A stretch of 64,000 bases of DNA, from the NCBI RefSeq assembly GCF_027947595.1, contig NZ_CP116257.1, positions 5,702,001 to 5,766,000 on the forward strand, read 5' to 3'. The DNA is from Streptomyces lienomycini. Lineage in GTDB: Bacteria > Actinomycetota > Actinomycetes > Streptomycetales > Streptomycetaceae. Positions within the stretch are counted from its first letter, which is position 1. Every line of letters starts with the position of its first letter. The translations under genes were made by a program, and so were the position numbers. The notes under the pieces are model-generated. The model did not search any database, had not been told where the DNA came from, and saw nothing but the letters and a program-made list of their open reading frames with translations. This document shows, piece by piece, positions 1 to 64,000 of the stretch.

Positions 1-620
1 CCGGGCTCGTGGTGCGCCGGGACGACCTGCGGCAGGCGACGAGGGAGGGGCGTGAGGGGAATCTCGTGCTGTTCGTCGTCGACGCCTCCGGGTCGATGGC
101 CGCGCGGCAGCGGATGAGTGCCGTCAAGGGTGCCGTGCTGTCGCTGCTGCTGGACGCGTACCAACGGCGGGACAAGGTGGGGCTGGTGACCTTCCGGGGT
201 TCGGCGGCCGATGTGGCGCTGCCGCCGACGTCGTCGGTCGACGCGGCGGCGGTGCGGCTGGAGTCGCTGCCGACCGGGGGGCGTACGCCGCTGGCCGCCG
301 GGCTGCTGCGCGCCCACGAGGTGCTGCGGGTGGAGCGGTTGCGGGATCCGGCCCGGCGGGCGCTGGTCGTGGTGGTGACGGACGGGCGGGCCACCGGCGG
401 CCCCGAGCCCGTCGCGCTGGCGGGGCGCGCGGCGCGGCTGTTCGCCGCCGACGGGGTCGCCTCGGTGGTCGTGGACTGCGAGTCGGGTCCCGTGCGGCTC
501 GGGCTCGCCGGGCGGCTGGCGGGTGAGCTGGGCGGTACGGCGGTGACGCTGGACGAGCTGCGGGCGGACTCGATCGCCGGTCTCGTGAAGGACGTGCAGG
601 GCAGCAGGAGGGCCGCGTAA
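1..620 (+). CDS. VWA-domain cobaltochelatase/Mg-chelatase D-like subunit, C-terminal part (partial)
   Basis: The gene enters from the left edge, so only its C-terminal part is visible. It contains a von Willebrand A domain: a MIDAS motif DASGSMAA directly after a hydrophobic strand (LVLFVV), the conserved threonine region in TGGRTPL, and the third metal-site aspartate in VVTDGRA. In this context the family is the ChlD/CobT-type subunit of a cobalt or magnesium chelatase, which couples AAA+ ATP hydrolysis to metal insertion into a corrin ring. The AAA+ part must lie upstream of the window. Its stop overlaps the cobO start by one base (TAATG), which indicates an operon with the cobalamin genes. 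The exact substrate, cobalt in hydrogenobyrinate diamide, is inferred from the neighbours. Confidence 0.85.
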   Translation, partial: GLVVRRDDLRQATREGREGNLVLFVVDASGSMAARQRMSAVKGAVLSLLLDAYQRRDKVGLVTFRGSAADVALPPTSSVDAAAVRLESLPTGGRTPLAAGLLRAHEVLRVERLRDPARRALVVVVTDGRATGGPEPVALAGRAARLFAADGVASVVVDCESGPVRLGLAGRLAGELGGTAVTLDELRADSIAGLVKDVQGSRRAA

Positions 621-1219
621 TGCCGCAGGGCAAGCCGAGTGTCGTACCGGACGACGGGCTGACGACCCGTCAGCGGCGCAACCGTCCGTTGGTCGTGGTG
701 CACACGGGCGTCGGGAAGGGCAAGTCCACCGCCGCGTTCGGGCTGGCGCTGCGCGCCTGGAACCAGGGGTGGCCGATCGGGGTGTTCCAGTTCGTCAAGT
801 CGGCCAAGTGGAAGGTCGGCGAGGAGAACGCCCTGCGGGTGCTGGGCGCCAGCGGCGAGGGCGGGTCCGTCGCCTGGCACAAGATGGGCGAGGGCTGGTC
901 CTGGGTCCAGCGCGACGCGCAGCTGGACAACGAGGAGAAGGCCCGCGAGGGCTGGGAGCAGGTCAAGCGGGACCTGGCCGCCGAGACGTACAAGCTGTAC
1001 GTGCTGGACGAGTTCGCCTATCCGATGCACTGGGGGTGGGTCGACACCGACGAGGTGGTGTCCGTGCTGCGCGAGCGGCCCGGGACCCAGCATGTCGTGA
1101 TCACCGGGCGGAACGCGCCCGGGGCGCTGGTGGAGTGCGCCGATCTCGTCACCGACATGTCCAAGGTCAAGCATCCGATGGACGCGGGGCAGAAGGGGCA
1201 GAGGGGCATCGAGTGGTGA
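620..1219 (+). CDS. cobO: Cob(I)yrinic acid a,c-diamide adenosyltransferase
   Basis: The 199-residue protein matches the usual length of CobO/BtuR. A P-loop GVGKGKST lies at residues 30-37, followed by the family features VLDEFAYP and, near the C terminus, a conserved VTDMSKVKHP segment. The enzyme transfers the 5'-deoxyadenosyl group of ATP to cobalt of the corrinoid in the cytoplasm. The ATG at 620 overlaps the stop of the chelatase gene, and its own stop overlaps the GTG start of cobB by four bases, so the three genes are probably translationally coupled. Confidence 0.95.
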   Translation: MPQGKPSVVPDDGLTTRQRRNRPLVVVHTGVGKGKSTAAFGLALRAWNQGWPIGVFQFVKSAKWKVGEENALRVLGASGEGGSVAWHKMGEGWSWVQRDAQLDNEEKAREGWEQVKRDLAAETYKLYVLDEFAYPMHWGWVDTDEVVSVLRERPGTQHVVITGRNAPGALVECADLVTDMSKVKHPMDAGQKGQRGIEW

Positions 1220-2721
1220 CGTCCTCCGGCTCCGTCGGTCCTGCTGGCTCCGTCGGTCCCGCCGGCTCGGCCGTTCCCCGGCTGGTCGTCGCCGCGCCTT
1301 CGTCCGGCAGCGGCAAGACCGCCGTCGCCACCGGGTTGATGGCCGCGCTCACGGCGCGCGGGCTCACCGTGTCCCCGCACAAGGTCGGGCCCGACTACAT
1401 CGACCCCGGCTACCACGCGCTCGCCACCGGGCGGGTGGGGCGGAACCTCGACGCGTATCTGTGCGGGCCCGAGCTGGTCGGGCCGCTGTTCCTGCACGGG
1501 GCGCGCGGGTGCGACCTCGCCGTCGTCGAGGGTGTGATGGGGCTGTACGACGGGGCGGCGGGCGAGGGGGAACTCGCCTCCACCGCGCAGGTCGCCAAGC
1601 TGCTGCGGGCGCCGGTGGTACTGGTCGTGGACGCGTCGTCGCAGTCGCGGTCGGTGGCGGCGCTGGTGCACGGGTTCGTGTCCTGGGACCCGGAGGTGCG
1701 GATCGGGGGCGTGATCCTGAACAAGGTCGCGTCGGACCGGCACGAGGCGCTGCTGCGGGAGGCGGTGGACTCCGTCGGGGTGCCGGTCCTCGGGGTGTTG
1801 CGGCGGGCGCCGCGGGTCGACGTGCCGTCGCGGCATCTGGGCCTGGTGCCGGTTGCGGAGCGGCGCGGTGCGGCGGTGGACGCCGTTGACGCGATGGCGG
1901 CGCAGGTCGCGGGCGGGTGCGATCTGGAGGCGTTGGTCCGGCTGGCGCGGAGTGCGGGGCCCTTGGGTTGTGCGGCTTGGGATGCGGGTGAGGCCTTGGT
2001 TTCCTCGCCCCCGCCGCGCCTTCCCGTCCCGTCCCCGGGGGCAGCGCCCCCAGACCCCCGCCCTCGGCCTGGACGGCCTGGTCCTCAAGCGCCGGGCGGG
2101 CCGGAGGGCGCCGGCCGGGGTGTGAAGGTCGCCATGGCCGGTGGGCCCGCCTTCACGTTCTCCTACGCCGAGCACACCGAGCTGCTCGCCGCCGCCGGGG
2201 CCGAGGTCGTGCCGTTCGATCCGTTGCGGGACGAGGAGTTGCCCGAGGGGACCGCGGGGCTCGTCATCGGGGGCGGGTTCCCGGAGGTGTACGCCTCCGA
2301 GCTGTCCGCCAACGAGGGGCTGCGGAAGTCCGTCGCCGAGCTGGCGCTGAGCGGGGCTCCCGTCGCCGCCGAGTGTGCGGGGCTGCTGTACCTGTGCCGG
2401 GAGTTGGACGGGTTGCCGATGTGCGGGGTGCTGGACGCCTCCGCGCGGATGTCGGAGCGGCTGACGCTGGGCTACCGGGACGCCGTGGCCGTGTCCGACA
2501 GTTCGCTGGCCGTCGCGGGGACGCGGATGCGGGGGCACGAGTTCCACCGGACGGTCGTGGAGCCGGGGGCCGGGGCGGCGCCGGCCTGGGGGATGCGGGC
2601 GCCGGAGCGGCGCGTCGAGGGATTCGTGGAGCGCGGTGTGCACGCGAGCTATCTGCACACGCACTGGGCGGCCGAGCCCGGTGTCGCCCGTCGGTTCGTG
2701 GAGAGGTGCCGGACGTCATGA
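1216..2721 (+). CDS. cobB: Cobyrinate/hydrogenobyrinate a,c-diamide synthase, with an in-frame repeat insertion
   Basis: The protein has an N-terminal DTBS-like ATPase domain with P-loop APSSGSGKT (residues 27-35) and a C-terminal class I glutamine amidotransferase domain with the nucleophile region AAECAGLLYLC (Cys at about residue 387) and a terminal HASYLHTHWA histidine. It amidates the a and c side chains using glutamine and ATP. I chose GTG 1216 because it overlaps the cobO stop (GTGA); the reading frame is open further upstream but inside cobO. The N terminus has a GPAGSV duplication. Between the two domains, about residues 263-297 are encoded by a dispersed non-coding repeat (see the repeat at 2002), giving a Pro/Arg-rich linker absent from typical CobB. 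Both catalytic domains look intact, so I expect a working enzyme. Confidence 0.93.
   Translation: MTSSGSVGPAGSVGPAGSAVPRLVVAAPSSGSGKTAVATGLMAALTARGLTVSPHKVGPDYIDPGYHALATGRVGRNLDAYLCGPELVGPLFLHGARGCDLAVVEGVMGLYDGAAGEGELASTAQVAKLLRAPVVLVVDASSQSRSVAALVHGFVSWDPEVRIGGVILNKVASDRHEALLREAVDSVGVPVLGVLRRAPRVDVPSRHLGLVPVAERRGAAVDAVDAMAAQVAGGCDLEALVRLARSAGPLGCAAWDAGEALVSSPPPRLPVPSPGAAPPDPRPRPGRPGPQAPGGPEGAGRGVKVAMAGGPAFTFSYAEHTELLAAAGAEVVPFDPLRDEELPEGTAGLVIGGGFPEVYASELSANEGLRKSVAELALSGAPVAAECAGLLYLCRELDGLPMCGVLDASARMSERLTLGYRDAVAVSDSSLAVAGTRMRGHEFHRTVVEPGAGAAPAWGMRAPERRVEGFVERGVHASYLHTHWAAEPGVARRFVERCRTS
2002..2104 (+). repeat. Dispersed ~100-bp repeat, copy A, inside cobB
   Basis: This stretch is about 85 percent identical, by eye over its whole length, to the reverse complement of the intergenic copy at 53191-53295. 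Landmarks shared by both copies, in order, are CGCCCCCGCCG, TTCCCGTCC, a GGGGGC/GCCCCC hairpin, CAGACCCCC, CGGCCTG, ACGGCCT, GTCCTCAA and CGCCGG. It is read in frame as part of CobB. Confidence 0.85.
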
Positions 2722-3467
2722 GCAGCAGGCTGATCGGGGTGGGAGTCGGGCCCGGGGACCCCGAGCTGGTGACCGTGAAGGGCGTCAACGCGCTGCGGGA
2801 CGCCGACGCGGTGGTCGTGCCGGTGATGGCCGCACCCGATGGGAGGGACGGCGGCGAGCGCGGCCGCGCCGAGGCGACCGTGCTGCACTACGTGGGCGCG
2901 GAGAAGGTCGTACGGGTGGTGTTCGCGCTGAACGAGCGCGCCGACCGGGCGCGGCGCGAGGCGGCCTGGGACGCGGCCGGGGAGCGGGTGGCCGGGCTGC
3001 TGCGGGAGCATGCCGCCGTCGCCTTCGCGACCATCGGGGATCCCAACGTGTACTCGACCTTCACCTACCTCGCGCAGACCGTCGGCGCGCTCGTGCCGGG
3101 GACGGTCGTGGAGACCGTGCCGGGGATCACCGCGATGCAGGATCTCGCGGCGCGGTCGGGGGCCGTGCTGACGGAGGGCACCGAGCCGTTGACGCTGGTG
3201 CCGGTCACCGCGGGGTCCGCGGTGCTCAAGGAGGCGCTGCACGGGCCCGGCACGGTCGTCGCGTACAAGTTCGGCCGGCAGGCCGCCGAGGTGGCCGAGG
3301 CGCTGCGGGAGAGCGGGCGGCTGGACGACGCGGTGTGGGGGTCGGCGCTGGGGCTGCCGGAGGAGTCGGTGCGGCCGGCCGGCGAGCTGGACGGGGCGCC
3401 GCTGCCGTATCTGTCGACGCTGATCGCACCCGCCCGGCGCGAGGGCGGGCGGGGCGGGAAGCTGTGA
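2718..3467 (+). CDS. cobI: Precorrin-2 C20-methyltransferase
   Basis: The 249-residue protein is a tetrapyrrole methylase: it opens with the SAM-binding motif GVGVGPGDPELVTVKG and continues with ATIGDPNVYSTF and ETVPGITAMQDLAA, the signature loops of the CobI/CbiL group. It methylates C20 of precorrin-2 using S-adenosylmethionine in the cytoplasm. ATG 2718 overlaps the cobB stop (ATGA). It is the last gene of this leftward block before a convergent metal transporter. Assignment to C20 rather than another position rests on the sequence of these loops and on CobM, CobJ and CobL being present separately. Confidence 0.92.
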   Translation: MSSRLIGVGVGPGDPELVTVKGVNALRDADAVVVPVMAAPDGRDGGERGRAEATVLHYVGAEKVVRVVFALNERADRARREAAWDAAGERVAGLLREHAAVAFATIGDPNVYSTFTYLAQTVGALVPGTVVETVPGITAMQDLAARSGAVLTEGTEPLTLVPVTAGSAVLKEALHGPGTVVAYKFGRQAAEVAEALRESGRLDDAVWGSALGLPEESVRPAGELDGAPLPYLSTLIAPARREGGRGGKL

Positions 3468-3487
3468 GCGCCCGTGACGACGGGTGC
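3468..3487. terminator. Hairpin between convergent cobI and ZIP transporter genes
   Basis: GCGCCCGT and ACGGGTGC form an 8-bp stem (one G-T pair) around a 4-base loop, immediately after the cobI stop and before the end of the convergent transporter gene. The position suits a bidirectional terminator. No long T-run follows, as is common in Streptomyces. Confidence 0.5.
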
Positions 3488-3499
3488 GGCTCGCGGCGC

Positions 3500-4228
3500 T
3501 CAGTCGGCGATGCCGACCACCAGCCAGATGAACGCCGCACCCGCGACCGTGCACAGCAGGGTCGAGCGGGCGGGGTGCTCGTGGTGGGCCTCGGGCAGGA
3601 TCTCGGCCGCGGCGAGGTAGAGGAGCACGCCGCCGAAGAGACCGAGATAGGCGCCGAGCGCGCCCTCGGGGATGGTGAAGAGCAGGGTGGAGGCCGCGCC
3701 GAGGACGGGGGCGATCGCGTCGGCGACCAGCATCGCGATGGCGCGGCGGCGGGCGTTGCCGTACAGGCTGGTCAGTGTGTAGGTGTTGAAGCCGTCCGCG
3801 AAGTCGTGGGCGATCACGGCCATCGCCACCGCCGCGCCCATGCCGCCGCCGACCTGGAAGGCCGCGCCGATCGCCACGCCGTCCATCGCGCTGTGCCCGA
3901 CCATCGCGGCGGCGGCCGTCAGGCCCACCTCGGGCGAGCGCCCGCCGTGCTCGTCGCCGCCGTGTGCGGCGCGGCGGGCCGCCAGCAGGCGTTCCACGAG
4001 GTGCGCGAGCAGGAATCCGGCGACGAAGAGCAGCAGTGCGGCCGGCACGCCGAACACCTCGTCGCCCGCCGCCTCCAGGGCCTCGGGCAGCAGGTCGAGG
4101 CCGACGACGCCCAGCATGAGGCCGCCGGCCAGGCCCAGGACCAGGTGGCGCCGGTCGGTCACGCGCTGCGCCGTCCAGCCGCCGGCCAGCGTCATCAGGA
4201 ACGCGCCGAGCGCGACGAAGACCGCCAT
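3500..4228 (-). CDS. ZIP-family divalent metal transporter
   Basis: The protein (242 residues from ATG 4228) is an integral membrane protein with about eight hydrophobic segments. Helix IV carries VGHSAMDGVAIG and helix V carries IAHDFADGFN, the paired His/Asp metal-site motifs of ZIP transporters. It should import zinc or a similar divalent metal. It is convergent with cobI and divergent from cobM, inside the cobalamin region, so import of cobalt for corrin synthesis is a reasonable inference but not shown. I preferred ATG 4228, which has AAGGG just upstream; in-frame GTG 4249 and TTG 4279 would add 7 or 17 residues. A cytoplasmic loop with His, Asp and Glu residues lies between helices III and IV. 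Confidence 0.85.
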   Translation of the reverse strand: MAVFVALGAFLMTLAGGWTAQRVTDRRHLVLGLAGGLMLGVVGLDLLPEALEAAGDEVFGVPAALLLFVAGFLLAHLVERLLAARRAAHGGDEHGGRSPEVGLTAAAAMVGHSAMDGVAIGAAFQVGGGMGAAVAMAVIAHDFADGFNTYTLTSLYGNARRRAIAMLVADAIAPVLGAASTLLFTIPEGALGAYLGLFGGVLLYLAAAEILPEAHHEHPARSTLLCTVAGAAFIWLVVGIAD

Positions 4229-4323
4229 GGGCCCTTGGTATCCGATCACCCCGCGTTCACGCGCGTACGACAGCAGCAACCGCAGTAAATATGCGCAGGA
4301 TGCACAGGAGAGGACCGAAAACG

Positions 4324-5136
4324 ATGGATTCCGAGGCCAAGGTGACCTTCGTCGGTGCCGGTCCCGGCGCCGCCGATCTACTGACGTTCCGTGCGGCGCG
4401 TGCCATCGCCGAGGCGGACGTGGTGATCTGGGCGGCGAGCCTGGTCCAGGCGGAGGTGCTCCAGCACGCGCGGGAGGGTGCCGAGGTGCTGGACTCGGCG
4501 ACGTTGTCGCTGGAGGACGTGGTCGCCGTCTACCGGCGGGCGCGGGCGGAGGGGCTGCGGGTGGCCCGCATCCACTCCGGGGACCCGGCGCTGTGGGGCG
4601 GGACGCAGGAGCAGCTCGACCGATGCGCGGAGATCGGCGTGGCGACCGAGATCGTGCCCGGTGTCTCCGCGTTCTCCGCGGTCGCGGCGCTCGCCGGGCG
4701 GGAGCTGACGATTCCCGAGGTCGCGCAGTCCGTGATCCTCACCCGGCTCGGCGGGGGCAAGACGCCGATGCCGCCCGGGGAGGAGGTCCGCGAGTTCGCG
4801 AAGCACGGCACGACCATGGCGGTCTTCCTGTCGGCGGCGCGCAGCGGCCAGTTGGTGCGGGAGCTGCTGGAGGGCGGCTACCCGACCGAGACGCCGGTCG
4901 TCGTCGCCTACCAGGCCACCTGGCCGGAGGAGCTGGTCGTGCGGTGCACGATCGGCACGCTGGAGGAGACGGTCAAGGAGCACCGGCTCTGGAAGCACAC
5001 CCTGTTCCTGGTCGGCCCGGCGCTCGACGCGCACGGCACCCGCTCGCACCTGTACCACCCGGGGCACTTCCACGGCTATCGCAAGGCCGACCCCGAGGCA
5101 CGCCGTGAGTTGCGCTCGCGGGGTGCGAGCACGTGA
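4324..5136 (+). CDS. cobM: Precorrin-4 C11-methyltransferase
   Basis: The 270-residue protein is a tetrapyrrole methylase with the SAM motif VTFVGAGPGAADLLTFRA near residue 10, the IHSGDPALWG loop, and the VPGVSAFSAVAALAGRELT segment typical of CobM/CbiF. It methylates C11 of precorrin-4. ATG 4324 follows a good ribosome-binding site (AGGAGAGG at about 4306) and starts a new transcription unit divergent from the ZIP gene. An in-frame ATG at 4291 is less likely because it has no ribosome-binding site. It overlaps cobL by four bases. Confidence 0.93.
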   Translation: MDSEAKVTFVGAGPGAADLLTFRAARAIAEADVVIWAASLVQAEVLQHAREGAEVLDSATLSLEDVVAVYRRARAEGLRVARIHSGDPALWGGTQEQLDRCAEIGVATEIVPGVSAFSAVAALAGRELTIPEVAQSVILTRLGGGKTPMPPGEEVREFAKHGTTMAVFLSAARSGQLVRELLEGGYPTETPVVVAYQATWPEELVVRCTIGTLEETVKEHRLWKHTLFLVGPALDAHGTRSHLYHPGHFHGYRKADPEARRELRSRGAST

Positions 5137-6368
5137 TCACCGTGGTCGGGGCGGGGACCGGCTCCCCGCTGCCCGAGGACGTGGCCGACGGTGCGGAGCT
5201 GGTCGTCGGCGGGCGGCGGCACCTGGACGCCGTACGGCTGCCGGCAGGGGCCGGGACGGTCGTCCTGGGGGCGTTGGCGCCCGCGCTGGACACGGTCGCG
5301 GAGTACGTCGCGAAGGGGCGGCCGGTGACCGTGCTGGCTTCCGGTGATCCGGGGTTCTTCGGGATCGTGCGGGTGCTGGCGGAGCGGTTCGGTCGGGAGC
5401 GGCTGGACGTGCGGCCCGGGGTGTCGTCCGTCGCGGCGGCCTTCGCGCGGGCCGGGTTGCCGTGGGACGACGCCGTGGTGGCCAGCGCGCACGGGCGGGA
5501 CCTGCGGAGGGCGGTGAACCTGTGCCGGGCGCACCCGAAGGTCGCCGTGCTGACCGGTCCCGGGGCCGGTCCCGCGGAGCTGGGGGACGCGCTCGGGTCC
5601 GACGGGCGGGTGTTCGTCGTCGCCTCCGCGCTGGGTTCGGCCGAGGAGCGGGTGGAGCGGGTGACGCCCGCCGAGGCGGCCGTACGCGACTGGGGTGCGG
5701 CGGTGAGCGTGGTGCTGTGCCTGGACGAGGCGCGGGCGCTGGGGCCGGTGCGGGCGGTGGCGGGGCCGCGGCCGGGGCCCGCGGGGTGGGCGCTGGACGA
5801 GGCGGAGTTCGCCCACCGCGACTCCATGATCACCAAGTTCGAGGTGCGGGCGCTGGCGCTGGCGCGGCTCGGGCCGCGCCCCGGCGACCTGGTGTGGGAC
5901 GTCGGCGCGGGCTCCGGGTCGGTGGCCGTGGAGTGTGCGCGGCTGGGTGCCGCCGTCACCGCCGTCGAGAAGACGCCGGACGGGGTCGGGCGGGTCCGCG
6001 CCAACGCCGCCGCGCACGGCGTCGACGTGCGGGTGGTGCACGGGGCGGCGCCCGCGGTCCTGTCCGGCCTCGGGGACGACCCCGACGCCGTGTTCGTGGG
6101 CGGTGGCGGGCGCGAGCTGCCCGCGATCGTCGCCGCGTGTGCGCGGCGGGCCCGGCGCGTCGTGGTCGTCGCCGTGGCCGCGCTCGACCGGGTGCCGGCG
6201 GCCCGCGAGGCGCTGCTCGGCGCCGGGCTCGTGTGCGACGGGGTGCTGCTGCAGTCGTCGCGGCTGGCGCCGCTGCCGGGGGACGTGACCCGGCTGGCGG
6301 CCGCCAATCCCGTCTTCCTGCTGTGGGGCGTCAGGCCGCACGGCCGTACCGAAGGAGTTTCCCCTTGA
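5133..6368 (+). CDS. cobL: Precorrin-6Y C5,15-methyltransferase (decarboxylating)
   Basis: This 411-residue bifunctional protein has an N-terminal tetrapyrrole methylase (CbiE-like, residues 1-200, with VLASGDPGFFGI and VRPGVSSVAAAFARAG) and a C-terminal Rossmann methyltransferase (CbiT-like, motif VWDVGAGSGSVAVECA near residue 255). Together they methylate C5 and C15 and decarboxylate the C12 acetate. GTG 5133 overlaps the cobM stop, and the 3' end overlaps the TTG start of the next gene. The length is normal for the fused CobL form of the aerobic pathway. Confidence 0.93.
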   Translation: MITVVGAGTGSPLPEDVADGAELVVGGRRHLDAVRLPAGAGTVVLGALAPALDTVAEYVAKGRPVTVLASGDPGFFGIVRVLAERFGRERLDVRPGVSSVAAAFARAGLPWDDAVVASAHGRDLRRAVNLCRAHPKVAVLTGPGAGPAELGDALGSDGRVFVVASALGSAEERVERVTPAEAAVRDWGAAVSVVLCLDEARALGPVRAVAGPRPGPAGWALDEAEFAHRDSMITKFEVRALALARLGPRPGDLVWDVGAGSGSVAVECARLGAAVTAVEKTPDGVGRVRANAAAHGVDVRVVHGAAPAVLSGLGDDPDAVFVGGGGRELPAIVAACARRARRVVVVAVAALDRVPAAREALLGAGLVCDGVLLQSSRLAPLPGDVTRLAAANPVFLLWGVRPHGRTEGVSP

Positions 6369-8134
6369 TCGGCCTCATCTCCGCCACGGCGGCGGGAGCG
6401 GCGGCGCGGGACCGGCTGGCCGCGGCGTGGCCGGACCGCACGCGGGTGTACGGGGGTCCCGTCGCGGACGCCGTACGGACCGCGTTCGCCGAGTGCGACC
6501 GGATCGTGTGCTTCCTGGCCACGGGCGCCGTGGTCCGGCTCGTGGCGCCGCTGCTGGACGACAAGCGCACCGACCCGGGTGTGGTGTGCGTCGACGAGGG
6601 CGGCCGGTTCGCCGTGTCGCTGGTCGGCGGGCACGGCGGCGGCGCCAACGGACTCGCGCGTGCGGTCGGCGAGGTGCTGGGCGCGGAGCCGGTGGTGACG
6701 ACGGCGACCGACGCCGTCGGGCTGGCCGGCCTGGACACGCTCGGACTGCCCGTGGAGGGCGACGTCGCCGGGGTGTCGCGGGCGCTGCTGGACGGCGTGC
6801 CGGTGGCCCTGCGCGCCGAGGTGGCGTGGCCGCTGCCGCCGCTGCGGGTGGCGCGGGAGGGGGCCGACGCGGCGTACGCGGTCCGGGTGACGGACCGCGC
6901 GGTGGAGCCGGCCGGGGGCGAGGTCGTCCTGCGTCCGCCGTCCCTGGTCGTCGGGGTCGGCGCCTCCCGGGGGGCGCCGGTCGGGGAGGTGCTCGGGCTG
7001 GTCCGGGACACCCTGCGCGAGGCGGGACTGTCCGCCGCGTCGGTCGCCGAACTGGCCACCGTGGACGCCAAGGCGGAGGAGCCGGGGATCGTCGGGGCCG
7101 CCGAGCGGCTGGGCGTGCCCCTGGTGACGTACCCGGCCGACGCGTTGGCGGGCGTGGAGGTGCCCAACCCCTCCGACGCGCCGCTCGCGGCCGTGGGCAC
7201 CCCGTCGGTCGCGGAGGCGGCGGCGCTGGTGGGCGGGGGTGAACTCCTGGTGCCCAAGCGGAAGTCGGCGGCGGCGCCCGCGAGGGCGACCTGCGCGGTC
7301 GTACGGCGTCCGGGGCGCGGGCGGCTCGCGGTGGTCGGGCTCGGGCCCGGTGCCCGGGACCTGGTGACGCCGCGGGCGCGGGCGGAGCTGCGGCGGGCGT
7401 CGGTGCTGGTCGGTCTCGACCAGTACGTCGACCAGATCCGCGATCTGCTGCGGCCCGGCACGCGGGTGCTGGAGTCGGGGCTCGGCGCGGAGGAGGAGCG
7501 GGCCCGGACGGCGGTCGAACAGGCGCGGCGCGGGCATGCCGTGGCGCTGATCGGCAGCGGGGACGCCGGGGTGTACGCGATGGCCTCGCCCGCGCTGGCC
7601 GAGGCGTCCGACGACATCGACGTGGTCGGGGTGCCGGGCGTGACGGCGGCCCTGGCGGCCGGGGCGATCCTGGGCGCACCGCTGGGCCACGACCACGTGT
7701 CGATCAGCCTGTCCGACCTGCACACGCCGTGGGAGGTCATCGAGCGGCGGGTGCGGGCGGCGGCCGAGGCGGATCTCGTCGTGACGTTCTACAACCCGCG
7801 CAGCCGGGGCCGGGACTGGCAGTTGCCCAAGGCCCTGGCGATCCTCGCGGAGCACCGGGAACCGTCGACTCCGGTGGGTGTGGTGCGCAACGCGTCGCGC
7901 GCCGACGAGTCCAGCCGCCTGTCCACGCTCGCCGCGCTCGATCCGGCGACCGTCGACATGATGACCGTCGTGACGGTGGGCAACACCGCGACCCGGGAGA
8001 TCTCCGGGCGCATGGTGACACCGCGCGGCTACCGCTGGCAGGAGGACCCGGCGACCCGCCGCTCCCCTGCCCCTTCCTCCCGGGCCTCGGGGTCCGGGAC
8101 GTTCGCATCCGAGCAACCCGAGGAGACCCTGTGA
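6365..8134 (+). CDS. cobJ: CbiG-CobJ fusion: cobalamin biosynthesis protein / precorrin-3B C17-methyltransferase
   Basis: The protein of 589 residues joins two functions. Residues 1 to about 305 are CbiG-like (ATGAVVRLVAPLLDDK, then SLVGGHGGGANGLAR), the family that opens the delta-lactone in ring contraction. From about residue 324 a tetrapyrrole methylase begins (VVGLGPGARDLVTPRA, then LIGSGDAGVYAMASP), matching CobJ/CbiH, which methylates C17 with ring contraction. TTG 6365 is chosen because AAGGAG lies 8 bases upstream and because TTGA overlaps the cobL stop; the frame is open far upstream but within cobL. The residues between the domains (about 300-320) are basic and probably a linker. 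Confidence 0.92.
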   Translation: MIGLISATAAGAAARDRLAAAWPDRTRVYGGPVADAVRTAFAECDRIVCFLATGAVVRLVAPLLDDKRTDPGVVCVDEGGRFAVSLVGGHGGGANGLARAVGEVLGAEPVVTTATDAVGLAGLDTLGLPVEGDVAGVSRALLDGVPVALRAEVAWPLPPLRVAREGADAAYAVRVTDRAVEPAGGEVVLRPPSLVVGVGASRGAPVGEVLGLVRDTLREAGLSAASVAELATVDAKAEEPGIVGAAERLGVPLVTYPADALAGVEVPNPSDAPLAAVGTPSVAEAAALVGGGELLVPKRKSAAAPARATCAVVRRPGRGRLAVVGLGPGARDLVTPRARAELRRASVLVGLDQYVDQIRDLLRPGTRVLESGLGAEEERARTAVEQARRGHAVALIGSGDAGVYAMASPALAEASDDIDVVGVPGVTAALAAGAILGAPLGHDHVSISLSDLHTPWEVIERRVRAAAEADLVVTFYNPRSRGRDWQLPKALAILAEHREPSTPVGVVRNASRADESSRLSTLAALDPATVDMMTVVTVGNTATREISGRMVTPRGYRWQEDPATRRSPAPSSRASGSGTFASEQPEETL

Positions 8135-9048
8135 GGACCCCGCCCGCCCTGCTCATCGCCGGACACGGCACCCGGGACGAGGCCGGAGCCGAGGCGTTCC
8201 GCGACTTCGTGCGCGAGCTGGGCCGACGCCACCCCGAACTGCCCGTCGCGGGCGGCTTCATCGAGCTGTCCCCGCCGCCGCTGGGCGACGCGGTCGCCGA
8301 ACTGGTGGAGCGCGGTGTGCGCCGGTTCGCCGCGGTGCCGCTGATGCTGGTGTCGGCCGGGCATGCCAAGGGCGACATACCGGCGGCGCTGTCCCGCGAG
8401 CGGGAGCGCCACCCCGGCATCACGTACACCTACGGACGCCCGCTGGGCCCGCACCCGGCGCTGCTGCGGGTGCTGGAGCGGCGTCTGGCGGCGGCGGTCG
8501 ATCCGGCCTGGGACCCGGCGGAGGTGACCGTGCTGCTGGTCGGGCGCGGGTCGACGGATCCGGACGCCAACGCCGAGGTGTTCAAGGCGGCGCGGCTGAT
8601 GTGGGAGGGGCGCGGGTACGCGGCCGTGGAGACGGCGTTCGTGTCGCTGGCGCAGCCGGACGTGCCAGGCGGTCTGGAGCGGTGCGTGCGGCTGGGCGCC
8701 CGGCGGGTGGTCGTGCTGCCGTACTTCCTGTTCACCGGGATCCTTCCGGACCGGGTCCGGCACCAGACCGAGGAGTGGGCGGCCGCGCACCCGGAGACCG
8801 AGGTGCGGTCGGCGGACGTCATCGGCCCCGAGCCGGAGCTGCTCGACCTGGTGTGGGAGCGGTACGAGGAGGCCGTCGGCGGCGACCTGCGGATGAACTG
8901 CGACAGCTGCGTGTACCGGATCGCGCTGCCGGGGTTCGAGGACAAGGTGGGGCTGCCGCAGCAGCCGCACTTCCACCCCGACGACGACGGCGACCACCAC
9001 CACGGGCACCATCACGGGCATGGACACGCACACTCCCCCGCCCGCTGA
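8131..9048 (+). CDS. cbiX: Sirohydrochlorin/cobalt chelatase, long CbiX type
   Basis: The 305-residue protein has two CbiX repeats: the N-terminal one starts IAGHGTRDEAG and carries a second metal-ligand histidine in VSAGHAKGD; the C-terminal one starts LLVGRGSTDPDAN. It should insert cobalt (or another metal) into a tetrapyrrole without ATP. The C terminus carries MNCDSC, fitting the MxCxxC iron-sulfur motif described for long CbiX, and a His/Asp-rich tail (DDDGDHHHGHHHGHGHAH) that probably buffers metal. GTG 8131 overlaps the cobJ stop. The last 29 bases overlap cobC, and they encode the end of the His-rich tail. Confidence 0.9.
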   Translation: MRTPPALLIAGHGTRDEAGAEAFRDFVRELGRRHPELPVAGGFIELSPPPLGDAVAELVERGVRRFAAVPLMLVSAGHAKGDIPAALSRERERHPGITYTYGRPLGPHPALLRVLERRLAAAVDPAWDPAEVTVLLVGRGSTDPDANAEVFKAARLMWEGRGYAAVETAFVSLAQPDVPGGLERCVRLGARRVVVLPYFLFTGILPDRVRHQTEEWAAAHPETEVRSADVIGPEPELLDLVWERYEEAVGGDLRMNCDSCVYRIALPGFEDKVGLPQQPHFHPDDDGDHHHGHHHGHGHAHSPAR

Positions 9049-10114
9049 GGCCCAGGGGCCGCACGCCGAGCCGCGGGGACCCGATCTGCGACACCACGGG
9101 GACGCCGAGGTGCGCGACGACGGTTCGGCGCTGGTGGACCTCGCGGTGAACGTCCGCGCGGACACTCCCCCGGCCTGGCTGCGCGAGCACGTCGCCGCCT
9201 CGCTCGGCTCGCTCGCCGCCTACCCGGACGGGCGGGCCGCGCGGGCGGCGGTGGCGGCGCGGCACGGGCTGCCGGTGGAACGGGTGCTGCTCACGGCGGG
9301 CGCGGCGGAGGCGTTCGTGCTGCTGGCGCGGGCGCTGAAGGTACGCCGGCCGGTCGTGGTGCACCCGCAGTTCACCGAGCCGGAGGCGGCGCTGCGGGAC
9401 GCGGGGCACACGGTCGACCGGGTGCTGCTGCGGGAGGCGGACGGTTTCCGGCTCGACCCGGCGGCCGTGCCCCGGGACGCCGACCTGGTGGTGGTCGGCA
9501 ACCCGACGAACCCGACCTCGGTGCTGCACCCGGCGGGCGTACTCGCGTCGCTGGCCCGGCCGGGGCGGACGCTGGTCGTGGACGAGGCGTTCATGGACGC
9601 GGTGCCGGGTGAGCGGGAGGCGCTGGCCGGGCGGACGGACGTGCCCGGCCTGGTCGTCCTGCGCAGCCTCACCAAGACGTGGGGGCTGGCGGGGCTGCGC
9701 ATCGGGTACGTCCTGGCGGACCCGGGGACGATCGGTGAACTGGAGCGCGCCCAGCCGCTGTGGCCGGTGTCCACGCCCGCGCTGGCGGCCGCCGAGGCGT
9801 GCGTGGCGCCGCGGGCGCTGGCGGAGGCCGCCCACGCCGCCCACCGCGTCGCCGCCGACCGGGACCGTCTCGTCGCCGGGCTGGCGGGCTTCGCCGACGC
9901 CGGGCTCCGGGTCGTCGCACCGGCCGAGGGTCCCTTCGTCCTGCTCCGCGTTCCGGACGGCGCCGCCGTACGGCACCGGTTGCGCGGCCTCGGGTACGCG
10001 GTGCGGCGCGGGGACACGTTCCCGGGGCTGGGCGCGGACTGGCTGCGCCTGGCGGTGCGGGACCGGGCGACGACGGACGGCTTCCTGCGGGCGCTGGAGC
10101 GGGCGGTGCGGTGA
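9020..10114 (+). CDS. cobC: CobC-like PLP-dependent aminotransferase/decarboxylase (threonine-phosphate decarboxylase type)
   Basis: This 364-residue protein is a fold-type I PLP enzyme. It shows VVVGNPTNPTSV (cofactor-binding Asn), VVDEAFMDAVPGE, and SLTKTWGLAGLRIGY, whose lysine should hold PLP. In cobalamin clusters such proteins make the aminopropanol phosphate used for the nucleotide loop. It begins inside cbiX with a 29-base overlap and a weak ribosome-binding site, so translation is probably coupled. Closely related histidinol-phosphate aminotransferases share the fold; the cluster context decides the call. Confidence 0.82.
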   Translation: MDTHTPPPAEAQGPHAEPRGPDLRHHGDAEVRDDGSALVDLAVNVRADTPPAWLREHVAASLGSLAAYPDGRAARAAVAARHGLPVERVLLTAGAAEAFVLLARALKVRRPVVVHPQFTEPEAALRDAGHTVDRVLLREADGFRLDPAAVPRDADLVVVGNPTNPTSVLHPAGVLASLARPGRTLVVDEAFMDAVPGEREALAGRTDVPGLVVLRSLTKTWGLAGLRIGYVLADPGTIGELERAQPLWPVSTPALAAAEACVAPRALAEAAHAAHRVAADRDRLVAGLAGFADAGLRVVAPAEGPFVLLRVPDGAAVRHRLRGLGYAVRRGDTFPGLGADWLRLAVRDRATTDGFLRALERAVR

Positions 10115-10639
10115 CGGAACCGGCCGCCCGACCAGGCGGCCTGGCGGCCTGAGGGCGCGGGTCCCCCCGGCCGCCCTCGGCCGCTCCCCGTCCGGGCGGT
10201 TCCTCCTCCGCACGGCTCCCTCTCCGGCCGCCACCGTCTCCGGACGGCTCCCTCCCCGGCCGACACCGTCTCCGGACGGCTTCCCGTCCGGGCGGTCCCC
10301 CTCGCTCCCCCTCCGCACGGCCTCCCCTCCGCACGGCTCATCCTCCGCACGGCTCCCCATCCGCACGGCTCATCCTCCGCACGGCTCCCCATCCGTACGG
10401 CTCCGCCTCCGGACGGCTCCCTCCGGCCGACACCGTCTCCGGACGGCTTCCCGTCCGGGCGGTCCCCCTCGCTCCCCTCCGGACGGCTTCCCGTCCGGAA
10501 ACTCTGCCTCCAGCCGGCCCCCTCCAGCCCCCTCGGCCGCGCTCCCCCTCCGGGCGGCTGCCTCCAATCGGCATCCCGCCCGGCTGGCTCTCTCCGGCAG
10601 GCTCCCCGTCCGGAAACTCCCCTCCGGCCGGCTGCCCCG
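10115..10639. repeat. Non-coding field of degenerate TCCGnnCGG repeats
   Basis: This 525-base gap between cobC and a convergent gene is built of short units around TCCGGACGG, TCCGCACGG and GTCCGGGCGG, separated by CTCCCC spacers. It contains an exact 55-base direct duplication (10256-10310 and 10423-10477) and a 32-base tandem unit (10338-10369 and 10370-10401, one mismatch in the part compared). Open frames in it on both strands are Pro/Arg/Ser or Gly/Arg low-complexity products, which I do not accept as genes. The many palindromic cores could form transcription-terminating structure. Confidence 0.7.
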
Positions 10640-11596
10640 TCAGCCTCGCCTGCGGCGGGTCAGGAGCAGTGCCCCGCCGCCCGCCAGGACCAGGGCCGCG
10701 GCACCGGCCGCGAGGTACGGGGTCGACGAGCTGCCGCCGGTCTCGGCCAGGTCGGTCCCGGTGCGGGCACCCTGGGCCTTCACGTCGGCCGCGGGTCCGG
10801 CGGCGGGTTCGGCATCCTGGTCGGCCGGGGGCGCGTCGGCCTTCGCCGGGGGCTGCCCGGCCTCGTCCGCGGGGGCGGCCGGGGACTCGCACGTCGCCCC
10901 GGCCAGGGTCACGGTGCCCTCGACCTCGGCGACGTTCAGGTCGAGGGGGTTGACGGAGACCTTGAGTTCGAGCGCCGTCGCGGCGGCCGTGCGGGAGGTG
11001 GTCTTCTCCTTCGAGAGGTCGAGCCGCACCTCGCCGACGCCGGGCACCTTCACGTCCGTCGTCCCGCCGGTGGTGAGCGTGACCTTCTTGCCGAGGACCG
11101 TCACCGGGCCCAGCAGGTTGGCGTCGGCGACGGGCTGCTTCCCCGCCTCGCAGGTCGCCGTGGAGGTGACCTCCTGGACCTCGATCACCGACAGCAGCGG
11201 CAGCCCGGGAACGTGGAGCCGGGCGCGGGCCAGCGTGGTCGAGCCCTCGCTCCTCTCGGCGGTGGCCGTCGCCTTCGCCTCGGCGACGTCGGCGCGCAGG
11301 ACGCTGAAGGGCTTCCCGCCGTCGACGCCGTCCAGCCGGGCGGTGAGCGCGGTCTTCTCGGCGCTCTCGGGTGCCTGCACCTCGTTGAGGGTGACCGCGA
11401 GCGGGACGTTCACGGTCTTGTTGAGCAGGGAGACGTCGAGCCCGGTACGCAGGACGGTGGCGCTCGCACGGCCGTGGTCGCCGGTCGCGTGGGCCGAGCC
11501 CGCGCCGGCCAGCGTCGCGGGGCCCGCGGCCAGTGCCGTGGCCGCCGCGACGGTGGCGAGACGGCGTGCGGGCATGCGGAAGGTGTTGCCGTTCAA
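10640..11596 (-). CDS. Secreted cell-wall protein with LAETG sorting signal
   Basis: The protein starts with a basic n-region, a hydrophobic stretch (LATVAAATALAAGPATLAGA) and an AHA-type signal peptidase site. A mature beta-rich region of about 190 residues with two cysteines follows, then a Pro/Ala/Asp-rich wall-spanning stretch, then LAETG, a hydrophobic helix and RRRRG at the end. This is a sortase substrate with the LAXTG motif used by Streptomyces class E sortases, so it should be anchored covalently to peptidoglycan. TTG 11596 has GGGGG upstream; ATG 11575 is an alternative start with no visible ribosome-binding site. Function of the mature domain is unknown to me. It stands alone between cobC and an amidohydrolase gene. 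Confidence 0.82.
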   Translation of the reverse strand: MNGNTFRMPARRLATVAAATALAAGPATLAGAGSAHATGDHGRASATVLRTGLDVSLLNKTVNVPLAVTLNEVQAPESAEKTALTARLDGVDGGKPFSVLRADVAEAKATATAERSEGSTTLARARLHVPGLPLLSVIEVQEVTSTATCEAGKQPVADANLLGPVTVLGKKVTLTTGGTTDVKVPGVGEVRLDLSKEKTTSRTAAATALELKVSVNPLDLNVAEVEGTVTLAGATCESPAAPADEAGQPPAKADAPPADQDAEPAAGPAADVKAQGARTGTDLAETGGSSSTPYLAAGAAALVLAGGGALLLTRRRRG

Positions 11597-11782
11597 GGTG
11601 GTGGGACCCCCAGTGAGACATGCGTGCGGGGCACGCATGAGCGATGTGCTCGGGACCCGCACAGAATGTCCCCGCACCCGCCGAACCGTCAGCGAACCCG
11701 GGGCACTTCACCCCTTCGTGAGGTTTTGGCGAACCCTTTCGATTCCTCTCGCACGGACGTTCCCCGACGTCACTCCTGTCGG

Positions 11783-12874
11783 CTAACCGACGACCCGTCC
11801 GTTCAGCACCACCCGGCGCGGAGCGCCGAGCACGCGCACGTCCGCGCGCGGGTCCTCGTCGTACACCACCAGGTCCGCGGGCGCCCCCTCGTCCAGGCCG
11901 GGACGGCCGAGCCAGCGCCGGGCGGCCCAGGTCGTCGCGGCGAGGGCCTCGACGGGCGGGATGCCCGCGGTGACCAGCTCCGCGACCTCGGCCCCGGCGA
12001 GCCCGTGCGCCAGGGCGCCGCCCGCGTCCGTGCCGACGAAGACGGGGACACCCGCGTCGTAGGCGTCCCGAACGGTGTCGTAGCGGCGTTCGTGGAGCCG
12101 GCGCATGTGGGCGGACCAGCGCGGGAACCGGGTCTCGCCACCGGCGGCCAGCGTGGGGAAGGTGGCGATGTTGACGAGGGTGGGCACGATGGCGACGCCG
12201 CGTTCGGCGAAGAGCGGGATCGTGTCGTCCGTGAGCCCCGTGGCGTGCTCGACGCAGTCGATCCCGGCCTCGACCAGGTCGCGCAGGGAGTCCTCGGCGA
12301 AGCAGTGCGCGGTGACGCGGGCGCCGAGGCGGTGGGCCTCCGCGATGGCCTTCTCGACGGCGCCGCGCGGCCAGCAGGCCGACAGGTCGCCTAGGTCGCG
12401 GTCGATCCAGTCGCCGACGAGTTTCACCCAGCCGTCGCCGCGCCGGGCCTCCTGGGCGACGTACGCGACGAGGTCCTCGGGCTCGATCTCCCAGGCGTAG
12501 TTGCGGATGTAGCGGCGGGTGCGGGCGATGTGCCGGCCGGCCCGGATGATCTTCGGGAGGTCCTCGCGGTCGTCGATCCAGCGGGTGTCGGAGGGCGAGC
12601 CCGCGTCGCGGACGAGGAGGGTGCCCGCCTCCCGGTCGGTCAGCGCCTGCTTCTCGGCGACGTCCTCGGGGACGGCCCCGTGCTGGTCCAGGCCGACGTG
12701 GCAGTGCGCGTCGACCAGGCCGGGCAGCGCCCACCCCTCGACGGTGCGGACGTCGGCGGCGCCCGCGGGGCGGTCGTACGAGATCCGGCCGTCGACCACC
12801 CACAACTCGTCCCGGACCTCCTCCGGCCCGACGAGCACCCGTCCCCTCACGTGCAGCACCGCGCGATCGCTCAT
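11783..12874 (-). CDS. Amidohydrolase-family protein
   Basis: The 363-residue protein has the metal-dependent hydrolase signature GLVDAHCHVGL (the HxH metal pair), further histidines in RVTAHCFAED and CVEHATGL, and the catalytic aspartate in VGTDAGGALAHG. It is a cytoplasmic TIM-barrel hydrolase of the imidazolonepropionase/prolidase-like branch acting on an unknown cyclic amide or similar bond. I chose ATG 12874 (MSDRAV); the frame is open to 12931 but that part is basic and unlike the family. The ends of the barrel are complete. Neighbours do not suggest a pathway. Confidence 0.82.
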   Translation of the reverse strand: MSDRAVLHVRGRVLVGPEEVRDELWVVDGRISYDRPAGAADVRTVEGWALPGLVDAHCHVGLDQHGAVPEDVAEKQALTDREAGTLLVRDAGSPSDTRWIDDREDLPKIIRAGRHIARTRRYIRNYAWEIEPEDLVAYVAQEARRGDGWVKLVGDWIDRDLGDLSACWPRGAVEKAIAEAHRLGARVTAHCFAEDSLRDLVEAGIDCVEHATGLTDDTIPLFAERGVAIVPTLVNIATFPTLAAGGETRFPRWSAHMRRLHERRYDTVRDAYDAGVPVFVGTDAGGALAHGLAGAEVAELVTAGIPPVEALAATTWAARRWLGRPGLDEGAPADLVVYDEDPRADVRVLGAPRRVVLNGRVVG

Positions 12875-12917
12875 GCCCCGCACCCTAGACCGGGGCCCGG
12901 GGCTCTTCGCGGCCCGG

Positions 12918-13424
12918 TCACCGGCCGTCACCGCGGGCCGCGGCGCGGGCCTGCCGCTCGGTCGCGAACCCGGCCGCCACGGCGCCGCCGACGGCGGTGA
13001 GCGCCAGGACCGCGACGCCGGGGTTGAGGTAGCCGGGGATGTCGGCGGACGCGTAGCCGTCGCCGTCGAGGGTCTCGCAGCGGAAGCCGAAGGGCAGGTA
13101 GGAGGCGGAATGGCCGACGACCGTCCCGGACAGCTCCGGGGACACCCCGGCGCGGCAGGGCAGCGGGGGCGAGGAGCCCGCGCCGCCGTCCTCGGCCTGC
13201 ATGACCGCGAGCCCGACGCACAGCGCGCCCCAGAGGTACAGCAGGACGGCGGCGCCGCCGGCGGCCCCGGCGAGGATCCGGAAGGGCGCCCCCGGTCCGC
13301 GCGGCCCGGCGACGGCCGCCGCCGGGACCGCCGCGACGGGGCGGCGGGGGTAGGTGCCGGCGCCCCGGCGCAGGACGACGGCCGTCACCAGCGCGACGAG
13401 GACGAGCAGCAGCAGAGCGGGCAC
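12918..13424 (-). CDS. Small membrane protein of unknown function
   Basis: From GTG 13424 the protein has 168 residues: a first membrane helix (ALLLLVLVALVTAVVL), an Arg/Pro-rich cytoplasmic loop, a second helix (LAGAAGGAAVLLYLWGALCVGLAVM), an outer loop of about 50 residues with two cysteines (LPCRAG and FRCETLDGD) that may pair, and a third helix near the C terminus (VAVLALTAVGGAVAAGF). No family is recognised. The frame is open further upstream, but that part runs through the promoter region of the divergent aminotransferase gene. Confidence 0.65.
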   Translation of the reverse strand: MPALLLLVLVALVTAVVLRRGAGTYPRRPVAAVPAAAVAGPRGPGAPFRILAGAAGGAAVLLYLWGALCVGLAVMQAEDGGAGSSPPLPCRAGVSPELSGTVVGHSASYLPFGFRCETLDGDGYASADIPGYLNPGVAVLALTAVGGAVAAGFATERQARAAARGDGR

Positions 13425-13602
13425 GGGCGCAAGTCCATCAGTCCGGCACCCACCCGGCTGTGGCGGAAGCCACAATTCCGGGCGTGGGGGTGTCGCAACG
13501 GAAGCCCTCCGGCGCGAGTGACGGCGGGGGCCGTGGTTACTCTCGACTCCATACGCGACGTACCCGCGCCGCGCACCTGCCGTTACTGAAGAGAGCACCG
13601 CC

Positions 13603-14730
13603 GTGACCCATCCCTTCCTGGATCTCGCCCCGCTGAGCGCCGGCCGTTTCGCCGCGATCGAGGACCGGGTCGCGCGTCTGCTGGGCACCGCGCAGGACGT
13701 GGTGGTCATGCAGGGCGAGGCGCTGCTGCCGCTGGAGGGCGCGATCCGCGCCGCCGCAGGTCCGGGCACCGTCGCGCTGAACATCGTCACGGGGCCCTAC
13801 GGGCAGACCTTCGGGAACTGGCTGCGGGACTGCGGCGCGACCGTGCACGACCTCGCCGTGCCGTTCCACGCGGCCGTCTCCGCCGAGCAGGTCCGCCGGG
13901 CGTTCGCCGAGCACCCGGAGATCGACTTCGTGTCGCTGGTGCACGCCGAGGCGGCGACCGGCAACACCAACCCGGTCGCGGAGGTCGGCGAGGTGGTGCG
14001 GGCGCACGGCGCGCTGTTCTACCTGGACGCGGTGGCCTCCGTGGGCGCGGAGCCGGTGCTGCCGGACGCGTGGGGCGTGGACCTGTGCGTGATCGGCGCG
14101 CAGAAGGCGATGGGCGGCCCGGCCGGGGTGTCGGCGGTGTCGGTGAGCGAGCGGGCGTGGGCGCGGATGGCGGCGAACCCGAACGCCCCGCGCCGGTCGT
14201 ACCTGTCGCTCCTCGACTGGAAGGAGCGCTGGATCGACGGCGGGCGCAAGGCGCTGCCGCACGCGCCGGCGCAGTTGGAGATGCTCGCGCTTCAGGCGTG
14301 CGTGGAGCGCTTCGAGGCGGAGGGCGCCGGCACGGTGATGGCGCGGCACGCGTCGGCCGCGGCGGCGACCCGGGCGGGCGCGCTCGCGCTGGGCGGCCTG
14401 GAGCCGTACGTGTACGAGGCGAGGGACGCGGCGCCGGTCGCGACGACGCTGCGGACGCCGTCGGACGTCGACGCGTCCGCGCTGGTGGCCCGGGCCCTGG
14501 AGTCCGACCCGGCGCTGCCGCTGGCGGCGGGCGGGGGCGCGCTGGCGGGCGAGATGATCCGGGTCAACCACTACGGTCCGGACGCGACGCGCGGGGCGGT
14601 GCAGGGCTGCCTGGCGGCACTGGGTGCCGCGCTGGCCGAGCGGGGGCTGAAGGCCGACCTGGAGGCCGCTCGGCGGGCCGTCGAGGAGGCGTGGGAGCGG
14701 CCGGCCGGCACCGGCCTTTCGGAAGGATGA
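13603..14730 (+). CDS. Class V PLP-dependent aminotransferase
   Basis: The 375-residue protein resembles the alanine-glyoxylate/serine-pyruvate aminotransferase family. It has HAEAATGNTNPV, LDAVASVGAEPV, and GAQKAMGGPAG, in which Lys168 should bind PLP. GTG 13603 is preceded by GAAGAGAG. The role is unknown; it lies upstream of the ectoine genes on the same strand but is separated from them by a 329-base AT-rich gap, so I do not assign it to ectoine synthesis. Confidence 0.82.
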   Translation: MTHPFLDLAPLSAGRFAAIEDRVARLLGTAQDVVVMQGEALLPLEGAIRAAAGPGTVALNIVTGPYGQTFGNWLRDCGATVHDLAVPFHAAVSAEQVRRAFAEHPEIDFVSLVHAEAATGNTNPVAEVGEVVRAHGALFYLDAVASVGAEPVLPDAWGVDLCVIGAQKAMGGPAGVSAVSVSERAWARMAANPNAPRRSYLSLLDWKERWIDGGRKALPHAPAQLEMLALQACVERFEAEGAGTVMARHASAAAATRAGALALGGLEPYVYEARDAAPVATTLRTPSDVDASALVARALESDPALPLAAGGGALAGEMIRVNHYGPDATRGAVQGCLAALGAALAERGLKADLEAARRAVEEAWERPAGTGLSEG

Positions 14731-15059
14731 ATTCGAGGGAATTCCCGAAGCTCACACAAGCAGAATTTAGGAATTCCACTCAGCGCAGCTTCCCGTATTC
14801 TTCTGCCCGCTTTCCCCGGACCTAAACACAAAGATTTCACGAGTCCCGATCTTCACATTTCGGACACGTCTCGCACGGGTTACGCGATTGTGACCCGATC
14901 CACATGCTGCCCGTTTTGCGGCATGTATCCCGCACAAAACCTCTCATAACGCCGCCGTCTCGCGCGGCAGCACGCGCCCGCGTGATAACACATGGGGCGT
15001 CCATTCGTAACCCCATCCGGCGATGCAATTTCGAATTTCCCTGGGTAAATTCAATTTGC
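14731..15059 (+). promoter_or_regulatory. AT-rich control region of the ectoine operon
   Basis: The 329 bases between the aminotransferase gene and ectA hold no gene and are clearly richer in A and T than anything nearby. Two perfect GGAATTCC palindromes occur (14738-14745, extendable to GGGAATTCCC, and 14770-14777). Directly before the ectA ATG an imperfect inverted repeat is present: left arm 15025-15040 (GCAATTTCGAATTTCC), right arm 15045-15059 (GTAAATTCAATTTGC), with a 4-base centre. No Shine-Dalgarno sequence precedes ectA. I read the region as the osmotically controlled promoter; the exact -10 and -35 elements cannot be fixed by eye. Confidence 0.6.
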
Positions 15060-15572
15060 ATGACTGCCGCGCAAGCAGACCTGCAAATCGATCGTCCGAG
15101 AGTGGCCGACGGGGCCGCCCTGTGGCGGATAGCGAGGGATTCCGAGGTCCTCGACCTGAACTCGTCCTACAGCTATCTGCTCTGGTGCCGGGACTTCGCC
15201 GCCACGTCGGCCGTCGCCCGCGACGAGCGCGGTGAGCCGGTCGGCTTCGTCACCGGATACGTACGTCCGGACCGTCCGGACACCCTGCTCGTGTGGCAGG
15301 TGGCGGTGGACGCGGCGTACCGCGGGCGCCGGCTCGCCGCCTCCCTGCTCGACGGGCTGGCCGAGCGGACCGTCGCGGAACGCGGTCTGACCACGCTGGA
15401 GACCACCATCTCCCCCGACAACACGGCCTCCCAGCGGCTGTTCACCTCGTTCGCCGAGCGTCGTGGCGCCCGGCTGGAGCGCGAGGTGCTGTTCGACACG
15501 GACGTGTTCCCCGACGGTCCGCACGAGCCCGAGGTCCTCTACCGCATAGGTCCCCTGACCGCAACCGGCTGA
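15060..15572 (+). CDS. ectA: L-2,4-diaminobutyrate N-acetyltransferase
   Basis: This 170-residue GNAT-fold enzyme acetylates the gamma-amino group of diaminobutyrate with acetyl-CoA, the second step of ectoine synthesis. The family motifs are visible: LDLNSSYSYLLWCRDFAATS, then VWQVAVDAAYRGRRLAASL (acetyl-CoA pyrophosphate loop), then TISPDNTASQRLFTSFA. ATG 15060 fits the family N terminus; the frame is open to 14904 through AT-rich DNA, which I treat as leader. There is no clear ribosome-binding site, so leaderless or structured initiation is possible. It is followed by ectB after 125 bases. Confidence 0.95.
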   Translation: MTAAQADLQIDRPRVADGAALWRIARDSEVLDLNSSYSYLLWCRDFAATSAVARDERGEPVGFVTGYVRPDRPDTLLVWQVAVDAAYRGRRLAASLLDGLAERTVAERGLTTLETTISPDNTASQRLFTSFAERRGARLEREVLFDTDVFPDGPHEPEVLYRIGPLTATG

Positions 15573-15574
15573 CC

Positions 15575-15590
15575 GGCCGTCCGGACGGCC
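15575..15590 (+). terminator. Perfect palindrome after ectA
   Basis: GGCCGTCCGGACGGCC is a perfect 16-base palindrome three bases after the ectA stop, in the 125-base ectA-ectB gap. As RNA it could form a short hairpin that attenuates transcription or protects the ectA message end; it could also be a protein-binding site. Confidence 0.4.
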
Positions 15591-15697
15591 CGGCACCCCG
15601 TGCCAGTCCGGCCCCAGAGACTTCCCGCGGACCGCACCGGTCCCCGGATCCGTACGACCTTCCTCTCCCACCCTCACCCCACGAGGAGCGATTCGTC

Positions 15698-16969
15698 GTG
15701 ACCATCACCCAGCCCGACCTCAGCGTCTTCGAGACCGTCGAGTCCGAGGTGCGCAGCTACTGCCGCGGCTGGCCCACCGTCTTCGACCGTGCGGTCGGCA
15801 GCCGCATGTACGACGAGGACGGCCACGAGTACCTCGACTTCTTCGCCGGAGCGGGCTCGCTCAACTACGGGCACAACAACGCCGTCCTGAAACGGGCGCT
15901 GATCGACTACCTGGAGCGGGACGGCGTCACGCACGGGCTCGACATGTCGACCACCGCCAAGCGCCGCTTCCTGGAGACGTTCCAGAACACCGTCCTGCGG
16001 CCGCGCGACCTGCCCTACAAGGTCATGTTCCCGGGCCCGACGGGCACCAACGCCGTGGAGTCCGCGCTGAAGCTGGCGCGCAAGGTGAAGGGGCGCGAGT
16101 CGATCGTGTCGTTCACCAACGCCTTCCACGGCATGTCGCTGGGCTCGCTGGCGGTGACCGGCAACGCCTTCAAGCGGGCCGGCGCCGGCGTCCCGCTGGT
16201 GCACGGCACGCCCATGCCGTTCGACAACTACTTCGACGGCACCGTCGAGGACTTCATCTGGTTCGAGCGGCTGCTCGAGGACCAGGGTTCCGGTCTGAAC
16301 AAGCCGGCCGCCGTGATCGTCGAGACCGTGCAGGGCGAGGGCGGGATCAACGTCGCCCGCGCCGAGTGGCTGCGCGCCCTGGCCGAGCTGTGCGAGCGCC
16401 AGGACATGCTGCTCATCGTCGACGACATCCAGATGGGCTGCGGCCGGACCGGCGCCTTCTTCTCCTTCGAGGAGGCGGGCATCACGCCGGACATCGTCAC
16501 CGTCTCCAAGTCGATCAGCGGCTACGGCCTGCCGATGGCGCTGACCCTGTTCAAGCCGGAGCTGGACGTGTGGGAGCCGGGCGAGCACAACGGCACCTTC
16601 CGCGGCAACAACCCGGCCTTCGTCACGGCGACCGCCACGCTGGAGGCCTACTGGGCCGACGGGTCGGCGATGGAGAAGCAGACCCGCAAGCGCGGCGAGC
16701 AGGTCGAGCAGCACATGATCGCCATCACCGAGGAGAACCTCGCCGACGTCAAGGAGTACCGCGGCCGCGGCCTGGTCTGGGGCCTGGAGTTCCACGACAA
16801 GGGCCGCGCGGGCCGGGTCGCCAAGCGCGCCTTCGAGCTGGGGCTGCTCATCGAGACGTCCGGGCCGGAGAGCGAGGTCGTCAAGCTGCTGCCGGCGCTC
16901 ACCATCACGCCCGACGAGCTGGACGAGGGCATGAAGACCCTCGCCCGGGCCGTGCGCGAGACGGCCTGA
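15698..16969 (+). CDS. ectB: Diaminobutyrate-2-oxoglutarate transaminase
   Basis: The 423-residue class III aminotransferase makes L-2,4-diaminobutyrate from aspartate semialdehyde and glutamate, the first ectoine step. It has FFAGAGSLNYGHNN near residue 49, PTGTNAVESALKLAR, the aspartate pair in LLIVDDIQMGCGRTG (residues 238-252) and the PLP lysine in TVSKSISGYGLP (Lys271). GTG 15698 is chosen since GAGGAGCG stands 8 bases before it and the N terminus matches the family. Confidence 0.96.
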   Translation: MTITQPDLSVFETVESEVRSYCRGWPTVFDRAVGSRMYDEDGHEYLDFFAGAGSLNYGHNNAVLKRALIDYLERDGVTHGLDMSTTAKRRFLETFQNTVLRPRDLPYKVMFPGPTGTNAVESALKLARKVKGRESIVSFTNAFHGMSLGSLAVTGNAFKRAGAGVPLVHGTPMPFDNYFDGTVEDFIWFERLLEDQGSGLNKPAAVIVETVQGEGGINVARAEWLRALAELCERQDMLLIVDDIQMGCGRTGAFFSFEEAGITPDIVTVSKSISGYGLPMALTLFKPELDVWEPGEHNGTFRGNNPAFVTATATLEAYWADGSAMEKQTRKRGEQVEQHMIAITEENLADVKEYRGRGLVWGLEFHDKGRAGRVAKRAFELGLLIETSGPESEVVKLLPALTITPDELDEGMKTLARAVRETA

Positions 16970-16991
16970 CCCGCACGGCACCACCCATACT

Positions 16992-17028
16992 CCCGGCGCC
17001 TTCGGCCCGCGCGGCCGAGGGCGCCGGG
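16992..17028 (+). terminator. Strong hairpin between ectB and ectC
   Basis: Arms 16992-17007 and 17013-17028 pair over 16 bases (CCCGGCGCC with GGCGCCGGG, then TTCGGCC with GGCCGAG, one G-T pair) around a 5-base loop. It sits in the 99-base gap between ectB and ectC. It may act as a partial terminator, an mRNA stabiliser or a processing site that sets ectC and ectD expression apart from ectA and ectB. Confidence 0.6.
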
Positions 17029-17068
17029 GACCCTTGCACACCCTTCACCTAGGAGGCATCGCAACACC

Positions 17069-17467
17069 GTGATCGTCCGTTCGTTCAAGGAGTTCGAAGG
17101 CACCGACCGGCACGTGAAGAGCGCGTCCGGCACATGGGAGAGCACGCGGATCGTCCTCGCCAAGGAGAAGGTCGGCTTCTCCGTCCACGAGACGATCCTG
17201 TACGCGGGTACGGAGACGTCGATGTGGTACGCGAACCACATCGAGGCCGTCGTCTGCACCAAGGGCGACGCCGAGTTGACCGACCGCGAGACGGGGAAGA
17301 CTTACCACATCACGCCGGGCACGATGTACCTCCTCAACGGCCATGAGCGGCACACGCTCAAGGTCAAGGAGGACTTCCACTGCATCTGTGTCTTCAACCC
17401 GCCCGTCACCGGACGGGAGGATCACGACGAGAACGGCGTCTACCCGCTGCTCACCGAGGAGGTGTGA
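17069..17467 (+). CDS. ectC: L-ectoine synthase
   Basis: This 132-residue cupin closes N-gamma-acetyl-diaminobutyrate to ectoine. The N terminus [16 protein letters not shown] and the segments [34 protein letters not shown] (metal-ligand histidines) and [19 protein letters not shown] are characteristic of EctC. GTG 17069 lies 12 bases after a strong AGGAGG at 17051. The gene is followed by ectD after six bases. Confidence 0.97.
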
Positions 17468-17473
17468 GTCACC

Positions 17474-18373
17474 GTGACCACCACGACCACGAACGTCACT
17501 GATCTCTATCCCACCCGCGGCGCCACCGAGGTGGCCACCCCTCGGCAGGACCCGGTCGTCTGGGGCTCCCCGGACACGCCCGGTCCCGTCTCGGCGGGTG
17601 ACCTGCAGTCCCTGGACCGCGACGGCTTCCTCGCCATCGACCAGCTCATCGGTCCGGACGAGGTCGGCGTCTACCAGCGCGAGCTGGAGCGCCTGGTCGG
17701 CGACCCGGCCATCCGCGCGGACGAGCGCTCGATCGTCGAGCCGCAGTCCAAGGAGATCCGTTCGGTCTTCGAGGTGCACAAGATCAGCGAGGTGTTCGCG
17801 AAGCTTGTGCGCGACGAGCGCGTGGTCGGGCGGGCCCGGCAGATCCTCGGCTCGGACGTCTACGTCCACCAGTCGCGGATCAACGTCAAGCCGGGATTCG
17901 GTGCCAGCGGCTTCTACTGGCACTCGGACTTCGAGACCTGGCACGCCGAGGACGGCCTGCCGAACATGCGGACGATCTCGGTCTCGATCGCGCTCACCGA
18001 GAACTACGACACCAATGGCGGTCTGATGATCATGCCGGGGTCGCACAAGACGTTCCTCGGGTGCGCGGGGGCCACGCCGAAGGACAACTACAAGAAGTCC
18101 CTGCAGATGCAGGACGCGGGGACACCGTCCGACGAGGGCCTGACGAAGCTGGCCTCGGAGTACGGCATCAAGCTGTTCACCGGCAAGGCCGGCTCGGCGA
18201 CGTGGTTCGACTGCAACTGCATGCACGGGTCGGGCGACAACATCACGCCGTTCCCGCGCAGCAACGTGTTCATCGTGTTCAACAGCGTGGAGAACACGGC
18301 CGTGGAGCCGTTCGCGGCACCGATCCGGCGGCCGGACTTCGTCGGCGCGCGGGACTTCACGCCGGTGCGGTGA
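17474..18373 (+). CDS. ectD: Ectoine 5-hydroxylase
   Basis: The 299-residue enzyme is an iron(II)/2-oxoglutarate dioxygenase that converts ectoine to 5-hydroxyectoine. The iron triad is visible as His150 and Asp152 in YWHSDFETWH and the distal His251 in CMHGSGDN. The EctD signature around QSRINVKPGFGASGFYWHSD is intact. GTG 17474 is six bases after the ectC stop, with GAGGTG upstream, so it is co-translated. The window therefore encodes both ectoine and hydroxyectoine; no dedicated aspartokinase gene is attached. Confidence 0.96.
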   Translation: MTTTTTNVTDLYPTRGATEVATPRQDPVVWGSPDTPGPVSAGDLQSLDRDGFLAIDQLIGPDEVGVYQRELERLVGDPAIRADERSIVEPQSKEIRSVFEVHKISEVFAKLVRDERVVGRARQILGSDVYVHQSRINVKPGFGASGFYWHSDFETWHAEDGLPNMRTISVSIALTENYDTNGGLMIMPGSHKTFLGCAGATPKDNYKKSLQMQDAGTPSDEGLTKLASEYGIKLFTGKAGSATWFDCNCMHGSGDNITPFPRSNVFIVFNSVENTAVEPFAAPIRRPDFVGARDFTPVR

Positions 18374-18387
18374 TCCGCATCTGATCT

Positions 18388-18429
18388 CGGGCAGGGGCCT
18401 TCTCGTGTGGGACGGGAGGCCCCTGCCCG
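18388..18429. terminator. Bidirectional terminator after ectD
   Basis: A perfect 13-bp stem is formed by CGGGCAGGGGCCT (18388-18400) and AGGCCCCTGCCCG (18417-18429) with a 16-base loop. It lies between the converging ends of ectD and the next minus-strand gene, the expected place for a shared terminator. Confidence 0.75.
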
Positions 18430-18451
18430 GTGCTGTCCCCGGATCCTTCTC

Positions 18452-19510
18452 TCAGCCCGCCAGCACGTCGAGCAGCCGGTCCACGTCGGCCGCGGTGTTG
18501 TACAGGTGGAAGGCGGCGCGCAGATTGCCCGCCCGGTCGGACACCTGGACGCCCGCCCCGGCCAGCTCGCCCTGCCGGTGGCCGAGCCCCGGCACGGACA
18601 CGATCGCGGAGCCCGGCGCGGGCACCGGCTCGTGGCCGAGCGAGCGCGCTCCCGCGCGGAACCGGTCGGCGAGCGCGGTGTCGTGGGCGTGCACCGCGTC
18701 CACGCCCAGTTCCTCGATCAGCGCCAGGGAGTGCCGGGCGCCCGTGTACGAGAACAGGGCGGGGCTCTCGTCGAACCGCCGGGCGGAGCGCGCGAGTTCC
18801 CCGACGGGGCCGTAGCAGCTGTCCCAGGGGTGCTCACCGGTCGCCCACCCTGCGAACAGGGGCGTCAGCCCGGCCGCCGCTCCCAGGTCCTGCGGGACGA
18901 CGAGGAAGGCGACGCCGCGCGGGCAGAGCACCCACTTGTAGCCGACGGCGGTCACGTAGTCGAAGTCGTCCGCGGCCGTCGGCAGCCAGCCGTTCGCCTG
19001 GGAGACGTCGATCAGCGTCCGCGCCCCGTGCGCCCGGGCGGCGTCCCGCAGTGCGGCGAGGTCGGCGACCCGCCCGTCGGCGGACTGCACGGAGCTGACC
19101 GCCACGAGCGCGGTGTCGGGGCCCACCGACTCGGCGAGCAGTTCCAGCGGCACGCTGCGCACCTTCAGATCGCCCCGCGTGTACAGCGGGTTCACCAGGG
19201 AGCTGAAGTCGCCCTCCGCGGTGAGGACTTCGGCGCCCGGAGGCAGCGACGCGGCGACGAGCCCGCTGAACGTGGCGACGGACGCGCCGGTCGCGACCCG
19301 GGTGGCGGGCACTCCCACGAGACGGGCGTACGCGGCCCGGGCCGCCTCGACGTCGGCGAACATGTCGAGCGGCTGCCCGTCCGCCGCAAAGGCCGCCGCG
19401 TCACGCATCGCGACGAGGGTCCGGGCGGGGAGCAGTCCGGTGCTGGCGGTGTTCAGGTACGTGGTCTTCGGGGCGAACTCGGTACGGACGAGGTTCTCGA
19501 AGCTTCCCAT
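18452..19510 (-). CDS. Class V aminotransferase-fold protein (cysteine desulfurase/isopenicillin epimerase-like)
   Basis: The 352-residue protein begins MGSFENLVRTEFAPKTTYLNTAST, typical of the fold, continues with the aspartate in TLIDVSQANGWLP and the PLP-lysine region TAVGYKWVLCPRGVAFL. This branch covers isopenicillin N epimerase and cysteine desulfurase relatives, and its substrate cannot be read from sequence. ATG 19510 is preferred over an upstream in-frame ATG because the family begins there. It converges on ectD and is probably monocistronic. Confidence 0.8.
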   Translation of the reverse strand: MGSFENLVRTEFAPKTTYLNTASTGLLPARTLVAMRDAAAFAADGQPLDMFADVEAARAAYARLVGVPATRVATGASVATFSGLVAASLPPGAEVLTAEGDFSSLVNPLYTRGDLKVRSVPLELLAESVGPDTALVAVSSVQSADGRVADLAALRDAARAHGARTLIDVSQANGWLPTAADDFDYVTAVGYKWVLCPRGVAFLVVPQDLGAAAGLTPLFAGWATGEHPWDSCYGPVGELARSARRFDESPALFSYTGARHSLALIEELGVDAVHAHDTALADRFRAGARSLGHEPVPAPGSAIVSVPGLGHRQGELAGAGVQVSDRAGNLRAAFHLYNTAADVDRLLDVLAG

Positions 19511-19617
19511 GGCACCACTGTGCGGCCCCCGGACCTCCCCGTCCATCGCGTGTTTCTACCCGGTTTCTCCAAGCAACGCTTATGTACGGCCGCTCACCTG
19601 GGGTTTCGCGTGACGCT

Positions 19618-20331
19618 TCACTTCTGTGGCACCGCGCACCCGTCCGGGCCGCAGGCCTCCGCGCCGCCGTCGTCGATCAGCTTGAGCGGTGTGCGCTCGC
19701 CCCACGCCTGGGTCAGCGCCTGGGAGAAGACCTCGGCGGGCTGGGCGCCCGAGACGCCGTAGGCCCGGTCGAGCACGAAGAACGGCACTCCGGTGGCCCC
19801 GAGCTGGGCGGCCTCGCGCTCGTCGGCGCGCACCTCGTCGGCGTAGGCGCCGGGGTCGGCGAGCACCGCGCGGACCTCCTCGGCGTCGAGTCCGGCGCCG
19901 ACGGCCAGTTCGAGGAGTCGCCCGTCGTCGTTGAACACCGAGCGCTCCTCGGCGAAGTTGCCCCGGTAGAACGCGTCGAGCAGGGCCTCGTGCCGCCCGC
20001 GCGCCTTGGCGAGGTGCAGCAGGCGGTGCATGTCGAAGGTGCTGCCGTGGTCGCGGTCCCGGGTGCGGTAGTCGAGGCCCTCGGCGGCGGCCTGGGCGCC
20101 GAGGTTGTCCTCGCCGGCCCGCGCCTGCGCCTCGCTCATGCCGTACTTGGCGGTGAGCATCGTCAGCACCGGCTGCACGTCGTCCTTGGCCCGCCCGGGG
20201 TCGAGTTCGAACGACCGGTGGACCACCTCGACCCCGTCACGGTGCGGGAAGGCCGCGAGCGCCTTCTCGAAGCGGGCCTTGCCCACGTAGCACCACGGGC
20301 AGGCGATGTCGCTCCAGATCTCGACGCGCAT
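19618..20331 (-). CDS. DsbA-family oxidoreductase (FrnE-like)
   Basis: The 237-residue protein has a thioredoxin fold with active site CPWC at residues 11-14 (IWSDIACPWCYVGK) and no signal peptide, so it acts in the cytoplasm. FrnE-like members catalyse disulfide exchange or polyketide-type reactions and are often redox-stress genes. The C-terminal segment GATGVPFFVLDRAYGVSGAQP carries the cis-proline loop expected for the fold. The protein ends with two cysteines. No operon partner is visible. Confidence 0.87.
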   Translation of the reverse strand: MRVEIWSDIACPWCYVGKARFEKALAAFPHRDGVEVVHRSFELDPGRAKDDVQPVLTMLTAKYGMSEAQARAGEDNLGAQAAAEGLDYRTRDRDHGSTFDMHRLLHLAKARGRHEALLDAFYRGNFAEERSVFNDDGRLLELAVGAGLDAEEVRAVLADPGAYADEVRADEREAAQLGATGVPFFVLDRAYGVSGAQPAEVFSQALTQAWGERTPLKLIDDGGAEACGPDGCAVPQK

Positions 20332-20423
20332 GTCTCGGCTCTTCTCCAGCTCGTACGGTGGCGGAGACCCTCTCCGCCCCCTACGTGAACCTTCAACCAG
20401 CCGCGCTCATTCCCGCCCCGCCC

Positions 20424-21032
20424 TCAGCTGCCGTCCCGCAGATCCGCGGGCCAGCCCGGCCGGAACTCCAGGTGGTCGTACGTCACCGTGCAGCCCTCCC
20501 CCGTCGGCGCCTGGGCCAGGAAGCCGACCAGGGCCGCTCCGGTCTCCGCCTCGTCGCCCAGTGTGAAGAGCCGTACGAAGGTCCAGCGCTCCCCGTCGAG
20601 GGAGGCGTGGAAGGCGAAGGCCCGCCCGCTCCGGCTGACCCGGAACCAGACGGAGTCCCCCTCGACGGTGAAGGAGTTGCAGTCGTCGGAGTGCCCCCGG
20701 GTGACCACCGTGCAGACGGTGGGCGCGTCCGGGGAGTACTCCAGGCACAGCTTGGCCCAGGCCCGCTCCCCCACGTGCACGTAGAGCACCCCGGCGTCGA
20801 AGGCACCGCGGAACCCGACGGACACCCGGGCGATCAGCTGGAAGTCGCCGTCCGGCGCCCCCAGCAGCCGCGGCGCGTCGGACACGGACTCCAGTGCCTC
20901 CCCCGTGGGCGGCACGAACCGGTCCTGCCGGGGCCCGGCGACTCCGGTGAGCACACCGTCGGCGTAGGACCAACGGCCGTCGGGCCCGTAGGGGCGGAGA
21001 GGGAACGGCAGTTCGGGAAGTTCAAGAGTCAT
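20424..21032 (-). CDS. DUF1349-type concanavalin-like protein
   Basis: The 202-residue cytoplasmic protein has the DUF1349 pattern: a beta-sandwich with FDAGVLYVHVGERAWAKLCLE in the middle and VWFRVSRSGRAFAFHASLDG later, which is the lectin/glucanase-like fold. Members are uncharacterised and related to regulation-of-enolase protein 1. I chose ATG 21032 (MTLELP); the frame is open to 21152 but crosses a dispersed repeat. Function is unknown. Confidence 0.75.
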   Translation of the reverse strand: MTLELPELPFPLRPYGPDGRWSYADGVLTGVAGPRQDRFVPPTGEALESVSDAPRLLGAPDGDFQLIARVSVGFRGAFDAGVLYVHVGERAWAKLCLEYSPDAPTVCTVVTRGHSDDCNSFTVEGDSVWFRVSRSGRAFAFHASLDGERWTFVRLFTLGDEAETGAALVGFLAQAPTGEGCTVTYDHLEFRPGWPADLRDGS

Positions 21033-21063
21033 GCACTGATCATCGCAGGGCCGGGGCACGTAC

Positions 21064-21142
21064 CTGAGGGGCGCGGGGCTGTATCGGTTTGCGGCTCCGC
21101 CTCGTGGGCGCGACAAGCCACGACGGCGCGTGACCCGCCGAA
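21064..21142. repeat. Second dispersed repeat family, copy 1
   Basis: The stretch GAGGGGCGCGGGGCTGTA, TGCGGCTCCGC, CGTGGGCGCGA and CAAGCCACGACGG matches, in the same order and spacing, the sequence at 32107-32176. It lies in the upstream region of the DUF1349 gene. Both copies sit between genes. Confidence 0.65.
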
Positions 21143-21175
21143 CGACCCGCACCCCTACGACGCGTCCGCGGAGCG

Positions 21176-22720
21176 CTACCGCTCAAGCACCCCGTTGAAC
21201 CGCCGCGGCAGCCCCAGCGGATTGTCGTCCCGAAGCTCCGCAGGAAGCAGCGCCTCAGGCGTCCCCTGATAAGCGACAGGCCGCAGCCACCGCTCGACAG
21301 CCGTCCCTCCCACCGACGTGGACGTCGAAGTGGTGGCCGGGTAGGGCCCCCCGTGCTGCTGGGCCGCGGCCACCGCAACCCCGGTCGGCCAGCCGTTGAC
21401 CAGCACCCGCCCCGCCAACGGCACAAGCTCCGCGAGGATGGACGCCCCGCGTCCCTGACCCGCCGCCTCCTCGGCGGAGAGCTGCACGGTAGCCGTCAGA
21501 TTTCCCGGCAGCCGCGACAGCACCCCCCGCACCTCCCCCTCGTCCTGGTAGCGGGCCACCACGGTGACCGGCCCGAAGCACTCCTCCAGGAGCAGGTCGT
21601 GTTCGCCCTCCTCCGCCAGCCGCCCGGCCGGCACGGTGAGGAACCCGGCGCTGACGGTGTGCTCGCCGCCCGCGCCCGGGGTCACCGGGGAGTCCACGTC
21701 GGGCAGCGCGGCGCGCTCGGCGACGCCCGCGACGAAGTTGTCCCGCATGCGGTGGTCGAGGAGCACACCGGCGCCGGTGGCGCTGACCGCGTCGGTGAGG
21801 GACTTGACCAGGCCGTCACCGACGTCACCGGCCGGCACGAGGACCAGGCCGGGCTTCACGCAGAACTGGCCGACGCCCAGCGTCATCGAACCGGCCAGCC
21901 CCGCGCCGATCGCCTCCGCCCGTTCGGTGACCGCCGCCTCCGTGACGACGACGGGGTTCAGCGAGCCCAGCTCGCCGTGGAAGGGGATCGGCACCGGACG
22001 CGCCGCCGCCGCGTCGAACAGCGCGCGCCCGCCGCGGACGGAGCCGGTGAAGCCGGCCGCGGCCACCAGCGGGTGCTTGATCAGTTCGACGCCCGCCTCG
22101 AAGCCGTGCACCAGACCGAGGACGCCGTCCGGGATGTCGTGGCGGGCCGCGGCCCGGCGCAGCACCTTGGCGACCAGCTCGGACAGGGCCGGGTGGTCGG
22201 GGTGGGCCTTGACGACGACCGGGCAGCCGGCCGCCAGCGCGCTGGCGGTGTCGCCGCCGGGGACGGAGAAGGCGAAGGGGAAGTTGGAGGCGGAGTAGAC
22301 GGCGACGACGCCGAGCGGCACCTTGTAGCGGCGCAGGTCGGGGATGGGCGGGGTGGCGGTGTCGTCGGGGTGGTTGACGACCACGCCGAGGAACTCGCCC
22401 TCGTCGACGATGTCGGCGAAGGCCCGCAACTGGTAGCAGGTGCGGGCGAGTTCGCCGGTGAGCCGGACCGGGCCCAGCGCGGTCTCCGCGTCGGCGGCCT
22501 CGACCAGGGTGCCCTCCGCCGCCTTCAGCTCGTCGGCGGCGCTGCGCAGGAAGGCCGCGCGGACGGCGCGGTCGGCGAGGGCGTCCCGGGCGGCGTGCGC
22601 GGCGCGGACGGCGGCGTCCACCTCCTGGGCCGTGGCTTCCACGGCGACCTGCTCACGCTGCTTCCCGGTACGGGGGTCGACACTCCAGACTGGTGCTGCT
22701 GCCACCGCGGGTCCCTCCAC
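21176..22720 (-). CDS. 2,5-dioxovalerate (alpha-ketoglutarate semialdehyde) dehydrogenase
   Basis: This 514-residue NAD(P)-dependent aldehyde dehydrogenase oxidises alpha-ketoglutarate semialdehyde to 2-oxoglutarate, the last step of oxidative uronate, aldarate and pentose pathways. Family features are YSASNFPFAFSVPGGDTASA near residue 142, the general base in FHGELGS (Glu250), the nucleophile in LGVGQFCVKPG (Cys287), and the C-terminal HGGPYPATTS. This version of the GQFC region is typical of KGSADH. GTG 22720 is the start. It is divergently transcribed from an IclR regulator with an operator-like repeat between them. Genes that make its substrate lie at 40840 and 45900. Confidence 0.88.
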   Translation of the reverse strand: MEGPAVAAAPVWSVDPRTGKQREQVAVEATAQEVDAAVRAAHAARDALADRAVRAAFLRSAADELKAAEGTLVEAADAETALGPVRLTGELARTCYQLRAFADIVDEGEFLGVVVNHPDDTATPPIPDLRRYKVPLGVVAVYSASNFPFAFSVPGGDTASALAAGCPVVVKAHPDHPALSELVAKVLRRAAARHDIPDGVLGLVHGFEAGVELIKHPLVAAAGFTGSVRGGRALFDAAAARPVPIPFHGELGSLNPVVVTEAAVTERAEAIGAGLAGSMTLGVGQFCVKPGLVLVPAGDVGDGLVKSLTDAVSATGAGVLLDHRMRDNFVAGVAERAALPDVDSPVTPGAGGEHTVSAGFLTVPAGRLAEEGEHDLLLEECFGPVTVVARYQDEGEVRGVLSRLPGNLTATVQLSAEEAAGQGRGASILAELVPLAGRVLVNGWPTGVAVAAAQQHGGPYPATTSTSTSVGGTAVERWLRPVAYQGTPEALLPAELRDDNPLGLPRRFNGVLER

Positions 22721-22737
22721 GTGCTGTCCACAGAACT

Positions 22738-22755
22738 CGTTCGATATACTGAACG
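22738..22755. promoter_or_regulatory. Operator-like inverted repeat between the dehydrogenase and IclR genes
   Basis: CGTTC and GAACG flank an AT-rich 8-base centre (GATATACT) in the 107-base divergent intergenic region. IclR-family operators are commonly short inverted repeats of this size. A second similar half-site, TGTTCGAG, follows at about 22778. I infer autoregulation and control of the dehydrogenase gene by the adjacent IclR protein. Confidence 0.6.
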
Positions 22756-22827
22756 CTGTCTCTACTGATGAATATGCTGTTCGAGACTATATCTTCAGCT
22801 TCCCGTCGAACGAAGGGGTCAAGGGCG

Positions 22828-23601
22828 ATGTCGGCTGTCGAGACGGGGGGCGGAGCGCAGGTCAAGTCCGCGGTGCGGACGGTTGAGCTGCTCGAGTACT
22901 TCGCCGGACGCCCCGGTATGCACTCACTCGCGTCGGTCCAGGAGGCCGTCGGCTACCCGAAGTCCAGCCTGTACATGCTGCTGCGCACCCTGGTGGAGCT
23001 GGGCTGGGTGGAGACGGACGCGACGGGCACGCGGTACGGCATCGGCGTACGGGCCCTGCTGGTCGGCACCTCGTACATCGACGGCGACGAGGTGGTCGCG
23101 GCGGCCCGGCCGACGCTGGACCGGCTCTCCGACGACACGACGGAGACCATCCACCTCGCGCGGCTGGACGGCACGAACGTGGTCTACCTGGCCACCCGGC
23201 AGTCGCAGCACTACCTGCGGCCGTTCACCCGGGTGGGCCGCCGGCTGCCCGCGCACTCGACCTCGCTGGGCAAGGCGCTGCTGAGCACGTACAGCGACGA
23301 GCAGGTGCGCAAGCTGCTCCCGGAGACGCTGCCCGCGCTCACCGAACACACCCTCACCGACCGGGAGAAGCTCATCGAGGAGCTGCACCAGGTGCGGGAG
23401 CAGGGCTTCGCCGTGGACCGCGAGGAGAACACGCTGGGGCTGCGCTGCTTCGGTGTGGCGGTCCCGTACCGCACCCCCGCGCGGGACGCGATCAGCTGCT
23501 CGGTGCCGGTGGCGCGGCTGACGCCCGCGCACGAACAGATGGTGAAGGACGCGCTGTTCGACGCGCGGGACCGGCTGACACTGGCCACGCGTAGGCTCTG
23601 A
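22828..23601 (+). CDS. IclR-family transcriptional regulator
   Basis: The 257-residue protein has an N-terminal winged helix-turn-helix (VKSAVRTVELLEYFAGRPG, then YPKSSLYMLLRTLVELGWVE, residues 11-70) and a C-terminal effector domain with the hallmark GKALLSTYSDEQV and LGLRCFGVAVPYR segments. It is divergent from the alpha-ketoglutarate semialdehyde dehydrogenase gene and is its likely repressor, with a sugar-acid intermediate as inducer by inference. I chose ATG 22828 with AAGGGCG just upstream; an in-frame ATG at 22768 lies in the operator region. Confidence 0.9.
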   Translation: MSAVETGGGAQVKSAVRTVELLEYFAGRPGMHSLASVQEAVGYPKSSLYMLLRTLVELGWVETDATGTRYGIGVRALLVGTSYIDGDEVVAAARPTLDRLSDDTTETIHLARLDGTNVVYLATRQSQHYLRPFTRVGRRLPAHSTSLGKALLSTYSDEQVRKLLPETLPALTEHTLTDREKLIEELHQVREQGFAVDREENTLGLRCFGVAVPYRTPARDAISCSVPVARLTPAHEQMVKDALFDARDRLTLATRRL

Positions 23602-23604
23602 CCC

Positions 23605-24075
23605 ATGCATATCGCCCTGCGCGAGGTTCACGACAGCGATCTGCCCGTCTTCTTCCGGCAGATGAACGATCCGGAGGCCCTGCGCATGGCGGCCTTCACC
23701 CCGAAGGACCCGGCCGACTGGGACGCGTTCGCGACGCACTGGGGGAAGATCCGCGCCTCCCGCGACGTCGTGCGGACCATCCTCGGCGACGGTGACGTGG
23801 TCGGCAGCACGGCGGTGTACGGGGAGCCGGGTGAGCGCGAGGTGACGTACTGGGTCGACCGCGCGTACTGGGGGCGGGGCGTGGCGACGTCCGCGCTGCG
23901 GGCCCTGCTCGCCGAGGTGCGGGACCGCCCGCTGTACGCACGCGCGGCGGCCGACAACACGGGGTCGCGGCGCGTGCTGGAGAAGTGCGGCTTCGAGACC
24001 AGCGCGCGGGCGCGCGGGTTCGCGACGGCCCGCGGCGAGGAGATCGACGAGGTCGTCCTGCACCTCGCGGAGTGA
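23605..24075 (+). CDS. GNAT-family N-acetyltransferase
   Basis: The 156-residue protein is a RimJ/RimL-type GNAT: it begins IALREVHDSDLPVFFRQMNDPEALRMA, has EVTYWVDRAYWGRGVATSALRAL with the acetyl-CoA loop, and YARAAADNTGSRRVLEKCGFE near the end. The acceptor is unknown. It follows the IclR gene after three bases and its stop overlaps the start of a decayed kinase gene, so it was part of a multi-gene transcript. Confidence 0.87.
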   Translation: MHIALREVHDSDLPVFFRQMNDPEALRMAAFTPKDPADWDAFATHWGKIRASRDVVRTILGDGDVVGSTAVYGEPGEREVTYWVDRAYWGRGVATSALRALLAEVRDRPLYARAAADNTGSRRVLEKCGFETSARARGFATARGEEIDEVVLHLAE

Positions 24076-24766
24076 CCCGCACGGTGCCCCGGGCGGCATC
24101 CCGGGCGATGCCCCGCGGAGGGTCCCGTCTCCGCCGCGCGGCCCGGTCGCTGTTCGGCCGGTGGGCCCGCCTCCGATGGATCCACCTGGTCCTCGGCGGC
24201 GCGCTCGCCGTGCCGTACGTCCTCGTCGGCTCGGCCGTCGTCGGGCCGGTCGCCGGGGGCGCGAACGCCTTCGGCCCGTTCCGCCTCCAACTGCTGTCGT
24301 TCGCACTCGGGTTGCCGCTCGCCGCCGTCACGTCGCCGTTCCCGCCGACCCGCCCCCTGGAGTCCGGTGTGGTGCGGTGGCTGTGCGGCGTGGAGGCCGA
24401 CGGGCTCGCCTACGGGCCCGCCCCGAGGCCGACGGCACCCGCGCCACCGAGTGGATCCTCGCCACGCTCCCCGAGCCGCCCCGCATCGTCGTCGTGACCA
24501 CCTTCGAGAACGACTCCTACGTCTATGACGCCCTGCGCGCCGGTGCCGCCGGTTTCCTGCTCAAGCGTGCCGACGCCGACACCCTCGTAGGGGCGGTGCG
24601 GCTGGTGGCGACCGGGCTGACCAACGCGGAGATCGCCGGGCGGCCGGGGGTGGGACCGGCCACGGCGAAGACCCATGTGGCGGCGGTACTGGCGAAGACC
24701 GGCGCCGGGGACCGCACCCAGGCGGTGATCCGGGCGTATGAGGCGGGCTTCGTGAACGGCCGCTGA
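24072..24766 (+). pseudogene. Decayed two-component system: sensor-kinase fragment joined to a response-regulator fragment
   Basis: From GTG 24072, which overlaps the upstream acetyltransferase stop, a frame encodes a basic N terminus and membrane helices (WIHLVLGGALAVPYVLVG and a following hydrophobic stretch) like the start of a NarL-type sensor kinase. Homology stops near 24420. From 24422, in another frame, a NarL/LuxR response regulator resumes in the receiver (PEADGTRATEWI, VVTTFENDSYVYDALRAG, GFLLKRADADTL) and ends with a shortened LuxR helix-turn-helix (LTNAEIAGR, TAKTHVAAVLAKTGAGDRTQAV). The kinase catalytic domains, the phospho-acceptor half of the receiver and the linker plus LTPRE-type helix are missing. 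At least two deletions and a frame change are needed, so this is a remnant. Confidence 0.8.
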
Positions 24767-24838
24767 GAAGGATGAGAAAGATGAGAAAACGGGGCACATG
24801 GGAACGATGGCCGCCCGCCCGTTCGTCCTGTCGTCGGG

Positions 24839-26293
24839 ATGAACAAGACGATCAGGCGCGCATCGGTCCTCACGCTGCTCCTGGTGTTCGCTCTGCTGAT
24901 CAGGGCGACCTGGGTGCAGTTCTACGAGGGCCAGGCGCTCGCGGACAGCAAGGACAACCGGCGCAACGCCATAGAGACCTATGCGGAGCCGCTCGGGAAC
25001 ATCATCGTGGCCGGACGTTCGGTCACCGGTTCGGCGCCGACGAAGGGCGGCGACCTCGCGTACAAACGCACGTACGAGAACGGGAAGCTGTACGCGGCGG
25101 TGACGGGCTACGCCTCGCAGGCGTACGCGCCGACGCAGCTGGAGGGGATCTACCAGGACGTGCTCAACGGCACCGATCCGCGGCTGAGGACCGTGATGGA
25201 CACGGTCACCGGCACGCGCGCGGAGCCGGGCAACGTGGTGACGACGATCGACCCGGCCGTGCAGAAGGCCGGGCTGGAGGCGCTGGGCGACAAGAAGGGC
25301 GCCGCCGTGGCGATCGACCCCGGGACGGGCAGGATCCTGTCGGTCGTGTCGACCCCCTCCTACGACCCGACGTCGCTGACCGACGCCAACACCGCGGGTG
25401 AGGCCTGGGAGAAGCTCACCGGCGACCCCGACAAGCCGCTGACCAACCGCGCGCTGCGCCAGCCGCTGCCACCGGGCTCGACGTTCAAGCTGGTCGTGGC
25501 GGCGGCCGCGCTGGAGAACGGACTGTACGACTCGGTGGACGTGAGGACCGACAGCCCCGACCCCTACACCCTCCCGGGCACCACGACAGACCTGAGCAAC
25601 GAGAACCCGAACGCGCCCTGCGAGAACGCCACGATCCGCACCGCGCTGCAGTACTCCTGCAACAACGTCTTCGCGAAGATGGCCGTCGACCTCGGCCAGG
25701 ACGAGCTGCGCGCCACGGCCGAGAAGTTCGGCTTCAACGACACGTCGCAGGACGTGCCGGTCCGGGCGTACACCAGCGTGTACCCGAAGGACATGAACCG
25801 GTCGTCGACGGCGCTGACGGGCATCGGCCAGTTCGACGTGACGGCGACCCCGCTGCAGATGGCGATGGTCTCCGCGGCCCTGGCCAACGGCGGCGAGCTG
25901 GTCTCCCCGCACATGGTGTCGCAGGTCACCGACAGCGGCGGCGACGTCCTGGAGGACCACACCGACCCGGACACCAGGCGGATCGTCAGCGCCTCCACCG
26001 CCGAGCAGCTGCGGTCGGCGATGCGGACCGTCGTCGACGACGGCACCGGCTCGAACGCGCAGATCGCCGGCGCGACGGTGGGCGGCAAGACGGGCACGGC
26101 CCAGCACGGCGAGAACAACAGCAAGACGCCGTACGCCTGGTTCACCTCGTACGCCAAGTCCGACACCTCGGACAAGGAGGTGGCGGTGGCGGTCATCGTC
26201 GAGCAGTCCGACGCGGCCCGCAGCGAGGTCAGCGGCAACGGCCTGGCGGCCCCGGTGGCCAAGGCGATGATGGAGGCCGCGCTCAAGGGCTGA
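24839..26293 (+). CDS. Penicillin-binding protein, transpeptidase (PbpA/FtsI-like class B)
   Basis: The 484-residue protein has one N-terminal membrane anchor (ASVLTLLLVFALLIRATWVQF), a non-catalytic dimerisation region, and a transpeptidase domain with all three motifs: Ser214-xx-Lys217 in PPGSTFK, SCN at 273-275 and KTG at 417-419. It cross-links peptidoglycan on the outer face of the membrane. At 484 residues it matches the short PbpA type of actinobacteria. ATG 24839 has only a weak upstream GGG, and a threefold 9-base repeat (TGAGAAAGA-like, 24764-24790) precedes it. It stands alone, without the FtsW/RodA partner that often accompanies PbpA. Confidence 0.92.
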   Translation: MNKTIRRASVLTLLLVFALLIRATWVQFYEGQALADSKDNRRNAIETYAEPLGNIIVAGRSVTGSAPTKGGDLAYKRTYENGKLYAAVTGYASQAYAPTQLEGIYQDVLNGTDPRLRTVMDTVTGTRAEPGNVVTTIDPAVQKAGLEALGDKKGAAVAIDPGTGRILSVVSTPSYDPTSLTDANTAGEAWEKLTGDPDKPLTNRALRQPLPPGSTFKLVVAAAALENGLYDSVDVRTDSPDPYTLPGTTTDLSNENPNAPCENATIRTALQYSCNNVFAKMAVDLGQDELRATAEKFGFNDTSQDVPVRAYTSVYPKDMNRSSTALTGIGQFDVTATPLQMAMVSAALANGGELVSPHMVSQVTDSGGDVLEDHTDPDTRRIVSASTAEQLRSAMRTVVDDGTGSNAQIAGATVGGKTGTAQHGENNSKTPYAWFTSYAKSDTSDKEVAVAVIVEQSDAARSEVSGNGLAAPVAKAMMEAALKG

Positions 26294-26369
26294 CTTTCCC
26301 GGGTCCACGCGGGTTCGCTCTGCCGTACGGTGTTCGGCACCCGGGAAGCCGCTGCGAGGAGAGTCCGCC

Positions 26370-26945
26370 GTGAGGACAGTCGTCGACGACGCCGCCTCCG
26401 CCGAGTTCCGCGCCTTCTTCGAGCGCCACTACGCGGAACTGGCCCGGCTCGCCCACCTGCTGACGGGCGAGCCGGACGCCGCCGACGACCTCGCGGCGGA
26501 CGCCCTGCTCGCCCTGTGGCACCGCTGGGACCGGGTCCGCGCGGCCGACCGTCCGGTGGCGTACGCGCGCGGGGTCGTCGCCAACCTCGCCCGCACCCGC
26601 GTCCGCAGCGCCGTGCGCGAGCGCCGACGCGTCGCCCTGTTCTGGTCGCAGCGCGAGGAGCGGACGGAGAACCCGGACGTCGCGGGCGTGGTGGACGTGC
26701 GGGAGGCGCTGCGCCGGCTGCCGTTCCGCAAGCGGGCGTGCGTGGTGCTGCGGCACGCGTTCGACCTCTCCGAGCGGGACACGGCGCTCGCCCTGGGCGT
26801 CTCGGTGGGCACGGTCAAGAGCCAGACGTCGAAGGGAGTGGCCGAACTCCAGCGGCTGCTCGGCACCCGGGCGGCTCCCCGCGCTCCCCGGCAGGTGCGC
26901 ACGGCGATCGCGCACAGCGGTGAAGCCGCGGGAGGGGCCCGATGA
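26370..26945 (+). CDS. ECF RNA polymerase sigma factor, SigE family
   Basis: The 191-residue protein contains sigma region 2 (FRAFFERHYAELARLAHLLTGEPDAADDLAADALLALWHRW, described here as residues 11-51) and region 4 (LRRLPFRKRACVVLRHAF, then ERDTALALGVSVGTVKSQTSKG). The VKSQTSKGVAEL helix is typical of the SigE subfamily common in streptomycetes. GTG 26370 follows AGGAGAG. Its stop overlaps the start of a membrane protein gene by four bases, which is the usual layout of an ECF factor with its regulator. Confidence 0.9.
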   Translation: MRTVVDDAASAEFRAFFERHYAELARLAHLLTGEPDAADDLAADALLALWHRWDRVRAADRPVAYARGVVANLARTRVRSAVRERRRVALFWSQREERTENPDVAGVVDVREALRRLPFRKRACVVLRHAFDLSERDTALALGVSVGTVKSQTSKGVAELQRLLGTRAAPRAPRQVRTAIAHSGEAAGGAR

Positions 26946-27682
26946 CCGGATCGCGGCGGGACGGGGACGGGGACGGCGAACCGCGCGACGGGCTGCGCGC
27001 CCGGCTGCCCGGTCCGGCCGGGGCGCACCGGCCGGACCGGGCCCGGATGCTGGCCCGGGTCGAGCGCGGCATGGCGGCCGGGGACCGGAGCCCGGCCCGG
27101 CCGCCGCTGGCGGGCTGGGCACGGGTGACCGGTGCGACGGTGGCCGTGGCGGCCGTCCTGGTCGCCGGCGGCTACATCGTCGCCTCGGCGGTGCGGGACG
27201 ACACCGGCGTACGGCACTCGGTCGCCGCCTCGCCGGGGGCCCGGGAGCCCGAGTCCCGGCGGTCCGAGTCCCGGCGGCCCGAGTCGTGGCAGGCGGGCCC
27301 GCTGTCCTCGCAGGGGGCGGTGGACCCGCACAGCAACGAGTTCTGGGCGCAGAGCAACCTCACCCTGCGAACGCGCGCTCCCCTGACCGCGCTCACCGTC
27401 GAGCTGCGGGTGGCGCAGACCGGCTCGGTGACCTCCACCGGTGCCTGGCGGTCGCTGCCGGAGGACGACTTCGCGTTCGCGGTCGCCGAGCGGGACGGCT
27501 TCCTCGTCTACCGGTGGACGCTCAGGCGGGGCCGCACGGTCCCGGCGGGCGAGTGGATCTTCGCCGGGCAGTACAACCACGTGCGGGGCGGCCGGGACGC
27601 CCGCGGCGACCGCTACACCGCGACGGCCACCGCCGCGTCCGGGCGCCTCTCGGTCGAGGGCGGCTTCACCCGCGGCGGCTGA
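26942..27682 (+). CDS. Single-pass membrane protein co-encoded with the ECF sigma factor
   Basis: The 246-residue protein has an acidic/basic cytoplasmic N terminus of about 57 residues, one membrane helix (TVAVAAVLVAGGYIVASAV, about residues 65-83), and an extracytoplasmic domain with a thrice repeated ESRRSE-like linker followed by a beta-rich region (LTVELRVAQTG, EWIFAGQYNHVRGG). The layout fits a membrane partner or anti-sigma factor, but I see no zinc-binding HxxxCxxC motif. ATG 26942 overlaps the sigma gene stop (ATGA). The function as regulator is inferred from position only. Confidence 0.7.
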   Translation: MTGSRRDGDGDGEPRDGLRARLPGPAGAHRPDRARMLARVERGMAAGDRSPARPPLAGWARVTGATVAVAAVLVAGGYIVASAVRDDTGVRHSVAASPGAREPESRRSESRRPESWQAGPLSSQGAVDPHSNEFWAQSNLTLRTRAPLTALTVELRVAQTGSVTSTGAWRSLPEDDFAFAVAERDGFLVYRWTLRRGRTVPAGEWIFAGQYNHVRGGRDARGDRYTATATAASGRLSVEGGFTRGG

Positions 27683-27694
27683 GCGGGCGGCACG

Positions 27695-28492
27695 CTACTC
27701 GACGAAGTACGTCGGGTTGGGCAGCTTGTAGGTGCGGTCCGCGTAGCCGCCCTGGAGGTCGGAGTACTGGTCGCCGAAGTTGGCGACGATGTCGTAGCCG
27801 AGGTCCCGTTCGATGTGCCGGCGGGTGCCCGCCTTGTACTGGACGGTGGTGCACTTCCAGGTGCCCGGGGTGGCGCAGTGGGCCAGGTAGGACGGCGGGT
27901 TCGCCTTGTCCTTGAGGAAGATGTGGGCGGTGTCGAGGTTGACGTCGGCGCCGACCTTCTTCAGGTTCTCGACGGCGGCGGCACGCTGCGCCTCGCCGAG
28001 CCCCGAGTTGTAGAAGACCTCGACGCCCTTCTTCTGCGCGTACATGGCCAGTTCGGGGCTGCCGGGGACGGCGGGGCGGTCGGCCCGGTCGACGTAGGCG
28101 GCCCAGGTGGCGCCGTCGTAGCCGTAGTCGTTCTTCTTCTCGTAGTCGAGGCTGAGCAGCAGCGTGTCGTCGATGTCGAAGACGACCGCGGGCCTGGTGT
28201 GCTTGTGGTGGGCGGTGCGGGCCGCCCGGTCGATCTGCTTCCTCGCGGCGGCGTCGACGCGGGCGAGGTCGTCGGCGTAGGGGCTGTCCGGGGATGCCTG
28301 GTAGACGCCGTCGTCGTCGAGTGTGGTGCCGTAGTAGGCGTCGATGTCCTTGGCCAGCACCCCGATGTTGTACGGCTCGTGGGTGGAGTTGGCCGTCGAC
28401 TGGTCGGCGGTGGCGGCGCCCGTGCCGTACAGGACGGCACCGGCGACGGCACAGGCGGCGGTGACGGTCGCGATCCGCAGTGGTTTATGCAT
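27695..28492 (-). CDS. Secreted HAD-family acid phosphatase
   Basis: The 265-residue protein starts with a signal peptide (RIATVTAACAVAGAVLYGTGAATA) and has the HAD catalytic motif VVFDIDDTLLLS with the nucleophile and acid aspartates. It matches class B or plant-acid-phosphatase-like secreted HAD enzymes and should remove phosphate from extracellular esters. The C-terminal NFGDQYSDLQGGYAD segment supplies the last acidic motif. ATG 28492 (MHKPLR) is chosen because the signal peptide starts there. Its end converges on the sigma-partner gene only 12 bases away. Confidence 0.87.
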   Translation of the reverse strand: MHKPLRIATVTAACAVAGAVLYGTGAATADQSTANSTHEPYNIGVLAKDIDAYYGTTLDDDGVYQASPDSPYADDLARVDAAARKQIDRAARTAHHKHTRPAVVFDIDDTLLLSLDYEKKNDYGYDGATWAAYVDRADRPAVPGSPELAMYAQKKGVEVFYNSGLGEAQRAAAVENLKKVGADVNLDTAHIFLKDKANPPSYLAHCATPGTWKCTTVQYKAGTRRHIERDLGYDIVANFGDQYSDLQGGYADRTYKLPNPTYFVE

Positions 28493-28617
28493 GGCACATG
28501 TTTCTACGCGCGTCACTCGGGTGAGCGCGAGACCCGTGGCCGGATTCGCGCCCCCGTATCTGGCAAAGATCGCGTCAAGCAGGTCAAGTACCGGCCGCGA
28601 CGGCCCGGTCGGCCCGT

Positions 28618-29769
28618 TCAGTGCCGTCCGTGGTGGGGCCGCCGGTCGTAGGGCCGCCAGTCGCCGAGGTACGCCTCCCGGGTGTGCGCGGCGGCCTCGG
28701 CGCGGGTGAGCCGGGGCCGGTTCTCCGGGACGGTGACCGCGGCGCCGGGCCCGGTGTTGCGGTACTCGGCGAACCGCTGCTCCTGCCAGGGGGAGTCGTC
28801 CCGCATGTTCGCGTAGGGCGCCACCGCGTCGATGCCCGCGCCCAGGTGGGTCTCGCGCACGGTGAGCATCGGGCGGGCGGTGGTGTCGGAGCTGGGCACC
28901 CAGGGGCGGGCCAGCTTGTAGTAGCCGTCGGGGGCCTCGCTGCTGACGCGGCCGCGGATCACCAGGTAGCCCCGCGGGTTGGCGCCCGCCGTGGACGGTG
29001 CGAAGACGAAGCCGTACGGGGCGGCGTCGAGGTCGGGGCGGACCAGGGTGCGGAAGTGGCAGTGCTCGTACACGGCGGTCGCCCGGCCGAAGACGAAGTC
29101 GACGTCGCCCTCGACGTGGCAGCGCTCGTAGTACTGGCGGGCGAAGAGGGAGAGGTCTCGGGTGTCGGCGTAGAGGGTGTCCTGGTGGCCGAGGAAGCGG
29201 CAGTCGTGGAAGGCGGACCGGTCGCCCATGGCCTTGATCGCGACCGCCTGGGTGCCGGTCCAGCCGGGCTGGTCGGCGCGCAGCCAGTCGTTGGCGAAGG
29301 TGATCGCGCGGGCGGTGAAGCCGTCGGCGCGCACGGTGGTGGTGGCCGACCCGCTGGTGCCGTAGGTGCCGGAGCCGTCCGGCCTGGGCGTGCCGGCCGC
29401 GTTGTCGAAGACGATGACGGCGTCGCGCGGGTCCCCGGAGGCGCCGATCCAGGTCGCCCCGGTGCGCGAGGCGTCGACGGAGACCGTCTCGCGGTAGGTG
29501 CCAGGGGCGAGGACCAGTGTCCAGCCGTCGCCCGCGGCGGCGTCGACGGCGGCCTGGACGGAGGTGAAGTCGCCGCGGCCGTGCGGGTCGACGTACAGGG
29601 TCTTGGGGGTGGGGCGGGCGGCGGGCGAGCCGTACCGGCCGAAGGGACGCGGGTGCGGGCGGGACCGGGTGCCGGCGACGGCGGGGCCGGCTGCCGCGAG
29701 GCCGAGGGCGGTGCCCGCGCCGGCGGTCGCCAGCAGGAAGCCTCTGCGGGAGGGGGCGGGTCGGTGCAT
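28618..29769 (-). CDS. Pectinesterase (CE8), Tat-secreted
   Basis: The 383-residue protein has a twin-arginine signal (SRRGFLLATAGAGTALGL) and a right-handed beta-helix catalytic domain with the CE8 signatures RSAFHDCRFLGHQDTLY and EGDVDFVFGRATAVYE, which contain the two catalytic aspartates. It hydrolyses methyl esters of pectin outside the cell. ATG 29769 is chosen because the Tat signal begins there; the frame is open upstream into the pectate lyase region. It is the last gene of the pectin series. Confidence 0.93.
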   Translation of the reverse strand: MHRPAPSRRGFLLATAGAGTALGLAAAGPAVAGTRSRPHPRPFGRYGSPAARPTPKTLYVDPHGRGDFTSVQAAVDAAAGDGWTLVLAPGTYRETVSVDASRTGATWIGASGDPRDAVIVFDNAAGTPRPDGSGTYGTSGSATTTVRADGFTARAITFANDWLRADQPGWTGTQAVAIKAMGDRSAFHDCRFLGHQDTLYADTRDLSLFARQYYERCHVEGDVDFVFGRATAVYEHCHFRTLVRPDLDAAPYGFVFAPSTAGANPRGYLVIRGRVSSEAPDGYYKLARPWVPSSDTTARPMLTVRETHLGAGIDAVAPYANMRDDSPWQEQRFAEYRNTGPGAAVTVPENRPRLTRAEAAAHTREAYLGDWRPYDRRPHHGRH

Positions 29770-29861
29770 GCGGGTGCTCCTTCGGGGCGGACGGGGCGAG
29801 GAGGGGCGGGAGGGGTGGGCCGGGGCGGTGCGGGCGCCCCGGCCCGGTTCATGGACGGCCG

Positions 29862-31196
29862 TCAGCGCAGACGGCCGGCGCCCGCGCCGTGGTCGACGAC
29901 GAAGGGGACCGCCCGGGACGGGAGGACCTTGGTGCGCAGCGTCGGCGTCCAGCCCGCGCCGGAGCGGAGGGCCGCGTCCGGGTTCGCGGCGTTGTGCGCG
30001 GCGATCAGGTCGACGGTGCGGCCGTTGACGCGGTTGTGGGCGGCGCTGAGCGGCGAGTCGTTCCAGCGCTTGAGCACCTTCGCGGGGCTGACCCCGGCCG
30101 GCAGGGTGAAGGCGTTGTGCTCGGCGACGAGGGCGGACTCCTTGCCGACGCCGAAGCTGTAGGCGTAGTCGTCGGAGCCCACGAAGTGGTTGTTGTAGAC
30201 GTCGACCTGGCCGAAGCGGACCCGGGGTGCGCGCTCGACGAGGTTCTTGAACAGGTTGTGGTGGAAGGTGGCCCGCAGGTGCCCGCGGTCGACGGCCGCG
30301 GTGGACTCGCTGTCGCTGTTGCCGATCAGGATCGTCTTGTCGTGCTCGGTGAAGACGTTCCAGGACGCGGTGACGTAGTCGGCGCCCTTGACGATGTCCA
30401 GCTGGCCGTCGTGCTGCTGGTAGAGCATGCCGAAGTAGGTGGGCGCCGCGCTGTCGGGGTGCTCGCCGTCGGTGAACGTGCTGTGGTCGAGCCAGACGTG
30501 GGTGGAGCCGTACACGACGGCGCTGTCGTACTCGGAGTTCCAGTTGCCCCGGTCCCCGTCGGTCGGGTCCCACTGGGGGAAGCAGTCGACGGGGCTCTCG
30601 AAGGTCAGGTTGCGGACGATGACGTTGTCGACGTCCTTGATCTGGAGGCTGGCGCCCTTGAGCGCGGCGCCCCGGCCGACGCCGATGATGGTGGTGTGGG
30701 AGGGGACGTTCGCCTTGATGGACCGGTCCTGCTGGGCGGCGGAGGTGCGGCGCAGGCCCTCGGGGCTGTCGTCGGGCTCGGCGCTCAGGTCGGTGTCCAT
30801 GCCCCAGTTCTCGGGCGCGTACTTCTCCAGGTAGGCGTCGAAGTCGTAGCCGGGTGCGGCGAAGGCCTCGCAGCCCTCGGAGACGGCGTCGACGGTGCCC
30901 TTGACCTTGATGATCCTGGGCGCGGTGCCGTCGGCGGCGAGCGCGGCCCTGAACTCGGCCCAGGTGGAGACGGTGTACACGTGCTCGGCGTCGGCGGCGG
31001 CGCCGCCGGTGGTGCCGGCGCCCTGCGCGGCCCAGCCGTCGTTCGCGGGCAGCGTCTGCCGGGCGGTGTCGCGGGGATGGTGGTGGCCGGGGCGGGCCTC
31101 GGCCGTGGCGGCGGTCAGGCTCAGGACGAGGGCGGTGCAGCCGACGAGTGCGGCGGCGCTCTTCATGGCATGCCCATGCCATCTCTGGGTGCTCAT
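29862..31196 (-). CDS. Pectate lyase (PL1), secreted
   Basis: The protein of 444 residues (from ATG 31196; ATG 31166 would shorten it by ten) has a signal peptide (ALVGCTALVLSLTAATAEA) and a PL1 parallel beta-helix with the calcium-binding aspartates around HVWLDHSTFTDGEHPDS and the catalytic arginine segment LVERAPRVRFGQVDVYNNHF, described here in that order. It cleaves de-esterified polygalacturonate by beta-elimination. ATG 31196 has CAGGGAGAG upstream. Four 10-base tandem repeats lie directly upstream. Confidence 0.93.
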   Translation of the reverse strand: MSTQRWHGHAMKSAAALVGCTALVLSLTAATAEARPGHHHPRDTARQTLPANDGWAAQGAGTTGGAAADAEHVYTVSTWAEFRAALAADGTAPRIIKVKGTVDAVSEGCEAFAAPGYDFDAYLEKYAPENWGMDTDLSAEPDDSPEGLRRTSAAQQDRSIKANVPSHTTIIGVGRGAALKGASLQIKDVDNVIVRNLTFESPVDCFPQWDPTDGDRGNWNSEYDSAVVYGSTHVWLDHSTFTDGEHPDSAAPTYFGMLYQQHDGQLDIVKGADYVTASWNVFTEHDKTILIGNSDSESTAAVDRGHLRATFHHNLFKNLVERAPRVRFGQVDVYNNHFVGSDDYAYSFGVGKESALVAEHNAFTLPAGVSPAKVLKRWNDSPLSAAHNRVNGRTVDLIAAHNAANPDAALRSGAGWTPTLRTKVLPSRAVPFVVDHGAGAGRLR

Positions 31197-31211
31197 GGTG
31201 CGGCTCTCCCT

Positions 31212-31252
31212 GGTTCTCGGGGTTTCTCGGGGTTTCTCGGGGTTGCTCGGGG
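31212..31252. repeat. Four tandem 10-base repeats upstream of the pectate lyase gene
   Basis: The unit GTTTCTCGGG (variants GTTCTCGGG and GTTGCTCGGG) is repeated four times in the 70-base gap between the acetylesterase stop and the pectate lyase start. On the coding strand it lies just 5' of the ribosome-binding site, so copy-number changes would alter the leader length. Confidence 0.75.
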
Positions 31253-31266
31253 TGGTGTGCGCAGTG

Positions 31267-32070
31267 TTACGCGGTGGCCGGGTCCGGCCAGCTGATCCAG
31301 GACTCGGGGATCTCCTCGTCCAGTCGGCGCACGTCCCGGTGCGCCAGCACCCGCCCGCGCAGCAGTTCCCGGGTGACGAGCCGGGCGACCGCGATCGCAC
31401 CCGGCGGGTTGAAGTGGGTGTTGTCCTGCTCGGTGGCGGTCCAGTTGAAGTACGCCTTGGTCCCCTCGGCGCCGAGCCGCTGCCACAGGGCGAGCGACAG
31501 CGCCTGCGCGTCGAGCAGTGCCACGCCCTCCCGGCGCGCGAGCGCCCGCATCGCGGCCGGGTACTCCCCGTGGCTCGGCACGGCGTCGCCCTCCGCGTCG
31601 AACCGGCGCCGCTCGACGGGCGTGGCCAGCACCGGCCGCGCCCCGCGGGCCCGCGCCCCGTCGACGTACATCCGCAGATACCGCTGGTACGTCGTCCAGG
31701 GCTCGGTGTAGCGGGTGGGGTCCTCGTCCTTCTCGTCGTTGTGCGCGAACTGGATCAGGAGGAAGTCGCCGGGCCGGATCGCGCCGAGGACGACGTCGAG
31801 CCGTCCCTCGTCGACGAAGCTCTTGGAACTCCGCCCGTTCACGGCGTGGTTGGCGACACCGAGGTCCCCGCTGAGGAAGAAGGGCAGCGCCATGCCCCAC
31901 CCGGTCTCGGGCGCGGCGTCGGCGTACTTCTGCGCGGCGGTGGAGTCCCCGGCGATGTAGAGGCTGCGAGGGCGGCGGTGTCCGCCGGCCTGGGCGGTCT
32001 GGGCGGCAGCGAACGCCAGAGGGATGGAGGTGACGGCAGCGGCAGCGACCTGCCTTCGGCTGAGTGACAC
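31267..32070 (-). CDS. Rhamnogalacturonan acetylesterase-type SGNH hydrolase, secreted
   Basis: The 267-residue protein has a twin-arginine-like signal (SRRQVAAAAVTSIPLAF) and the SGNH blocks: YIAGDSTAAQKY with the catalytic serine, GRSSKSF, FAHNDEKD and DNTHFNPPG with the catalytic Asp and His. It resembles rhamnogalacturonan acetylesterases that deacetylate pectin side regions. GTG 32070 follows AAAGG. It lies between the sugar-binding protein and the pectate lyase gene on the same strand. Confidence 0.88.
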   Translation of the reverse strand: MSLSRRQVAAAAVTSIPLAFAAAQTAQAGGHRRPRSLYIAGDSTAAQKYADAAPETGWGMALPFFLSGDLGVANHAVNGRSSKSFVDEGRLDVVLGAIRPGDFLLIQFAHNDEKDEDPTRYTEPWTTYQRYLRMYVDGARARGARPVLATPVERRRFDAEGDAVPSHGEYPAAMRALARREGVALLDAQALSLALWQRLGAEGTKAYFNWTATEQDNTHFNPPGAIAVARLVTRELLRGRVLAHRDVRRLDEEIPESWISWPDPATA

Positions 32071-32106
32071 GCGGGCTACCTTTCAACGAGGGGCTGGGAT
32101 AGAAAC

Positions 32107-32185
32107 TCAGGGGCGCGGGGCTGTACCGATGTGCGGCTGCGCCGCGTGGGCGCGATCAACCACGGACGGCCCGCAGCCCGCAACG
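32107..32185. repeat. Second dispersed repeat family, copy 2
   Basis: The order GGGGCGCGGGGCTGTA, GATGTGCGGCTGCGCC, GCGTGGGCGCGATC and CACGGACGG matches the copy at 21064. It occupies the gap between the sugar-binding protein gene and the acetylesterase gene and could form structure there; no gene is present in it. Confidence 0.65.
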
Positions 32186-32222
32186 AACCACGGACCGCCC
32201 ACGGCGAAACCGAGACCGCCGA

Positions 32223-33593
32223 CTAACCCATCTGCTCCGTCCACTCGGCCTGCGCCTCGTTCAGCTGCTCGGCCACCGTGTCCAGGAACGCCTTCGCGCT
32301 CATCTTCCCGAGCAGCACCTTCTGGAAGTTCGGCTCGTTGTCCGCCTTGGAGATGGTGTTCCAGTCCGGCAGGTAGTACGGCAGCTGGATGATGGTCGTG
32401 GACCCGTCGTTCAGCGCCTGCGCCGCCAGCTTCGTCGGCTCGGCCTTCTGGATCCACGCGTCGTTCGCGGCACCGGTGTTGGACGGCACCTGCCCGGCCG
32501 AGGCGTTGAACTTCGAGTTCTGCTCCTTCGAGGTGGCGAACTCGATGAACTTCCAGGCGGCCTCCTTGTTCTTGCCGCTCTTGAACATGCCGAGCCCGTC
32601 GACCGGGTTGGACACCTGGACCCGCTTGCCGGAGGGGCCGACCGGCTGCGGTATGCCGCGGAACTTCCCGGCCCCGAGCGCCTTCACGTGGTCCTGGTAC
32701 GAGCCCAGGTTGTGGTTCAGCATGCCGATGGTGCCGGTGTCCCACTGGGCGGTCATCTTCGCGAAGTCGTTGTTGACGTCGGCGGCCGGCGTGACCTTCT
32801 TGTAGAGGGCGGCGTACTTCTCCAGCGCCTCCACGTTCTTCGGGTCGTTGACGGTGGTCTTCTTCTTGCCGGCGTCCCAGAACGAGGTGATGCCGGACTG
32901 CCCGTACATCGCGTCGAGCGCCTGGGCGATGGAGCCGGAGCCGCCGCGGATGGTGTAGCCGAACTCGTTCTTGCCCGTGTCGGTCAGCTTCTCGGCGGCG
33001 TCGTAGAACTTGTCCCACGTCGTCGGCGCGTCGAGACCGGCCTTCTCGAACAGGTCGGTGCGGTAGTAGAGGACGCCGTTGTTGGCGGAGGTCGGCACCG
33101 AGTACAGGGTGCCGTCGCCGCCGCCGGCGGCCTTCAGGGACTCGACCATGTCCTTGTTGAGCTCGCCGCTCAGGGCGGACTCGGCGAGCCGGTCGTCCAG
33201 CGGCTCCAGCGCCCCCTGGGCGGAGAAGCCCGCGAGCATCGAGGCCGTGACGCCGCCGACGTCCGGCAGTCCGCCGCCCTGGATGGCGGTGTCGACCTTG
33301 GACTGGTACTCGGTGGCGGCGATGCCGACGTACTCGACGTCGATGTCCGGGTTCGCCTTCTCGAAGGCGGCGATGATCTCCTTCCAGACGGCCGTGCGGA
33401 TACCGCCGTTGTTGTCCCAGAAGGTGATCTTCCCCGTGCCGCTGCCCTCGGCGCCCTTGCCGCCGCCCGACCCGCTGCCGTCGTCACCGCAGGCGGTGGC
33501 GGTGAGCGCGAGCACGGCCCCCAGGGCCACGGCGGCGGACGTCCGGCGCCTGGCTGTGCCTTTGTCTCTGCTGCTGAGCATGTTGATCCTCAT
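32223..33593 (-). CDS. Sugar ABC transporter substrate-binding lipoprotein
   Basis: The 456-residue protein has a lipoprotein signal with lipobox LTATAC (Cys35) followed by a Gly/Ser linker, then a family 1 extracellular solute-binding domain (FWDNNGGIRTAVWKEIIAAF, DIDVEYVGIAATEYQSKVDT). It binds a sugar oligomer outside the membrane for import. ATG 33593 lies downstream of AGAAGAGAG. Its gene is at the 3' side of the permease genes, separated by the GH43 gene, which is unusual; the ligand, by context, is an arabinose- or galacturonate-containing oligosaccharide. Confidence 0.9.
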   Translation of the reverse strand: MRINMLSSRDKGTARRRTSAAVALGAVLALTATACGDDGSGSGGGKGAEGSGTGKITFWDNNGGIRTAVWKEIIAAFEKANPDIDVEYVGIAATEYQSKVDTAIQGGGLPDVGGVTASMLAGFSAQGALEPLDDRLAESALSGELNKDMVESLKAAGGGDGTLYSVPTSANNGVLYYRTDLFEKAGLDAPTTWDKFYDAAEKLTDTGKNEFGYTIRGGSGSIAQALDAMYGQSGITSFWDAGKKKTTVNDPKNVEALEKYAALYKKVTPAADVNNDFAKMTAQWDTGTIGMLNHNLGSYQDHVKALGAGKFRGIPQPVGPSGKRVQVSNPVDGLGMFKSGKNKEAAWKFIEFATSKEQNSKFNASAGQVPSNTGAANDAWIQKAEPTKLAAQALNDGSTTIIQLPYYLPDWNTISKADNEPNFQKVLLGKMSAKAFLDTVAEQLNEAQAEWTEQMG

Positions 33594-33647
33594 CGGTCGG
33601 CTCTCTTCTTCTGGATCCAACAAAGCGGTGGAACGACAACGTGGGGG

Positions 33648-35189
33648 TCAGTGGGGCCCGACGCGGAACCGGGTGAAGGCGGCGGTGCCGGCGGGTCCCC
33701 GGCCGTCGGGGGCGAGTGCGAACAGGCCGAGCAGCGCGCCGACCCAGCGCCAGGGGGCGGCGGCGAACTCCCGGCCGACGGGCCGCGGGCCGTCGCCGAG
33801 GTCGTAGGAGAAGCGGCAGCGCGCCCCGGAGACGGTCTCGATCCGCAGCCGTGCCCGTCCCCCGGGCGCCGGGCGCGGACGGTCGGCGTCCCGCTCGGCC
33901 TCGGCCACCGACTCGGCGAACCGGTGCACCAGCCGCACCGTGCCGTCCGGGTCCCGCTGGAGCCCGATCCAGCGGTAGGCGTCGCCGAGGACCGCGAGTC
34001 CCGCCCGCGCGCCGGGTTCCGCGCTGTCCAGCCGCAGGTCGACCTCGATCAGCGCGGGGACGCCGGGGAACCTCTGGGTGAGGACGCTCGGCAGCAGGCG
34101 CAGGTCGTGCGCGTCGGACGAGCGGACGCAGGCGAGGCGCAGTCCGTCCCCGGAGTGCCGGGTGGCCCAGCCGTCACGGGGGTTGGCCGTCCACGACCAC
34201 TGGCGGCCGTACCGTCCGCCGGGGAAGTCGTCGTCGGTCGCTGGCGCGGCGGGCGGCTGCGGGGGCAGCGCGGGACGGGCGTGCTCGGTGACGGGGGCGC
34301 CGTCGTCGCCCAGCACCGGCCAGCCGTCCCGCGTCCACCGCATCGGCTGGAGGTGGACCACCCTGCCGTACGCGCCGCGCTGCTGGAAGTGCAGGAACCA
34401 GTCCTCGCCGGACGCCGTGCGCACCCAGCCGCCCTGGTGGGGGCCGTTGACGTCGGTGTCCTTCTGTTCGAGGACGACCCTCTCCTCGTACGGCCCGAAG
34501 AAGTCGCGGGAGCGGAAGGCGCCCTGCCAGCCGGTCTCCACCGAGCCGGCGGGCGCCAGGATCCAGAACCAGCCGTCGTGGCGGTAGAGCTTGGGGCCCT
34601 CCAGGGTGAACCAGCCGGGCAGGCCGTCGCCGTCGACGATCACCTTGCCGTCGTCGAGGAGTCCGGTGCCGTCGGGGCGCATGCGGTGACCGGTGAGCCG
34701 GTTCTTGACGCCGGAGCGGGAGCGGGCCCAGGCGTGCACGAGGTACGCCTCGCCGCTCTCCTCGTCCCACAGGGGGCACGGATCGATCAGCCCCCTGCCC
34801 GCCTTCACCAGCAGGGGCGCGGTCCACGGGCCCCTGATCTCGGGCGCGTTGACCTGGAAGACGCCCTGGTCGGGGTCGCCCCAGAAGATCCAGAAGCGGT
34901 CAGCGTGGTGGCGCAGGGACGGAGCCCAGACGCCGCAGTCGTGACGGGGCCTCGTGAACTCCCGCTCGGGCTCCAGGCGGTCCAGGGCGTGCCCGACGAG
35001 GGTCCAGTCGACCAGGTTCCGGGAGTGCAGCAGCGGCAGTCCGGGGACGCGGCCGAAGCTGGAGGCGGTGAGGTAGAAGTCGTCGCCGACGCGGACGGCG
35101 TCCGGGTCGGACCAGTCGGCGTTCAGGACGGGGTTGGTGTACGTCCCCGCACTCCGGAGGGCGGCCCCGGCGGCGCTCTCGGCGGTCAC
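33648..35189 (-). CDS. Glycoside hydrolase family 43 protein (xylosidase/arabinofuranosidase type)
   Basis: The 513-residue protein has an N-terminal five-bladed propeller with the catalytic base region NPVLNADWSDPDAVRVGDDFY (shown in two halves in the family logos), the DCGVWAPSLRHH strand, the transition-state Asp in RGLIDPCPLWDEE and the acid in FTLEGPKLYRHDGW, followed by a C-terminal beta-sandwich from about residue 340. No signal peptide is present, so it probably works on imported arabino- or xylo-oligosaccharides. GTG 35189 overlaps the upstream stop (GTGA). Confidence 0.9.
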   Translation of the reverse strand: MTAESAAGAALRSAGTYTNPVLNADWSDPDAVRVGDDFYLTASSFGRVPGLPLLHSRNLVDWTLVGHALDRLEPEREFTRPRHDCGVWAPSLRHHADRFWIFWGDPDQGVFQVNAPEIRGPWTAPLLVKAGRGLIDPCPLWDEESGEAYLVHAWARSRSGVKNRLTGHRMRPDGTGLLDDGKVIVDGDGLPGWFTLEGPKLYRHDGWFWILAPAGSVETGWQGAFRSRDFFGPYEERVVLEQKDTDVNGPHQGGWVRTASGEDWFLHFQQRGAYGRVVHLQPMRWTRDGWPVLGDDGAPVTEHARPALPPQPPAAPATDDDFPGGRYGRQWSWTANPRDGWATRHSGDGLRLACVRSSDAHDLRLLPSVLTQRFPGVPALIEVDLRLDSAEPGARAGLAVLGDAYRWIGLQRDPDGTVRLVHRFAESVAEAERDADRPRPAPGGRARLRIETVSGARCRFSYDLGDGPRPVGREFAAAPWRWVGALLGLFALAPDGRGPAGTAAFTRFRVGPH

Positions 35190-36031
35190 GGGCCCACCGC
35201 CTTGCGTACGAGGGAGGCGGCGCCGTCCGCGTCGAGGCGGCCGTCGGCGACGACGGTGACGATCCGCCGGACCAGGGTGTCGCCGGGGTCGACGGCCACC
35301 CGCTCGTCGTGGGCCAGCGAGGACCCGACCCCCGGGTACTGCGCGGTGCGCACGAACCACGGGTCGCGCCGGGTGCGTTCGGTGGCGCCGGCGAACACCA
35401 GCGACCAGGTGTCCCCGGTCAGGGCGAGCCAGTCGGCGCTCGTGCCGTGCACCTCGTCCTCGCCCTCCCGGTCGGCGGTGAAGACACCGGGCGCCGCGCT
35501 CTCCTTGCGGGCACGCCAGAAGAAGCCGCCGTACGCGGCGCCGGGGCGTCCGTTGGTGGCGGGGCTGCCGAGGGTGAGCGGGTTCGCGGTGATGTTGGTG
35601 AGGGAGAAGGTGAAGTCGAGCGCCCAGGCGGTGGCGGTGAGTTCGGTGGCCGCGACCGTGCGGCGCTCGCGCAGCAGCTCGGCGCCGGCCGCGGTCCAGC
35701 GCAGCTCCTCGACGAAGCCGTCGGGGTCGCTGAGCTGGAAGGCGGTGTGCCGCTGGGTGCCGTGGTTGTCCAGCTCGGTCGGCCCCCGGCCCTGGACGTA
35801 GGTGCGTCCGCCCCAGAAGTTGTGCCCCTCGACGTCGGGAACGGCGACACCGACGCCGAGGTGATGGAGGTGGTCGGCGGGGCTGAACTCGGTGACGGCG
35901 GTGCCGGCCAGGGTGGTGACGGGGTGCAGGCAGGGGCGCGGGGAGAGCCTGGGGGGCAGGTCGGGCCGGGTGACGTAGCGGGCGACGGGGCGGCCCGCCA
36001 CGCGCAGTACCGGGGAGTCGTTGCCGGTCAT
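35186..36031 (-). CDS. PmoA-family protein (DUF6807)
   Basis: The 281-residue protein has the DUF6807/PmoA pattern with HPVTTLAGTAVTEFSPADHLHHLGVGV near residue 37, FWGGRTYVQGRGP, and GTSADWLALTGD. The family is a beta-sandwich resembling galactose mutarotase folds and is often found next to sugar oxidoreductases; the name from methane monooxygenase is misleading and no oxygenase activity is implied. It overlaps its neighbours by four bases on both sides, so it belongs to one operon with the oxidoreductase and GH43 genes. Its biochemical role is unknown. Confidence 0.8.
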   Translation of the reverse strand: MTGNDSPVLRVAGRPVARYVTRPDLPPRLSPRPCLHPVTTLAGTAVTEFSPADHLHHLGVGVAVPDVEGHNFWGGRTYVQGRGPTELDNHGTQRHTAFQLSDPDGFVEELRWTAAGAELLRERRTVAATELTATAWALDFTFSLTNITANPLTLGSPATNGRPGAAYGGFFWRARKESAAPGVFTADREGEDEVHGTSADWLALTGDTWSLVFAGATERTRRDPWFVRTAQYPGVGSSLAHDERVAVDPGDTLVRRIVTVVADGRLDADGAASLVRKAVGP

Positions 36032-37185
36032 CGGGTGCTCACCTCGTAGCGCGGGTGCTCGGTGCGCGGCGCCCAGGGTGCGCCCAGCTCGGAGTACAGG
36101 GAGAGGGTGTCGGCGGCGGCGGCCACGAGTGCGTCGATGCCGGGGACGACGCGGCGGCTCTCGCCGGGGACGCGGCGCCAGGCGGCCTCGGGCAGCCGGT
36201 CGGGGTCGGGGGCCAGCCGGATCGCCTCGACGACCCGCATGAACGCGCCCGTCTCGTCCGGCGGCACCAGCAGCGGCACGCCGGTGGTGAGGTGGTCGAC
36301 CAGGTTCTCCAGCAGGTCGGTGCGGTCGTGGTGGAACTCCTCGGGGCCGTGGCCGCCGCGCTGGAGCAGGACGCGGTCCTGCTTGTACCAGAAGGTGACG
36401 CGGCCGCCGGTGCCGTGCACCAGCACGTACGGCTCGTCGGCCCGCTCGGCGCACAGGGTCGCGGCGACGGTGACGCGGTGCCCGCGCGCGGTGGCGATCC
36501 GCACGCAGGAGGTGTCGTCGGCCTCGATGTCGTTGGCGTGGCTCAGCTCGGTCTCGATGCCGGTGACGTCCTCGGCGCGGGCGGTCCCGCCGAGCGCGAG
36601 GGCGGTGGCGACGGCGTGGGCCAGCGGGTTGGTGAGCGCGCCGTCGATGACGTCGGCGCCGTTCAGCCGCCGCTTGCCGGACCAGGGCGCCCGGCGGAAG
36701 TAGGCCTCGTCCCGCACCCAGGCGCCGGCCCCGCCGATGCCCACGACCTCGCCGATCGCCCCCTCGGCCACCAGTTCCCGGATGGCGGGGACCGCGTGCG
36801 AGCCCAGTGACTGGAACCCGACCTGGCAGGCGACCCCGGCTTCCGCGACCCCGTCGGCCATGCGCCGGAACTCGGCGTACGACGGTGCCGGGGGCTTCTC
36901 CAGGAGCAGGTGCACGCCCCGCCGGGCGGCGGTCAGCGCGAGGTCGGTGTGGGTGGGGATCGGCGTGCAGATCACGGCGATCCGGGCGCCGGTGGAGTCG
37001 AGGAGTGCCCCGAAGTCGGCGGACTGCTCGGGGAGGTCGCCGCCCGCCTCCTGCTCGGTCAGCGGGGTCAGCTCGCAGATGCCGGCCAGCCGGACCAGTC
37101 CCGCCCGCTCCAGGCGGCGGATGTTGGCGACGTGCCAGCGGCCGTGGCCGCGGGCGCCGGCGAGGACGACGGGGACCGGGGTCAT
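36028..37185 (-). CDS. Gfo/Idh/MocA-family oxidoreductase
   Basis: The 385-residue protein has an N-terminal Rossmann domain (VVLAGARGHGRWHVANIRRLE) and the family EKPP motif (LLLEKPPAPSYAEF), then the C-terminal sugar-binding sheet. It oxidises or reduces a sugar or sugar acid with NAD(P). In this operon it could be the sugar dehydrogenase that feeds the IlvD dehydratase, but that is inference. ATG 37185 overlaps the permease stop and the end overlaps the PmoA gene start (ATGA). Confidence 0.87.
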   Translation of the reverse strand: MTPVPVVLAGARGHGRWHVANIRRLERAGLVRLAGICELTPLTEQEAGGDLPEQSADFGALLDSTGARIAVICTPIPTHTDLALTAARRGVHLLLEKPPAPSYAEFRRMADGVAEAGVACQVGFQSLGSHAVPAIRELVAEGAIGEVVGIGGAGAWVRDEAYFRRAPWSGKRRLNGADVIDGALTNPLAHAVATALALGGTARAEDVTGIETELSHANDIEADDTSCVRIATARGHRVTVAATLCAERADEPYVLVHGTGGRVTFWYKQDRVLLQRGGHGPEEFHHDRTDLLENLVDHLTTGVPLLVPPDETGAFMRVVEAIRLAPDPDRLPEAAWRRVPGESRRVVPGIDALVAAAADTLSLYSELGAPWAPRTEHPRYEVSTR

Positions 37186-38078
37186 CCCTTCACCGCCCCC
37201 GCGCTGAAGCCGGTGATCAGCCACTTCTGGATGAAGGCGAAGACGATCACGACGGGGACGGCGGCGACGATGCCGCCGGCGGCGAGCGCGCCGAGGTCGA
37301 CGCTGTCCGCGCTCATCAGGGAGTTGAGGCCGACCGGGATGGTCTGCTTGCTCTGGTTGTTGAGGAACATCAGGGCGAACAGGAAGTGGTTCCAGGAGTG
37401 CACGAAGGCGAAGGAACCCACCGCGATCAGGCCCGGCCGCAGCAGCGGCAGTACGACGATCCGGAAGGCCCGGAACCGGCCGCAGCCGTCGACCCAGGCG
37501 GCCTCCTCCAGGGAGTACGGCACGTTCTTGATGAAGTTGCTGATCAGGATGATCGACAGCGGCAGTTGGAAGACCGTCTCGGCGATGATGACGCTGCCCA
37601 GCGAGTTGATCATCTGGAGCTTGGCGAAGATCTCGAACAGCGGCACCAGGAGCAGCGCGCCGGGCACGAACTGGGAGCAGAGCAGGGCGAGCATGAAGCC
37701 CCGCTTGATTTTGAAGTCGAACCGGGCGAGGGCGTAGCCGCCGGCCAGGGCGACGAGGGTGGTCATCACCAGGGTCGCGAGCCCGACGTACACGCTGTTC
37801 TCGAAGTAGGTGCCGAAGCCGCGGTCGGTCCACACCTTCTCGAAGTGCTCGGTGGTCATCGGCCAGGGCACGAGCGAGGTCGAGCCGGCCGGGCGCAGCG
37901 CGAAGAGCAGGATCCAGTAGAACGGGATCAGGGTGAAGACCAGGTAGATCCCGAGCGGCAGGTAGATCTGCCAGCGGGGCACCTCGTCCCAGGCCGGGCG
38001 CTTCTTGCCGGGCCGCGAGGCCGCGGGGGCGACCGGCGTGGGGGCGGGGGCGGCCGCGGGGGCTTCTTTGGTGATCAC
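37182..38078 (-). CDS. Carbohydrate ABC transporter permease (MalG-like)
   Basis: The 298-residue protein has six membrane helices, a Pro/Ala-rich cytoplasmic N terminus and the inner-membrane EAA loop EEAAWVDGCGRFRAFRIVVLPL, which contacts the ATPase. It is the second permease of the importer. GTG 38078 overlaps the upstream permease stop (GTGA). No ATPase gene is present in the operon, so a shared ATPase such as MsiK is likely. Confidence 0.92.
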   Translation of the reverse strand: MITKEAPAAAPAPTPVAPAASRPGKKRPAWDEVPRWQIYLPLGIYLVFTLIPFYWILLFALRPAGSTSLVPWPMTTEHFEKVWTDRGFGTYFENSVYVGLATLVMTTLVALAGGYALARFDFKIKRGFMLALLCSQFVPGALLLVPLFEIFAKLQMINSLGSVIIAETVFQLPLSIILISNFIKNVPYSLEEAAWVDGCGRFRAFRIVVLPLLRPGLIAVGSFAFVHSWNHFLFALMFLNNQSKQTIPVGLNSLMSADSVDLGALAAGGIVAAVPVVIVFAFIQKWLITGFSAGAVKG

Positions 38079-39010
38079 TTGTTCTCGCCTCCGAACTTGC
38101 TCAGCCGCAGGTAGACGATCGAGCAGAAGAGCAGGATCACGAACGCGACCGTGGTGAGGGCCGACGCGTAGCCGAAGTCGTGCGCGTCGACGCTGGTGTT
38201 GGCGATGTACAGGGGCAGCGTCGTGGTCTCGCCCGCGGGTCCGCCGCCCGTCAGGGTGTAGAGCAGGTCGACGTTGTTGAACTCCCACACCGCGCGCAGC
38301 AGCGTGGACAGGATGATGGCGTCCTTCAGGTGCGGCAGCGTGATGTGCCAGAACTGCTTGAACCGGCTGGCGCCGTCGACCTCGGCGGCCTCGTACAGGT
38401 CCTTCGAGACGGACTGGAGGTCGGCGAGGATGAGGATCGCGAAGAAGGGCACGCCGCGCCACAGGTCGGCGACGACCGCCGCGGAGAACACGGTCGAGGT
38501 GTCGGAGAGCCAACTGGTGCCGTACGAGCCGATGCCCATGTCGGCGAGGTACCGGGTCACGCCGGTCTGCGAGTTGTAGAGCAGGACCCAGATCGCGGAG
38601 GTCAGCACGCCGGAGACGGCCCACGGGGAGAAGACCAGGGCCCGCCCGACGCCCCGGCCCACGAAGGTCTGGTTGACGATGAGGGCCAGTGCCAGGCCGA
38701 AGAGCAGTTGCAGTCCGACCTCGACGAAGACCCACTTCGCGCTGAAGACGAGGGTGTCCCAGAAGACCGGGTCGTCGGTGAAGATCTTGACGAAGTTGTC
38801 GAAGCCGGCGAAGCCGTTCCGCCATGGTTTGGTGGGGTTGTACTCCTGGAGGCTGTAGTAGAAGACGCTGATGACCGGGTAGGCGATGAAGCCCAGCATC
38901 AGCAGGGCGGCCGGTCCGATCAGCAGGTACGGGAGCCTGCGCGGCGTGGCCGAGGCACGGCGCCGCCGGGGTGGCGCGGGCGGTTTCGCCACGGCTGCGG
39001 CTTGGGCCAT
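38075..39010 (-). CDS. Carbohydrate ABC transporter permease (MalF-like)
   Basis: The 311-residue protein has six membrane helices starting with YLLIGPAALLMLGFIAYPVIS after a basic N terminus (PRRRRASATPRR), and an EAA loop (YEAAEVDGASRFKQFWHITLPHL). It forms the heterodimeric channel with the following permease. ATG 39010 follows GAACTGTC, a weak ribosome-binding site, and a LacI-type operator lies about 40 bases upstream, so transcription probably starts here. Confidence 0.92.
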   Translation of the reverse strand: MAQAAAVAKPPAPPRRRRASATPRRLPYLLIGPAALLMLGFIAYPVISVFYYSLQEYNPTKPWRNGFAGFDNFVKIFTDDPVFWDTLVFSAKWVFVEVGLQLLFGLALALIVNQTFVGRGVGRALVFSPWAVSGVLTSAIWVLLYNSQTGVTRYLADMGIGSYGTSWLSDTSTVFSAAVVADLWRGVPFFAILILADLQSVSKDLYEAAEVDGASRFKQFWHITLPHLKDAIILSTLLRAVWEFNNVDLLYTLTGGGPAGETTTLPLYIANTSVDAHDFGYASALTTVAFVILLFCSIVYLRLSKFGGENK

Positions 39011-39050
39011 GACAGTTCTCCGTTCTGGTGCGGCGTGCGGGGGTCGTACA

Positions 39051-39062
39051 GGAAGCGCTTTC
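39051..39062. promoter_or_regulatory. LacI/CcpA-type operator upstream of the permease genes
   Basis: GGAAGCGCTTTC is a near-perfect palindrome centred on a CG step, with one mismatch between half-sites. It matches the classic LacI-family operator (GAAAGCGCTTTC) and stands between the IlvD gene and the first permease gene. No LacI-family gene is present in the window. Confidence 0.7.
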
Positions 39063-39103
39063 TCGCCGGGCAGGGGTGTGCGGGGTTCCGCCGTTCGGCG
39101 GGC

Positions 39104-40843
39104 TCAGCCCGCGTAGGGGTCCTGCACCGTGCCGGGGCGGGCCAGGAACTCGAAGTCGCAGCCGGTGTCGGCCTGGGTGATCTGTTCGTTGTAGAGCGCG
39201 CCGTAGCCGCGCTCGTAGCGGGCGGGCGGCGGGGTCCAGGCGGCCCTGCGGCGCTCCAGCTCCTCGTCGTCCACGCCCAGGTGCAGGGTGCGGGCCTCGA
39301 CGTCGAGGGTGATGGGGTCGCCGGTGCGCACCAGGGCGAGCGGTCCGCCGACGTGCGACTCGGGGGCCACGTGCAGCACGCACGCGCCGTAACTGGTGCC
39401 GCTCATCCGGGCGTCGGAGATCCGGACCATGTCGCGCACGCCCTGCTTGAGCAGGTGGTCGGGGATGGGCAGCATGCCGTACTCGGGCATGCCCGGTCCG
39501 CCCTTGGGCCCGGAGCCCCGCAGCACCAGCACGGTGTCGGCGGTGATGCCCAGCTCTGGGTCGTTGATGGTGCGCTGCATGGTCCGGTAGTCGTCGAAGA
39601 CGACGGCGGGCCCGGTGTGCTTGAGCAGGTGCGGTTCGGCGGCGATGTGCTTGATGACCGCGCCGTCCGGGCAGAGGTTGCCGCGCAGTACGGCGACCCC
39701 GCCCTCGCTCGCGACGGGGTTGTCGCGGGTCCTGATGACGTCGTCGTGGTGGACGAGGGCGCCGTCCAGCTGCTCCCGCAGGGTGTCGTGGGAGACGGTG
39801 GGGCGGTCCAGGTGGAGCAGGTCGGTGATGCGGGAGAGGAAGCCGGGCAGTCCGCCGGCGAAGTGGAAGTCCTCCATCAGGTAGGTCCGTCCGCCGGGGC
39901 GGACGTTGGCGAGCACCGGGACGGTGCGCGCGACGCGGTCGAAGTCGTCGAGCGTGAGGGTGACTCCGGCCCGGCCCGCCATGGCGATCAGATGGATCAC
40001 GGCGTTGGTGGAACCGCCGAGGCCGAGGACGGTGGTGACGGCGTCCTCGAAGGCGTCGGCGGTGAGGATGTCGCTCAGCTTCCGGTCCCGGTGGACCAGT
40101 TCGACGATGCGCAGTCCGGCGGCGGCGGCCATCCGGTCGTGCCCGGAGTCGACGGCCGGGATGCTGGAGGCGCCCGGGACGGTGACGCCGAGCGCCTCGG
40201 CGGCCGCGGTCAGCGTGGAGGCGGTGCCCATGGTCATGCAGTGGCCGGGCGAGCGGGCCAGGCCGCTCTCCAGTTCCTGCATCTCGCAGTCGCCGATGAG
40301 GCCGGCCCGCTTGTCGTCCCAGTACTTCCACATGTCGGTGCCCGAGCCGAGGGTCTCGCCGCGCCAGTGCCCCGGCAGCATGGGCCCGGCGGGCACGAAG
40401 ACGGCGGGCAGGTCGACGCTGGCGGCGCCCATGAGCAGGGCGGGCGTGGACTTGTCGCAGCCGCCCATCAGGACGGCGCCGTCGACCGGGTAGGAGCGCA
40501 GCAGCTCCTCGGTCTCCATGGCGAGGAGGTTGCGGTAGAGCATCGGGGTCGGCTTCTGGAAGGTCTCGCTGAGCGTGGAGACCGGGAACTCCAGCGGGAA
40601 CCCGCCCGCCTGCCACACCCCGCGCTTGACCGCCTGGGCGCGGTCGCGCAGGTGGACGTGGCAGGGGTTGATGTCGGACCAGGTGTTGAGGATGGCGATG
40701 ACGGGCTTGCCGAGGTGCTCCTCGGGCAGGTAGCCGAGCTGGCGGGTGCGGGCGCGGTGGCTGAAGGAGCGCAGGCCGTCCGTGCCGTACCACTGGTGGC
40801 TGCGGAGCTGTTCGGGCGCCTTCCGGCTGCTCGGGGCTGTCAT
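39104..40843 (-). CDS. IlvD/Edd-family dehydratase (pentonate/aldonate dehydratase-like)
   Basis: The 579-residue protein has the iron-sulfur and substrate motifs of the family: NTWSDINPCHVHLRDRAQAVKRG (first cysteine), VLMGGCDKSTPALLMGA, GDCEMQELESG, and RISDARMSGTSYGAC near the C terminus. Sugar-acid dehydratases of this family convert L-arabonate or D-xylonate to 2-keto-3-deoxy acids. With the DHDPS-family enzyme next to it and an alpha-ketoglutarate semialdehyde dehydrogenase elsewhere, an oxidative pentose route is the best reading; a branched-chain amino acid role is unlikely here. ATG 40843 overlaps the upstream stop. Confidence 0.85.
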   Translation of the reverse strand: MTAPSSRKAPEQLRSHQWYGTDGLRSFSHRARTRQLGYLPEEHLGKPVIAILNTWSDINPCHVHLRDRAQAVKRGVWQAGGFPLEFPVSTLSETFQKPTPMLYRNLLAMETEELLRSYPVDGAVLMGGCDKSTPALLMGAASVDLPAVFVPAGPMLPGHWRGETLGSGTDMWKYWDDKRAGLIGDCEMQELESGLARSPGHCMTMGTASTLTAAAEALGVTVPGASSIPAVDSGHDRMAAAAGLRIVELVHRDRKLSDILTADAFEDAVTTVLGLGGSTNAVIHLIAMAGRAGVTLTLDDFDRVARTVPVLANVRPGGRTYLMEDFHFAGGLPGFLSRITDLLHLDRPTVSHDTLREQLDGALVHHDDVIRTRDNPVASEGGVAVLRGNLCPDGAVIKHIAAEPHLLKHTGPAVVFDDYRTMQRTINDPELGITADTVLVLRGSGPKGGPGMPEYGMLPIPDHLLKQGVRDMVRISDARMSGTSYGACVLHVAPESHVGGPLALVRTGDPITLDVEARTLHLGVDDEELERRRAAWTPPPARYERGYGALYNEQITQADTGCDFEFLARPGTVQDPYAG

Positions 40844-41748
40844 ATGGACCACCCCGCGGCGATGGCGGCGACCTCGGCGCGCTCGCTCTCGGGCAGCGGC
40901 TTGCTCGGCGGGCGGACCTCCCGGCGGCACAGGCCCAGCGAGGCGAGGGCCTCCTTGACGACGGTGACGTTGTTGGCGGAGCCGTTGGCGGCGCGCAGTT
41001 CCTCGAAGCGGCGGATCTGCTCCCAGACCTTCATGGCGGCCGGGTAGTCGCCCGAGCGGAGTGCTTCGATCATGTTCCGCGAGACGGCCGGGGCGACGTT
41101 CACCAGGCCCGAGGTGAAGCCGGTGGCTCCCGCGCTGAAGTACGAGGGCGCGTACGGCTCGGCGAGTCCCGCGATCCAGACGAAGCGGTCGAGGCCGGCG
41201 TCGCGGGCGAACGCGGCGAACTTGGAGGCGTCCGGCACGGCGTACTTCACGCCGACGACGTTGGGGCAGGTGTCCGCGAGGTCGGCGAGGCGGGCGCCGG
41301 TGAGCTGGGCGTTGCGGATGTAGGGCACGACGCCCAGTTCGGGCACGGCCTCGGCGATGGCGCGGTGGTAGTCGACCCAGCCGCCCTGGGAGACGTAGGG
41401 GTGGACGGGCTGGTGGACCATCACCATGGAGGCGCCCAGGTCGCGGGCGTGCCGGGCGGAGGCGACCGCGGTCGGCACGTCGTGGCCGACGCCGACCAGG
41501 ATGTCCGCGCGCTCGCCTGCCTCCTCCACGGTCAGCTCGGTGACCAGGCGCCGCTCGGCCGGGTCGAGGGCGTAGAACTCGCCGGTGTTGCCGCCCGGGG
41601 TGAGGGTCGTGATGCCACCGTCGAGGAGACGACGCAGCAGGGCCCGGTAGGTGGCGGGGTCGACGGTGCCGTCCTCGGCGAACGGGGTCACCGGGATCGC
41701 CACCACGTCGGCCAGGGCCGCCCGCTGGGTCTCGAACGTCGCTGTCAT
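40840..41748 (-). CDS. Dihydrodipicolinate synthase-family lyase/dehydratase
   Basis: The 302-residue TIM-barrel protein has GGNTGEFYAL near residue 52, the Schiff-base lysine in VVGVKYAVPD (Lys168) and the supporting tyrosine in VPYIRN (Tyr143). In sugar-acid operons such enzymes dehydrate or cleave 2-keto-3-deoxy acids, for example L-2-keto-3-deoxyarabonate to alpha-ketoglutarate semialdehyde. It shares only general family features with the second homologue at 45900, suggesting different substrates. ATG 41748 overlaps the GntR gene stop. Confidence 0.87.
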   Translation of the reverse strand: MTATFETQRAALADVVAIPVTPFAEDGTVDPATYRALLRRLLDGGITTLTPGGNTGEFYALDPAERRLVTELTVEEAGERADILVGVGHDVPTAVASARHARDLGASMVMVHQPVHPYVSQGGWVDYHRAIAEAVPELGVVPYIRNAQLTGARLADLADTCPNVVGVKYAVPDASKFAAFARDAGLDRFVWIAGLAEPYAPSYFSAGATGFTSGLVNVAPAVSRNMIEALRSGDYPAAMKVWEQIRRFEELRAANGSANNVTVVKEALASLGLCRREVRPPSKPLPESERAEVAAIAAGWSI

Positions 41749-42413
41749 GCCTGACCGTCCTCTTCCTGGGCCGCGGTCCCCGCTTCGGGGAAGGCCCGCT
41801 CGACGAACGACGCGATGTGCGCGTGGAGGGCGCGGGCCGCGCCGTCGGCGTCACCGGCGAGGGCGAGGCGCAGGATCTCCTGGTGCTCGCCCGCCTCCCG
41901 TTCCCAGGAGGGGTCGGCGGCCCAGGCGACCGCGGAGACGAGGGCCGCCTGGTCGCGGACCTCGTCCAGCATCCGGCCGAGCAGCGGGTTGCCGCACGGC
42001 ACGTACAGGGCTCGGTGGAACTCGCGGTTGGCCAGCGACCGTTCGGCGGTGTCCGTGGCCCGGTCGGCCGTGGTGAGCGCGTCGCGGGCGGCGTCCAGGG
42101 ACGCTCCGCGGCGCACGGCGCGCTTGAGGGCCTCGGGCTCCAGGAGGAGCCGCACGTCGTAGACCTCGCGCGCCATGTCCGCGTCCACCATGCGCACCGT
42201 GACGCCCTTGTACTGGCTCATCACGACCAGTCCGGTACCGGCCAGCGTCTTGAGCGCCTCGCGCACCGGTGTCTTGGACACCCCGAACTGTGCGGCGAGG
42301 TCGGTCTCGACCAGAGCCTGGCCGGGCGTCAGCCGGCCGGTGAGGATGCGGCGTTTGATCTCCTCGAGCACGTACTGCGTGCGGGAGGGGATCGGCGTGG
42401 GCACAGAGGTCAT
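41745..42413 (-). CDS. GntR-family regulator, FadR/FCD subgroup
   Basis: The 222-residue protein has an N-terminal winged helix (YVLEEIKRRILTGRLTPGQALVETDLAAQFGVSKTPVREALKTLAGTGLVVM, residues 14-65 in parts) and a C-terminal FCD domain with the metal-ligand aspartate in YDVRLLLEPEALKRA and histidine in EHQEILRLALAGD. It is the first gene of the operon and should repress it, with a sugar acid as inducer. Its own promoter region contains a TCATATATGA palindrome. ATG 42413 is the start. Confidence 0.9.
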   Translation of the reverse strand: MTSVPTPIPSRTQYVLEEIKRRILTGRLTPGQALVETDLAAQFGVSKTPVREALKTLAGTGLVVMSQYKGVTVRMVDADMAREVYDVRLLLEPEALKRAVRRGASLDAARDALTTADRATDTAERSLANREFHRALYVPCGNPLLGRMLDEVRDQAALVSAVAWAADPSWEREAGEHQEILRLALAGDADGAARALHAHIASFVERAFPEAGTAAQEEDGQA

Positions 42414-42482
42414 GCGCGCCTCTCGGAATCTCGCGTCGGATGCGCGGACAGATCTCGGACATCAGATCTCGCGTATCGCGTC

Positions 42483-42492
42483 TCATATATGA
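42483..42492. promoter_or_regulatory. Palindrome in the GntR promoter region
   Basis: TCATATATGA is a perfect 10-base palindrome 70 bases upstream of the GntR start, followed by GTACGGAGTAC. The location and AT-rich centre suit autoregulation by the GntR protein; a -10 element may overlap it. Confidence 0.45.
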
Positions 42493-42593
42493 CGTACGGA
42501 GTACGACGCGTTGAAGGTAAGAGGGGCGCGCGGCCACGTCAATGCTTCTGACAAAGGAAGTTGGGTCGGGTGTCCTCCCGCGTCAGGGCTGCG

Positions 42594-43193
42594 TCAGGCG
42601 GTGCGGGACCAGCCCGGGTCGCGTCCGCTCAGCCCCAGCGCGCGCTCCAGCAGCGGCGCGTCGGCGGGCACGGCGACGACCGGCCCGAACATGCCCTGGC
42701 CCCGGTCGGACTCGTCCGCGGCGGCGGCGAGCAGCCCGTACGCCGCCCGGACCGCGGCCGCGTCGGGGGCGTACTCCTGGCCGGTGGCGCGGGCGAGGTC
42801 CCAGCCGTGGATCACCAGTTCGTCGGCGACGACGGCGCCCGCGACCGCGCCGGGCAGGTCGATGCCGCCGGCCCGGGTCGCGCCGGTCCAGGCGTCGGGC
42901 TCGCGCCACGCCTCGGCGAGTGCGGCGAGCGCGGCGGCGAGTTCCTGGCGCCAGTTCGGCCCGATGTCCGGCATGGACGCCTCGGGGCTGGTGTCGGTGG
43001 TGGGCCCCAGGTCCTTGCGGGCGGCGTCGCGGAAGGCGACGGCGAGGCCGGTGAGGTGGCCGAGCAGGTTGCGCACCGCCAGGTCGGGGCAGGGCGTCGG
43101 GTCCGTGAGCCGGTCCTCGCACACGCCGTCGGCGAGACGGGCCAGGATCCGCGTCTGCGGACCGAGGTCGAGGGTGGTGGTGTCGGCGGTCAT
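42594..43193 (-). CDS. TIGR03086-type metal-binding protein (DinB/maleylpyruvate isomerase N-terminal fold)
   Basis: The 199-residue protein has the mycothiol-dependent maleylpyruvate isomerase-like N-terminal bundle with PCPDLAVRNLLGHLTGLAVAF (first metal His), and VVADELVIHGWDLARATGQ with the other His. Members are small cytoplasmic metal proteins of mostly unknown role, probably mycothiol-linked. ATG 43193 is chosen with GAGGAGCAG upstream. It is divergent from an MFS exporter. Confidence 0.82.
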   Translation of the reverse strand: MTADTTTLDLGPQTRILARLADGVCEDRLTDPTPCPDLAVRNLLGHLTGLAVAFRDAARKDLGPTTDTSPEASMPDIGPNWRQELAAALAALAEAWREPDAWTGATRAGGIDLPGAVAGAVVADELVIHGWDLARATGQEYAPDAAAVRAAYGLLAAAADESDRGQGMFGPVVAVPADAPLLERALGLSGRDPGWSRTA

Positions 43194-43334
43194 GGGCTGC
43201 TCCTCGTGGTGTGCGTGGCCGTCTCTCTCGGTAGGTGGACTCATCGCGCCCGCGAAACTCATCGGCCGCGGCGGCCGGTACCAGGTCATCCGCCCGATGC
43301 CCGCGCCCCGGCCTTAGCCCCACGCTGACCAGGT

Positions 43335-44546
43335 ATGACGAAGGCACACAGGAAGAACCCCGCGGGACCGGAAGCACGCCGGCCCCTCGTCCGCGTCCTG
43401 CGCGACCGCGACGCGGCCCTGTATCTCGCCGGGGTGGTGGTGTCCGGTTTCGGCACCTCGGCGCTGTGGCTGGCCTCCGGGGTGTGGGTGAAGGACCTCA
43501 CCGGCTCGGACGGGCTCGCGGCGCTGTGCGTGCTCGCGATGTGGACGCCGACGCTCGCGGGCCCGCTCCTGGGCACCGTGGCGGACCGCGTCCGCCGCAA
43601 GCCGCTGCTGATCACCGCGAGCCTGCTGATGGCCTGCCTGCTGCTCACGCTCTTCGCCGTCGACTCGCGGGACTCGCTGTGGCTGCTCTTCGCGGTGCTC
43701 TTCGTGTACGGCGCGGCGGGCGTCGTCCACGACGCGGCCGAGTCGGCGCTGGTGGCGGCCGCCGTCGATCCGGACCTGCTCGGCGACTTCAACGGCCTGC
43801 GCACGACGGCCAACGAGGGCATGAAACTCGTGGCGCCGCTGGCCGGTGCGGGCCTGTACGCGGCGTACGGCGGACCGAGCGTGGCGCTGCTGGACGCGGC
43901 GACGTTCGTGCTGGCCACCGGCGTGTACGCCGCCCTGCGGGTGCGTGAGGCACCCCCGCGCCGTCCCATGGCGAACTGGCGGCGGCAGACGGCCGAGGGC
44001 GCCCGGCACCTGTGGGGCCACCCCGGGCTGCGCCCGCTCGTCCTGGCGGGCGGCATCACGATGCTCTGCGCGGGCGTCAACGGCGCCGCGGTCTACGCCG
44101 TCGTCGACGCCCTCGGCCACTCCCCCGCGTACGCCGGCACGCTGTACGCCGTCCAGGGCGCCGGCTCGGTGGCGGTGGGCCTGCTCGCCGGACCGGCCGT
44201 GCGACGCCTGGGCGGACGCCGTTTCGCAGCCACCGGGATCACTCTGCTCGCGGTGGCGGTGGCAGCGCGAGCAGTCCCGTCCGACGCGCTGGCCCTGGCC
44301 TCGAGCGCGGCGATCGGCGCGGGCCTGCCCACGGTGCTGATCGCCGCCCTGACCGCCGTCCAGCACGAGACGCCCGGGCCGATCCTGGGCCGGGTCGCGG
44401 CGACGGCCGACTCCCTGGTCCTCGCCCCGAACGTCCTCGGCCTGGCCGCGGGGGCGGCCCTGGTCGAGACGGTGAGCCCGTGGCTGCTGCTGCCGGCCGT
44501 GGGCGCGGTCCTGCTGGCCACGGCGACGGCGCTGCGGTCGCCGTAG
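43335..44546 (+). CDS. MFS transporter
   Basis: The 403-residue protein has twelve predicted membrane helices, beginning DAALYLAGVVVSGFGTSALWL, with the MFS loop between helices 2 and 3 (GPLLGTVADRVRRKPLLI). It resembles the MFS_3 group of putative drug or metabolite exporters. ATG 43335 starts after an AGGT-like weak site. It is monocistronic and divergent from the TIGR03086 protein; the substrate is not readable. Confidence 0.87.
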   Translation: MTKAHRKNPAGPEARRPLVRVLRDRDAALYLAGVVVSGFGTSALWLASGVWVKDLTGSDGLAALCVLAMWTPTLAGPLLGTVADRVRRKPLLITASLLMACLLLTLFAVDSRDSLWLLFAVLFVYGAAGVVHDAAESALVAAAVDPDLLGDFNGLRTTANEGMKLVAPLAGAGLYAAYGGPSVALLDAATFVLATGVYAALRVREAPPRRPMANWRRQTAEGARHLWGHPGLRPLVLAGGITMLCAGVNGAAVYAVVDALGHSPAYAGTLYAVQGAGSVAVGLLAGPAVRRLGGRRFAATGITLLAVAVAARAVPSDALALASSAAIGAGLPTVLIAALTAVQHETPGPILGRVAATADSLVLAPNVLGLAAGAALVETVSPWLLLPAVGAVLLATATALRSP

Positions 44547-44733
44547 TACGTTGTGCCCCTCGCGCGCCGCTCATCCCGTCACGGAGCCGGATCACACGGT
44601 GAATGCGTCCCCTCGCGGATGCGCTCGAGGTCGCCGGTGGGACCATCCCCGCTCCAAGGGAGGTAAGGACCCCGCCCAGTGCTGCTCCCTGCCTATGGCA
44701 GTCGCCCGCCCCGCGGCCACCACCCGACCGGCC
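44547..44733. other. Convergent intergenic region
   Basis: The 187 bases between the MFS gene and a convergent gene hold no convincing gene. A small hairpin CTGCC/GGCAG with a 3-base loop (44689-44701) and a wider AGGGAG/CTCCCT pair (from about 44658 to 44690) may serve as terminators. Confidence 0.4.
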
Positions 44734-45903
44734 TCACCTCACCCCCAGCCCCGCCCGCACCCCCTCCAGGTCCCGGTCCGACGCCAGCCCCGCGTGATAC
44801 AGCCGCAGTTCCGTGGCCCCCAGCTCCCGCGCACGAGCGGCGTCCGCGGCGAGGGTGCCGGGACTGCCGCCCATGCCGGAGACCACCGTGAGGTTGGCGG
44901 CGAGGACGGCCCCGTCACCGGCCTGCTCGGCGAAGGGGGTCAACAGGGCCGGGCCGCCCGTGCAGGGGACGACCACGCCGTCCGCGACGGAGAGGATGTG
45001 CGCGGGGTCGACGCCGGCGTTGGCGCCGCAGTGGTGGGAGACCGGGTCGGCGTGCAGGAGGACCTGGAAGCCGTCGGGTGCGGCGGCGCGGACCGCCGCG
45101 ACCGCGGCCTCCTGAAGGGTGCGGGCCCGGTCGTCGCGCCACGCGCGCGTGGCGTTCGCCGTCGCCGCTCCGAGGAGCTTCTCGACGCCCGTCCAGCCCC
45201 CGTCCGAGGGCGCCGCGCCCCGCCACACCGGATCGAGGGCGGTGCGTACGGCGGTGGCGAGTCCGTCGGGGTCGAGGCCCCGACCGGCGTACCCGGCGCG
45301 GCAGTCGGGGCAGAAGCACAGCGACATCAGGTACTGCCCGGCGTCCCCGAGCCCCACCCCGCCGGTCTTGTCGTGGGCGTGCAGGTGGGCGAGGCCGTAC
45401 CAGCCGAGGGACTCCAGCTCCGTGCCGCGCGCTCCGGGCCGTACCGCCGCCTCGGCGGCCAGGTCGGTGAGGTACGCGCGGGTGGCGGGCTGCGCGATGC
45501 AGGGCGCCCAGGGGTAGCGGTCGCCGTAGGCGTTGACGACGGAGGTGCTCGGGTGCTCCGCGCCGAGGCGGGAGTTGTGGGCGAGGACGACCCAGGTGTG
45601 CACGTGAAGGCCCGCGTCCGCGAGGGCGGCGGCGGCCTCGCCGTACGCGTCGCCGGGTGCCCAGTCGCCGGACTCGTACGGGCGGAGGGGGCGGCCCTGC
45701 CAGCGGGCGGCGTCCGGCGGGTAGAGGACCGCCGCGTGCTCGGCGGTGACGACGCGGTGGCGCGGGTGGCGCGGGGTGAGGGCGCGGGTGGAGTGGTAGG
45801 CGGCGGCCAGGGTCACCTGTGCCACGCCGAGGTCCGCGACGCGCGCGGGGGCCTCCGGGTCGCCGTTGACGTCCCAGGGGTAGACGAACGCCGACGCCTT
45901 CAC
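44734..45903 (-). CDS. Uncharacterised protein, probable TIM-barrel, co-encoded with the keto-deoxyglucarate dehydratase
   Basis: The 389-residue cytoplasmic protein starts VKASAFVYPWDVNGDPEAPARVADLG. It has HTWVVLAHNSRLGAEHP, a central LESLGWYGLAHLH region, then MSLCFCPDCRAGYAGRGLD with a CxCxxC cysteine set, and a C-terminal VVSGMGGSPGTLAADAARARELG. This looks like an uncharacterised glycosidase-like barrel; I do not recognise a named family. GTG 45903 overlaps the stop of the dehydratase gene (GTGA), so the two are made together. The oxidative galacturonate route lacks a lactone-opening or galactarate-dehydrating enzyme in this window, and this protein is a possible candidate. Confidence 0.65.
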   Translation of the reverse strand: MKASAFVYPWDVNGDPEAPARVADLGVAQVTLAAAYHSTRALTPRHPRHRVVTAEHAAVLYPPDAARWQGRPLRPYESGDWAPGDAYGEAAAALADAGLHVHTWVVLAHNSRLGAEHPSTSVVNAYGDRYPWAPCIAQPATRAYLTDLAAEAAVRPGARGTELESLGWYGLAHLHAHDKTGGVGLGDAGQYLMSLCFCPDCRAGYAGRGLDPDGLATAVRTALDPVWRGAAPSDGGWTGVEKLLGAATANATRAWRDDRARTLQEAAVAAVRAAAPDGFQVLLHADPVSHHCGANAGVDPAHILSVADGVVVPCTGGPALLTPFAEQAGDGAVLAANLTVVSGMGGSPGTLAADAARARELGATELRLYHAGLASDRDLEGVRAGLGVR

Positions 45904-46850
45904 CGGCCGGCCCCTTCCCCAAGCAGCTCCTGACCCCGCTCGATGATCCGGGCGAGCTGCTTCACATGCTCCTCGGGCGGCTCCCGCAGCGGCGTCCGCA
46001 CCTCCCCCACGTCCAGGCCGCGCAGCCGTACGCCCGCCTTGACCAGGGCGACGGCGTACCCCCGGCCCTGGTCGCGCAGGTCGACGAACGGCCGGTAGAA
46101 ACCGTCCAGCAGGCGGTGGACGGTGGTGTCGTCGCCCTCGCGCAGCGCCCGGTGGAAGGCGACGGCGATCTCGGGGGCGAAGCAGAACACGGCGGAGGAG
46201 TACAGGGGGACGCCCAGCGCGCGGTAGGCGAGCTGGGTCTGTTCGGCGGTCGGCAGTCCGTTGAAGTACAGGAACTCCTCGCCGGGCAGCTCCGTGCGCA
46301 CCGCGCTGACGATCCGCTGCATCAGGTCGAGGTCGCCGAGCCCGTCCTTGAGGCCGACGACGCCGTCCGTGCGGGCGAGTTCCACGACGCTCGACGGGGT
46401 GAACACGGCGTTGTCGCGCTGGTAGACGATGACGGGCAGCGGCGTCGCGGCGGCCACCTCCCGGTAGTGCCGCACCAGTCCCTCCTGCCCGGCGTGCACC
46501 AGGTAGGGCGGCATGGCGAGCAGCCCGTCGGCGCCGGCGTCCTCGGCGAGGCGGGCGTAGCGCACCGCGAGGGCGGTGCCGTAGCCCGCGCCCGCGAGGA
46601 CGGGCACCCGGCCCGCGGTCTCCTCCACGGCCGCGCGGACACAGGCCGCGAACTCCTCTGGCGTCAGGGCGTGGAACTCGCCGGTGCCGCAGCAGGCGAA
46701 CACGGCGGCGGCACCCGCCTCGACCCCGCGACGCACATGGGTGCGGTAGACGTCGAGGTCGAGTCCGCCGTCGGGTCCGTACGCCGTGACGGGGAAGAAC
46801 AGCGGCCCGCTGGGCGCGGTGAGCCGGGCGGCGAGAGGGGCTGAGGTCAC
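45900..46850 (-). CDS. kdgD: 5-dehydro-4-deoxyglucarate dehydratase (DHDPS family)
   Basis: The 316-residue protein matches KdgD: LFFPVTAYGPDGGLDLD at the start, ACCGTGEFHAL, the supporting tyrosine in VYQRDNAVF (Tyr143) and the Schiff-base lysine in VVGLKDGLGD (Lys168), then YFNGLPTAEQTQLAY. It dehydrates and decarboxylates 5-keto-4-deoxyglucarate to alpha-ketoglutarate semialdehyde. I chose GTG 46850, which has GGGGAG seven bases upstream; ATG 46868 is possible. It is divergent from the uronate dehydrogenase gene, which supplies the upstream step. Confidence 0.9.
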   Translation of the reverse strand: MTSAPLAARLTAPSGPLFFPVTAYGPDGGLDLDVYRTHVRRGVEAGAAAVFACCGTGEFHALTPEEFAACVRAAVEETAGRVPVLAGAGYGTALAVRYARLAEDAGADGLLAMPPYLVHAGQEGLVRHYREVAAATPLPVIVYQRDNAVFTPSSVVELARTDGVVGLKDGLGDLDLMQRIVSAVRTELPGEEFLYFNGLPTAEQTQLAYRALGVPLYSSAVFCFAPEIAVAFHRALREGDDTTVHRLLDGFYRPFVDLRDQGRGYAVALVKAGVRLRGLDVGEVRTPLREPPEEHVKQLARIIERGQELLGEGAGR

Positions 46851-47045
46851 GGGCGCTCCCCATTCCATATCTATGACCTACGTCTATATTTCTGAACGCG
46901 ACCACGCTAAGCCGCCCCGCGAACACCGTCAAGCAGGTCCCCTCTTGACGCGCACCTCTCCGCTCCTTAGCGTGTCCACGCATATGAACACGAGGCACGC
47001 ATTCGTACGACTGCCGCCGTTTCAGCAGACCTAGGAGTCCCGAGG
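46851..47045. promoter_or_regulatory. Divergent control region of the kdgD and udh genes
   Basis: The gap is AT-rich near the kdgD side (CATATCTATGACC and GTCTATATTTC, 46864-46892) and contains a clear promoter for udh: TTGACG at 46945-46950, a 17-base spacer, and TAGCGT at 46968-46973. Transcription of udh should start near 46980. TCTATGACCTACG is a candidate operator. Confidence 0.65.
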
Positions 47046-47855
47046 ATGCCCGCTCCCCGCACCGTCCTGCTCACCGGCGCCGCCGGCGGCCTCGGCACCC
47101 TGATGCGGGAACTGCTCCCCGAACACGGCTACCGGCTGCGCCTGCTCGACCTGCGTCCGGTCGAGGGCGAGCCTGAGGCGGTCGTCGCCGACCTCGCCGA
47201 CCGGGACGCCCTGCGCGAGGCGGTCCGGGGCGTCGACGCGATCATCCACCTCGCGGGCATCTCCCTGGAAGCCCCCTTCGAGAAGATCCTCGCGGCCAAC
47301 ATCGAGGGCACGTACAACCTGTACGAGGCCGCCCGCGAGGAGGGCGTGCGCCGCATCGTCTTCGCCTCCTCCAACCACGCCGTCGGCTACACCCCGCGCC
47401 CGCGCGGCGACGACCCCCTCATCCCGATCGACACGCCCCGCCGCCCGGACACCTTCTACGGCCTGTCCAAGTGCTTCGGCGAGGACCTGGCCCAGCTCTA
47501 CTGGGACAAGCACGGCATCGAGACCGTCTCCGTCCGCATCGGCTCCTGCTTCCCCGAGCCGACCAGCGTGCGCATGCTGTCGGTGTGGATGAGCCCCGCC
47601 GACGGCGCCCGCCTCTTCCACGCGGCCCTGACCGCCGAGAACGTCGGGCACACCGTCGTCCACGGCTCCTCCGCCAACACCCGCCTGTGGTGGGACCTCA
47701 CCTCCGCGCGGGCGCTCGGTTACGAGCCGCGGGACGACTCCGAGCCGTACGCCGACAAGCTCCTCGCCGAGCAGGGCGACCTCGACCCGGACGACCCCGC
47801 GCACGCCCGCCTGGGCGGCCACTTCGTGACCGACCCCCCGATCTGGCCGTACTGA
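47046..47855 (+). CDS. udh: Uronate dehydrogenase
   Basis: The 269-residue SDR-type enzyme oxidises galacturonate or glucuronate to the aldarolactone with NAD. It has TGAAGGLGTLM at the N terminus, the catalytic Tyr138-xxx-Lys142 in FYGLSKCFGED, a FASSNHAVGY strand, and the Udh-typical LSVWMSPADGARLFHAAL and GSSANTRLWWD segments. ATG 47046 follows AGGAG. With kdgD and the alpha-ketoglutarate semialdehyde dehydrogenase it defines an isomerase-independent galacturonate pathway. Confidence 0.9.
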   Translation: MPAPRTVLLTGAAGGLGTLMRELLPEHGYRLRLLDLRPVEGEPEAVVADLADRDALREAVRGVDAIIHLAGISLEAPFEKILAANIEGTYNLYEAAREEGVRRIVFASSNHAVGYTPRPRGDDPLIPIDTPRRPDTFYGLSKCFGEDLAQLYWDKHGIETVSVRIGSCFPEPTSVRMLSVWMSPADGARLFHAALTAENVGHTVVHGSSANTRLWWDLTSARALGYEPRDDSEPYADKLLAEQGDLDPDDPAHARLGGHFVTDPPIWPY

Positions 47856-47891
47856 CCAGAAGACGCCCGCGCGAGGCCGTCGAAGAGGCGG

Positions 47892-48099
47892 ACGGGCACC
47901 GAACGGGCCCGTCCGCTTCCGTATACGGGCATCCGCACTGCCCGTTCCCACCCAGCCCCGCACTGCATCCCAGGTCCGAGACGGGCACCCGGCCCCGCAA
48001 ACGGGCCCACCCGGGCAGTATCGGGTCCGCAACAGGCCTGGTCAGTGCCGCACGGCCGCTGTAGAACTTCCCCCAAGGGCCACACGGGCCCGAACGGGC
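47892..48099. repeat. Cluster of eight ACGGGC words upstream of the DeoR gene
   Basis: ACGGGC occurs at 47892, 47903, 47925, 47981, 48001, 48084 and 48094, and its complement GCCCGT at 47940, in a gap of about 280 bases between udh and the DeoR gene. Four of them are preceded by AA or GA (GAACGGGC, AAACGGGC). Eight occurrences in about 200 bases are far more than I would expect by chance even at this GC content. I infer a multi-site operator. Confidence 0.6.
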
Positions 48100-48137
48100 A
48101 ACCACACGGCGACGAGGCGGTGAGGCAGGTGTTCGGC

Positions 48138-48908
48138 ATGGGCATGCGGACGGCGGAGGAACGCCAGCGCGAGATCGTGCGGGTCGCCCGCGCCAGCGGC
48201 TCGGTCGACGTCACCGCGCTCGCCGCCGAACTGGGCGTCGCCAAGGAGACCGTACGACGGGACCTGCGCGCCCTGGAGGACCACGGTCTGGTCCGCCGCA
48301 CCCACGGCGGCGCCTACCCGGTGGAGAGCGCCGGGTTCGAGACCACGCTCGCCTTCCGCGCCACCAGCCACGTCCCCGAGAAGCGAAGGATCGCCTCCGC
48401 CGCGGTCGAGTTGCTCGGCGACGCGGAGACGGTCTTCGTCGACGAGGGCTTCACCCCCCAGCTCATCGCCGAGGCGCTGCCCCGGGACCGTCCGCTGACC
48501 GTCGTCACCGCGTCCCTGCCCGTCGCCGGCGCCCTGGCCGAGGCCGGCGACACCTCCGTCCTGCTGCTCGGCGGCCGGGTCCGCTCGGGCACCCTGGCCA
48601 CCGTCGACCACTGGACGACGAAGATGCTGGCCGGCTTCGTCGTCGACCTGGCCTACATCGGCGCCAACGGCATCTCCCGCGAGCACGGCCTCACCACGCC
48701 CGACCCCGCGGTCAGCGAGGTCAAGGCGCAGGCGATACGGGCCGCCCGCCGCACGGTGTTCGCCGGCGCGCACACCAAGTTCGGGGCGGTGAGCTTCTGC
48801 CGGTTCGCGGAGGTCGGCGCCCTGGAGGCCATCGTCACCAGCACCCTGCTGCCCACGGCGGAGGCCCACCGCTACTCGCTGCTCGGGCCGCAGGTCATCC
48901 GCGTCTGA
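48138..48908 (+). CDS. DeoR-family transcriptional regulator
   Basis: The 256-residue protein has the DeoR winged helix (ERQREIVRVARASGSVDVTALAAELGVAKETVRRDLRALEDHGLVRRTHGGA, residues 8-60 in parts) and the sugar-phosphate sensor domain (VFVDEGFTPQLIAEAL, AYIGANGIS, TKFGAVSFCRFAEVG). It should repress the polyol operon that follows. I chose ATG 48138 because the HTH is complete from there; ATG 48144 is equally possible. The frame is open to 48045 through the operator-like cluster. Confidence 0.9.
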   Translation: MGMRTAEERQREIVRVARASGSVDVTALAAELGVAKETVRRDLRALEDHGLVRRTHGGAYPVESAGFETTLAFRATSHVPEKRRIASAAVELLGDAETVFVDEGFTPQLIAEALPRDRPLTVVTASLPVAGALAEAGDTSVLLLGGRVRSGTLATVDHWTTKMLAGFVVDLAYIGANGISREHGLTTPDPAVSEVKAQAIRAARRTVFAGAHTKFGAVSFCRFAEVGALEAIVTSTLLPTAEAHRYSLLGPQVIRV

Positions 48909-49009
48909 GCCCCCGTCATTCCCGGTCCCCGCACGGCACACCCACACCTTCCACCACCCTTTACCTCCCGATGTTTCCCCATACCTCCCCATACGTTCAG
49001 GAGCGATCC

Positions 49010-50380
49010 ATGCGAACCCAGAGCCGACGGAGGCCGCGAGCCACGCTCGCCATGGCCGCCGCAGGGACGCTGCTCGCCCCGCTGCTCACCGGCTGCTGGG
49101 TCGGGGCGGGCGGCGCCGGATCCGGCGGCAACGCCATCAACGTCCTCATGGTCAACAACCCGCAGATGGTCGAGTTGCAGAAGCTCACCGCCGACCACTT
49201 CACCGAAGAGACCGGCATCAAGGTGAACTTCACCGTCCTGCCGGAGAACGACGTCCGCGACAAGATCAGCCAGGACTTCGCCAACCAGGCCGGCCAGTAC
49301 GACGTGGCGACCCTCTCCAACTACGAGATACCGATCTACGCCCGCAACGACTGGCTGCACGCGATGGACTCCTACGTCGCCGAGGACCCGGGCTACGACG
49401 AGCAGGACATCCTGGGCCCGATGCGCGAGTCGCTCACCGGCGACGACGGCAAGCTCTACGGCCAGCCCTTCTACGGCGAGTCGTCCTTCCTCATGTACCG
49501 CAAGGACCTGTTCGCCAAGGCGGGCATCACCATGCCCGAGCATCCCACCTGGACCCAGGTGGCCTCCTTCGCCGAGAAGCTCGACGGGTCCCAGCCCGGC
49601 ATGAAGGGCATCTGCCTGCGCGGACTGCCCGGCTGGGGCGAGATCATGGCGCCCCTGACGACGGTCGTGAACACCTTCGGCGGCACCTGGTTCGACCAGG
49701 ACTGGCAGGCCCGGCTCGACTCCCCCGAGTGGGAGAAGGCGACGAAGTTCTATGTCGACCTCGTCCGCGAGCACGGCGAGTCCGGCGCCGCCCAGTCCGG
49801 CTTCGCCGAGTGCCTGAACAACATGACCCAGGGCAAGGTCGCCATGTGGTACGACGCCACCTCCGCGGCCGGCTCCCTGGACGCCGCCGACTCCCCGGTC
49901 AAGGGCACGGTCGGCTACGCGCCCGCCCCCGTGGAGAAGACGGACTCCTCCGGCTGGCTCTACACCTGGGCCTGGGGCATCCAGAAGGCCTCCCGCAACT
50001 CCGACAAGGCGTGGAAGTTCGTCTCCTGGGCGTCCAGCAAGGAGTACGAGCAGCTGGTCGGCGACGAGTTCGGCTGGTCCAACGTCCCGGCCGGCAAGCG
50101 CGCCTCGACGTACGAGAACCCGGACTACGTCAAGGAGGCCGCCGCCTTCCAGGAGATGACCAGGAAGGCCATCGAGGGCGCGAAGCCCAAGGACCCGGGG
50201 GTGCAGCCCCGCCCGGCACCCGGCATCCAGTTCGTCGGCATCCCCGAGTTCACCGACCTCGGCACCAAGGTCTCCCAGGAGATCAGCGCGGCCATCGCCG
50301 GACGCCAGTCCGTCGAGGAGGCCCTGAAGAAGTCCCAGCAGCTCGCCGAGAAGATCTCCGAGGAGTACGAGGGACGATGA
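49010..50380 (+). CDS. Polyol ABC transporter substrate-binding lipoprotein
   Basis: The 456-residue protein has a basic n-region, a hydrophobic stretch and lipobox LLTGC (Cys29), then a family 1 solute-binding domain with FTEETGIKVNFTVLPENDVRDKI and FYGESSFLMYRKDLFAKAGI. The pattern resembles SmoE/MtlE sorbitol and mannitol binding proteins. ATG 49010 follows AGGAGCG. It starts a four-gene operon and is preceded by a doubled CCCCATAC in the leader. Confidence 0.9.
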   Translation: MRTQSRRRPRATLAMAAAGTLLAPLLTGCWVGAGGAGSGGNAINVLMVNNPQMVELQKLTADHFTEETGIKVNFTVLPENDVRDKISQDFANQAGQYDVATLSNYEIPIYARNDWLHAMDSYVAEDPGYDEQDILGPMRESLTGDDGKLYGQPFYGESSFLMYRKDLFAKAGITMPEHPTWTQVASFAEKLDGSQPGMKGICLRGLPGWGEIMAPLTTVVNTFGGTWFDQDWQARLDSPEWEKATKFYVDLVREHGESGAAQSGFAECLNNMTQGKVAMWYDATSAAGSLDAADSPVKGTVGYAPAPVEKTDSSGWLYTWAWGIQKASRNSDKAWKFVSWASSKEYEQLVGDEFGWSNVPAGKRASTYENPDYVKEAAAFQEMTRKAIEGAKPKDPGVQPRPAPGIQFVGIPEFTDLGTKVSQEISAAIAGRQSVEEALKKSQQLAEKISEEYEGR

Positions 50381-51321
50381 CCGCCACGACCACGGCCCCC
50401 TCGGCCGCACCCGACCACACCCGCCCCACCGTCCGCCCGCCGTCCAACCGGCTGCGCGCCTGGGCCACCCGCGCCCCGCTCCTCCCCGCCCTGGTCTTCA
50501 TGATCGTGGTCACCCAGCTGCCCTTCGTGGCGACGCTGGTGATCTCCTTCTTCGACTGGAACGCCCTCTACCCGGACGCCCGCAGCTTCGCCGGCTTCGC
50601 CAACTACGGCGACGTCCTCGGCGACGCCGCCCTGCGCAAGTCGGTGTGGACGACCATCCTGCTGACGGTCGCGGTCGTCCTGGCCAGCCTGGTCCTCGGC
50701 CTCGCCCTCGCCCTGCTCCTCGACCGGAGGTTCAAGGGGCGCGGCGTGGTCCGCACTCTCCTCATCGCCCCGTTCCTGGTGGTCCCGGTGGCGGCGGCGC
50801 TGCTCTGGAAGCACGTCCTCTACAACCCCGAGTACGGCCTGCTCAACGGCCTGCTGCACTACGTCGGCGGCCCCCAGCCGGACTGGATCTCGGACACCCC
50901 GCTGCTCGCGGTCGAAGCCTCACTGGTGTGGCAGTGGACGCCGTTCATGATGCTCATCCTGCTGGCCGGCCTGCAGAGCCGGGACCAGCAGCAGATCGAG
51001 GCCGCCCGGGTGGACGGCGCGAGCGACTGGCAGATCTTCGTCCACCTCACCCTGCCCCACCTGCGCCGCTACCTCGAACTCGGCGCCCTGCTCGGCTCGA
51101 TCTACATCGTCCAGAACTTCGACGCCGTCTTCACCATCACCTCGGGCGGGCTGGGCACCGCCAACCTGCCCTACACCGTCTACCAGAGCTTCTACCAGGC
51201 CCACGAGAACGGCCTCGCCTCGGCCGCGGGCGTCCTGGTCGTCATCGGCTCGATCATCATCGCGACCTTCGCGCTGCGCGTGGTGTCGTCCCTGTTCCGC
51301 GAGGAGGTCGGCCGCGCATGA
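50377..51321 (+). CDS. Polyol ABC transporter permease (first)
   Basis: The 314-residue membrane protein has six helices from LLPALVFMIVVTQLPFVATLVISFF and the EAA loop QIEAARVDGASDWQIFVHLTLPHL. It is a MalF-type permease of the sorbitol/mannitol class. ATG 50377 overlaps the binding-protein stop (ATGA), and its end overlaps the next permease. No ATPase gene accompanies it. Confidence 0.92.
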   Translation: MTATTTAPSAAPDHTRPTVRPPSNRLRAWATRAPLLPALVFMIVVTQLPFVATLVISFFDWNALYPDARSFAGFANYGDVLGDAALRKSVWTTILLTVAVVLASLVLGLALALLLDRRFKGRGVVRTLLIAPFLVVPVAAALLWKHVLYNPEYGLLNGLLHYVGGPQPDWISDTPLLAVEASLVWQWTPFMMLILLAGLQSRDQQQIEAARVDGASDWQIFVHLTLPHLRRYLELGALLGSIYIVQNFDAVFTITSGGLGTANLPYTVYQSFYQAHENGLASAAGVLVVIGSIIIATFALRVVSSLFREEVGRA

Positions 51322-52193
51322 GCGCCACCGCCGTACGCCCCGTCGTCACCGACACCAAGCCCGCACGGACCCGCCGCAAGGCCGGCGCCGGTCTGGGCCT
51401 GGTGGCCTGGCTGGTCGGCATCGTCTTCTTCCTGCCCATCGCGTGGATGGCGCTGACCTCCTTCCACTCGGAGGCGGACGCGGCCACCAACCCGCCGTCC
51501 TTCGCGGCGTCGCTGACCCTGGACGGCTACCGCGAGTTCTTCGGCGCGGGCGGCGGCGCCAGCCCCTGGCCCGCCCTGATCAACTCGGCGGTGGCGTCGA
51601 TCGCCTCGACCCTCTTCGTCCTGGTCCTGGCCCTGCCCGCCGCGTACGCCCTCTCCATCCGCCCGGTGAAGAAGTGGACGGACGTCCTGTTCTTCTTCCT
51701 GTCCACCAAGATGCTGCCGGTGGTGGCGGGCCTGCTGCCGATCTACCTGTTCGCGAAGAACACCGACATGCTGGACAACATCTGGCTGCTGGTCATCCTC
51801 TACACCTCCATGAACCTGCCGATCGCGGTCTGGATGATGCAGTCCTTCCTGGCCGAGGTCCCCGTCGCGATCATCGAGGCGGCCCGGGTGGACGGCGCGA
51901 GACTGCCCACCGTCCTGACCCGCGTGGTGGCCCCGATCGCCCTGCCCGGCATCGCCGCCACCTCACTGATCTGCTTCATCTTCAGCTGGAACGAACTGCT
52001 GTTCGCCCGGGTGCTGACGGGCGTGGTCGCCGAGACCGCCCCCGTCTTCCTGACCGGCTTCATCACCAGCCAGGGCCTCTTCCTGGCCAAGGTGTGCGCC
52101 GCGTCGCTCGTCATCTCCCTGCCGGTGCTCGCCGCGGGGTTCGCCGCCCAGGACAAACTGGTCCAGGGCCTGTCGTTGGGAGCCGTGAAATGA
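51318..52193 (+). CDS. Polyol ABC transporter permease (second)
   Basis: The 291-residue membrane protein has six helices from GLGLVAWLVGIVFFLPIAWMAL and the EAA loop IIEAARVDGARLPTVLTRVVAPI, a MalG-type permease. ATG 51318 overlaps the previous stop and the end overlaps the dehydrogenase start, both as ATGA, so transport and oxidation of the same polyol are coupled. Confidence 0.92.
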   Translation: MSATAVRPVVTDTKPARTRRKAGAGLGLVAWLVGIVFFLPIAWMALTSFHSEADAATNPPSFAASLTLDGYREFFGAGGGASPWPALINSAVASIASTLFVLVLALPAAYALSIRPVKKWTDVLFFFLSTKMLPVVAGLLPIYLFAKNTDMLDNIWLLVILYTSMNLPIAVWMMQSFLAEVPVAIIEAARVDGARLPTVLTRVVAPIALPGIAATSLICFIFSWNELLFARVLTGVVAETAPVFLTGFITSQGLFLAKVCAASLVISLPVLAAGFAAQDKLVQGLSLGAVK

Positions 52194-53179
52194 AGGCCGC
52201 CGTCATCGAGTCCGTGGGCCGCGCCGTCGTCACCGAGGTCCCGGACCCGACGCCGGGTCCCCGCGAGGTCGTCGTCGAGGTCGCCGCCTGCGGCCTGTGC
52301 GGCACCGACCTGCACATCCTCCAGGGCGAGTTCGCGCCCAAGCTGCCGATCGTGCCGGGCCACGAGTTCGCGGGCGCGGTGGTCGGCGTCGGCGCCCAGG
52401 TCACGGAGGTGGCGGTCGGCGACCAGGTCGCGGTGGACCCCTCCCTGTACTGCTACGAGTGCCGCTACTGCCGCACCGGCCACAACAACCTCTGCGAACG
52501 CTGGGCGGCCATCGGCGTCACGACGGCGGGCGGCGCGGCCCAGTACGCGGTCGCACCGGTCGCGAACTGCGTGAAGCTCCCCGAGCACGTCCGCACCCAG
52601 GACGCGGCCCTGATCGAACCGCTCTCCTGCGCCGTCCGCGGCTACGACGTTCTCCAGTCCCGCCTCGGCGCGCACGTCCTCATCTACGGCTCCGGCACGA
52701 TGGGCCTGATGATGCTGGAACTGGCCAAGCGGACCGGCGCGGCCAGCGTCGACATGGTCGACCTCAACCCGGCCCGCCTGGAGACGGCCCGCGGCCTCGG
52801 CGTCTCGGCGTCGGCCGCGACCCCGGACGAGCTGGACCGCCCCCAGGGCTGGGACCTGGTCATCGACGCCACCGGCAACGCGGCGGCGATCCAGGACGGC
52901 CTGGACCGGGTCGCCAAGGCCGGCACGTTCCTCCAGTTCGGCGTCGCCGACTACGCGACGCGCGTCCAGATCGACCCGTACCGCATCTACAACCAGGAGA
53001 TCACCATCACCGGCTCGATGGCGGTCCTCCACAGCTACGAGCGCGCGGCGGAGCTGTTCGCGAACGGTGTCCTCGACCCCGACGTCTTCATCAGCGACCG
53101 CATCGCACTGGACCGCTACCCGCAGGCCCTGGAGCAGTTCGCGGCGGGCGTGGGCCGCAAGATCGTGGTCGTGCCGTAG
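52190..53179 (+). CDS. Zinc-dependent polyol/alcohol dehydrogenase
   Basis: The 329-residue medium-chain dehydrogenase has the catalytic zinc ligands in CGLCGTDLHILQG and GHEFAGAVVG, the four-cysteine structural zinc site (CYECRYCRTGHNNLC), and the NAD site VLIYGSGTMGLMMLELAKR. It is closest in style to sorbitol or ribitol dehydrogenases and should oxidise the polyol imported by the operon. ATG 52190 overlaps the permease stop. Confidence 0.9.
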   Translation: MKAAVIESVGRAVVTEVPDPTPGPREVVVEVAACGLCGTDLHILQGEFAPKLPIVPGHEFAGAVVGVGAQVTEVAVGDQVAVDPSLYCYECRYCRTGHNNLCERWAAIGVTTAGGAAQYAVAPVANCVKLPEHVRTQDAALIEPLSCAVRGYDVLQSRLGAHVLIYGSGTMGLMMLELAKRTGAASVDMVDLNPARLETARGLGVSASAATPDELDRPQGWDLVIDATGNAAAIQDGLDRVAKAGTFLQFGVADYATRVQIDPYRIYNQEITITGSMAVLHSYERAAELFANGVLDPDVFISDRIALDRYPQALEQFAAGVGRKIVVVP

Positions 53180-53190
53180 ATGTTGATCTT

Positions 53191-53295
53191 TTAGCCCGTC
53201 CGGCGTTTGAGGACGAGGCCGTTCAGGCCGAAAGGGGGGTCTGGGGGCGCAGCCCCCAGGGACGGGAAGGGAAGGGGCGGCGGGGGCGAAAACCC
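53191..53295 (-). repeat. Dispersed ~100-bp repeat, copy B, intergenic
   Basis: This is the normal intergenic form of the element also found inside cobB at 2002, in opposite orientation relative to the window. It contains a perfect CTGGGGGC/GCCCCCAG hairpin with a 3-base loop (GCA side) and lies right after the polyol dehydrogenase stop, where it may act as a terminator. The rest of the gap to 53377 shows nothing else. Confidence 0.85.
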
Positions 53296-53377
53296 TGACG
53301 CCGCCGCTCCCACCACCCCCGCCCCGATTGGCCCCCGGGTAAGGGAACGGTAAAACGCCCCCGCTCGTTCACCCGGC

Positions 53378-54598
53378 ATGACAGCTATGACCCCCGGCTC
53401 GAACATCCCCCTCTCCGCCGCCCGCGTGACGGTGGACGTCACCGCTCCCGTGCGGCTCGACGTATCGGGCCTGCTGCTCACCGCCGACGGCAAGGTGCGC
53501 TCCGACGACGACTTCATCTTCTACAACCAGCCCACCGGCCAGGGCGTGACCTACCGCTCCGGCGGCGGCTCCGCCCCGGACGCGATCACGGTCGACACCT
53601 CCGCCGTCCCGCCGGGCATCGAGAAGATCGTCGTCACCGCCAGCCCGGACGCCGCCGGCCAGTCCTTCCAGGGCATCGAGCCGACCGCCACCATCCGCAA
53701 CGCGGACGACAACTCCGTCCTCGCCACCTTCACGCCGCCGCAGCTCGGCGCCGAGACCGCACTGGTGATCGTCGAGGTCTACCTGCGAGGCGGCGCCTGG
53801 AAGGCCCGCGCGGTCGGCCAGGGCTACGCCAACGGCCTGGCCGGCATCGCGACGGACTTCGGCGTCACGGTGGAGGAGCCCGCCCCGGCCGCTCCCCCGG
53901 CCCAGCCCGCGGCCCCGCAGCGGTCCCACGCGGCCACGCCCCCGCCGGCCGCCGCGCCCACGATGCCCGCGGCGCCGCCCGCACCGCCCGCCGCGCCGCC
54001 GGCCCCCGCCCCGGGCAGCGGCAAGATCAACCTCGACAAGGGCCGGGTCAGCCTCCAGAAGAACCAGACCGTCTCCCTGGTCAAGGGCGGTCGGCCGGTG
54101 CTCTCCCAGGTCAAGATGGGCCTCGGCTGGGAACCGGCGTTCCGCGGCAAGGACATCGACCTGGACGCGTCGGTCATCGCCTTCGGCCCCCAGCGCAACC
54201 ACATCGACAGCTGCTACTTCGGCAAGCTCTCGATCGTCAACGGCGCGATCAAGCACTCCGGCGACAACCTGACCGGCGAGGGCGGCGGAGACGACGAGGT
54301 GATCGTCGTCGACCTCGGCCGGCTCCCGCAGGAGGTCTCCGGTCTGGTCTTCACGGTGAACTCGTTCTCGGGCCAGAAGTTCACCGAGGTCGCCAAGGCG
54401 TACTGCCGCCTCATCGACGCCGCGAGCGGCGAGGAGCTGGTCCGCTTCGACCTCACCGGCGCCGAGGCGCAGACCGGCGTGATGATGGCGAAGCTGATCC
54501 GCCAGTACTCCGGCGAGTGGGAGATGACCGCCATGGGCGACTTCGTCAAGTCCCGCACGGTCCGCGGCATGGTGAAGCCGGCGGCCAAGGCCCTGTAG
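53378..54598 (+). CDS. Double TerD-domain protein
   Basis: The 406-residue cytoplasmic protein has two TerD domains, residues 1 to about 165 and about 212 to 404, joined by a long Ala/Pro linker (about 168-210). The first shows SDDDFIFYNQPTG and IEKIVVTASPDAAGQ; the second shows MGLGWEPAF, IDLDASVIAFGPQ and GGDDEVIVVDLGRLP, with the calcium-binding acidic loops. TerD proteins are linked to tellurite and general stress response and membrane-associated signalling. ATG 53378 or 53387 may start the protein; GGTAAGGG-like sequence lies upstream. Confidence 0.9.
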   Translation: MTAMTPGSNIPLSAARVTVDVTAPVRLDVSGLLLTADGKVRSDDDFIFYNQPTGQGVTYRSGGGSAPDAITVDTSAVPPGIEKIVVTASPDAAGQSFQGIEPTATIRNADDNSVLATFTPPQLGAETALVIVEVYLRGGAWKARAVGQGYANGLAGIATDFGVTVEEPAPAAPPAQPAAPQRSHAATPPPAAAPTMPAAPPAPPAAPPAPAPGSGKINLDKGRVSLQKNQTVSLVKGGRPVLSQVKMGLGWEPAFRGKDIDLDASVIAFGPQRNHIDSCYFGKLSIVNGAIKHSGDNLTGEGGGDDEVIVVDLGRLPQEVSGLVFTVNSFSGQKFTEVAKAYCRLIDAASGEELVRFDLTGAEAQTGVMMAKLIRQYSGEWEMTAMGDFVKSRTVRGMVKPAAKAL

Positions 54599-54611
54599 GC
54601 ACCCGGACGTC

Positions 54612-54643
54612 GGGGCGCTCCCGGATCGCTCCGCGAGCGCCCC
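54612..54643. terminator. Hairpin between TerD and TetR genes
   Basis: GGGGCGCTC (54612-54620) pairs with GAGCGCCCC (54635-54643) as a perfect 9-bp stem, and a second overlapping CGCCCC/GGGGCG stem follows. It lies between two converging genes and should terminate both. Confidence 0.65.
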
Positions 54644-54654
54644 TTCGGGGCGGA

Positions 54655-55233
54655 CTACGCCCGCAGTCCGCCCCACACCAGCCACAGGCAGCGGCGGACG
54701 GACGTCGCGTCCGCCGGGTCCGTCCCGTCGGCGGACTCGGCCGCCGTGGCCACCCCGTGCACCAGCCGCAGCACCTCGATCGGTTCGACGTCCCGCCGCA
54801 GCGTGCCCTCCGCCTGCGCCGCCCGCACCAACCGCCCGGCCGCGGCGCGCAGACAGTCGCCGCAGGCCGTGTCCACCGCCGTGCCGCCCGCCGTGACGGC
54901 GGTGCCGAGCAGCGTCTTCATCCCGCGGACCTGGATCATCCCGGCGGCGAGTTCACCCAGCCACTCCCGCAGCGCGTGGCCCGGTGACCGCTCGGCCGCG
55001 ATCAGGTCGGCGCGGGCCGCGATCGCCTCGATCCGGTCGAGGTAGGCGGCCTCCAGCAGCGCCTGCCGGGTCGGGAAGTGCCGGTACAGCGTGCCCGTCC
55101 CGACCCCCGCGCGTTTGGCGATGTCGTCCAGGGACGCGCCCTCACCGTGCTCGGCGAAGGCGGTCGCCGCGGCCTGGAGCAGCCGTTCGCGGTTGCGGCG
55201 GGCATCCGCGCGCATGGGTCTGACCTGCGCCAT
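54655..55233 (-). CDS. TetR-family transcriptional regulator
   Basis: The 192-residue protein has an N-terminal TetR helix-turn-helix (RRNRERLLQAAATAFAEHG, then DIAKRAGVGTGTLYRHFPTRQALLEAAY, residues 10-56) and a C-terminal ligand-binding bundle ending in VRRCLWLVWGGLRA. ATG 55233 (MAQVRPMRAD) is used; ATG 55215 is an alternative. Its target is unknown; it lies 38 bases beyond the Ro60 gene end on the same strand and could be co-transcribed with it. Confidence 0.88.
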   Translation of the reverse strand: MAQVRPMRADARRNRERLLQAAATAFAEHGEGASLDDIAKRAGVGTGTLYRHFPTRQALLEAAYLDRIEAIAARADLIAAERSPGHALREWLGELAAGMIQVRGMKTLLGTAVTAGGTAVDTACGDCLRAAAGRLVRAAQAEGTLRRDVEPIEVLRLVHGVATAAESADGTDPADATSVRRCLWLVWGGLRA

Positions 55234-55271
55234 CCCGGTACTCCCTGCACACAGAGGTTCGTCGCCGCACC

Positions 55272-56873
55272 CTACCCCGCGAGCTCGGCCCGGGTGTCCC
55301 ACGGCCACTGGGCGTCCCGGCCGGCCTCCAGCAACGCGACCATCCGGAACGCGGCGTCGGAGAGACCGCCGAAGGTGTGCCGGTTCGCCCGGCCCGACGG
55401 GCCGTGGCCCGCCCGGTACCCGGCGAGGTTCCAGGTGTAGACCGGCACGTGCGCCGGGACCTGCTCGGTCGGGTCGCCGTGCCGGCTGTGGGCGTACTGC
55501 TCGTCGGTGACGATGAGCACCCGGTCGTGCTGCTCGTAGTGGCGCCGTACCGCCTCGGTGGTGTCGGTGCCGCCGAGGTCGCCGAAGCGGTCGAGGACCT
55601 TCAGCACCGACTCGCCCTCGCGGTACGTCACGCGGTTGCTGGACGTCCCGAACTCGACCAGGTCCGCGTCGGCCGCCCGCAGCGCGAGCGCCGTGCCGAA
55701 GACCGCCGCCGCGTCGGCCCGGTTCAGCTCGGAGCGGTCCGACATCCGCGAGTAGAACATCGAACCCGAGCGGTCCACGAGGACGAGTGTCCGGCCGGGC
55801 AGTGCGGGCACGTTGGCCAGCGAGTGGCCGAGCGCCTGCTCCAGCGGGTACGACCAGCGCAGCGACGGGGCGTGCCGGTACGCGGCGAGGTAGCGGAAGG
55901 GGAACTGCCGCGAGCGCGCCACCTCGGCCGGGTCGCTGATCCGCGCCGCCACCCGGGCCGCGACCTCGTCCGAGACACCGGCCTCGTCGAAGTTGCGCAG
56001 GTTGCGGAGCAATGCCATCGCTCCCATGGACGGAATCACCGCTTCCCAGGCCGCCTTGTCCATCGGGCCCTGGAGCCAGCCGGCCAGCATCTCCCACGTG
56101 ACGCCCGCCGCCGCGAGCCGCTCGGCACCGTCGGGCGCCGTGACCACCGCTCGCCGGTCCCGGACGGGCAGCGCCATCAGCTCGCGGTGCGCGGTCAGGA
56201 CGCGGTTCGAGGCGGGCGGCACCGCGGTGTCCGGGTTGTGCCGGCGGTCGAGGGCGTACTGGAACAGCTCGCCCTGCCACGGCTTGTCGGGGTCGGGCGC
56301 CGCGTGCACCAGGTTGAGGATGTCGCCGAAGCGGTAGCCCTTGGACGCGGTGTCGTACTTCAGCAGCGACTTGCCGTGGTAGAGCCGCCGCACGGCGTCG
56401 GCGATCCCCCGCTTGACCGGCTTGGGCACGGCGCGGCCGTGGGTCGCGGTCCAGTAGGCGAGGAGTTCGCCGGGCTCGTCCGGACGCCGCAGGACGGAGG
56501 CGGTCACCTGCCGGTTGGACGGTCCGTCGGTGACGCCGGAGTCCAGGCGGGCCTTGACGTACTCGGCGGCGCCGACGATCGACGCGGTGCGCAGGTTGCC
56601 CTCGCCGCGCAGCCAGCCGAGCAGGCCGGCCGTCCAGGACGGGTCGGAGAGGGCGAGTTCGCGCACGAGGGTGGTGAACCGGTCGTCGCGGGCGGCGCCG
56701 GACTCGTAGAAGGACTGCTGGGAGACGAAGTTGGCCACCGCGAGCAGGAAGAGTTCGGAGCGGGCGTCCCGCTCGGTGCCCCGGCCGCCCTCGTGGGTGC
56801 GCAGCACGCGGCCCGTCGACGTCACGCGCGAGGTGGGCTGCGCCTCGGCGGTCTTGGTGTTGAATCGCGCCAT
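55272..56873 (-). CDS. rsr: Ro60-family TROVE-domain RNA-binding protein
   Basis: The 533-residue protein is a bacterial orthologue of the Ro60 autoantigen. The HEAT-like TROVE ring covers residues 1 to about 350 (LFLLAVANFVSQQSFYESG, AEYVKARLDSG, YHGKSLLKYDTASKGYRFGDILNLVH). A von Willebrand A domain follows, with MIDAS residues Asp367, Ser369 and Ser371 in LVLVDRSGSMF and a GTDTTEAV threonine. Ro60 binds misfolded RNAs through its ring and Y RNAs on its outer face and works in RNA quality control and stress. Three Y-RNA-like elements lie directly upstream on the same strand. ATG 56873 follows GGGGGAATTCACC. Confidence 0.93.
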   Translation of the reverse strand: MARFNTKTAEAQPTSRVTSTGRVLRTHEGGRGTERDARSELFLLAVANFVSQQSFYESGAARDDRFTTLVRELALSDPSWTAGLLGWLRGEGNLRTASIVGAAEYVKARLDSGVTDGPSNRQVTASVLRRPDEPGELLAYWTATHGRAVPKPVKRGIADAVRRLYHGKSLLKYDTASKGYRFGDILNLVHAAPDPDKPWQGELFQYALDRRHNPDTAVPPASNRVLTAHRELMALPVRDRRAVVTAPDGAERLAAAGVTWEMLAGWLQGPMDKAAWEAVIPSMGAMALLRNLRNFDEAGVSDEVAARVAARISDPAEVARSRQFPFRYLAAYRHAPSLRWSYPLEQALGHSLANVPALPGRTLVLVDRSGSMFYSRMSDRSELNRADAAAVFGTALALRAADADLVEFGTSSNRVTYREGESVLKVLDRFGDLGGTDTTEAVRRHYEQHDRVLIVTDEQYAHSRHGDPTEQVPAHVPVYTWNLAGYRAGHGPSGRANRHTFGGLSDAAFRMVALLEAGRDAQWPWDTRAELAG

Positions 56874-56935
56874 GGTGAATTCCCCCGAATTCTCAAAGCC
56901 TGAACGTTCTCGAATATTCCGGAGGGAGACACGGC

Positions 56936-57090
56936 AGCGGAAGGGTGCCCGAGGTCGGAATCGGCGACGGGACCATGCGGATGCTCTGCCCTATTGAGCT
57001 ACACCGACCCGAAGTCGATGACGGGATTCGAACCCGCAACCGTCCGATCCGAGAAGTATCCGCTGCCTGCGCACCGGGCACCCTTCGACT
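56936..57090 (-). ncRNA. Y-RNA-like RNA with circularly permuted tRNA-like module (element 1)
   Basis: Read 5' to 3' on the minus strand. A terminal 11-bp stem is formed by AAGGGTGCCCG (57085-57075) and CGGGCACCCTT (56951-56941). The 5' strand continues with GGTGCGCAGGCAG, and GCGGAT pairs with ATCCGC. Next comes a T-arm with the loop GGTTCGAATCCC (57037-57021). A 7-bp acceptor-like stem CATCGAC/GTCGGTG (57020-57014 and 57008-57002) is closed by the loop TTCGG. A D-arm GCTC...GAGC (56999-56983) follows. T-arm before D-arm means the tRNA order is permuted and the acceptor end is sealed, so it cannot be charged. The 3' strand carries CCGACCTCGGG. It ends 62 bases before the Ro60 start. Bacterial Y RNAs with tRNA mimicry are known; this assignment is by structure read by eye. 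Confidence 0.78.
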
Positions 57091-57094
57091 GCTG

Positions 57095-57173
57095 GGCCTC
57101 CCGAGATCAAGTGGGCCGCGGCATGGGATTCTTTTTGCAGAAGAAGTAGCCGCGACCGGCGCACCGGGAGGTG
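57095..57173 (-). ncRNA. Minimal Y-RNA-like hairpin without tRNA module (element 3)
   Basis: On the minus strand, CCTCCCG (57171-57165) pairs with CGGGAGG (57103-57097); an internal loop follows (GTGCGCC opposite CACTTGATCT in part); then GGTCGCGGC (57157-57149) pairs with GCCGCGGCC (57122-57114) over nine positions with one G-T pair. The end loop contains TTCTT/AAGAA. The 5' strand repeats the GGTGCG...TACTTC pattern of the other two elements, and the 3' strand has CACTTGA, matching the Ro-binding strand of animal Y RNAs as I recall it. It looks like the Ro60-binding part alone. Confidence 0.6.
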
Positions 57174-57180
57174 CATGAAG

Positions 57181-57335
57181 TTATGGGTGTCCAGAGTTCA
57201 GGTCGGCGGAACCGACAAGGTGCTCTAACCCCTGAGCTACACCGGCGTGCTGTGCCGGTGACGGGACTCGAACCCGTGGCCGCCCCATTATGAGTGGAAG
57301 TAGGTCCTGCCTTCGCACCTGGACGTTCATCACTC
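57181..57335 (-). ncRNA. Y-RNA-like RNA with circularly permuted tRNA-like module (element 2)
   Basis: On the minus strand the RNA opens with GTCCAG (57324-57319), pairing with CTGGAC (57194-57189), then GGTGCGAAGGCAG. Next come a T-arm with ACGGGTTCGAGTCCCGT (57277-57261), an acceptor-like stem CACCGGC/GCCGGTG (57260-57254 and 57246-57240) with a 7-base closing loop, and a D-arm GCTCAGGGGTTAGAGC (57237-57222). A GTCGG/CCGAC hairpin and TGAACTCTGGAC finish it. A canonical tRNA would need the T-arm after the D-arm; here it comes before. A possible -10 box TAGAGT lies at about 57337-57332. It is the first of the three RNAs in transcription order. Confidence 0.78.
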
Positions 57336-57348
57336 TAAAAGGGCGGCC

Positions 57349-57362
57349 GTCGCCCGGGCGAC
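57349..57362 (-). terminator. Palindrome after the PhoX-type gene
   Basis: GTCGCCCGGGCGAC is a perfect 14-base palindrome five bases beyond the PhoX stop, followed on the minus strand by GGCCGCCC and TTTT. It probably ends the phosphatase transcript just before the Y-RNA elements begin. Confidence 0.55.
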
Positions 57363-57366
57363 CGAA

Positions 57367-58848
57367 TTAATGACCGGCGCGCTTGTGGCGCTTCCAGGGT
57401 CCCGTGATCGCCAGCATGATGCCCGGCGTCTGGATGTTGGCGTAGAGGGTCCGGCCGTCGGGCGAGAAGGTGACGCCGGTGAACTCGCTGTACTCGGGGT
57501 CGTCCTCGGTGCCGAGGTTCAGTTCGTTGCGGGCGATGGGGTAGGTGCGCCCGCTGTCCGTGGCACCGAACAGGTGCTGGACGCCGTCGCCGTCCTCGGC
57601 GATGACCAGGCCGCCGTACGGGGAGACGGTGATGTTGTCGGGGCCGTCGAAGGCGCCGTCGGCGGAGGGGTCGGCGTTGACGCCGAGCAGGACCTTCAGC
57701 GTGAGGGTGCGGCGCTTGGGGTCGTAGAACCAGACCTGGCCGTCGTGCGGGCGGCCGGGGCTCTCGTCACGGGCGAAGGAGGAGACGATGTACGTGCCGC
57801 CGTCGGCCCACCACATGCCCTCCAGCTTGCGCGCGCGGGTGACCTGGCCGGCGGTGAACTGCTTGCGCACGGAGGTGCTCTTCGCGTCGCGGTCGGGGAC
57901 GTCGACCCAGTCGACGCCGTAGACGGTGCCGGTCCTGGTGGCGCGGGAGAGGTCGTCGACGAACTTGCCGCCGGAGTCGAAGCACTTGAAGGCCTGGAGG
58001 ATCCCGGCGTCGTCGGCGAGGGTGCGCAGCCGGCCGCGGCCGTGCCGGAAGTGCTCCGGCGGGGTCCAGCGGTACAGGAGGCCGTTGGGGCCGGAGGCGT
58101 CTTCGGTGAGGTAGGCGTGGCCGCGCTTGGGGTCGACGACGACGGCCTCGTGGGCGTAGCGGCCCAGTGCCTTGACCGGCTTGGGGTCGCGGTTGGCGCG
58201 GCGGTCCTCGGGGTCGACCTCGAAGACGTAGCCGTGATCCTTGGTCATGCCGTTCTTGCCGGCCTTGTCCTCGGTCTCCTCGCAGGTCAGCCAGGTGCCC
58301 CACGGGGTGCTGCCGCCGGCGCAGTTGGTGGCGGTACCGGCGATGCCGACCCACTCGGCGACGTGGCCGCCGCGGCGGACCTCGACGACGGTGCAGCCGC
58401 CGGCGGCCGCCGGGTCGTAGACGAGGCCCTCGGTGAGCGGGACGGGGTGCGGCCAGTCGTCGCGGTGGCCGCCGAGTTCGTGGTTGTTGACGAGGAGCGT
58501 GGCGCCGCGCGGGCCGTCGAAGGTGGCCGTGCCGTCGTGGTTGGACGGGGTGTACTCGCCGGACTCCAGCCTGGTCCGGCCGGAGTACGTGATGATCTCG
58601 TACCGGAAGCCCGCGGGCAGGGCGAGGATGCCGTCCGGGTCGGGGATCAGCGGTCCGTAGCCGACTCCGTCGTGGCCGTGGTGGTGTCCGTGGCCGTGTC
58701 CGTGGCCGTGCTCCCTCCCCGCGCTGTCGATGTCCGTGGACGCGAGGGCGTTCGGCGCGGTGGCGAGGGCGCCGACGCTGCCCGCCAGCACGACCCCGGC
58801 GCCGGTGAGCGCGGATCGACTGGTGAAGTCCCTGCGGGTGAGCGACAT
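57367..58848 (-). CDS. PhoX-type phosphatase (DUF839), Tat-secreted
   Basis: The 493-residue protein starts with a twin-arginine signal (SLTRRDFTSRSALTGAGVVLAGS), followed by a His/Gly run (HGHGHGHGHHHGHDG) and the DUF839/PhoX beta-propeller (FRYEIITYSGR, LVNNHELGGHRDDW, WGTWLTCEETED, GRYAHEAVVVDPKRGHAYLTEDA). PhoX enzymes are calcium/iron-dependent alkaline phosphatases exported by the Tat pathway. ATG 58848 is chosen because the Tat signal begins there. A PHO-box-like repeat lies about 100 bases upstream. Confidence 0.88.
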   Translation of the reverse strand: MSLTRRDFTSRSALTGAGVVLAGSVGALATAPNALASTDIDSAGREHGHGHGHGHHHGHDGVGYGPLIPDPDGILALPAGFRYEIITYSGRTRLESGEYTPSNHDGTATFDGPRGATLLVNNHELGGHRDDWPHPVPLTEGLVYDPAAAGGCTVVEVRRGGHVAEWVGIAGTATNCAGGSTPWGTWLTCEETEDKAGKNGMTKDHGYVFEVDPEDRRANRDPKPVKALGRYAHEAVVVDPKRGHAYLTEDASGPNGLLYRWTPPEHFRHGRGRLRTLADDAGILQAFKCFDSGGKFVDDLSRATRTGTVYGVDWVDVPDRDAKSTSVRKQFTAGQVTRARKLEGMWWADGGTYIVSSFARDESPGRPHDGQVWFYDPKRRTLTLKVLLGVNADPSADGAFDGPDNITVSPYGGLVIAEDGDGVQHLFGATDSGRTYPIARNELNLGTEDDPEYSEFTGVTFSPDGRTLYANIQTPGIMLAITGPWKRHKRAGH

Positions 58849-58949
58849 GGTGTCTCCTGTGACGGTGGGCGGGCGAGCCGTGGGGGGTGGCGGACTCCGG
58901 TCCGGCGCCACCGTCCCGCCCCCGCCTGAACGACGAACGAGCCCACACG

Positions 58950-58965
58950 TGAACGCCATCTGAAC
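58950..58965 (-). promoter_or_regulatory. PHO-box-like direct repeat upstream of the phosphatase gene
   Basis: On the minus strand GTTCAGATGGC is followed directly by GTTCACGTGTG: two GTTCA units exactly 11 bases apart, the pattern of Streptomyces PhoP-binding PHO boxes. A third GTTCA stands at 58931-58927. The site precedes a PhoX-type phosphatase, which supports phosphate control. Confidence 0.65.
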
Positions 58966-59091
58966 CCCCGACGACCTCTGCCCCGCCCACTCGCCCGCTC
59001 ACCCACCCGTGCCCCGCGCCGCACCGGTGTCCCACGCACGGCCCGGCGTCGCAGACCGACCGTTCCGTCGGCCGGCTCGGGCCCCGTTACG

Positions 59092-60519
59092 TCAGCCGCC
59101 CTGCTGGGAGCGCGCCTTGAACGCCGCCTTGCGGGCCTCCTTGGCGACCTTCTTGTCGGGGTGCAGTCGCCCCATCGCCTCCAGGACGTCCGGTGTGGCC
59201 GGGTGCTCGACGCGCCAGACGGTGTCGAAGAAGCCGCTGTGCCGACGGGCGAGGCCCTCCACCAGGGCGCGCAGTTCCTCGGAGTTTCCTTCGGCGGCGA
59301 GTTGCGCGGCCACGGTGTCGATGGTCAGCCAGAAGACCATGTCCTGCGACGGGGCCGGTACGTCGCGGGCGCCGTGCTCGGTGAGCCAGACGCGGGCGAG
59401 GCCGCCCAGTTCGGCGTCGCCGAGGACGTCCCGCAGCGCGGGTTCGGCCTCCGCGCCGACGAGGGAGAGCGCCTGCTGGCAGCGGAGCCGGCGCAGCGGC
59501 GCCCCGGTGTCGGAGCCGCGGGCCGCGGCCAGCAGTTCGCGGGCGGCGTCGAGCGGGCTCCGCCCGGCCAGCCACAGCTCTGTCTCGGCGTGGGCCGCGG
59601 CCGACGGGAAGGGGGCGGTGCCGTCGAGGAGCGCGTCGGCGCCCTTGTCGGCGAGGTCGCCGACGGCCGGGGCGTCGAAGCCGGCGTCCAGGAGCCGGGC
59701 GCGCAGCCCGTACAGCCCGAGCGGGGTGAGCCGCACCATGCCGTAGCGGGCGACGTCGGCCTCGTCGACCGGCGCCGCGGGCTCCTCGTCGGCGTCGGCC
59801 ATGAGCGCCTCGTCGACCGGCTGGTACTCGACGAGCCCGACCGGTTCGAGGAGCCGGAACTGGTCGTCGAGGCGCATCATCGCGTCCGAGACCTGCTCCA
59901 GCACCTCGTTGCTGGGCTCGCTCATGTCGCTGGGCACGATCACGGAGGCGGCCAGCGCGGGCAGCGGCACCGCGGCGTCGCCGGGGCCGTCCTCGCCGAC
60001 GGTGAGCAGGTAGAGGTTGCCGAGGACACCGTCGAGGAACTCGGACTCGGCGTCGGGGTCCCAGTCGAGGGAGGAGAGGTCGATCTCGCCGCCCTCGGCC
60101 ATGGCGTCGACCAGGTCGTCGAGATCGGGCACGCTCGCGTCGGCGAGCACCGTCTCCAGCGCGGTGAGCCAGACCCCGAGCACGTCCTGGGGGGAGCCGC
60201 CGGTGAGCAGGGCGAGGTCCTCGCCCGCCGCCACGGTGCCCTCCTCGTCGTCGGTGATCTCGACGAGCCCGGTGTCCACGGCGACCCGCCAGGCCTCGCT
60301 GGCGTACGCCGCGGCCTCGTCGCCGGTCAGCCCGAGCTGCTCGGCCGCCGCCGGCACCTGCTCCTCGACGAGTCCGCCCCCGGCGTCGACGCGGGTGTCG
60401 GGGCCCGCCCAGCGGGCCAGCCGGGCGGCCCGGGCGAGCACCGGCGCGGCCAGCGCGTCGCGGGCCAGCTCCGCTTCGGGGCGCAGCCGTGCGGGCGGCA
60501 GGGTGGAGCTGTCTGACAT
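59092..60519 (-). CDS. Uncharacterised 475-residue protein
   Basis: I do not recognise a family. The protein is cytoplasmic, acidic and mostly helical, with no signal peptide or membrane segment. The first 110 residues (LARWAGPDTRVDAGGGLVEEQ, then LTGDEAAAYASEAWRVAVDTGLVEI) look like a winged-helix module. Acidic stretches follow around residues 135-160 and 240-260. The last 130 residues (LRCQQALSLVG, EPALRDVLGDAELG) resemble short helical repeats, and the tail is lysine-rich (HPDKKVAKEARKAAFKAR). ATG 60519 is the start, with GAGGAG upstream. Confidence 0.72.
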   Translation of the reverse strand: MSDSSTLPPARLRPEAELARDALAAPVLARAARLARWAGPDTRVDAGGGLVEEQVPAAAEQLGLTGDEAAAYASEAWRVAVDTGLVEITDDEEGTVAAGEDLALLTGGSPQDVLGVWLTALETVLADASVPDLDDLVDAMAEGGEIDLSSLDWDPDAESEFLDGVLGNLYLLTVGEDGPGDAAVPLPALAASVIVPSDMSEPSNEVLEQVSDAMMRLDDQFRLLEPVGLVEYQPVDEALMADADEEPAAPVDEADVARYGMVRLTPLGLYGLRARLLDAGFDAPAVGDLADKGADALLDGTAPFPSAAAHAETELWLAGRSPLDAARELLAAARGSDTGAPLRRLRCQQALSLVGAEAEPALRDVLGDAELGGLARVWLTEHGARDVPAPSQDMVFWLTIDTVAAQLAAEGNSEELRALVEGLARRHSGFFDTVWRVEHPATPDVLEAMGRLHPDKKVAKEARKAAFKARSQQGG

Positions 60520-60827
60520 CGGCTGTTTCTCCTCGCGCGCCTTGACCGCCGTACGACCATCCGGACGCCGTACCGCTCAACGACTCAGCCTAGACGGGTT
60601 TCCACCCATGCCGCCCGGTTCATCTCCCCGTCGGGTGGTGTGCATGGCCGAAACCTTGACAACCGGCGTGACCAGGCAGGAGATTGACGCGCGTAGAAGG
60701 CGAGGGAAGGGCCAGGGGGGGGGCGGCCGGGGGGACACCTGTTCGCTCGGGTCCCCGTGCACCCGCCCGCCGCCCCTCGCGTCCCGCCCTCGTCCCGGCG
60801 CCACGTCACGTCCCCGGAGGGATCCCG
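60520..60827 (+). other. Divergent intergenic region before the endonuclease gene
   Basis: The 308 bases between two divergent genes hold no gene I accept. TTGACA at 60658-60663 is a good -35 element, but no convincing -10 follows at 16-18 bases (GGAGAT). A G-rich run (CAGGGGGGGG, about 60713) and a strong GGAGGGATCCCG ribosome-binding site near 60816 are the other features. Confidence 0.4.
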
Positions 60828-62666
60828 TTGGCCAGCAAGTCCTCCGCGCGCCTCGCCGCGCTCACCGTCGCCGCCGTCTGCTCGGCGGCGTCCACCCTCG
60901 TCCTCACCGTGCCCGCCCACGCCGGCTCCGCACCGGACGACGCCGTGCGCGTCCACGACATCCAGGGCAGCACCCGGCTGTCGCCGTACGCCGGCCGGCA
61001 GGTCGCGGACGTGGCCGGAATCGTCATCGGCGTCCGCGGTTACGGCTCCAAGGGCTTCTGGATGCAGGACCCGCGGCCGGACGCCGACCCGGCCACCAGT
61101 GAGGGTGTCTTCGTCTTCACGAACCGGGCCCCGGAGGTCGCCGTCGGTGACGCGGTCACCGTCTCGGGCACGGTCTCGGAGTACGTCCCCGGCGGTACGT
61201 CCTCGGGGAACCAGTCGCTGACCGAGATCACCCGCCCGACGGTCACCGTCGTCTCCGGCGGCAACGCGCTCCCGGCCGCGACGACGGTCTCCGCCCGCTC
61301 CGTGCCGCGCGCGTACGCCCCCGAGGGCGACGGGGACGCCAACGGGTCGGTCAACGCCCTGCCGTTGAGGCCCGCGAAGTACGCCCTGGACTACTACGAG
61401 TCCCTGGAGGGCATGAACGTGCGGGTCGCCGACGCCCGCGTGGTCGGCGCCTCGGACCCGTACACCGAGCTGTGGGTCACGGTGAAGCCCTGGGAGAACC
61501 CGAACCGCCGCGGCGGCACGGTCTACGGCTCCTACGACGCCCAGAACACCGGCCGGCTGCAGGTCCAGTCGCTGGGCAGGCCGGCCGACTTCCCCGCCGC
61601 GGACGTCGGCGACACCCTCGCCGGAGCCACCGCGGGCCCGCTGGACTACAACCAGTACGGCGGCTACACGCTGGTCGCGAGCGAGATCGGCGCCCTGGAG
61701 AAGGGCGGCACGGAGCGCGAGTCCACGCGCCCGCAGAGCGCCCGCGAACTGGCGGTGGCGACGTACAACGTCGAGAACCTCGACCCGTCCGACGACACCT
61801 TCGCCGCGCACGCCGACGCGATCGTGCACCACCTCAGGTCGCCCGACATCGTGTCGCTGGAGGAGATCCAGGACAACAACGGCGCCACGGACGACGGCAC
61901 GGTGGCCGCCGACGAGACGGTCGGCAAGCTGATCGACGCGATCGTCGCCGCGGGCGGCCCGCGTTACGACTGGCGGGGCATCGACCCGGTCGACAAGGCG
62001 GACGGCGGCCAGCCCGGCGGCAACATCCGCCAGGCGTTCCTGTTCAACCCCGAGCGGGTCTCCTTCACCGACCGCGCGGGCGGCGACGCCACCACCGCGA
62101 CCGGTGTGCGCACGGTGCGCGGCAAGGCGGCGCTGACCCTCTCCCCCGGCCGGGTGGACCCGGCGAACCCTGCCTGGGAGGACAGCCGCAAGCCGCTGGC
62201 GGGCGAGTTCGTCTTCCGCGGCCGGACGGTCTTCGTCATCGCCAACCACTTCAACTCCAAGGGCGGCGACCAGGGACTGACGGCGCAGTACCAGCCGCCG
62301 TCACGCAGCTCGGAGACGCAGCGGCACGCCCAGGCGAAGGTGGTGAACACCTTCGTCAAGGAGGTCCTGGCCGCCCAGAAGAACGCGGACGTCGTCGCCC
62401 TCGGTGACATCAACGACTTCGAGTTCTCGACGACCGCCCGCATCCTGGAGGGCGACGGCGCCCTGTGGTCGGCGGTCAAGTCGCTGCCGCGGAGCGAGCG
62501 TTACTCGCACGTCTACCAGGGCAACAGCCAGGTCCTGGACCAGATCCTGGTCAGCCCGTCGGTCCGGCACGGCGGCCGGCTGTCGTACGACAGCGTGCAC
62601 GTCAACGCGGAGTTCCACGACCAGATCAGCGACCACGATCCGCAGGTGCTGCGCTTCCGCCCGTGA
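60828..62666 (+). CDS. Secreted endonuclease/exonuclease/phosphatase-family nuclease
   Basis: The 612-residue protein has a signal peptide (LAALTVAAVCSAASTLVLTVPAHA), an N-terminal OB-like domain (residues 35-130, VRVHDIQGSTRLSPYAGRQV) and a C-terminal EEP domain with the ordered motifs VATYNVENLDPSDD, VSLEEIQDNNG, VIANHFNSKGGD, VALGDINDFEFS and ISDHDPQVL. It resembles ExeM/NucH-type extracellular DNases. TTG 60828 is preferred because GGAGGG stands 7 bases before it and the signal peptide begins there; the frame is open to 60684. Confidence 0.9.
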   Translation: MASKSSARLAALTVAAVCSAASTLVLTVPAHAGSAPDDAVRVHDIQGSTRLSPYAGRQVADVAGIVIGVRGYGSKGFWMQDPRPDADPATSEGVFVFTNRAPEVAVGDAVTVSGTVSEYVPGGTSSGNQSLTEITRPTVTVVSGGNALPAATTVSARSVPRAYAPEGDGDANGSVNALPLRPAKYALDYYESLEGMNVRVADARVVGASDPYTELWVTVKPWENPNRRGGTVYGSYDAQNTGRLQVQSLGRPADFPAADVGDTLAGATAGPLDYNQYGGYTLVASEIGALEKGGTERESTRPQSARELAVATYNVENLDPSDDTFAAHADAIVHHLRSPDIVSLEEIQDNNGATDDGTVAADETVGKLIDAIVAAGGPRYDWRGIDPVDKADGGQPGGNIRQAFLFNPERVSFTDRAGGDATTATGVRTVRGKAALTLSPGRVDPANPAWEDSRKPLAGEFVFRGRTVFVIANHFNSKGGDQGLTAQYQPPSRSSETQRHAQAKVVNTFVKEVLAAQKNADVVALGDINDFEFSTTARILEGDGALWSAVKSLPRSERYSHVYQGNSQVLDQILVSPSVRHGGRLSYDSVHVNAEFHDQISDHDPQVLRFRP

Positions 62667-62688
62667 CCGGCGGGCCCTGGGGGCGGGT

Positions 62689-63396
62689 TCAGCGGGGCAC
62701 CAGGCCGAGGGCGTGGTCGTAGCGGTTGACCGTGCTGCTCTTCAGGCCCGGCCAGTTCCGCACCCGTTCCCACGGCGCGGTCCCCGACCCGACGCCCTCG
62801 CCCGGTGCGGCCAGGGCGTCGCGGTGGGCCCGGGCGCTCTCCCACTCGGCGTAGTTGAGGACGCGGGTGCCGTCGGTGCTGAGGTGGAAGTGGGCGGCGA
62901 TCCCGCCGGGGCGGGGTGCCGGCTCGCTCTCCAGGGCCTCGAGGACGGCGTCGACCCAGGCGCGCTGCCGGTCGGGGTCGGGTCCCTCGAACTCGACGTC
63001 GACGATCACCACGCATCCCGGTACGGCGGGTGCCGCCCCGTGCGCGCGGCTCGCGCTGCGGTAGTGCCGGTACCGGCCGAGGCCGAGCCGCTCGATGCCC
63101 GGCACGGCGGTGTCGATCTCGTCGACGCGCTCCTGCCGGTGCGTCTTGACGAACGCCTCGTACGCCTGCTCGCTCGCCCACTGGGAGTGGTGCAGCAGGG
63201 TGCTGCCGTCGTGGCCGGTGTAGACGTGGTAGCCGCGCAGGCCGTCGGCGGGCCAGGGCCGGCGTTCCCAGGTGCGGGCGATGGCGTCGACGGTCTGCCG
63301 CTGCCGCTGCGGGGTGCCCACGGACCAGGTGCTGAAGAAGGGCGCCCGGACGTCGGGGCGGGCGAATTCGGGATGGGCGTCGGTGCGGCGGGTCAT
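62689..63396 (-). CDS. Double ABM-domain (antibiotic biosynthesis monooxygenase-type) protein
   Basis: The 235-residue cytoplasmic protein has two ferredoxin-like ABM repeats: residues about 20-110 (FFSTWSVGTPQRQRQTVDAIA, LHHSQWASEQAYEAFVKTH) and about 125-215 (VVIVDVEFEGPDPDRQ, VLNYAEWESARAHRDAL). The paired SQWASEQAYEAF and AEWESARAHRDA segments show the internal duplication. The function is unknown; such proteins are often heme-degrading or quinone-forming enzymes or simple dimerising folds. ATG 63396 is used. Confidence 0.82.
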   Translation of the reverse strand: MTRRTDAHPEFARPDVRAPFFSTWSVGTPQRQRQTVDAIARTWERRPWPADGLRGYHVYTGHDGSTLLHHSQWASEQAYEAFVKTHRQERVDEIDTAVPGIERLGLGRYRHYRSASRAHGAAPAVPGCVVIVDVEFEGPDPDRQRAWVDAVLEALESEPAPRPGGIAAHFHLSTDGTRVLNYAEWESARAHRDALAAPGEGVGSGTAPWERVRNWPGLKSSTVNRYDHALGLVPR

Positions 63397-63599
63397 GCCG
63401 GCCTCCAGTGGTCGGTGGTCGTCGGGTGCGTGGTGCGTGCACCGCGAGGGCACGCACCACCCTCCGGCCTCGACCAAGGTTGAGGTCAAGCCCCTCCCGG
63501 TGGCGGCACGGCACTGGCGGCACGGCACTGGCGCCACGACGCACGGGGCGAGGGGCCCCGCCCGGAGCCCCTCGCCGCACCGCGTGCTCGGCAGTGCTC

Positions 63600-64000
63600 T
63601 CAGCAGTGCCCGTGCTGACGGCGCAGCACGAGACCCGCCGCGACCACCGCGCCCGCCGTCGCTCCGGCGACCAGCACGGCGCGTGGGTGCCCGAGTCCCG
63701 CGCGTACCGCGCCCCGGGCCCGCCCCGGCGGCGTGTGCCGCTCCGCGCCGTCCGTGGCCCGTCCCGCCTTGTGCCGCGCGGCGTGTCCGGCGCGGCCCGC
63801 CCTGTCCTGCGCGGTCTGCCCGGCGTGCGCGGCGGAGCTGCGCAGTTGCACGGTCATGGCACCGGCCTTGTCCTTCAGGTCGGCGGCCCGGGCCTTGGCG
63901 CGGCCCTTCACGTCGGCCCTGCCCGCCAGTTCCTCCACGGTGTCGCCGAGTTCCCCGCGGGTCCGTTCGATCTGCTGCCGCAGCTCGTCGGGGCCCTTGG
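63600..64000 (-). CDS. DUF3618 membrane-anchored protein, C-terminal part (partial)
   Basis: The gene runs off the right edge. The visible 132 residues start with the DUF3618 segment (ELRQQIERTRGELGDTVEEL), continue as a long basic helix (ADVKGRAKARAADLKDKAG, then AHAGQTAQDRAGRAGHAARHKAGRATDG) and end with a membrane helix (AVLVAGATAGAVVAAGLVL) and a short RRQHGHC tail. This is the common actinobacterial layout of a helical stalk anchored at its C terminus, often encoded with a phage-holin-like protein. Function is unknown. Confidence 0.8.
   Translation of the reverse strand, partial: KGPDELRQQIERTRGELGDTVEELAGRADVKGRAKARAADLKDKAGAMTVQLRSSAAHAGQTAQDRAGRAGHAARHKAGRATDGAERHTPPGRARGAVRAGLGHPRAVLVAGATAGAVVAAGLVLRRQHGHC

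Follow-up and report, generated by a model that had tools for sequence, protein, structure and literature searches.

Y RNA-like units with tRNA-imitating heads precede the Ro60 gene in Streptomyces lienomycini and its relatives

In the genome of Streptomyces lienomycini, the gene for an orthologue of Ro60 (rsr) is preceded on its own strand by an array of three Y RNA-like units (herein referred to as A, B, and C; table 1), the heads of which imitate parts of tRNA and, in A and B, include a mimic of the anticodon arm. The window, that is, the whole stretch of 64,000 nucleotides that was analyzed (positions 5,702,001 to 5,766,000 of NZ_CP116257.1), belongs to a complete genome of 7.86 Mb. We regard it as very probable, from sequence and comparison, that this is a Ro60 ribonucleoprotein locus with the anatomy set out below. 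The overall explanation that we favor, and hold to be probable, is a Ro60 particle that presents tRNA decoys or baits, the decoy step of which is itself tentative. The heads of A, B, and C are apparently a new part of such a locus among the literature matches listed.

That the downstream gene encodes Ro60, as a preliminary description of this DNA had proposed, is borne out by a match of its product to the TROVE profile PF05731 (E = 1e-13, covering residues 272–332 only) and to two TROVE-domain chains in the PDB (E = 4e-29). The protein also contains the sequence DRSGS, which we take to be a metal-site-like motif. Its nearest relatives among the matches listed are Ro60 genes of Streptomyces, the best with 93–94% protein identity. 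Comparisons within the genus were made over 81 loci, namely the window and 80 Streptomyces relatives (the best 80 of 186 found). A match to PhoX, the upstream neighbor, falls within the fetched stretch in 76 of those 80 relatives and in one of 40 loci picked from the wider family, for which the flanks fetched were shorter. The sole RtcB match of the window's genome lies ~5.2 Mb from the Ro60 locus in genome coordinates.

The three units were found where the preliminary description had placed them, on the minus strand like Ro60, with 62 nt separating position 56936 from the Ro60 start codon at 56873; their bounds were then refined by comparison with relatives. All three share the 5′ words GGTGCG and TACTTC, 11 nt apart in each. 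The pattern GGTGCG-N(8-18)-TACTTC has four matches in the window, three of them within the array, against a mean of 0.03 in shuffled sequences, of which none of 100 reached four; a chance origin of the shared words is therefore rejected. The 3′ pattern GA-N-CTC-(G/T)GG noted earlier is indeed present in every unit (GAACTCTGG, GATCTCGGG, GACCTCGGG) but is uninformative alone, with nine matches versus 9.5 expected. The Rfam model of YrlA (RF02553) scores 44.6 bits against unit C and 30.9 against part of unit A and does not match unit B, so that none of the three reaches its gathering cut-off of 69 bits; the Rfam families of vertebrate Y RNAs gave no match to the units at E values up to 1. When sequences were folded singly, B (z = −3.7) and C (z = −2.4) were more stable than their shuffles and unit A, folded within bounds that truncated it at the 3′ end, was not (z = −0.5), and because A was unremarkable in this respect we relied on alignments. 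The idea that the units are tRNA genes was rejected: ARAGORN finds none in the whole window, and the acceptor strands of the units are joined by a loop where a functional tRNA has a free acceptor end.

Table 1. Features of the Ro60 locus and its array, in positions of the window.
Feature	Position	Strand	Basis or remark
Locus order	PhoX 58842-57367, unit A, unit B, unit C, Ro60 56873-55272	-	
Ro60/Rsr orthologue (TROVE)	55272..56873	-	Profile and PDB-chain matches; starts with ATG
Unit A	57189..57324	-	Y RNA-like, permuted tRNA-like head with whole anticodon arm; 50-row alignment A1, pair counts, model R1
Unit B	57095..57174	-	Ro60-type stem bearing an anticodon-arm mimic alone; 52-row alignment A2, pair counts, model R2
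Unit C	56942..57084	-	Y RNA-like, permuted tRNA-like head of type I; 29-row alignment A4, pair counts, model R3, Rfam YrlA match
A, anticodon-arm mimic UUCCA-CUCAUAA-UGGGG	57283..57299	-	RNAalifold without imposed structure; loop test
A, T-arm-like hairpin	57261..57277	-	Rfam YrlA alignment, pair counts, RNAalifold
A, acceptor-like 7-bp hairpin with short closing loop	57240..57260	-	Pair counts, RNAalifold
A, D-arm-like hairpin	57222..57237	-	Pair counts, RNAalifold
B, anticodon-arm mimic UUCUU-CUGCAAA-AAGAA	57129..57145	-	Loop test; four pairs by RNAalifold
C, T-arm, acceptor-like hairpin, and D-arm	56983..57037	-	Rfam YrlA alignment, pair counts
-10-like hexamer TAGAGT	57332..57337	-	13 nt before unit A
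Conserved block TTAATTCGGTCGCCC (TTAATTC-N2-TCGCCC)	57356-57370	-	Upstream of the -10-like site
rsr leader end, GAATTC-GGGGG-AATTC	56874..56895	-	Palindrome with the likely ribosome site in its loop

Pairing was counted against hand-made structures, on which the models R1 (A), R2 (B), and R3 (C type I) were also built. The alignments held 50 of 53 distinct A units, 52 of 66 distinct B units, and, for the two types of C described below, 29 (type I, A4) and 23 (type II, A5) of 73 distinct C units; they were thinned by hand, and the rows dropped were not all near-identical. Outside the 73 C units stand L028, L038, L058, and L063 (3′ anchor failed), L057, and three loci without C, and alignment A5 leaves out the Leu-type C units L014, L022, L029, L039, and L042, in which the variable region is short. 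Paired cells make up 99.8% of the total in A, 90.9% in B, 95.1% in C type I, and 98.0% in C type II, as against 28–63% for slid structures, and the corresponding values for the basal stem are 100%, 99.7%, 92.1%, and 97.6%. The co-variation called for by the preliminary description is also present: cells changed on both sides number 15 in A, 29 in B, 26 in C type I, and 44 in C type II, each above all 500 column shuffles. In A such changes are few; its basal stem is invariant, co-variation of the basal stem being confined to C, and only two of its pairs co-vary, a number reached by 144 of 500 shuffles. The variable-arm hairpin of C type II shows both-side changes in all five pairs. Given no structure, RNAalifold recovered from the A alignment a 5-bp anticodon-type hairpin (two pairs U-G) as well as the T-arm, acceptor hairpin, and D-arm, with other pairings in place of the middle stem, which it did not recover; for B, seven of the nine pairs of the middle stem and four of the anticodon-type hairpin were returned along with the basal stem. 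Pairing and co-variation together support the predicted structures of the units.

The heads differ in how much of a tRNA they imitate. Following a bulge, that of unit A runs through an anticodon arm, a variable region, a T-arm, an acceptor-like hairpin, and a D-arm, which is the order of a permuted tRNA, and that of unit C has a permuted tRNA-like shape opened within the anticodon loop and comes in two types, the second with an additional variable-arm hairpin. The YrlA-type module of T-arm, acceptor-like hairpin, and D-arm is thus found in A and C and is missing from B. In the window, the A loop CUCAUAA is that of tRNA-Met and the B loop CUGCAAA that of the genome's tRNA-Cys(GCA). We scored the two halves of each head against 48 tRNA sequences of the window's genome. 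With the halves summed, tRNA-Met was best in 36 of 50 A units, the window's copy among them, and Thr(CGT) in 14; Leu was best in 22 of 23 units of C type II; and C type I was mixed (Arg(ACG) in 11 of 29, Asn in eight, and others), the window's copy being closest to tRNA-Arg(ACG). Taken separately, the 3′ half of A favored Met in 30 of 50 units and the 5′ half Arg(CCG) or Val(TAC) in 47 of 50; in C type II the 5′ half was Leu in 23 of 23 and the 3′ half Ser(GGA) in 12 of 23; and in C type I the 3′ half was Arg(ACG) in 19 of 29, with Trp (13) and Asn (10) leading in the 5′ half. Because the halves of the head disagree, "derived from tRNA-Met" would be too strong for A, for which the observation is "closest over both halves," and our confidence in the favored explanation is slightly lowered. 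In the type I unit of locus L025, the 3′ stretch is identical to tRNA-Arg(ACG) at 29 of 31 places.

Three partial matches of R1 or R3 outside Y RNAs that were inspected span neighboring tRNA genes with few bases between them (two pairs of tRNA-Asn genes and one place in the window's own genome, the third-best R3 match there). Since such a tandem junction has the same order of parts as the head, we suggest that junctions of this kind may have given rise to the heads. A weak full-length match, L178, overlies a tRNA-Thr gene.

The loops of the units were compared with the anticodon loops of the window's own genome, 44 distinct ones taken from 56 tRNA sequences (68 tRNA places found). An anchored search took from each unit the best hairpin of at least 3 bp, with a loop of 4–9 nt and a 5′ strand starting no more than 4 nt from the conserved UUC. 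All 53 distinct A units have a 7-nt loop and all 53 have U33, and in 47 the loop equals a real one (six of eight distinct loops); among 66 B units, 54 have a 7-nt loop, 52 have U33, and 35 equal a real loop (seven of 20 distinct). Under the identical search unit C, which served as an internal control, yielded a 7-nt loop in 28 of 73 units, with U33 in eight and equality in none, whereas shuffled sequences gave 1,247 7-nt loops (U33 in 239, one equal) and the UUC sites of the window 124 (U33 in 15, two equal). Loops within one clade are not independent, and counts of distinct loops and of changes are given for this reason: A and B of the 81 loci (window and best 80 of 186) have 27 distinct 7-nt loops, 13 of which equal real anticodon loops, compared with a mean of 0.23 and a maximum of 3 for scrambled tRNA loops and, when the anticodon alone was randomized, a mean of 4.2 and a maximum of 10 over 2,000 sets. 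The A loop shows little variation at positions 35 (A in 53 of 60) and 36 (U in 59 of 60). Judged by stem (5 bp in the window's A and B), 7-nt loop, U33, and real loops, A and B bear anticodon-arm mimics and C does not.

Beyond the genus set, a 7-nt loop occurs in 41 of 91 units from the 40 family loci (89 with the UUC word; U33 in 31, 19 equal to a real loop), in seven of 15 free-standing, distant, or weaker units (U33 in seven, six equal), in 15 of 41 units from other families (U33 in 12, six equal; L223, which has no match, and L227, the match of which lies over a tRNA gene, contribute none of the 41), and in 56 of 153 units on viral contigs (U33 in 54, 31 equal, 11 of 27 distinct). The anticodon arm is strong in A and B of Streptomyces and present, not general, elsewhere. 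Loops exactly as in the tRNAs for Met, Ile, Lys, Ser, Thr, Phe, Asn, Asp, Tyr, Arg, Cys, Glu, Gly, Trp, and His occur among the units.

Units of this kind accompany Ro60 well beyond the window. They precede Ro60, in varying number, in all 80 relatives (the best 80 of 186), and the model search near TROVE genes that had been suggested located them upstream in all 40 family loci picked, some by weak matches: seven, 16, 16, and one of these loci hold one, two, three, and four units, respectively (R1, R2, and R3 at E up to 0.1, some weak; overlapping matches merged and a few weak or opposite-strand ones left out). At TROVE loci of other families, 17 of 19 have plausible units and two hold five. 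The co-occurrence of array and gene, the similarity to YrlA, and the co-variation together uphold the reading of the units as Ro60-linked Y RNAs. As far as the sequences show, none of the refuting outcomes set out in the preliminary description has arisen. The accompanying claim of an unusual three-RNA array with one reduced member survives in part: there are three units here, but three is not a special number (one to five elsewhere), and B mostly ends in an anticodon-arm mimic and is not merely reduced.

Across 150 family genomes, R1 matches of at least 50 bits occur in 82 of 91 with a Ro60 match versus one of 59 without, and class-wide in 23 of 30 TROVE genomes versus none of 216 others. Nine Ro60-positive genomes have no strong R1 match, and two of these (G013, G070) contain only fragments without a TROVE match. 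Conversely, G023 has a strong R1 match yet no TROVE match; this genome, 99% complete, carries a full-length Y RNA match of 92.7 bits (L166, contig C24) and a weaker R2 match on contig C3. Of 116 family R1 matches at this threshold, 99 lie no more than 1.5 kb from Ro60, two at ~2.5 kb, and the remaining 15 at a great distance or on a different contig; the fetched stretches of these 15 hold no Ro60, although at L165, which sits at a contig end, a gene beyond would be missed. The units tested as lying away from Ro60, also 15 in number, comprise 12 far loci, the two at ~2.5 kb (L175, L176), and a weaker match (L179); excluded were L173, in which the 5′ word is absent, and L174, a duplicate of L168. 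A -10-like site lies 12–14 nt ahead of 11 of them, and a terminator-like hairpin follows eight, against 36 of 213 control windows. More broadly, many of the units L161–L174, far from Ro60 or on other contigs, have their own -10-like site and some a terminator-like hairpin, and the neighbors scanned are ordinary genes. ARAGORN labels parts of two Y RNA-like units as tRNA-Cys (L167:4071-4139) and tRNA-Lys (L176:3930-4004), and automated annotation may therefore report Y RNAs of this sort as tRNAs. At L227 (G162:C174) a TROVE gene adjoins a row of tRNA genes, with a Y RNA match of 71.9 bits just beyond the fetched stretch.

The array itself varies in composition. Of the 81 loci (window and best 80 of 186), 60 have A, 69 have a full B, and 12 have a B mini-hairpin; C is of type I in 44, of type II in 34, and missing or a remnant in three. 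On a Ro60 gene tree made by a quick method (34 of 78 inner branches starred), the minimum numbers of changes are 11 for the presence of A, six for the state of B, and 20 for the type of C, and loop identity changes at least 26 times in A and 42 times in B (B loops of other sizes included). Some of these changes could reflect exchange of whole arrays between strains and not replacement of heads.

Signals around the array point to one transcription start. A TANNNT hexamer lies 12–24 nt ahead of the first unit in 81 of 81 loci (window and best 80 of 186), being 13–14 nt ahead of A in all 60 loci that have A and 20–22 nt ahead of B in all 21 that lack it; in the same set it is absent ahead of B where A precedes (0/60) and ahead of C (0/78). 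These sequences are most simply read as one start serving the entire array and fit a common transcript, from which we infer that the units are processed. The first part of the conserved block upstream, which overlaps the stop codon of PhoX, is too distant for an ordinary -35 element. Words resembling AAAT or TAAT lie about as far upstream at several Y RNAs encoded away from Ro60. At the other end of the array, a hairpin of at least 8 bp follows unit C in only four of 77 loci, and a palindrome GAATTC-G(4-7)-AATTC lies no more than 30 nt ahead of the start codon in 76 of the 81, making translational control at the likely rsr ribosome site possible.

Among known systems, the units are most readily compared with YrlA and other bacterial Y RNAs (Rfam RF02553; Salmonella, Deinococcus, Mycobacterium smegmatis), with which they share a basal stem, a bulge before the head, the permuted T-arm, acceptor-like hairpin, and D-arm, and a place beside Ro60/Rsr. 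The YrlA model, however, has no hairpin between the 5′ strand and the T-arm, where A has its anticodon arm and B has that arm only, and C type II differs from YrlA in its Leu-like variable arm. Circularly permuted tRNA genes likewise have the 3′ half ahead of the 5′ half and joined acceptor ends, but in the units a short loop closes the acceptor ends and the anticodon end is fused to a Ro60-type stem. In vertebrate Y RNAs the lower stem binds Ro60 and has 5′ and 3′ words like those of the units, but a tRNA-like head is not known. Chen in 2014 is reported to have described probable Y RNAs close to Ro60 across many bacteria and phages. The Salmonella rsr-yrlBA-rtcBA operon also combines Ro60 with more than one Y RNA gene, and a tie to tRNA damage is proposed for it in passages of PMC7790460; here, by contrast, the array precedes rsr, the neighbor is PhoX, and RtcB is remote.

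Parts of two papers describe YrlA as a tRNA mimic and, in Deinococcus, a Y RNA that tethers Rsr to PNPase (PMC8394870, PMC7790460). According to passages of the latter, tRNAs are cleaved in their anticodon loops during the Salmonella SOS response and YrlA is not cut by the anticodon nuclease, the authors raising, without a test, YrlA as a possible inhibitor of that enzyme (PMC7790460). Anticodon cleavage as a defense, and TROVE proteins in a small fraction of jumbo phages, appear in sections of PMC7824862; tRNA cleavage in S. coelicolor is mentioned in a portion of PMC8628891 (citing Haiser 2008); yrlA is named among the RNAs predicted in some mycobacteria in an excerpt of PMC9569102; and an extract of PMC4726728 briefly reviews bacterial Y RNAs. 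Among the literature matches listed, no title or abstract beginning concerns Streptomyces Y RNAs or anticodon arms in bacterial Y RNAs, and the main texts of PMC3765725 and PMC11678152, scanned for expression, hold no Y RNA terms.

We propose that one promoter-like site would drive the array of Y RNA-like units and then rsr, and that the units would be cut from their common transcript and bound by Ro60. Each unit would, by analogy with known Y RNAs, hold Ro60 on a basal stem formed by the GGUGCG and GAUCUC strands, above which stand a middle stem and the tRNA-imitating head. The heads would occupy or recruit tRNA-recognizing enzymes, above all something that handles anticodon arms, most plausibly as a decoy or bait against, or a sensor for, anticodon-loop nucleases, and a captured enzyme or RNA might be handed to PNPase, as in Deinococcus. 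That U33 is kept while the anticodon moves among real ones fits a putative partner that reads anticodon arms; the data gathered hold no link between the array and a nuclease gene.

It is also conceivable, if on balance unlikely, that these are ordinary YrlA-type Y RNAs, the heads of which merely tether PNPase or gate Ro60, their likeness to tRNAs and anticodon arms being leftover ancestry or a convenient fold. The role of the Deinococcus Y RNA, as described in the parts of PMC7790460 and PMC8394870 cited above, the resemblance of unit C to YrlA, the many units outside A and B without an anticodon arm, and the ease of an origin from tRNA genes, the tandem junctions of which score like the head, all agree with this account. 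Leftovers should decay, however, yet U33 persists in all 53 of the 7-nt loops of A and in 52 of the 54 of B as the anticodons change, the changed loops again equal real ones, and B retains an anticodon arm without any other part of a tRNA.

The units could instead be Ro60 sites in the rsr messenger itself, a cis-acting leader that controls rsr expression; the one promoter-like site, the short gap to rsr, the palindrome that 76 of 81 loci (window and best 80 of 186) have at the likely ribosome site, and the rarity of a hairpin after C would suit such a leader, which we nevertheless consider quite improbable, given that 15 of 116 strong matches lie far from Ro60 or on other contigs (L165 at a contig end) and that terminator-like hairpins follow 8/15 units away from Ro60 compared with 36/213 controls. 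A purely cis-acting leader was rejected. That they are decayed or permuted tRNA genes without any Ro60 connection is scarcely credible: the heads do resemble real tRNAs, and ARAGORN does give tRNA labels to parts of L167 and L176, but it recognizes nothing in the window, and the common basal stem and the tight link to Ro60 speak against it.

The reading of the units as tRNA decoys or baits on a Ro60 particle bears on what bacterial Ro60 and Y RNAs are for. If the heads imitate the part of a tRNA that nucleases cut, then the loops predict the relevant tRNAs, and hence the nucleases, for each species. Together with the Y RNAs encoded elsewhere than beside Ro60, arrays that reach five or six units in cells and viral contigs would make a modular RNA family, with one protein handle and exchangeable tRNA-like heads. 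As a broader and doubtful conjecture, actinobacterial and phage Y RNAs may be rapidly evolving tRNA decoys mounted on Ro60, the heads copying the anticodon arm, or the larger part of a permuted tRNA, from successive isoacceptors in a contest with anticodon nucleases of phages, toxin–antitoxin systems, or rivals.

Two exact-motif scans of viral contigs returned 55 and 14 stretches (65 loci), 52 of the 65 with a Ro60 match; some of these contigs may be prophage or mislabeled host DNA. RNA-repair families were absent from the 20 predicted genes near phage arrays. On one viral contig (L245, about 9300-10150), six Y RNA-like units lie within ~0.8 kb directly before Ro60. At the opposite extreme of size, the 12 Streptomyces loci with a B mini-hairpin include L027, L032, L033, L040, L058, L062, L063, L064, L073, and L077, in which B has shrunk to a hairpin of 33–38 nt that keeps only the GGUGCG and GAUCUC strands, a naturally occurring, minimal version of the putative Ro60 site.
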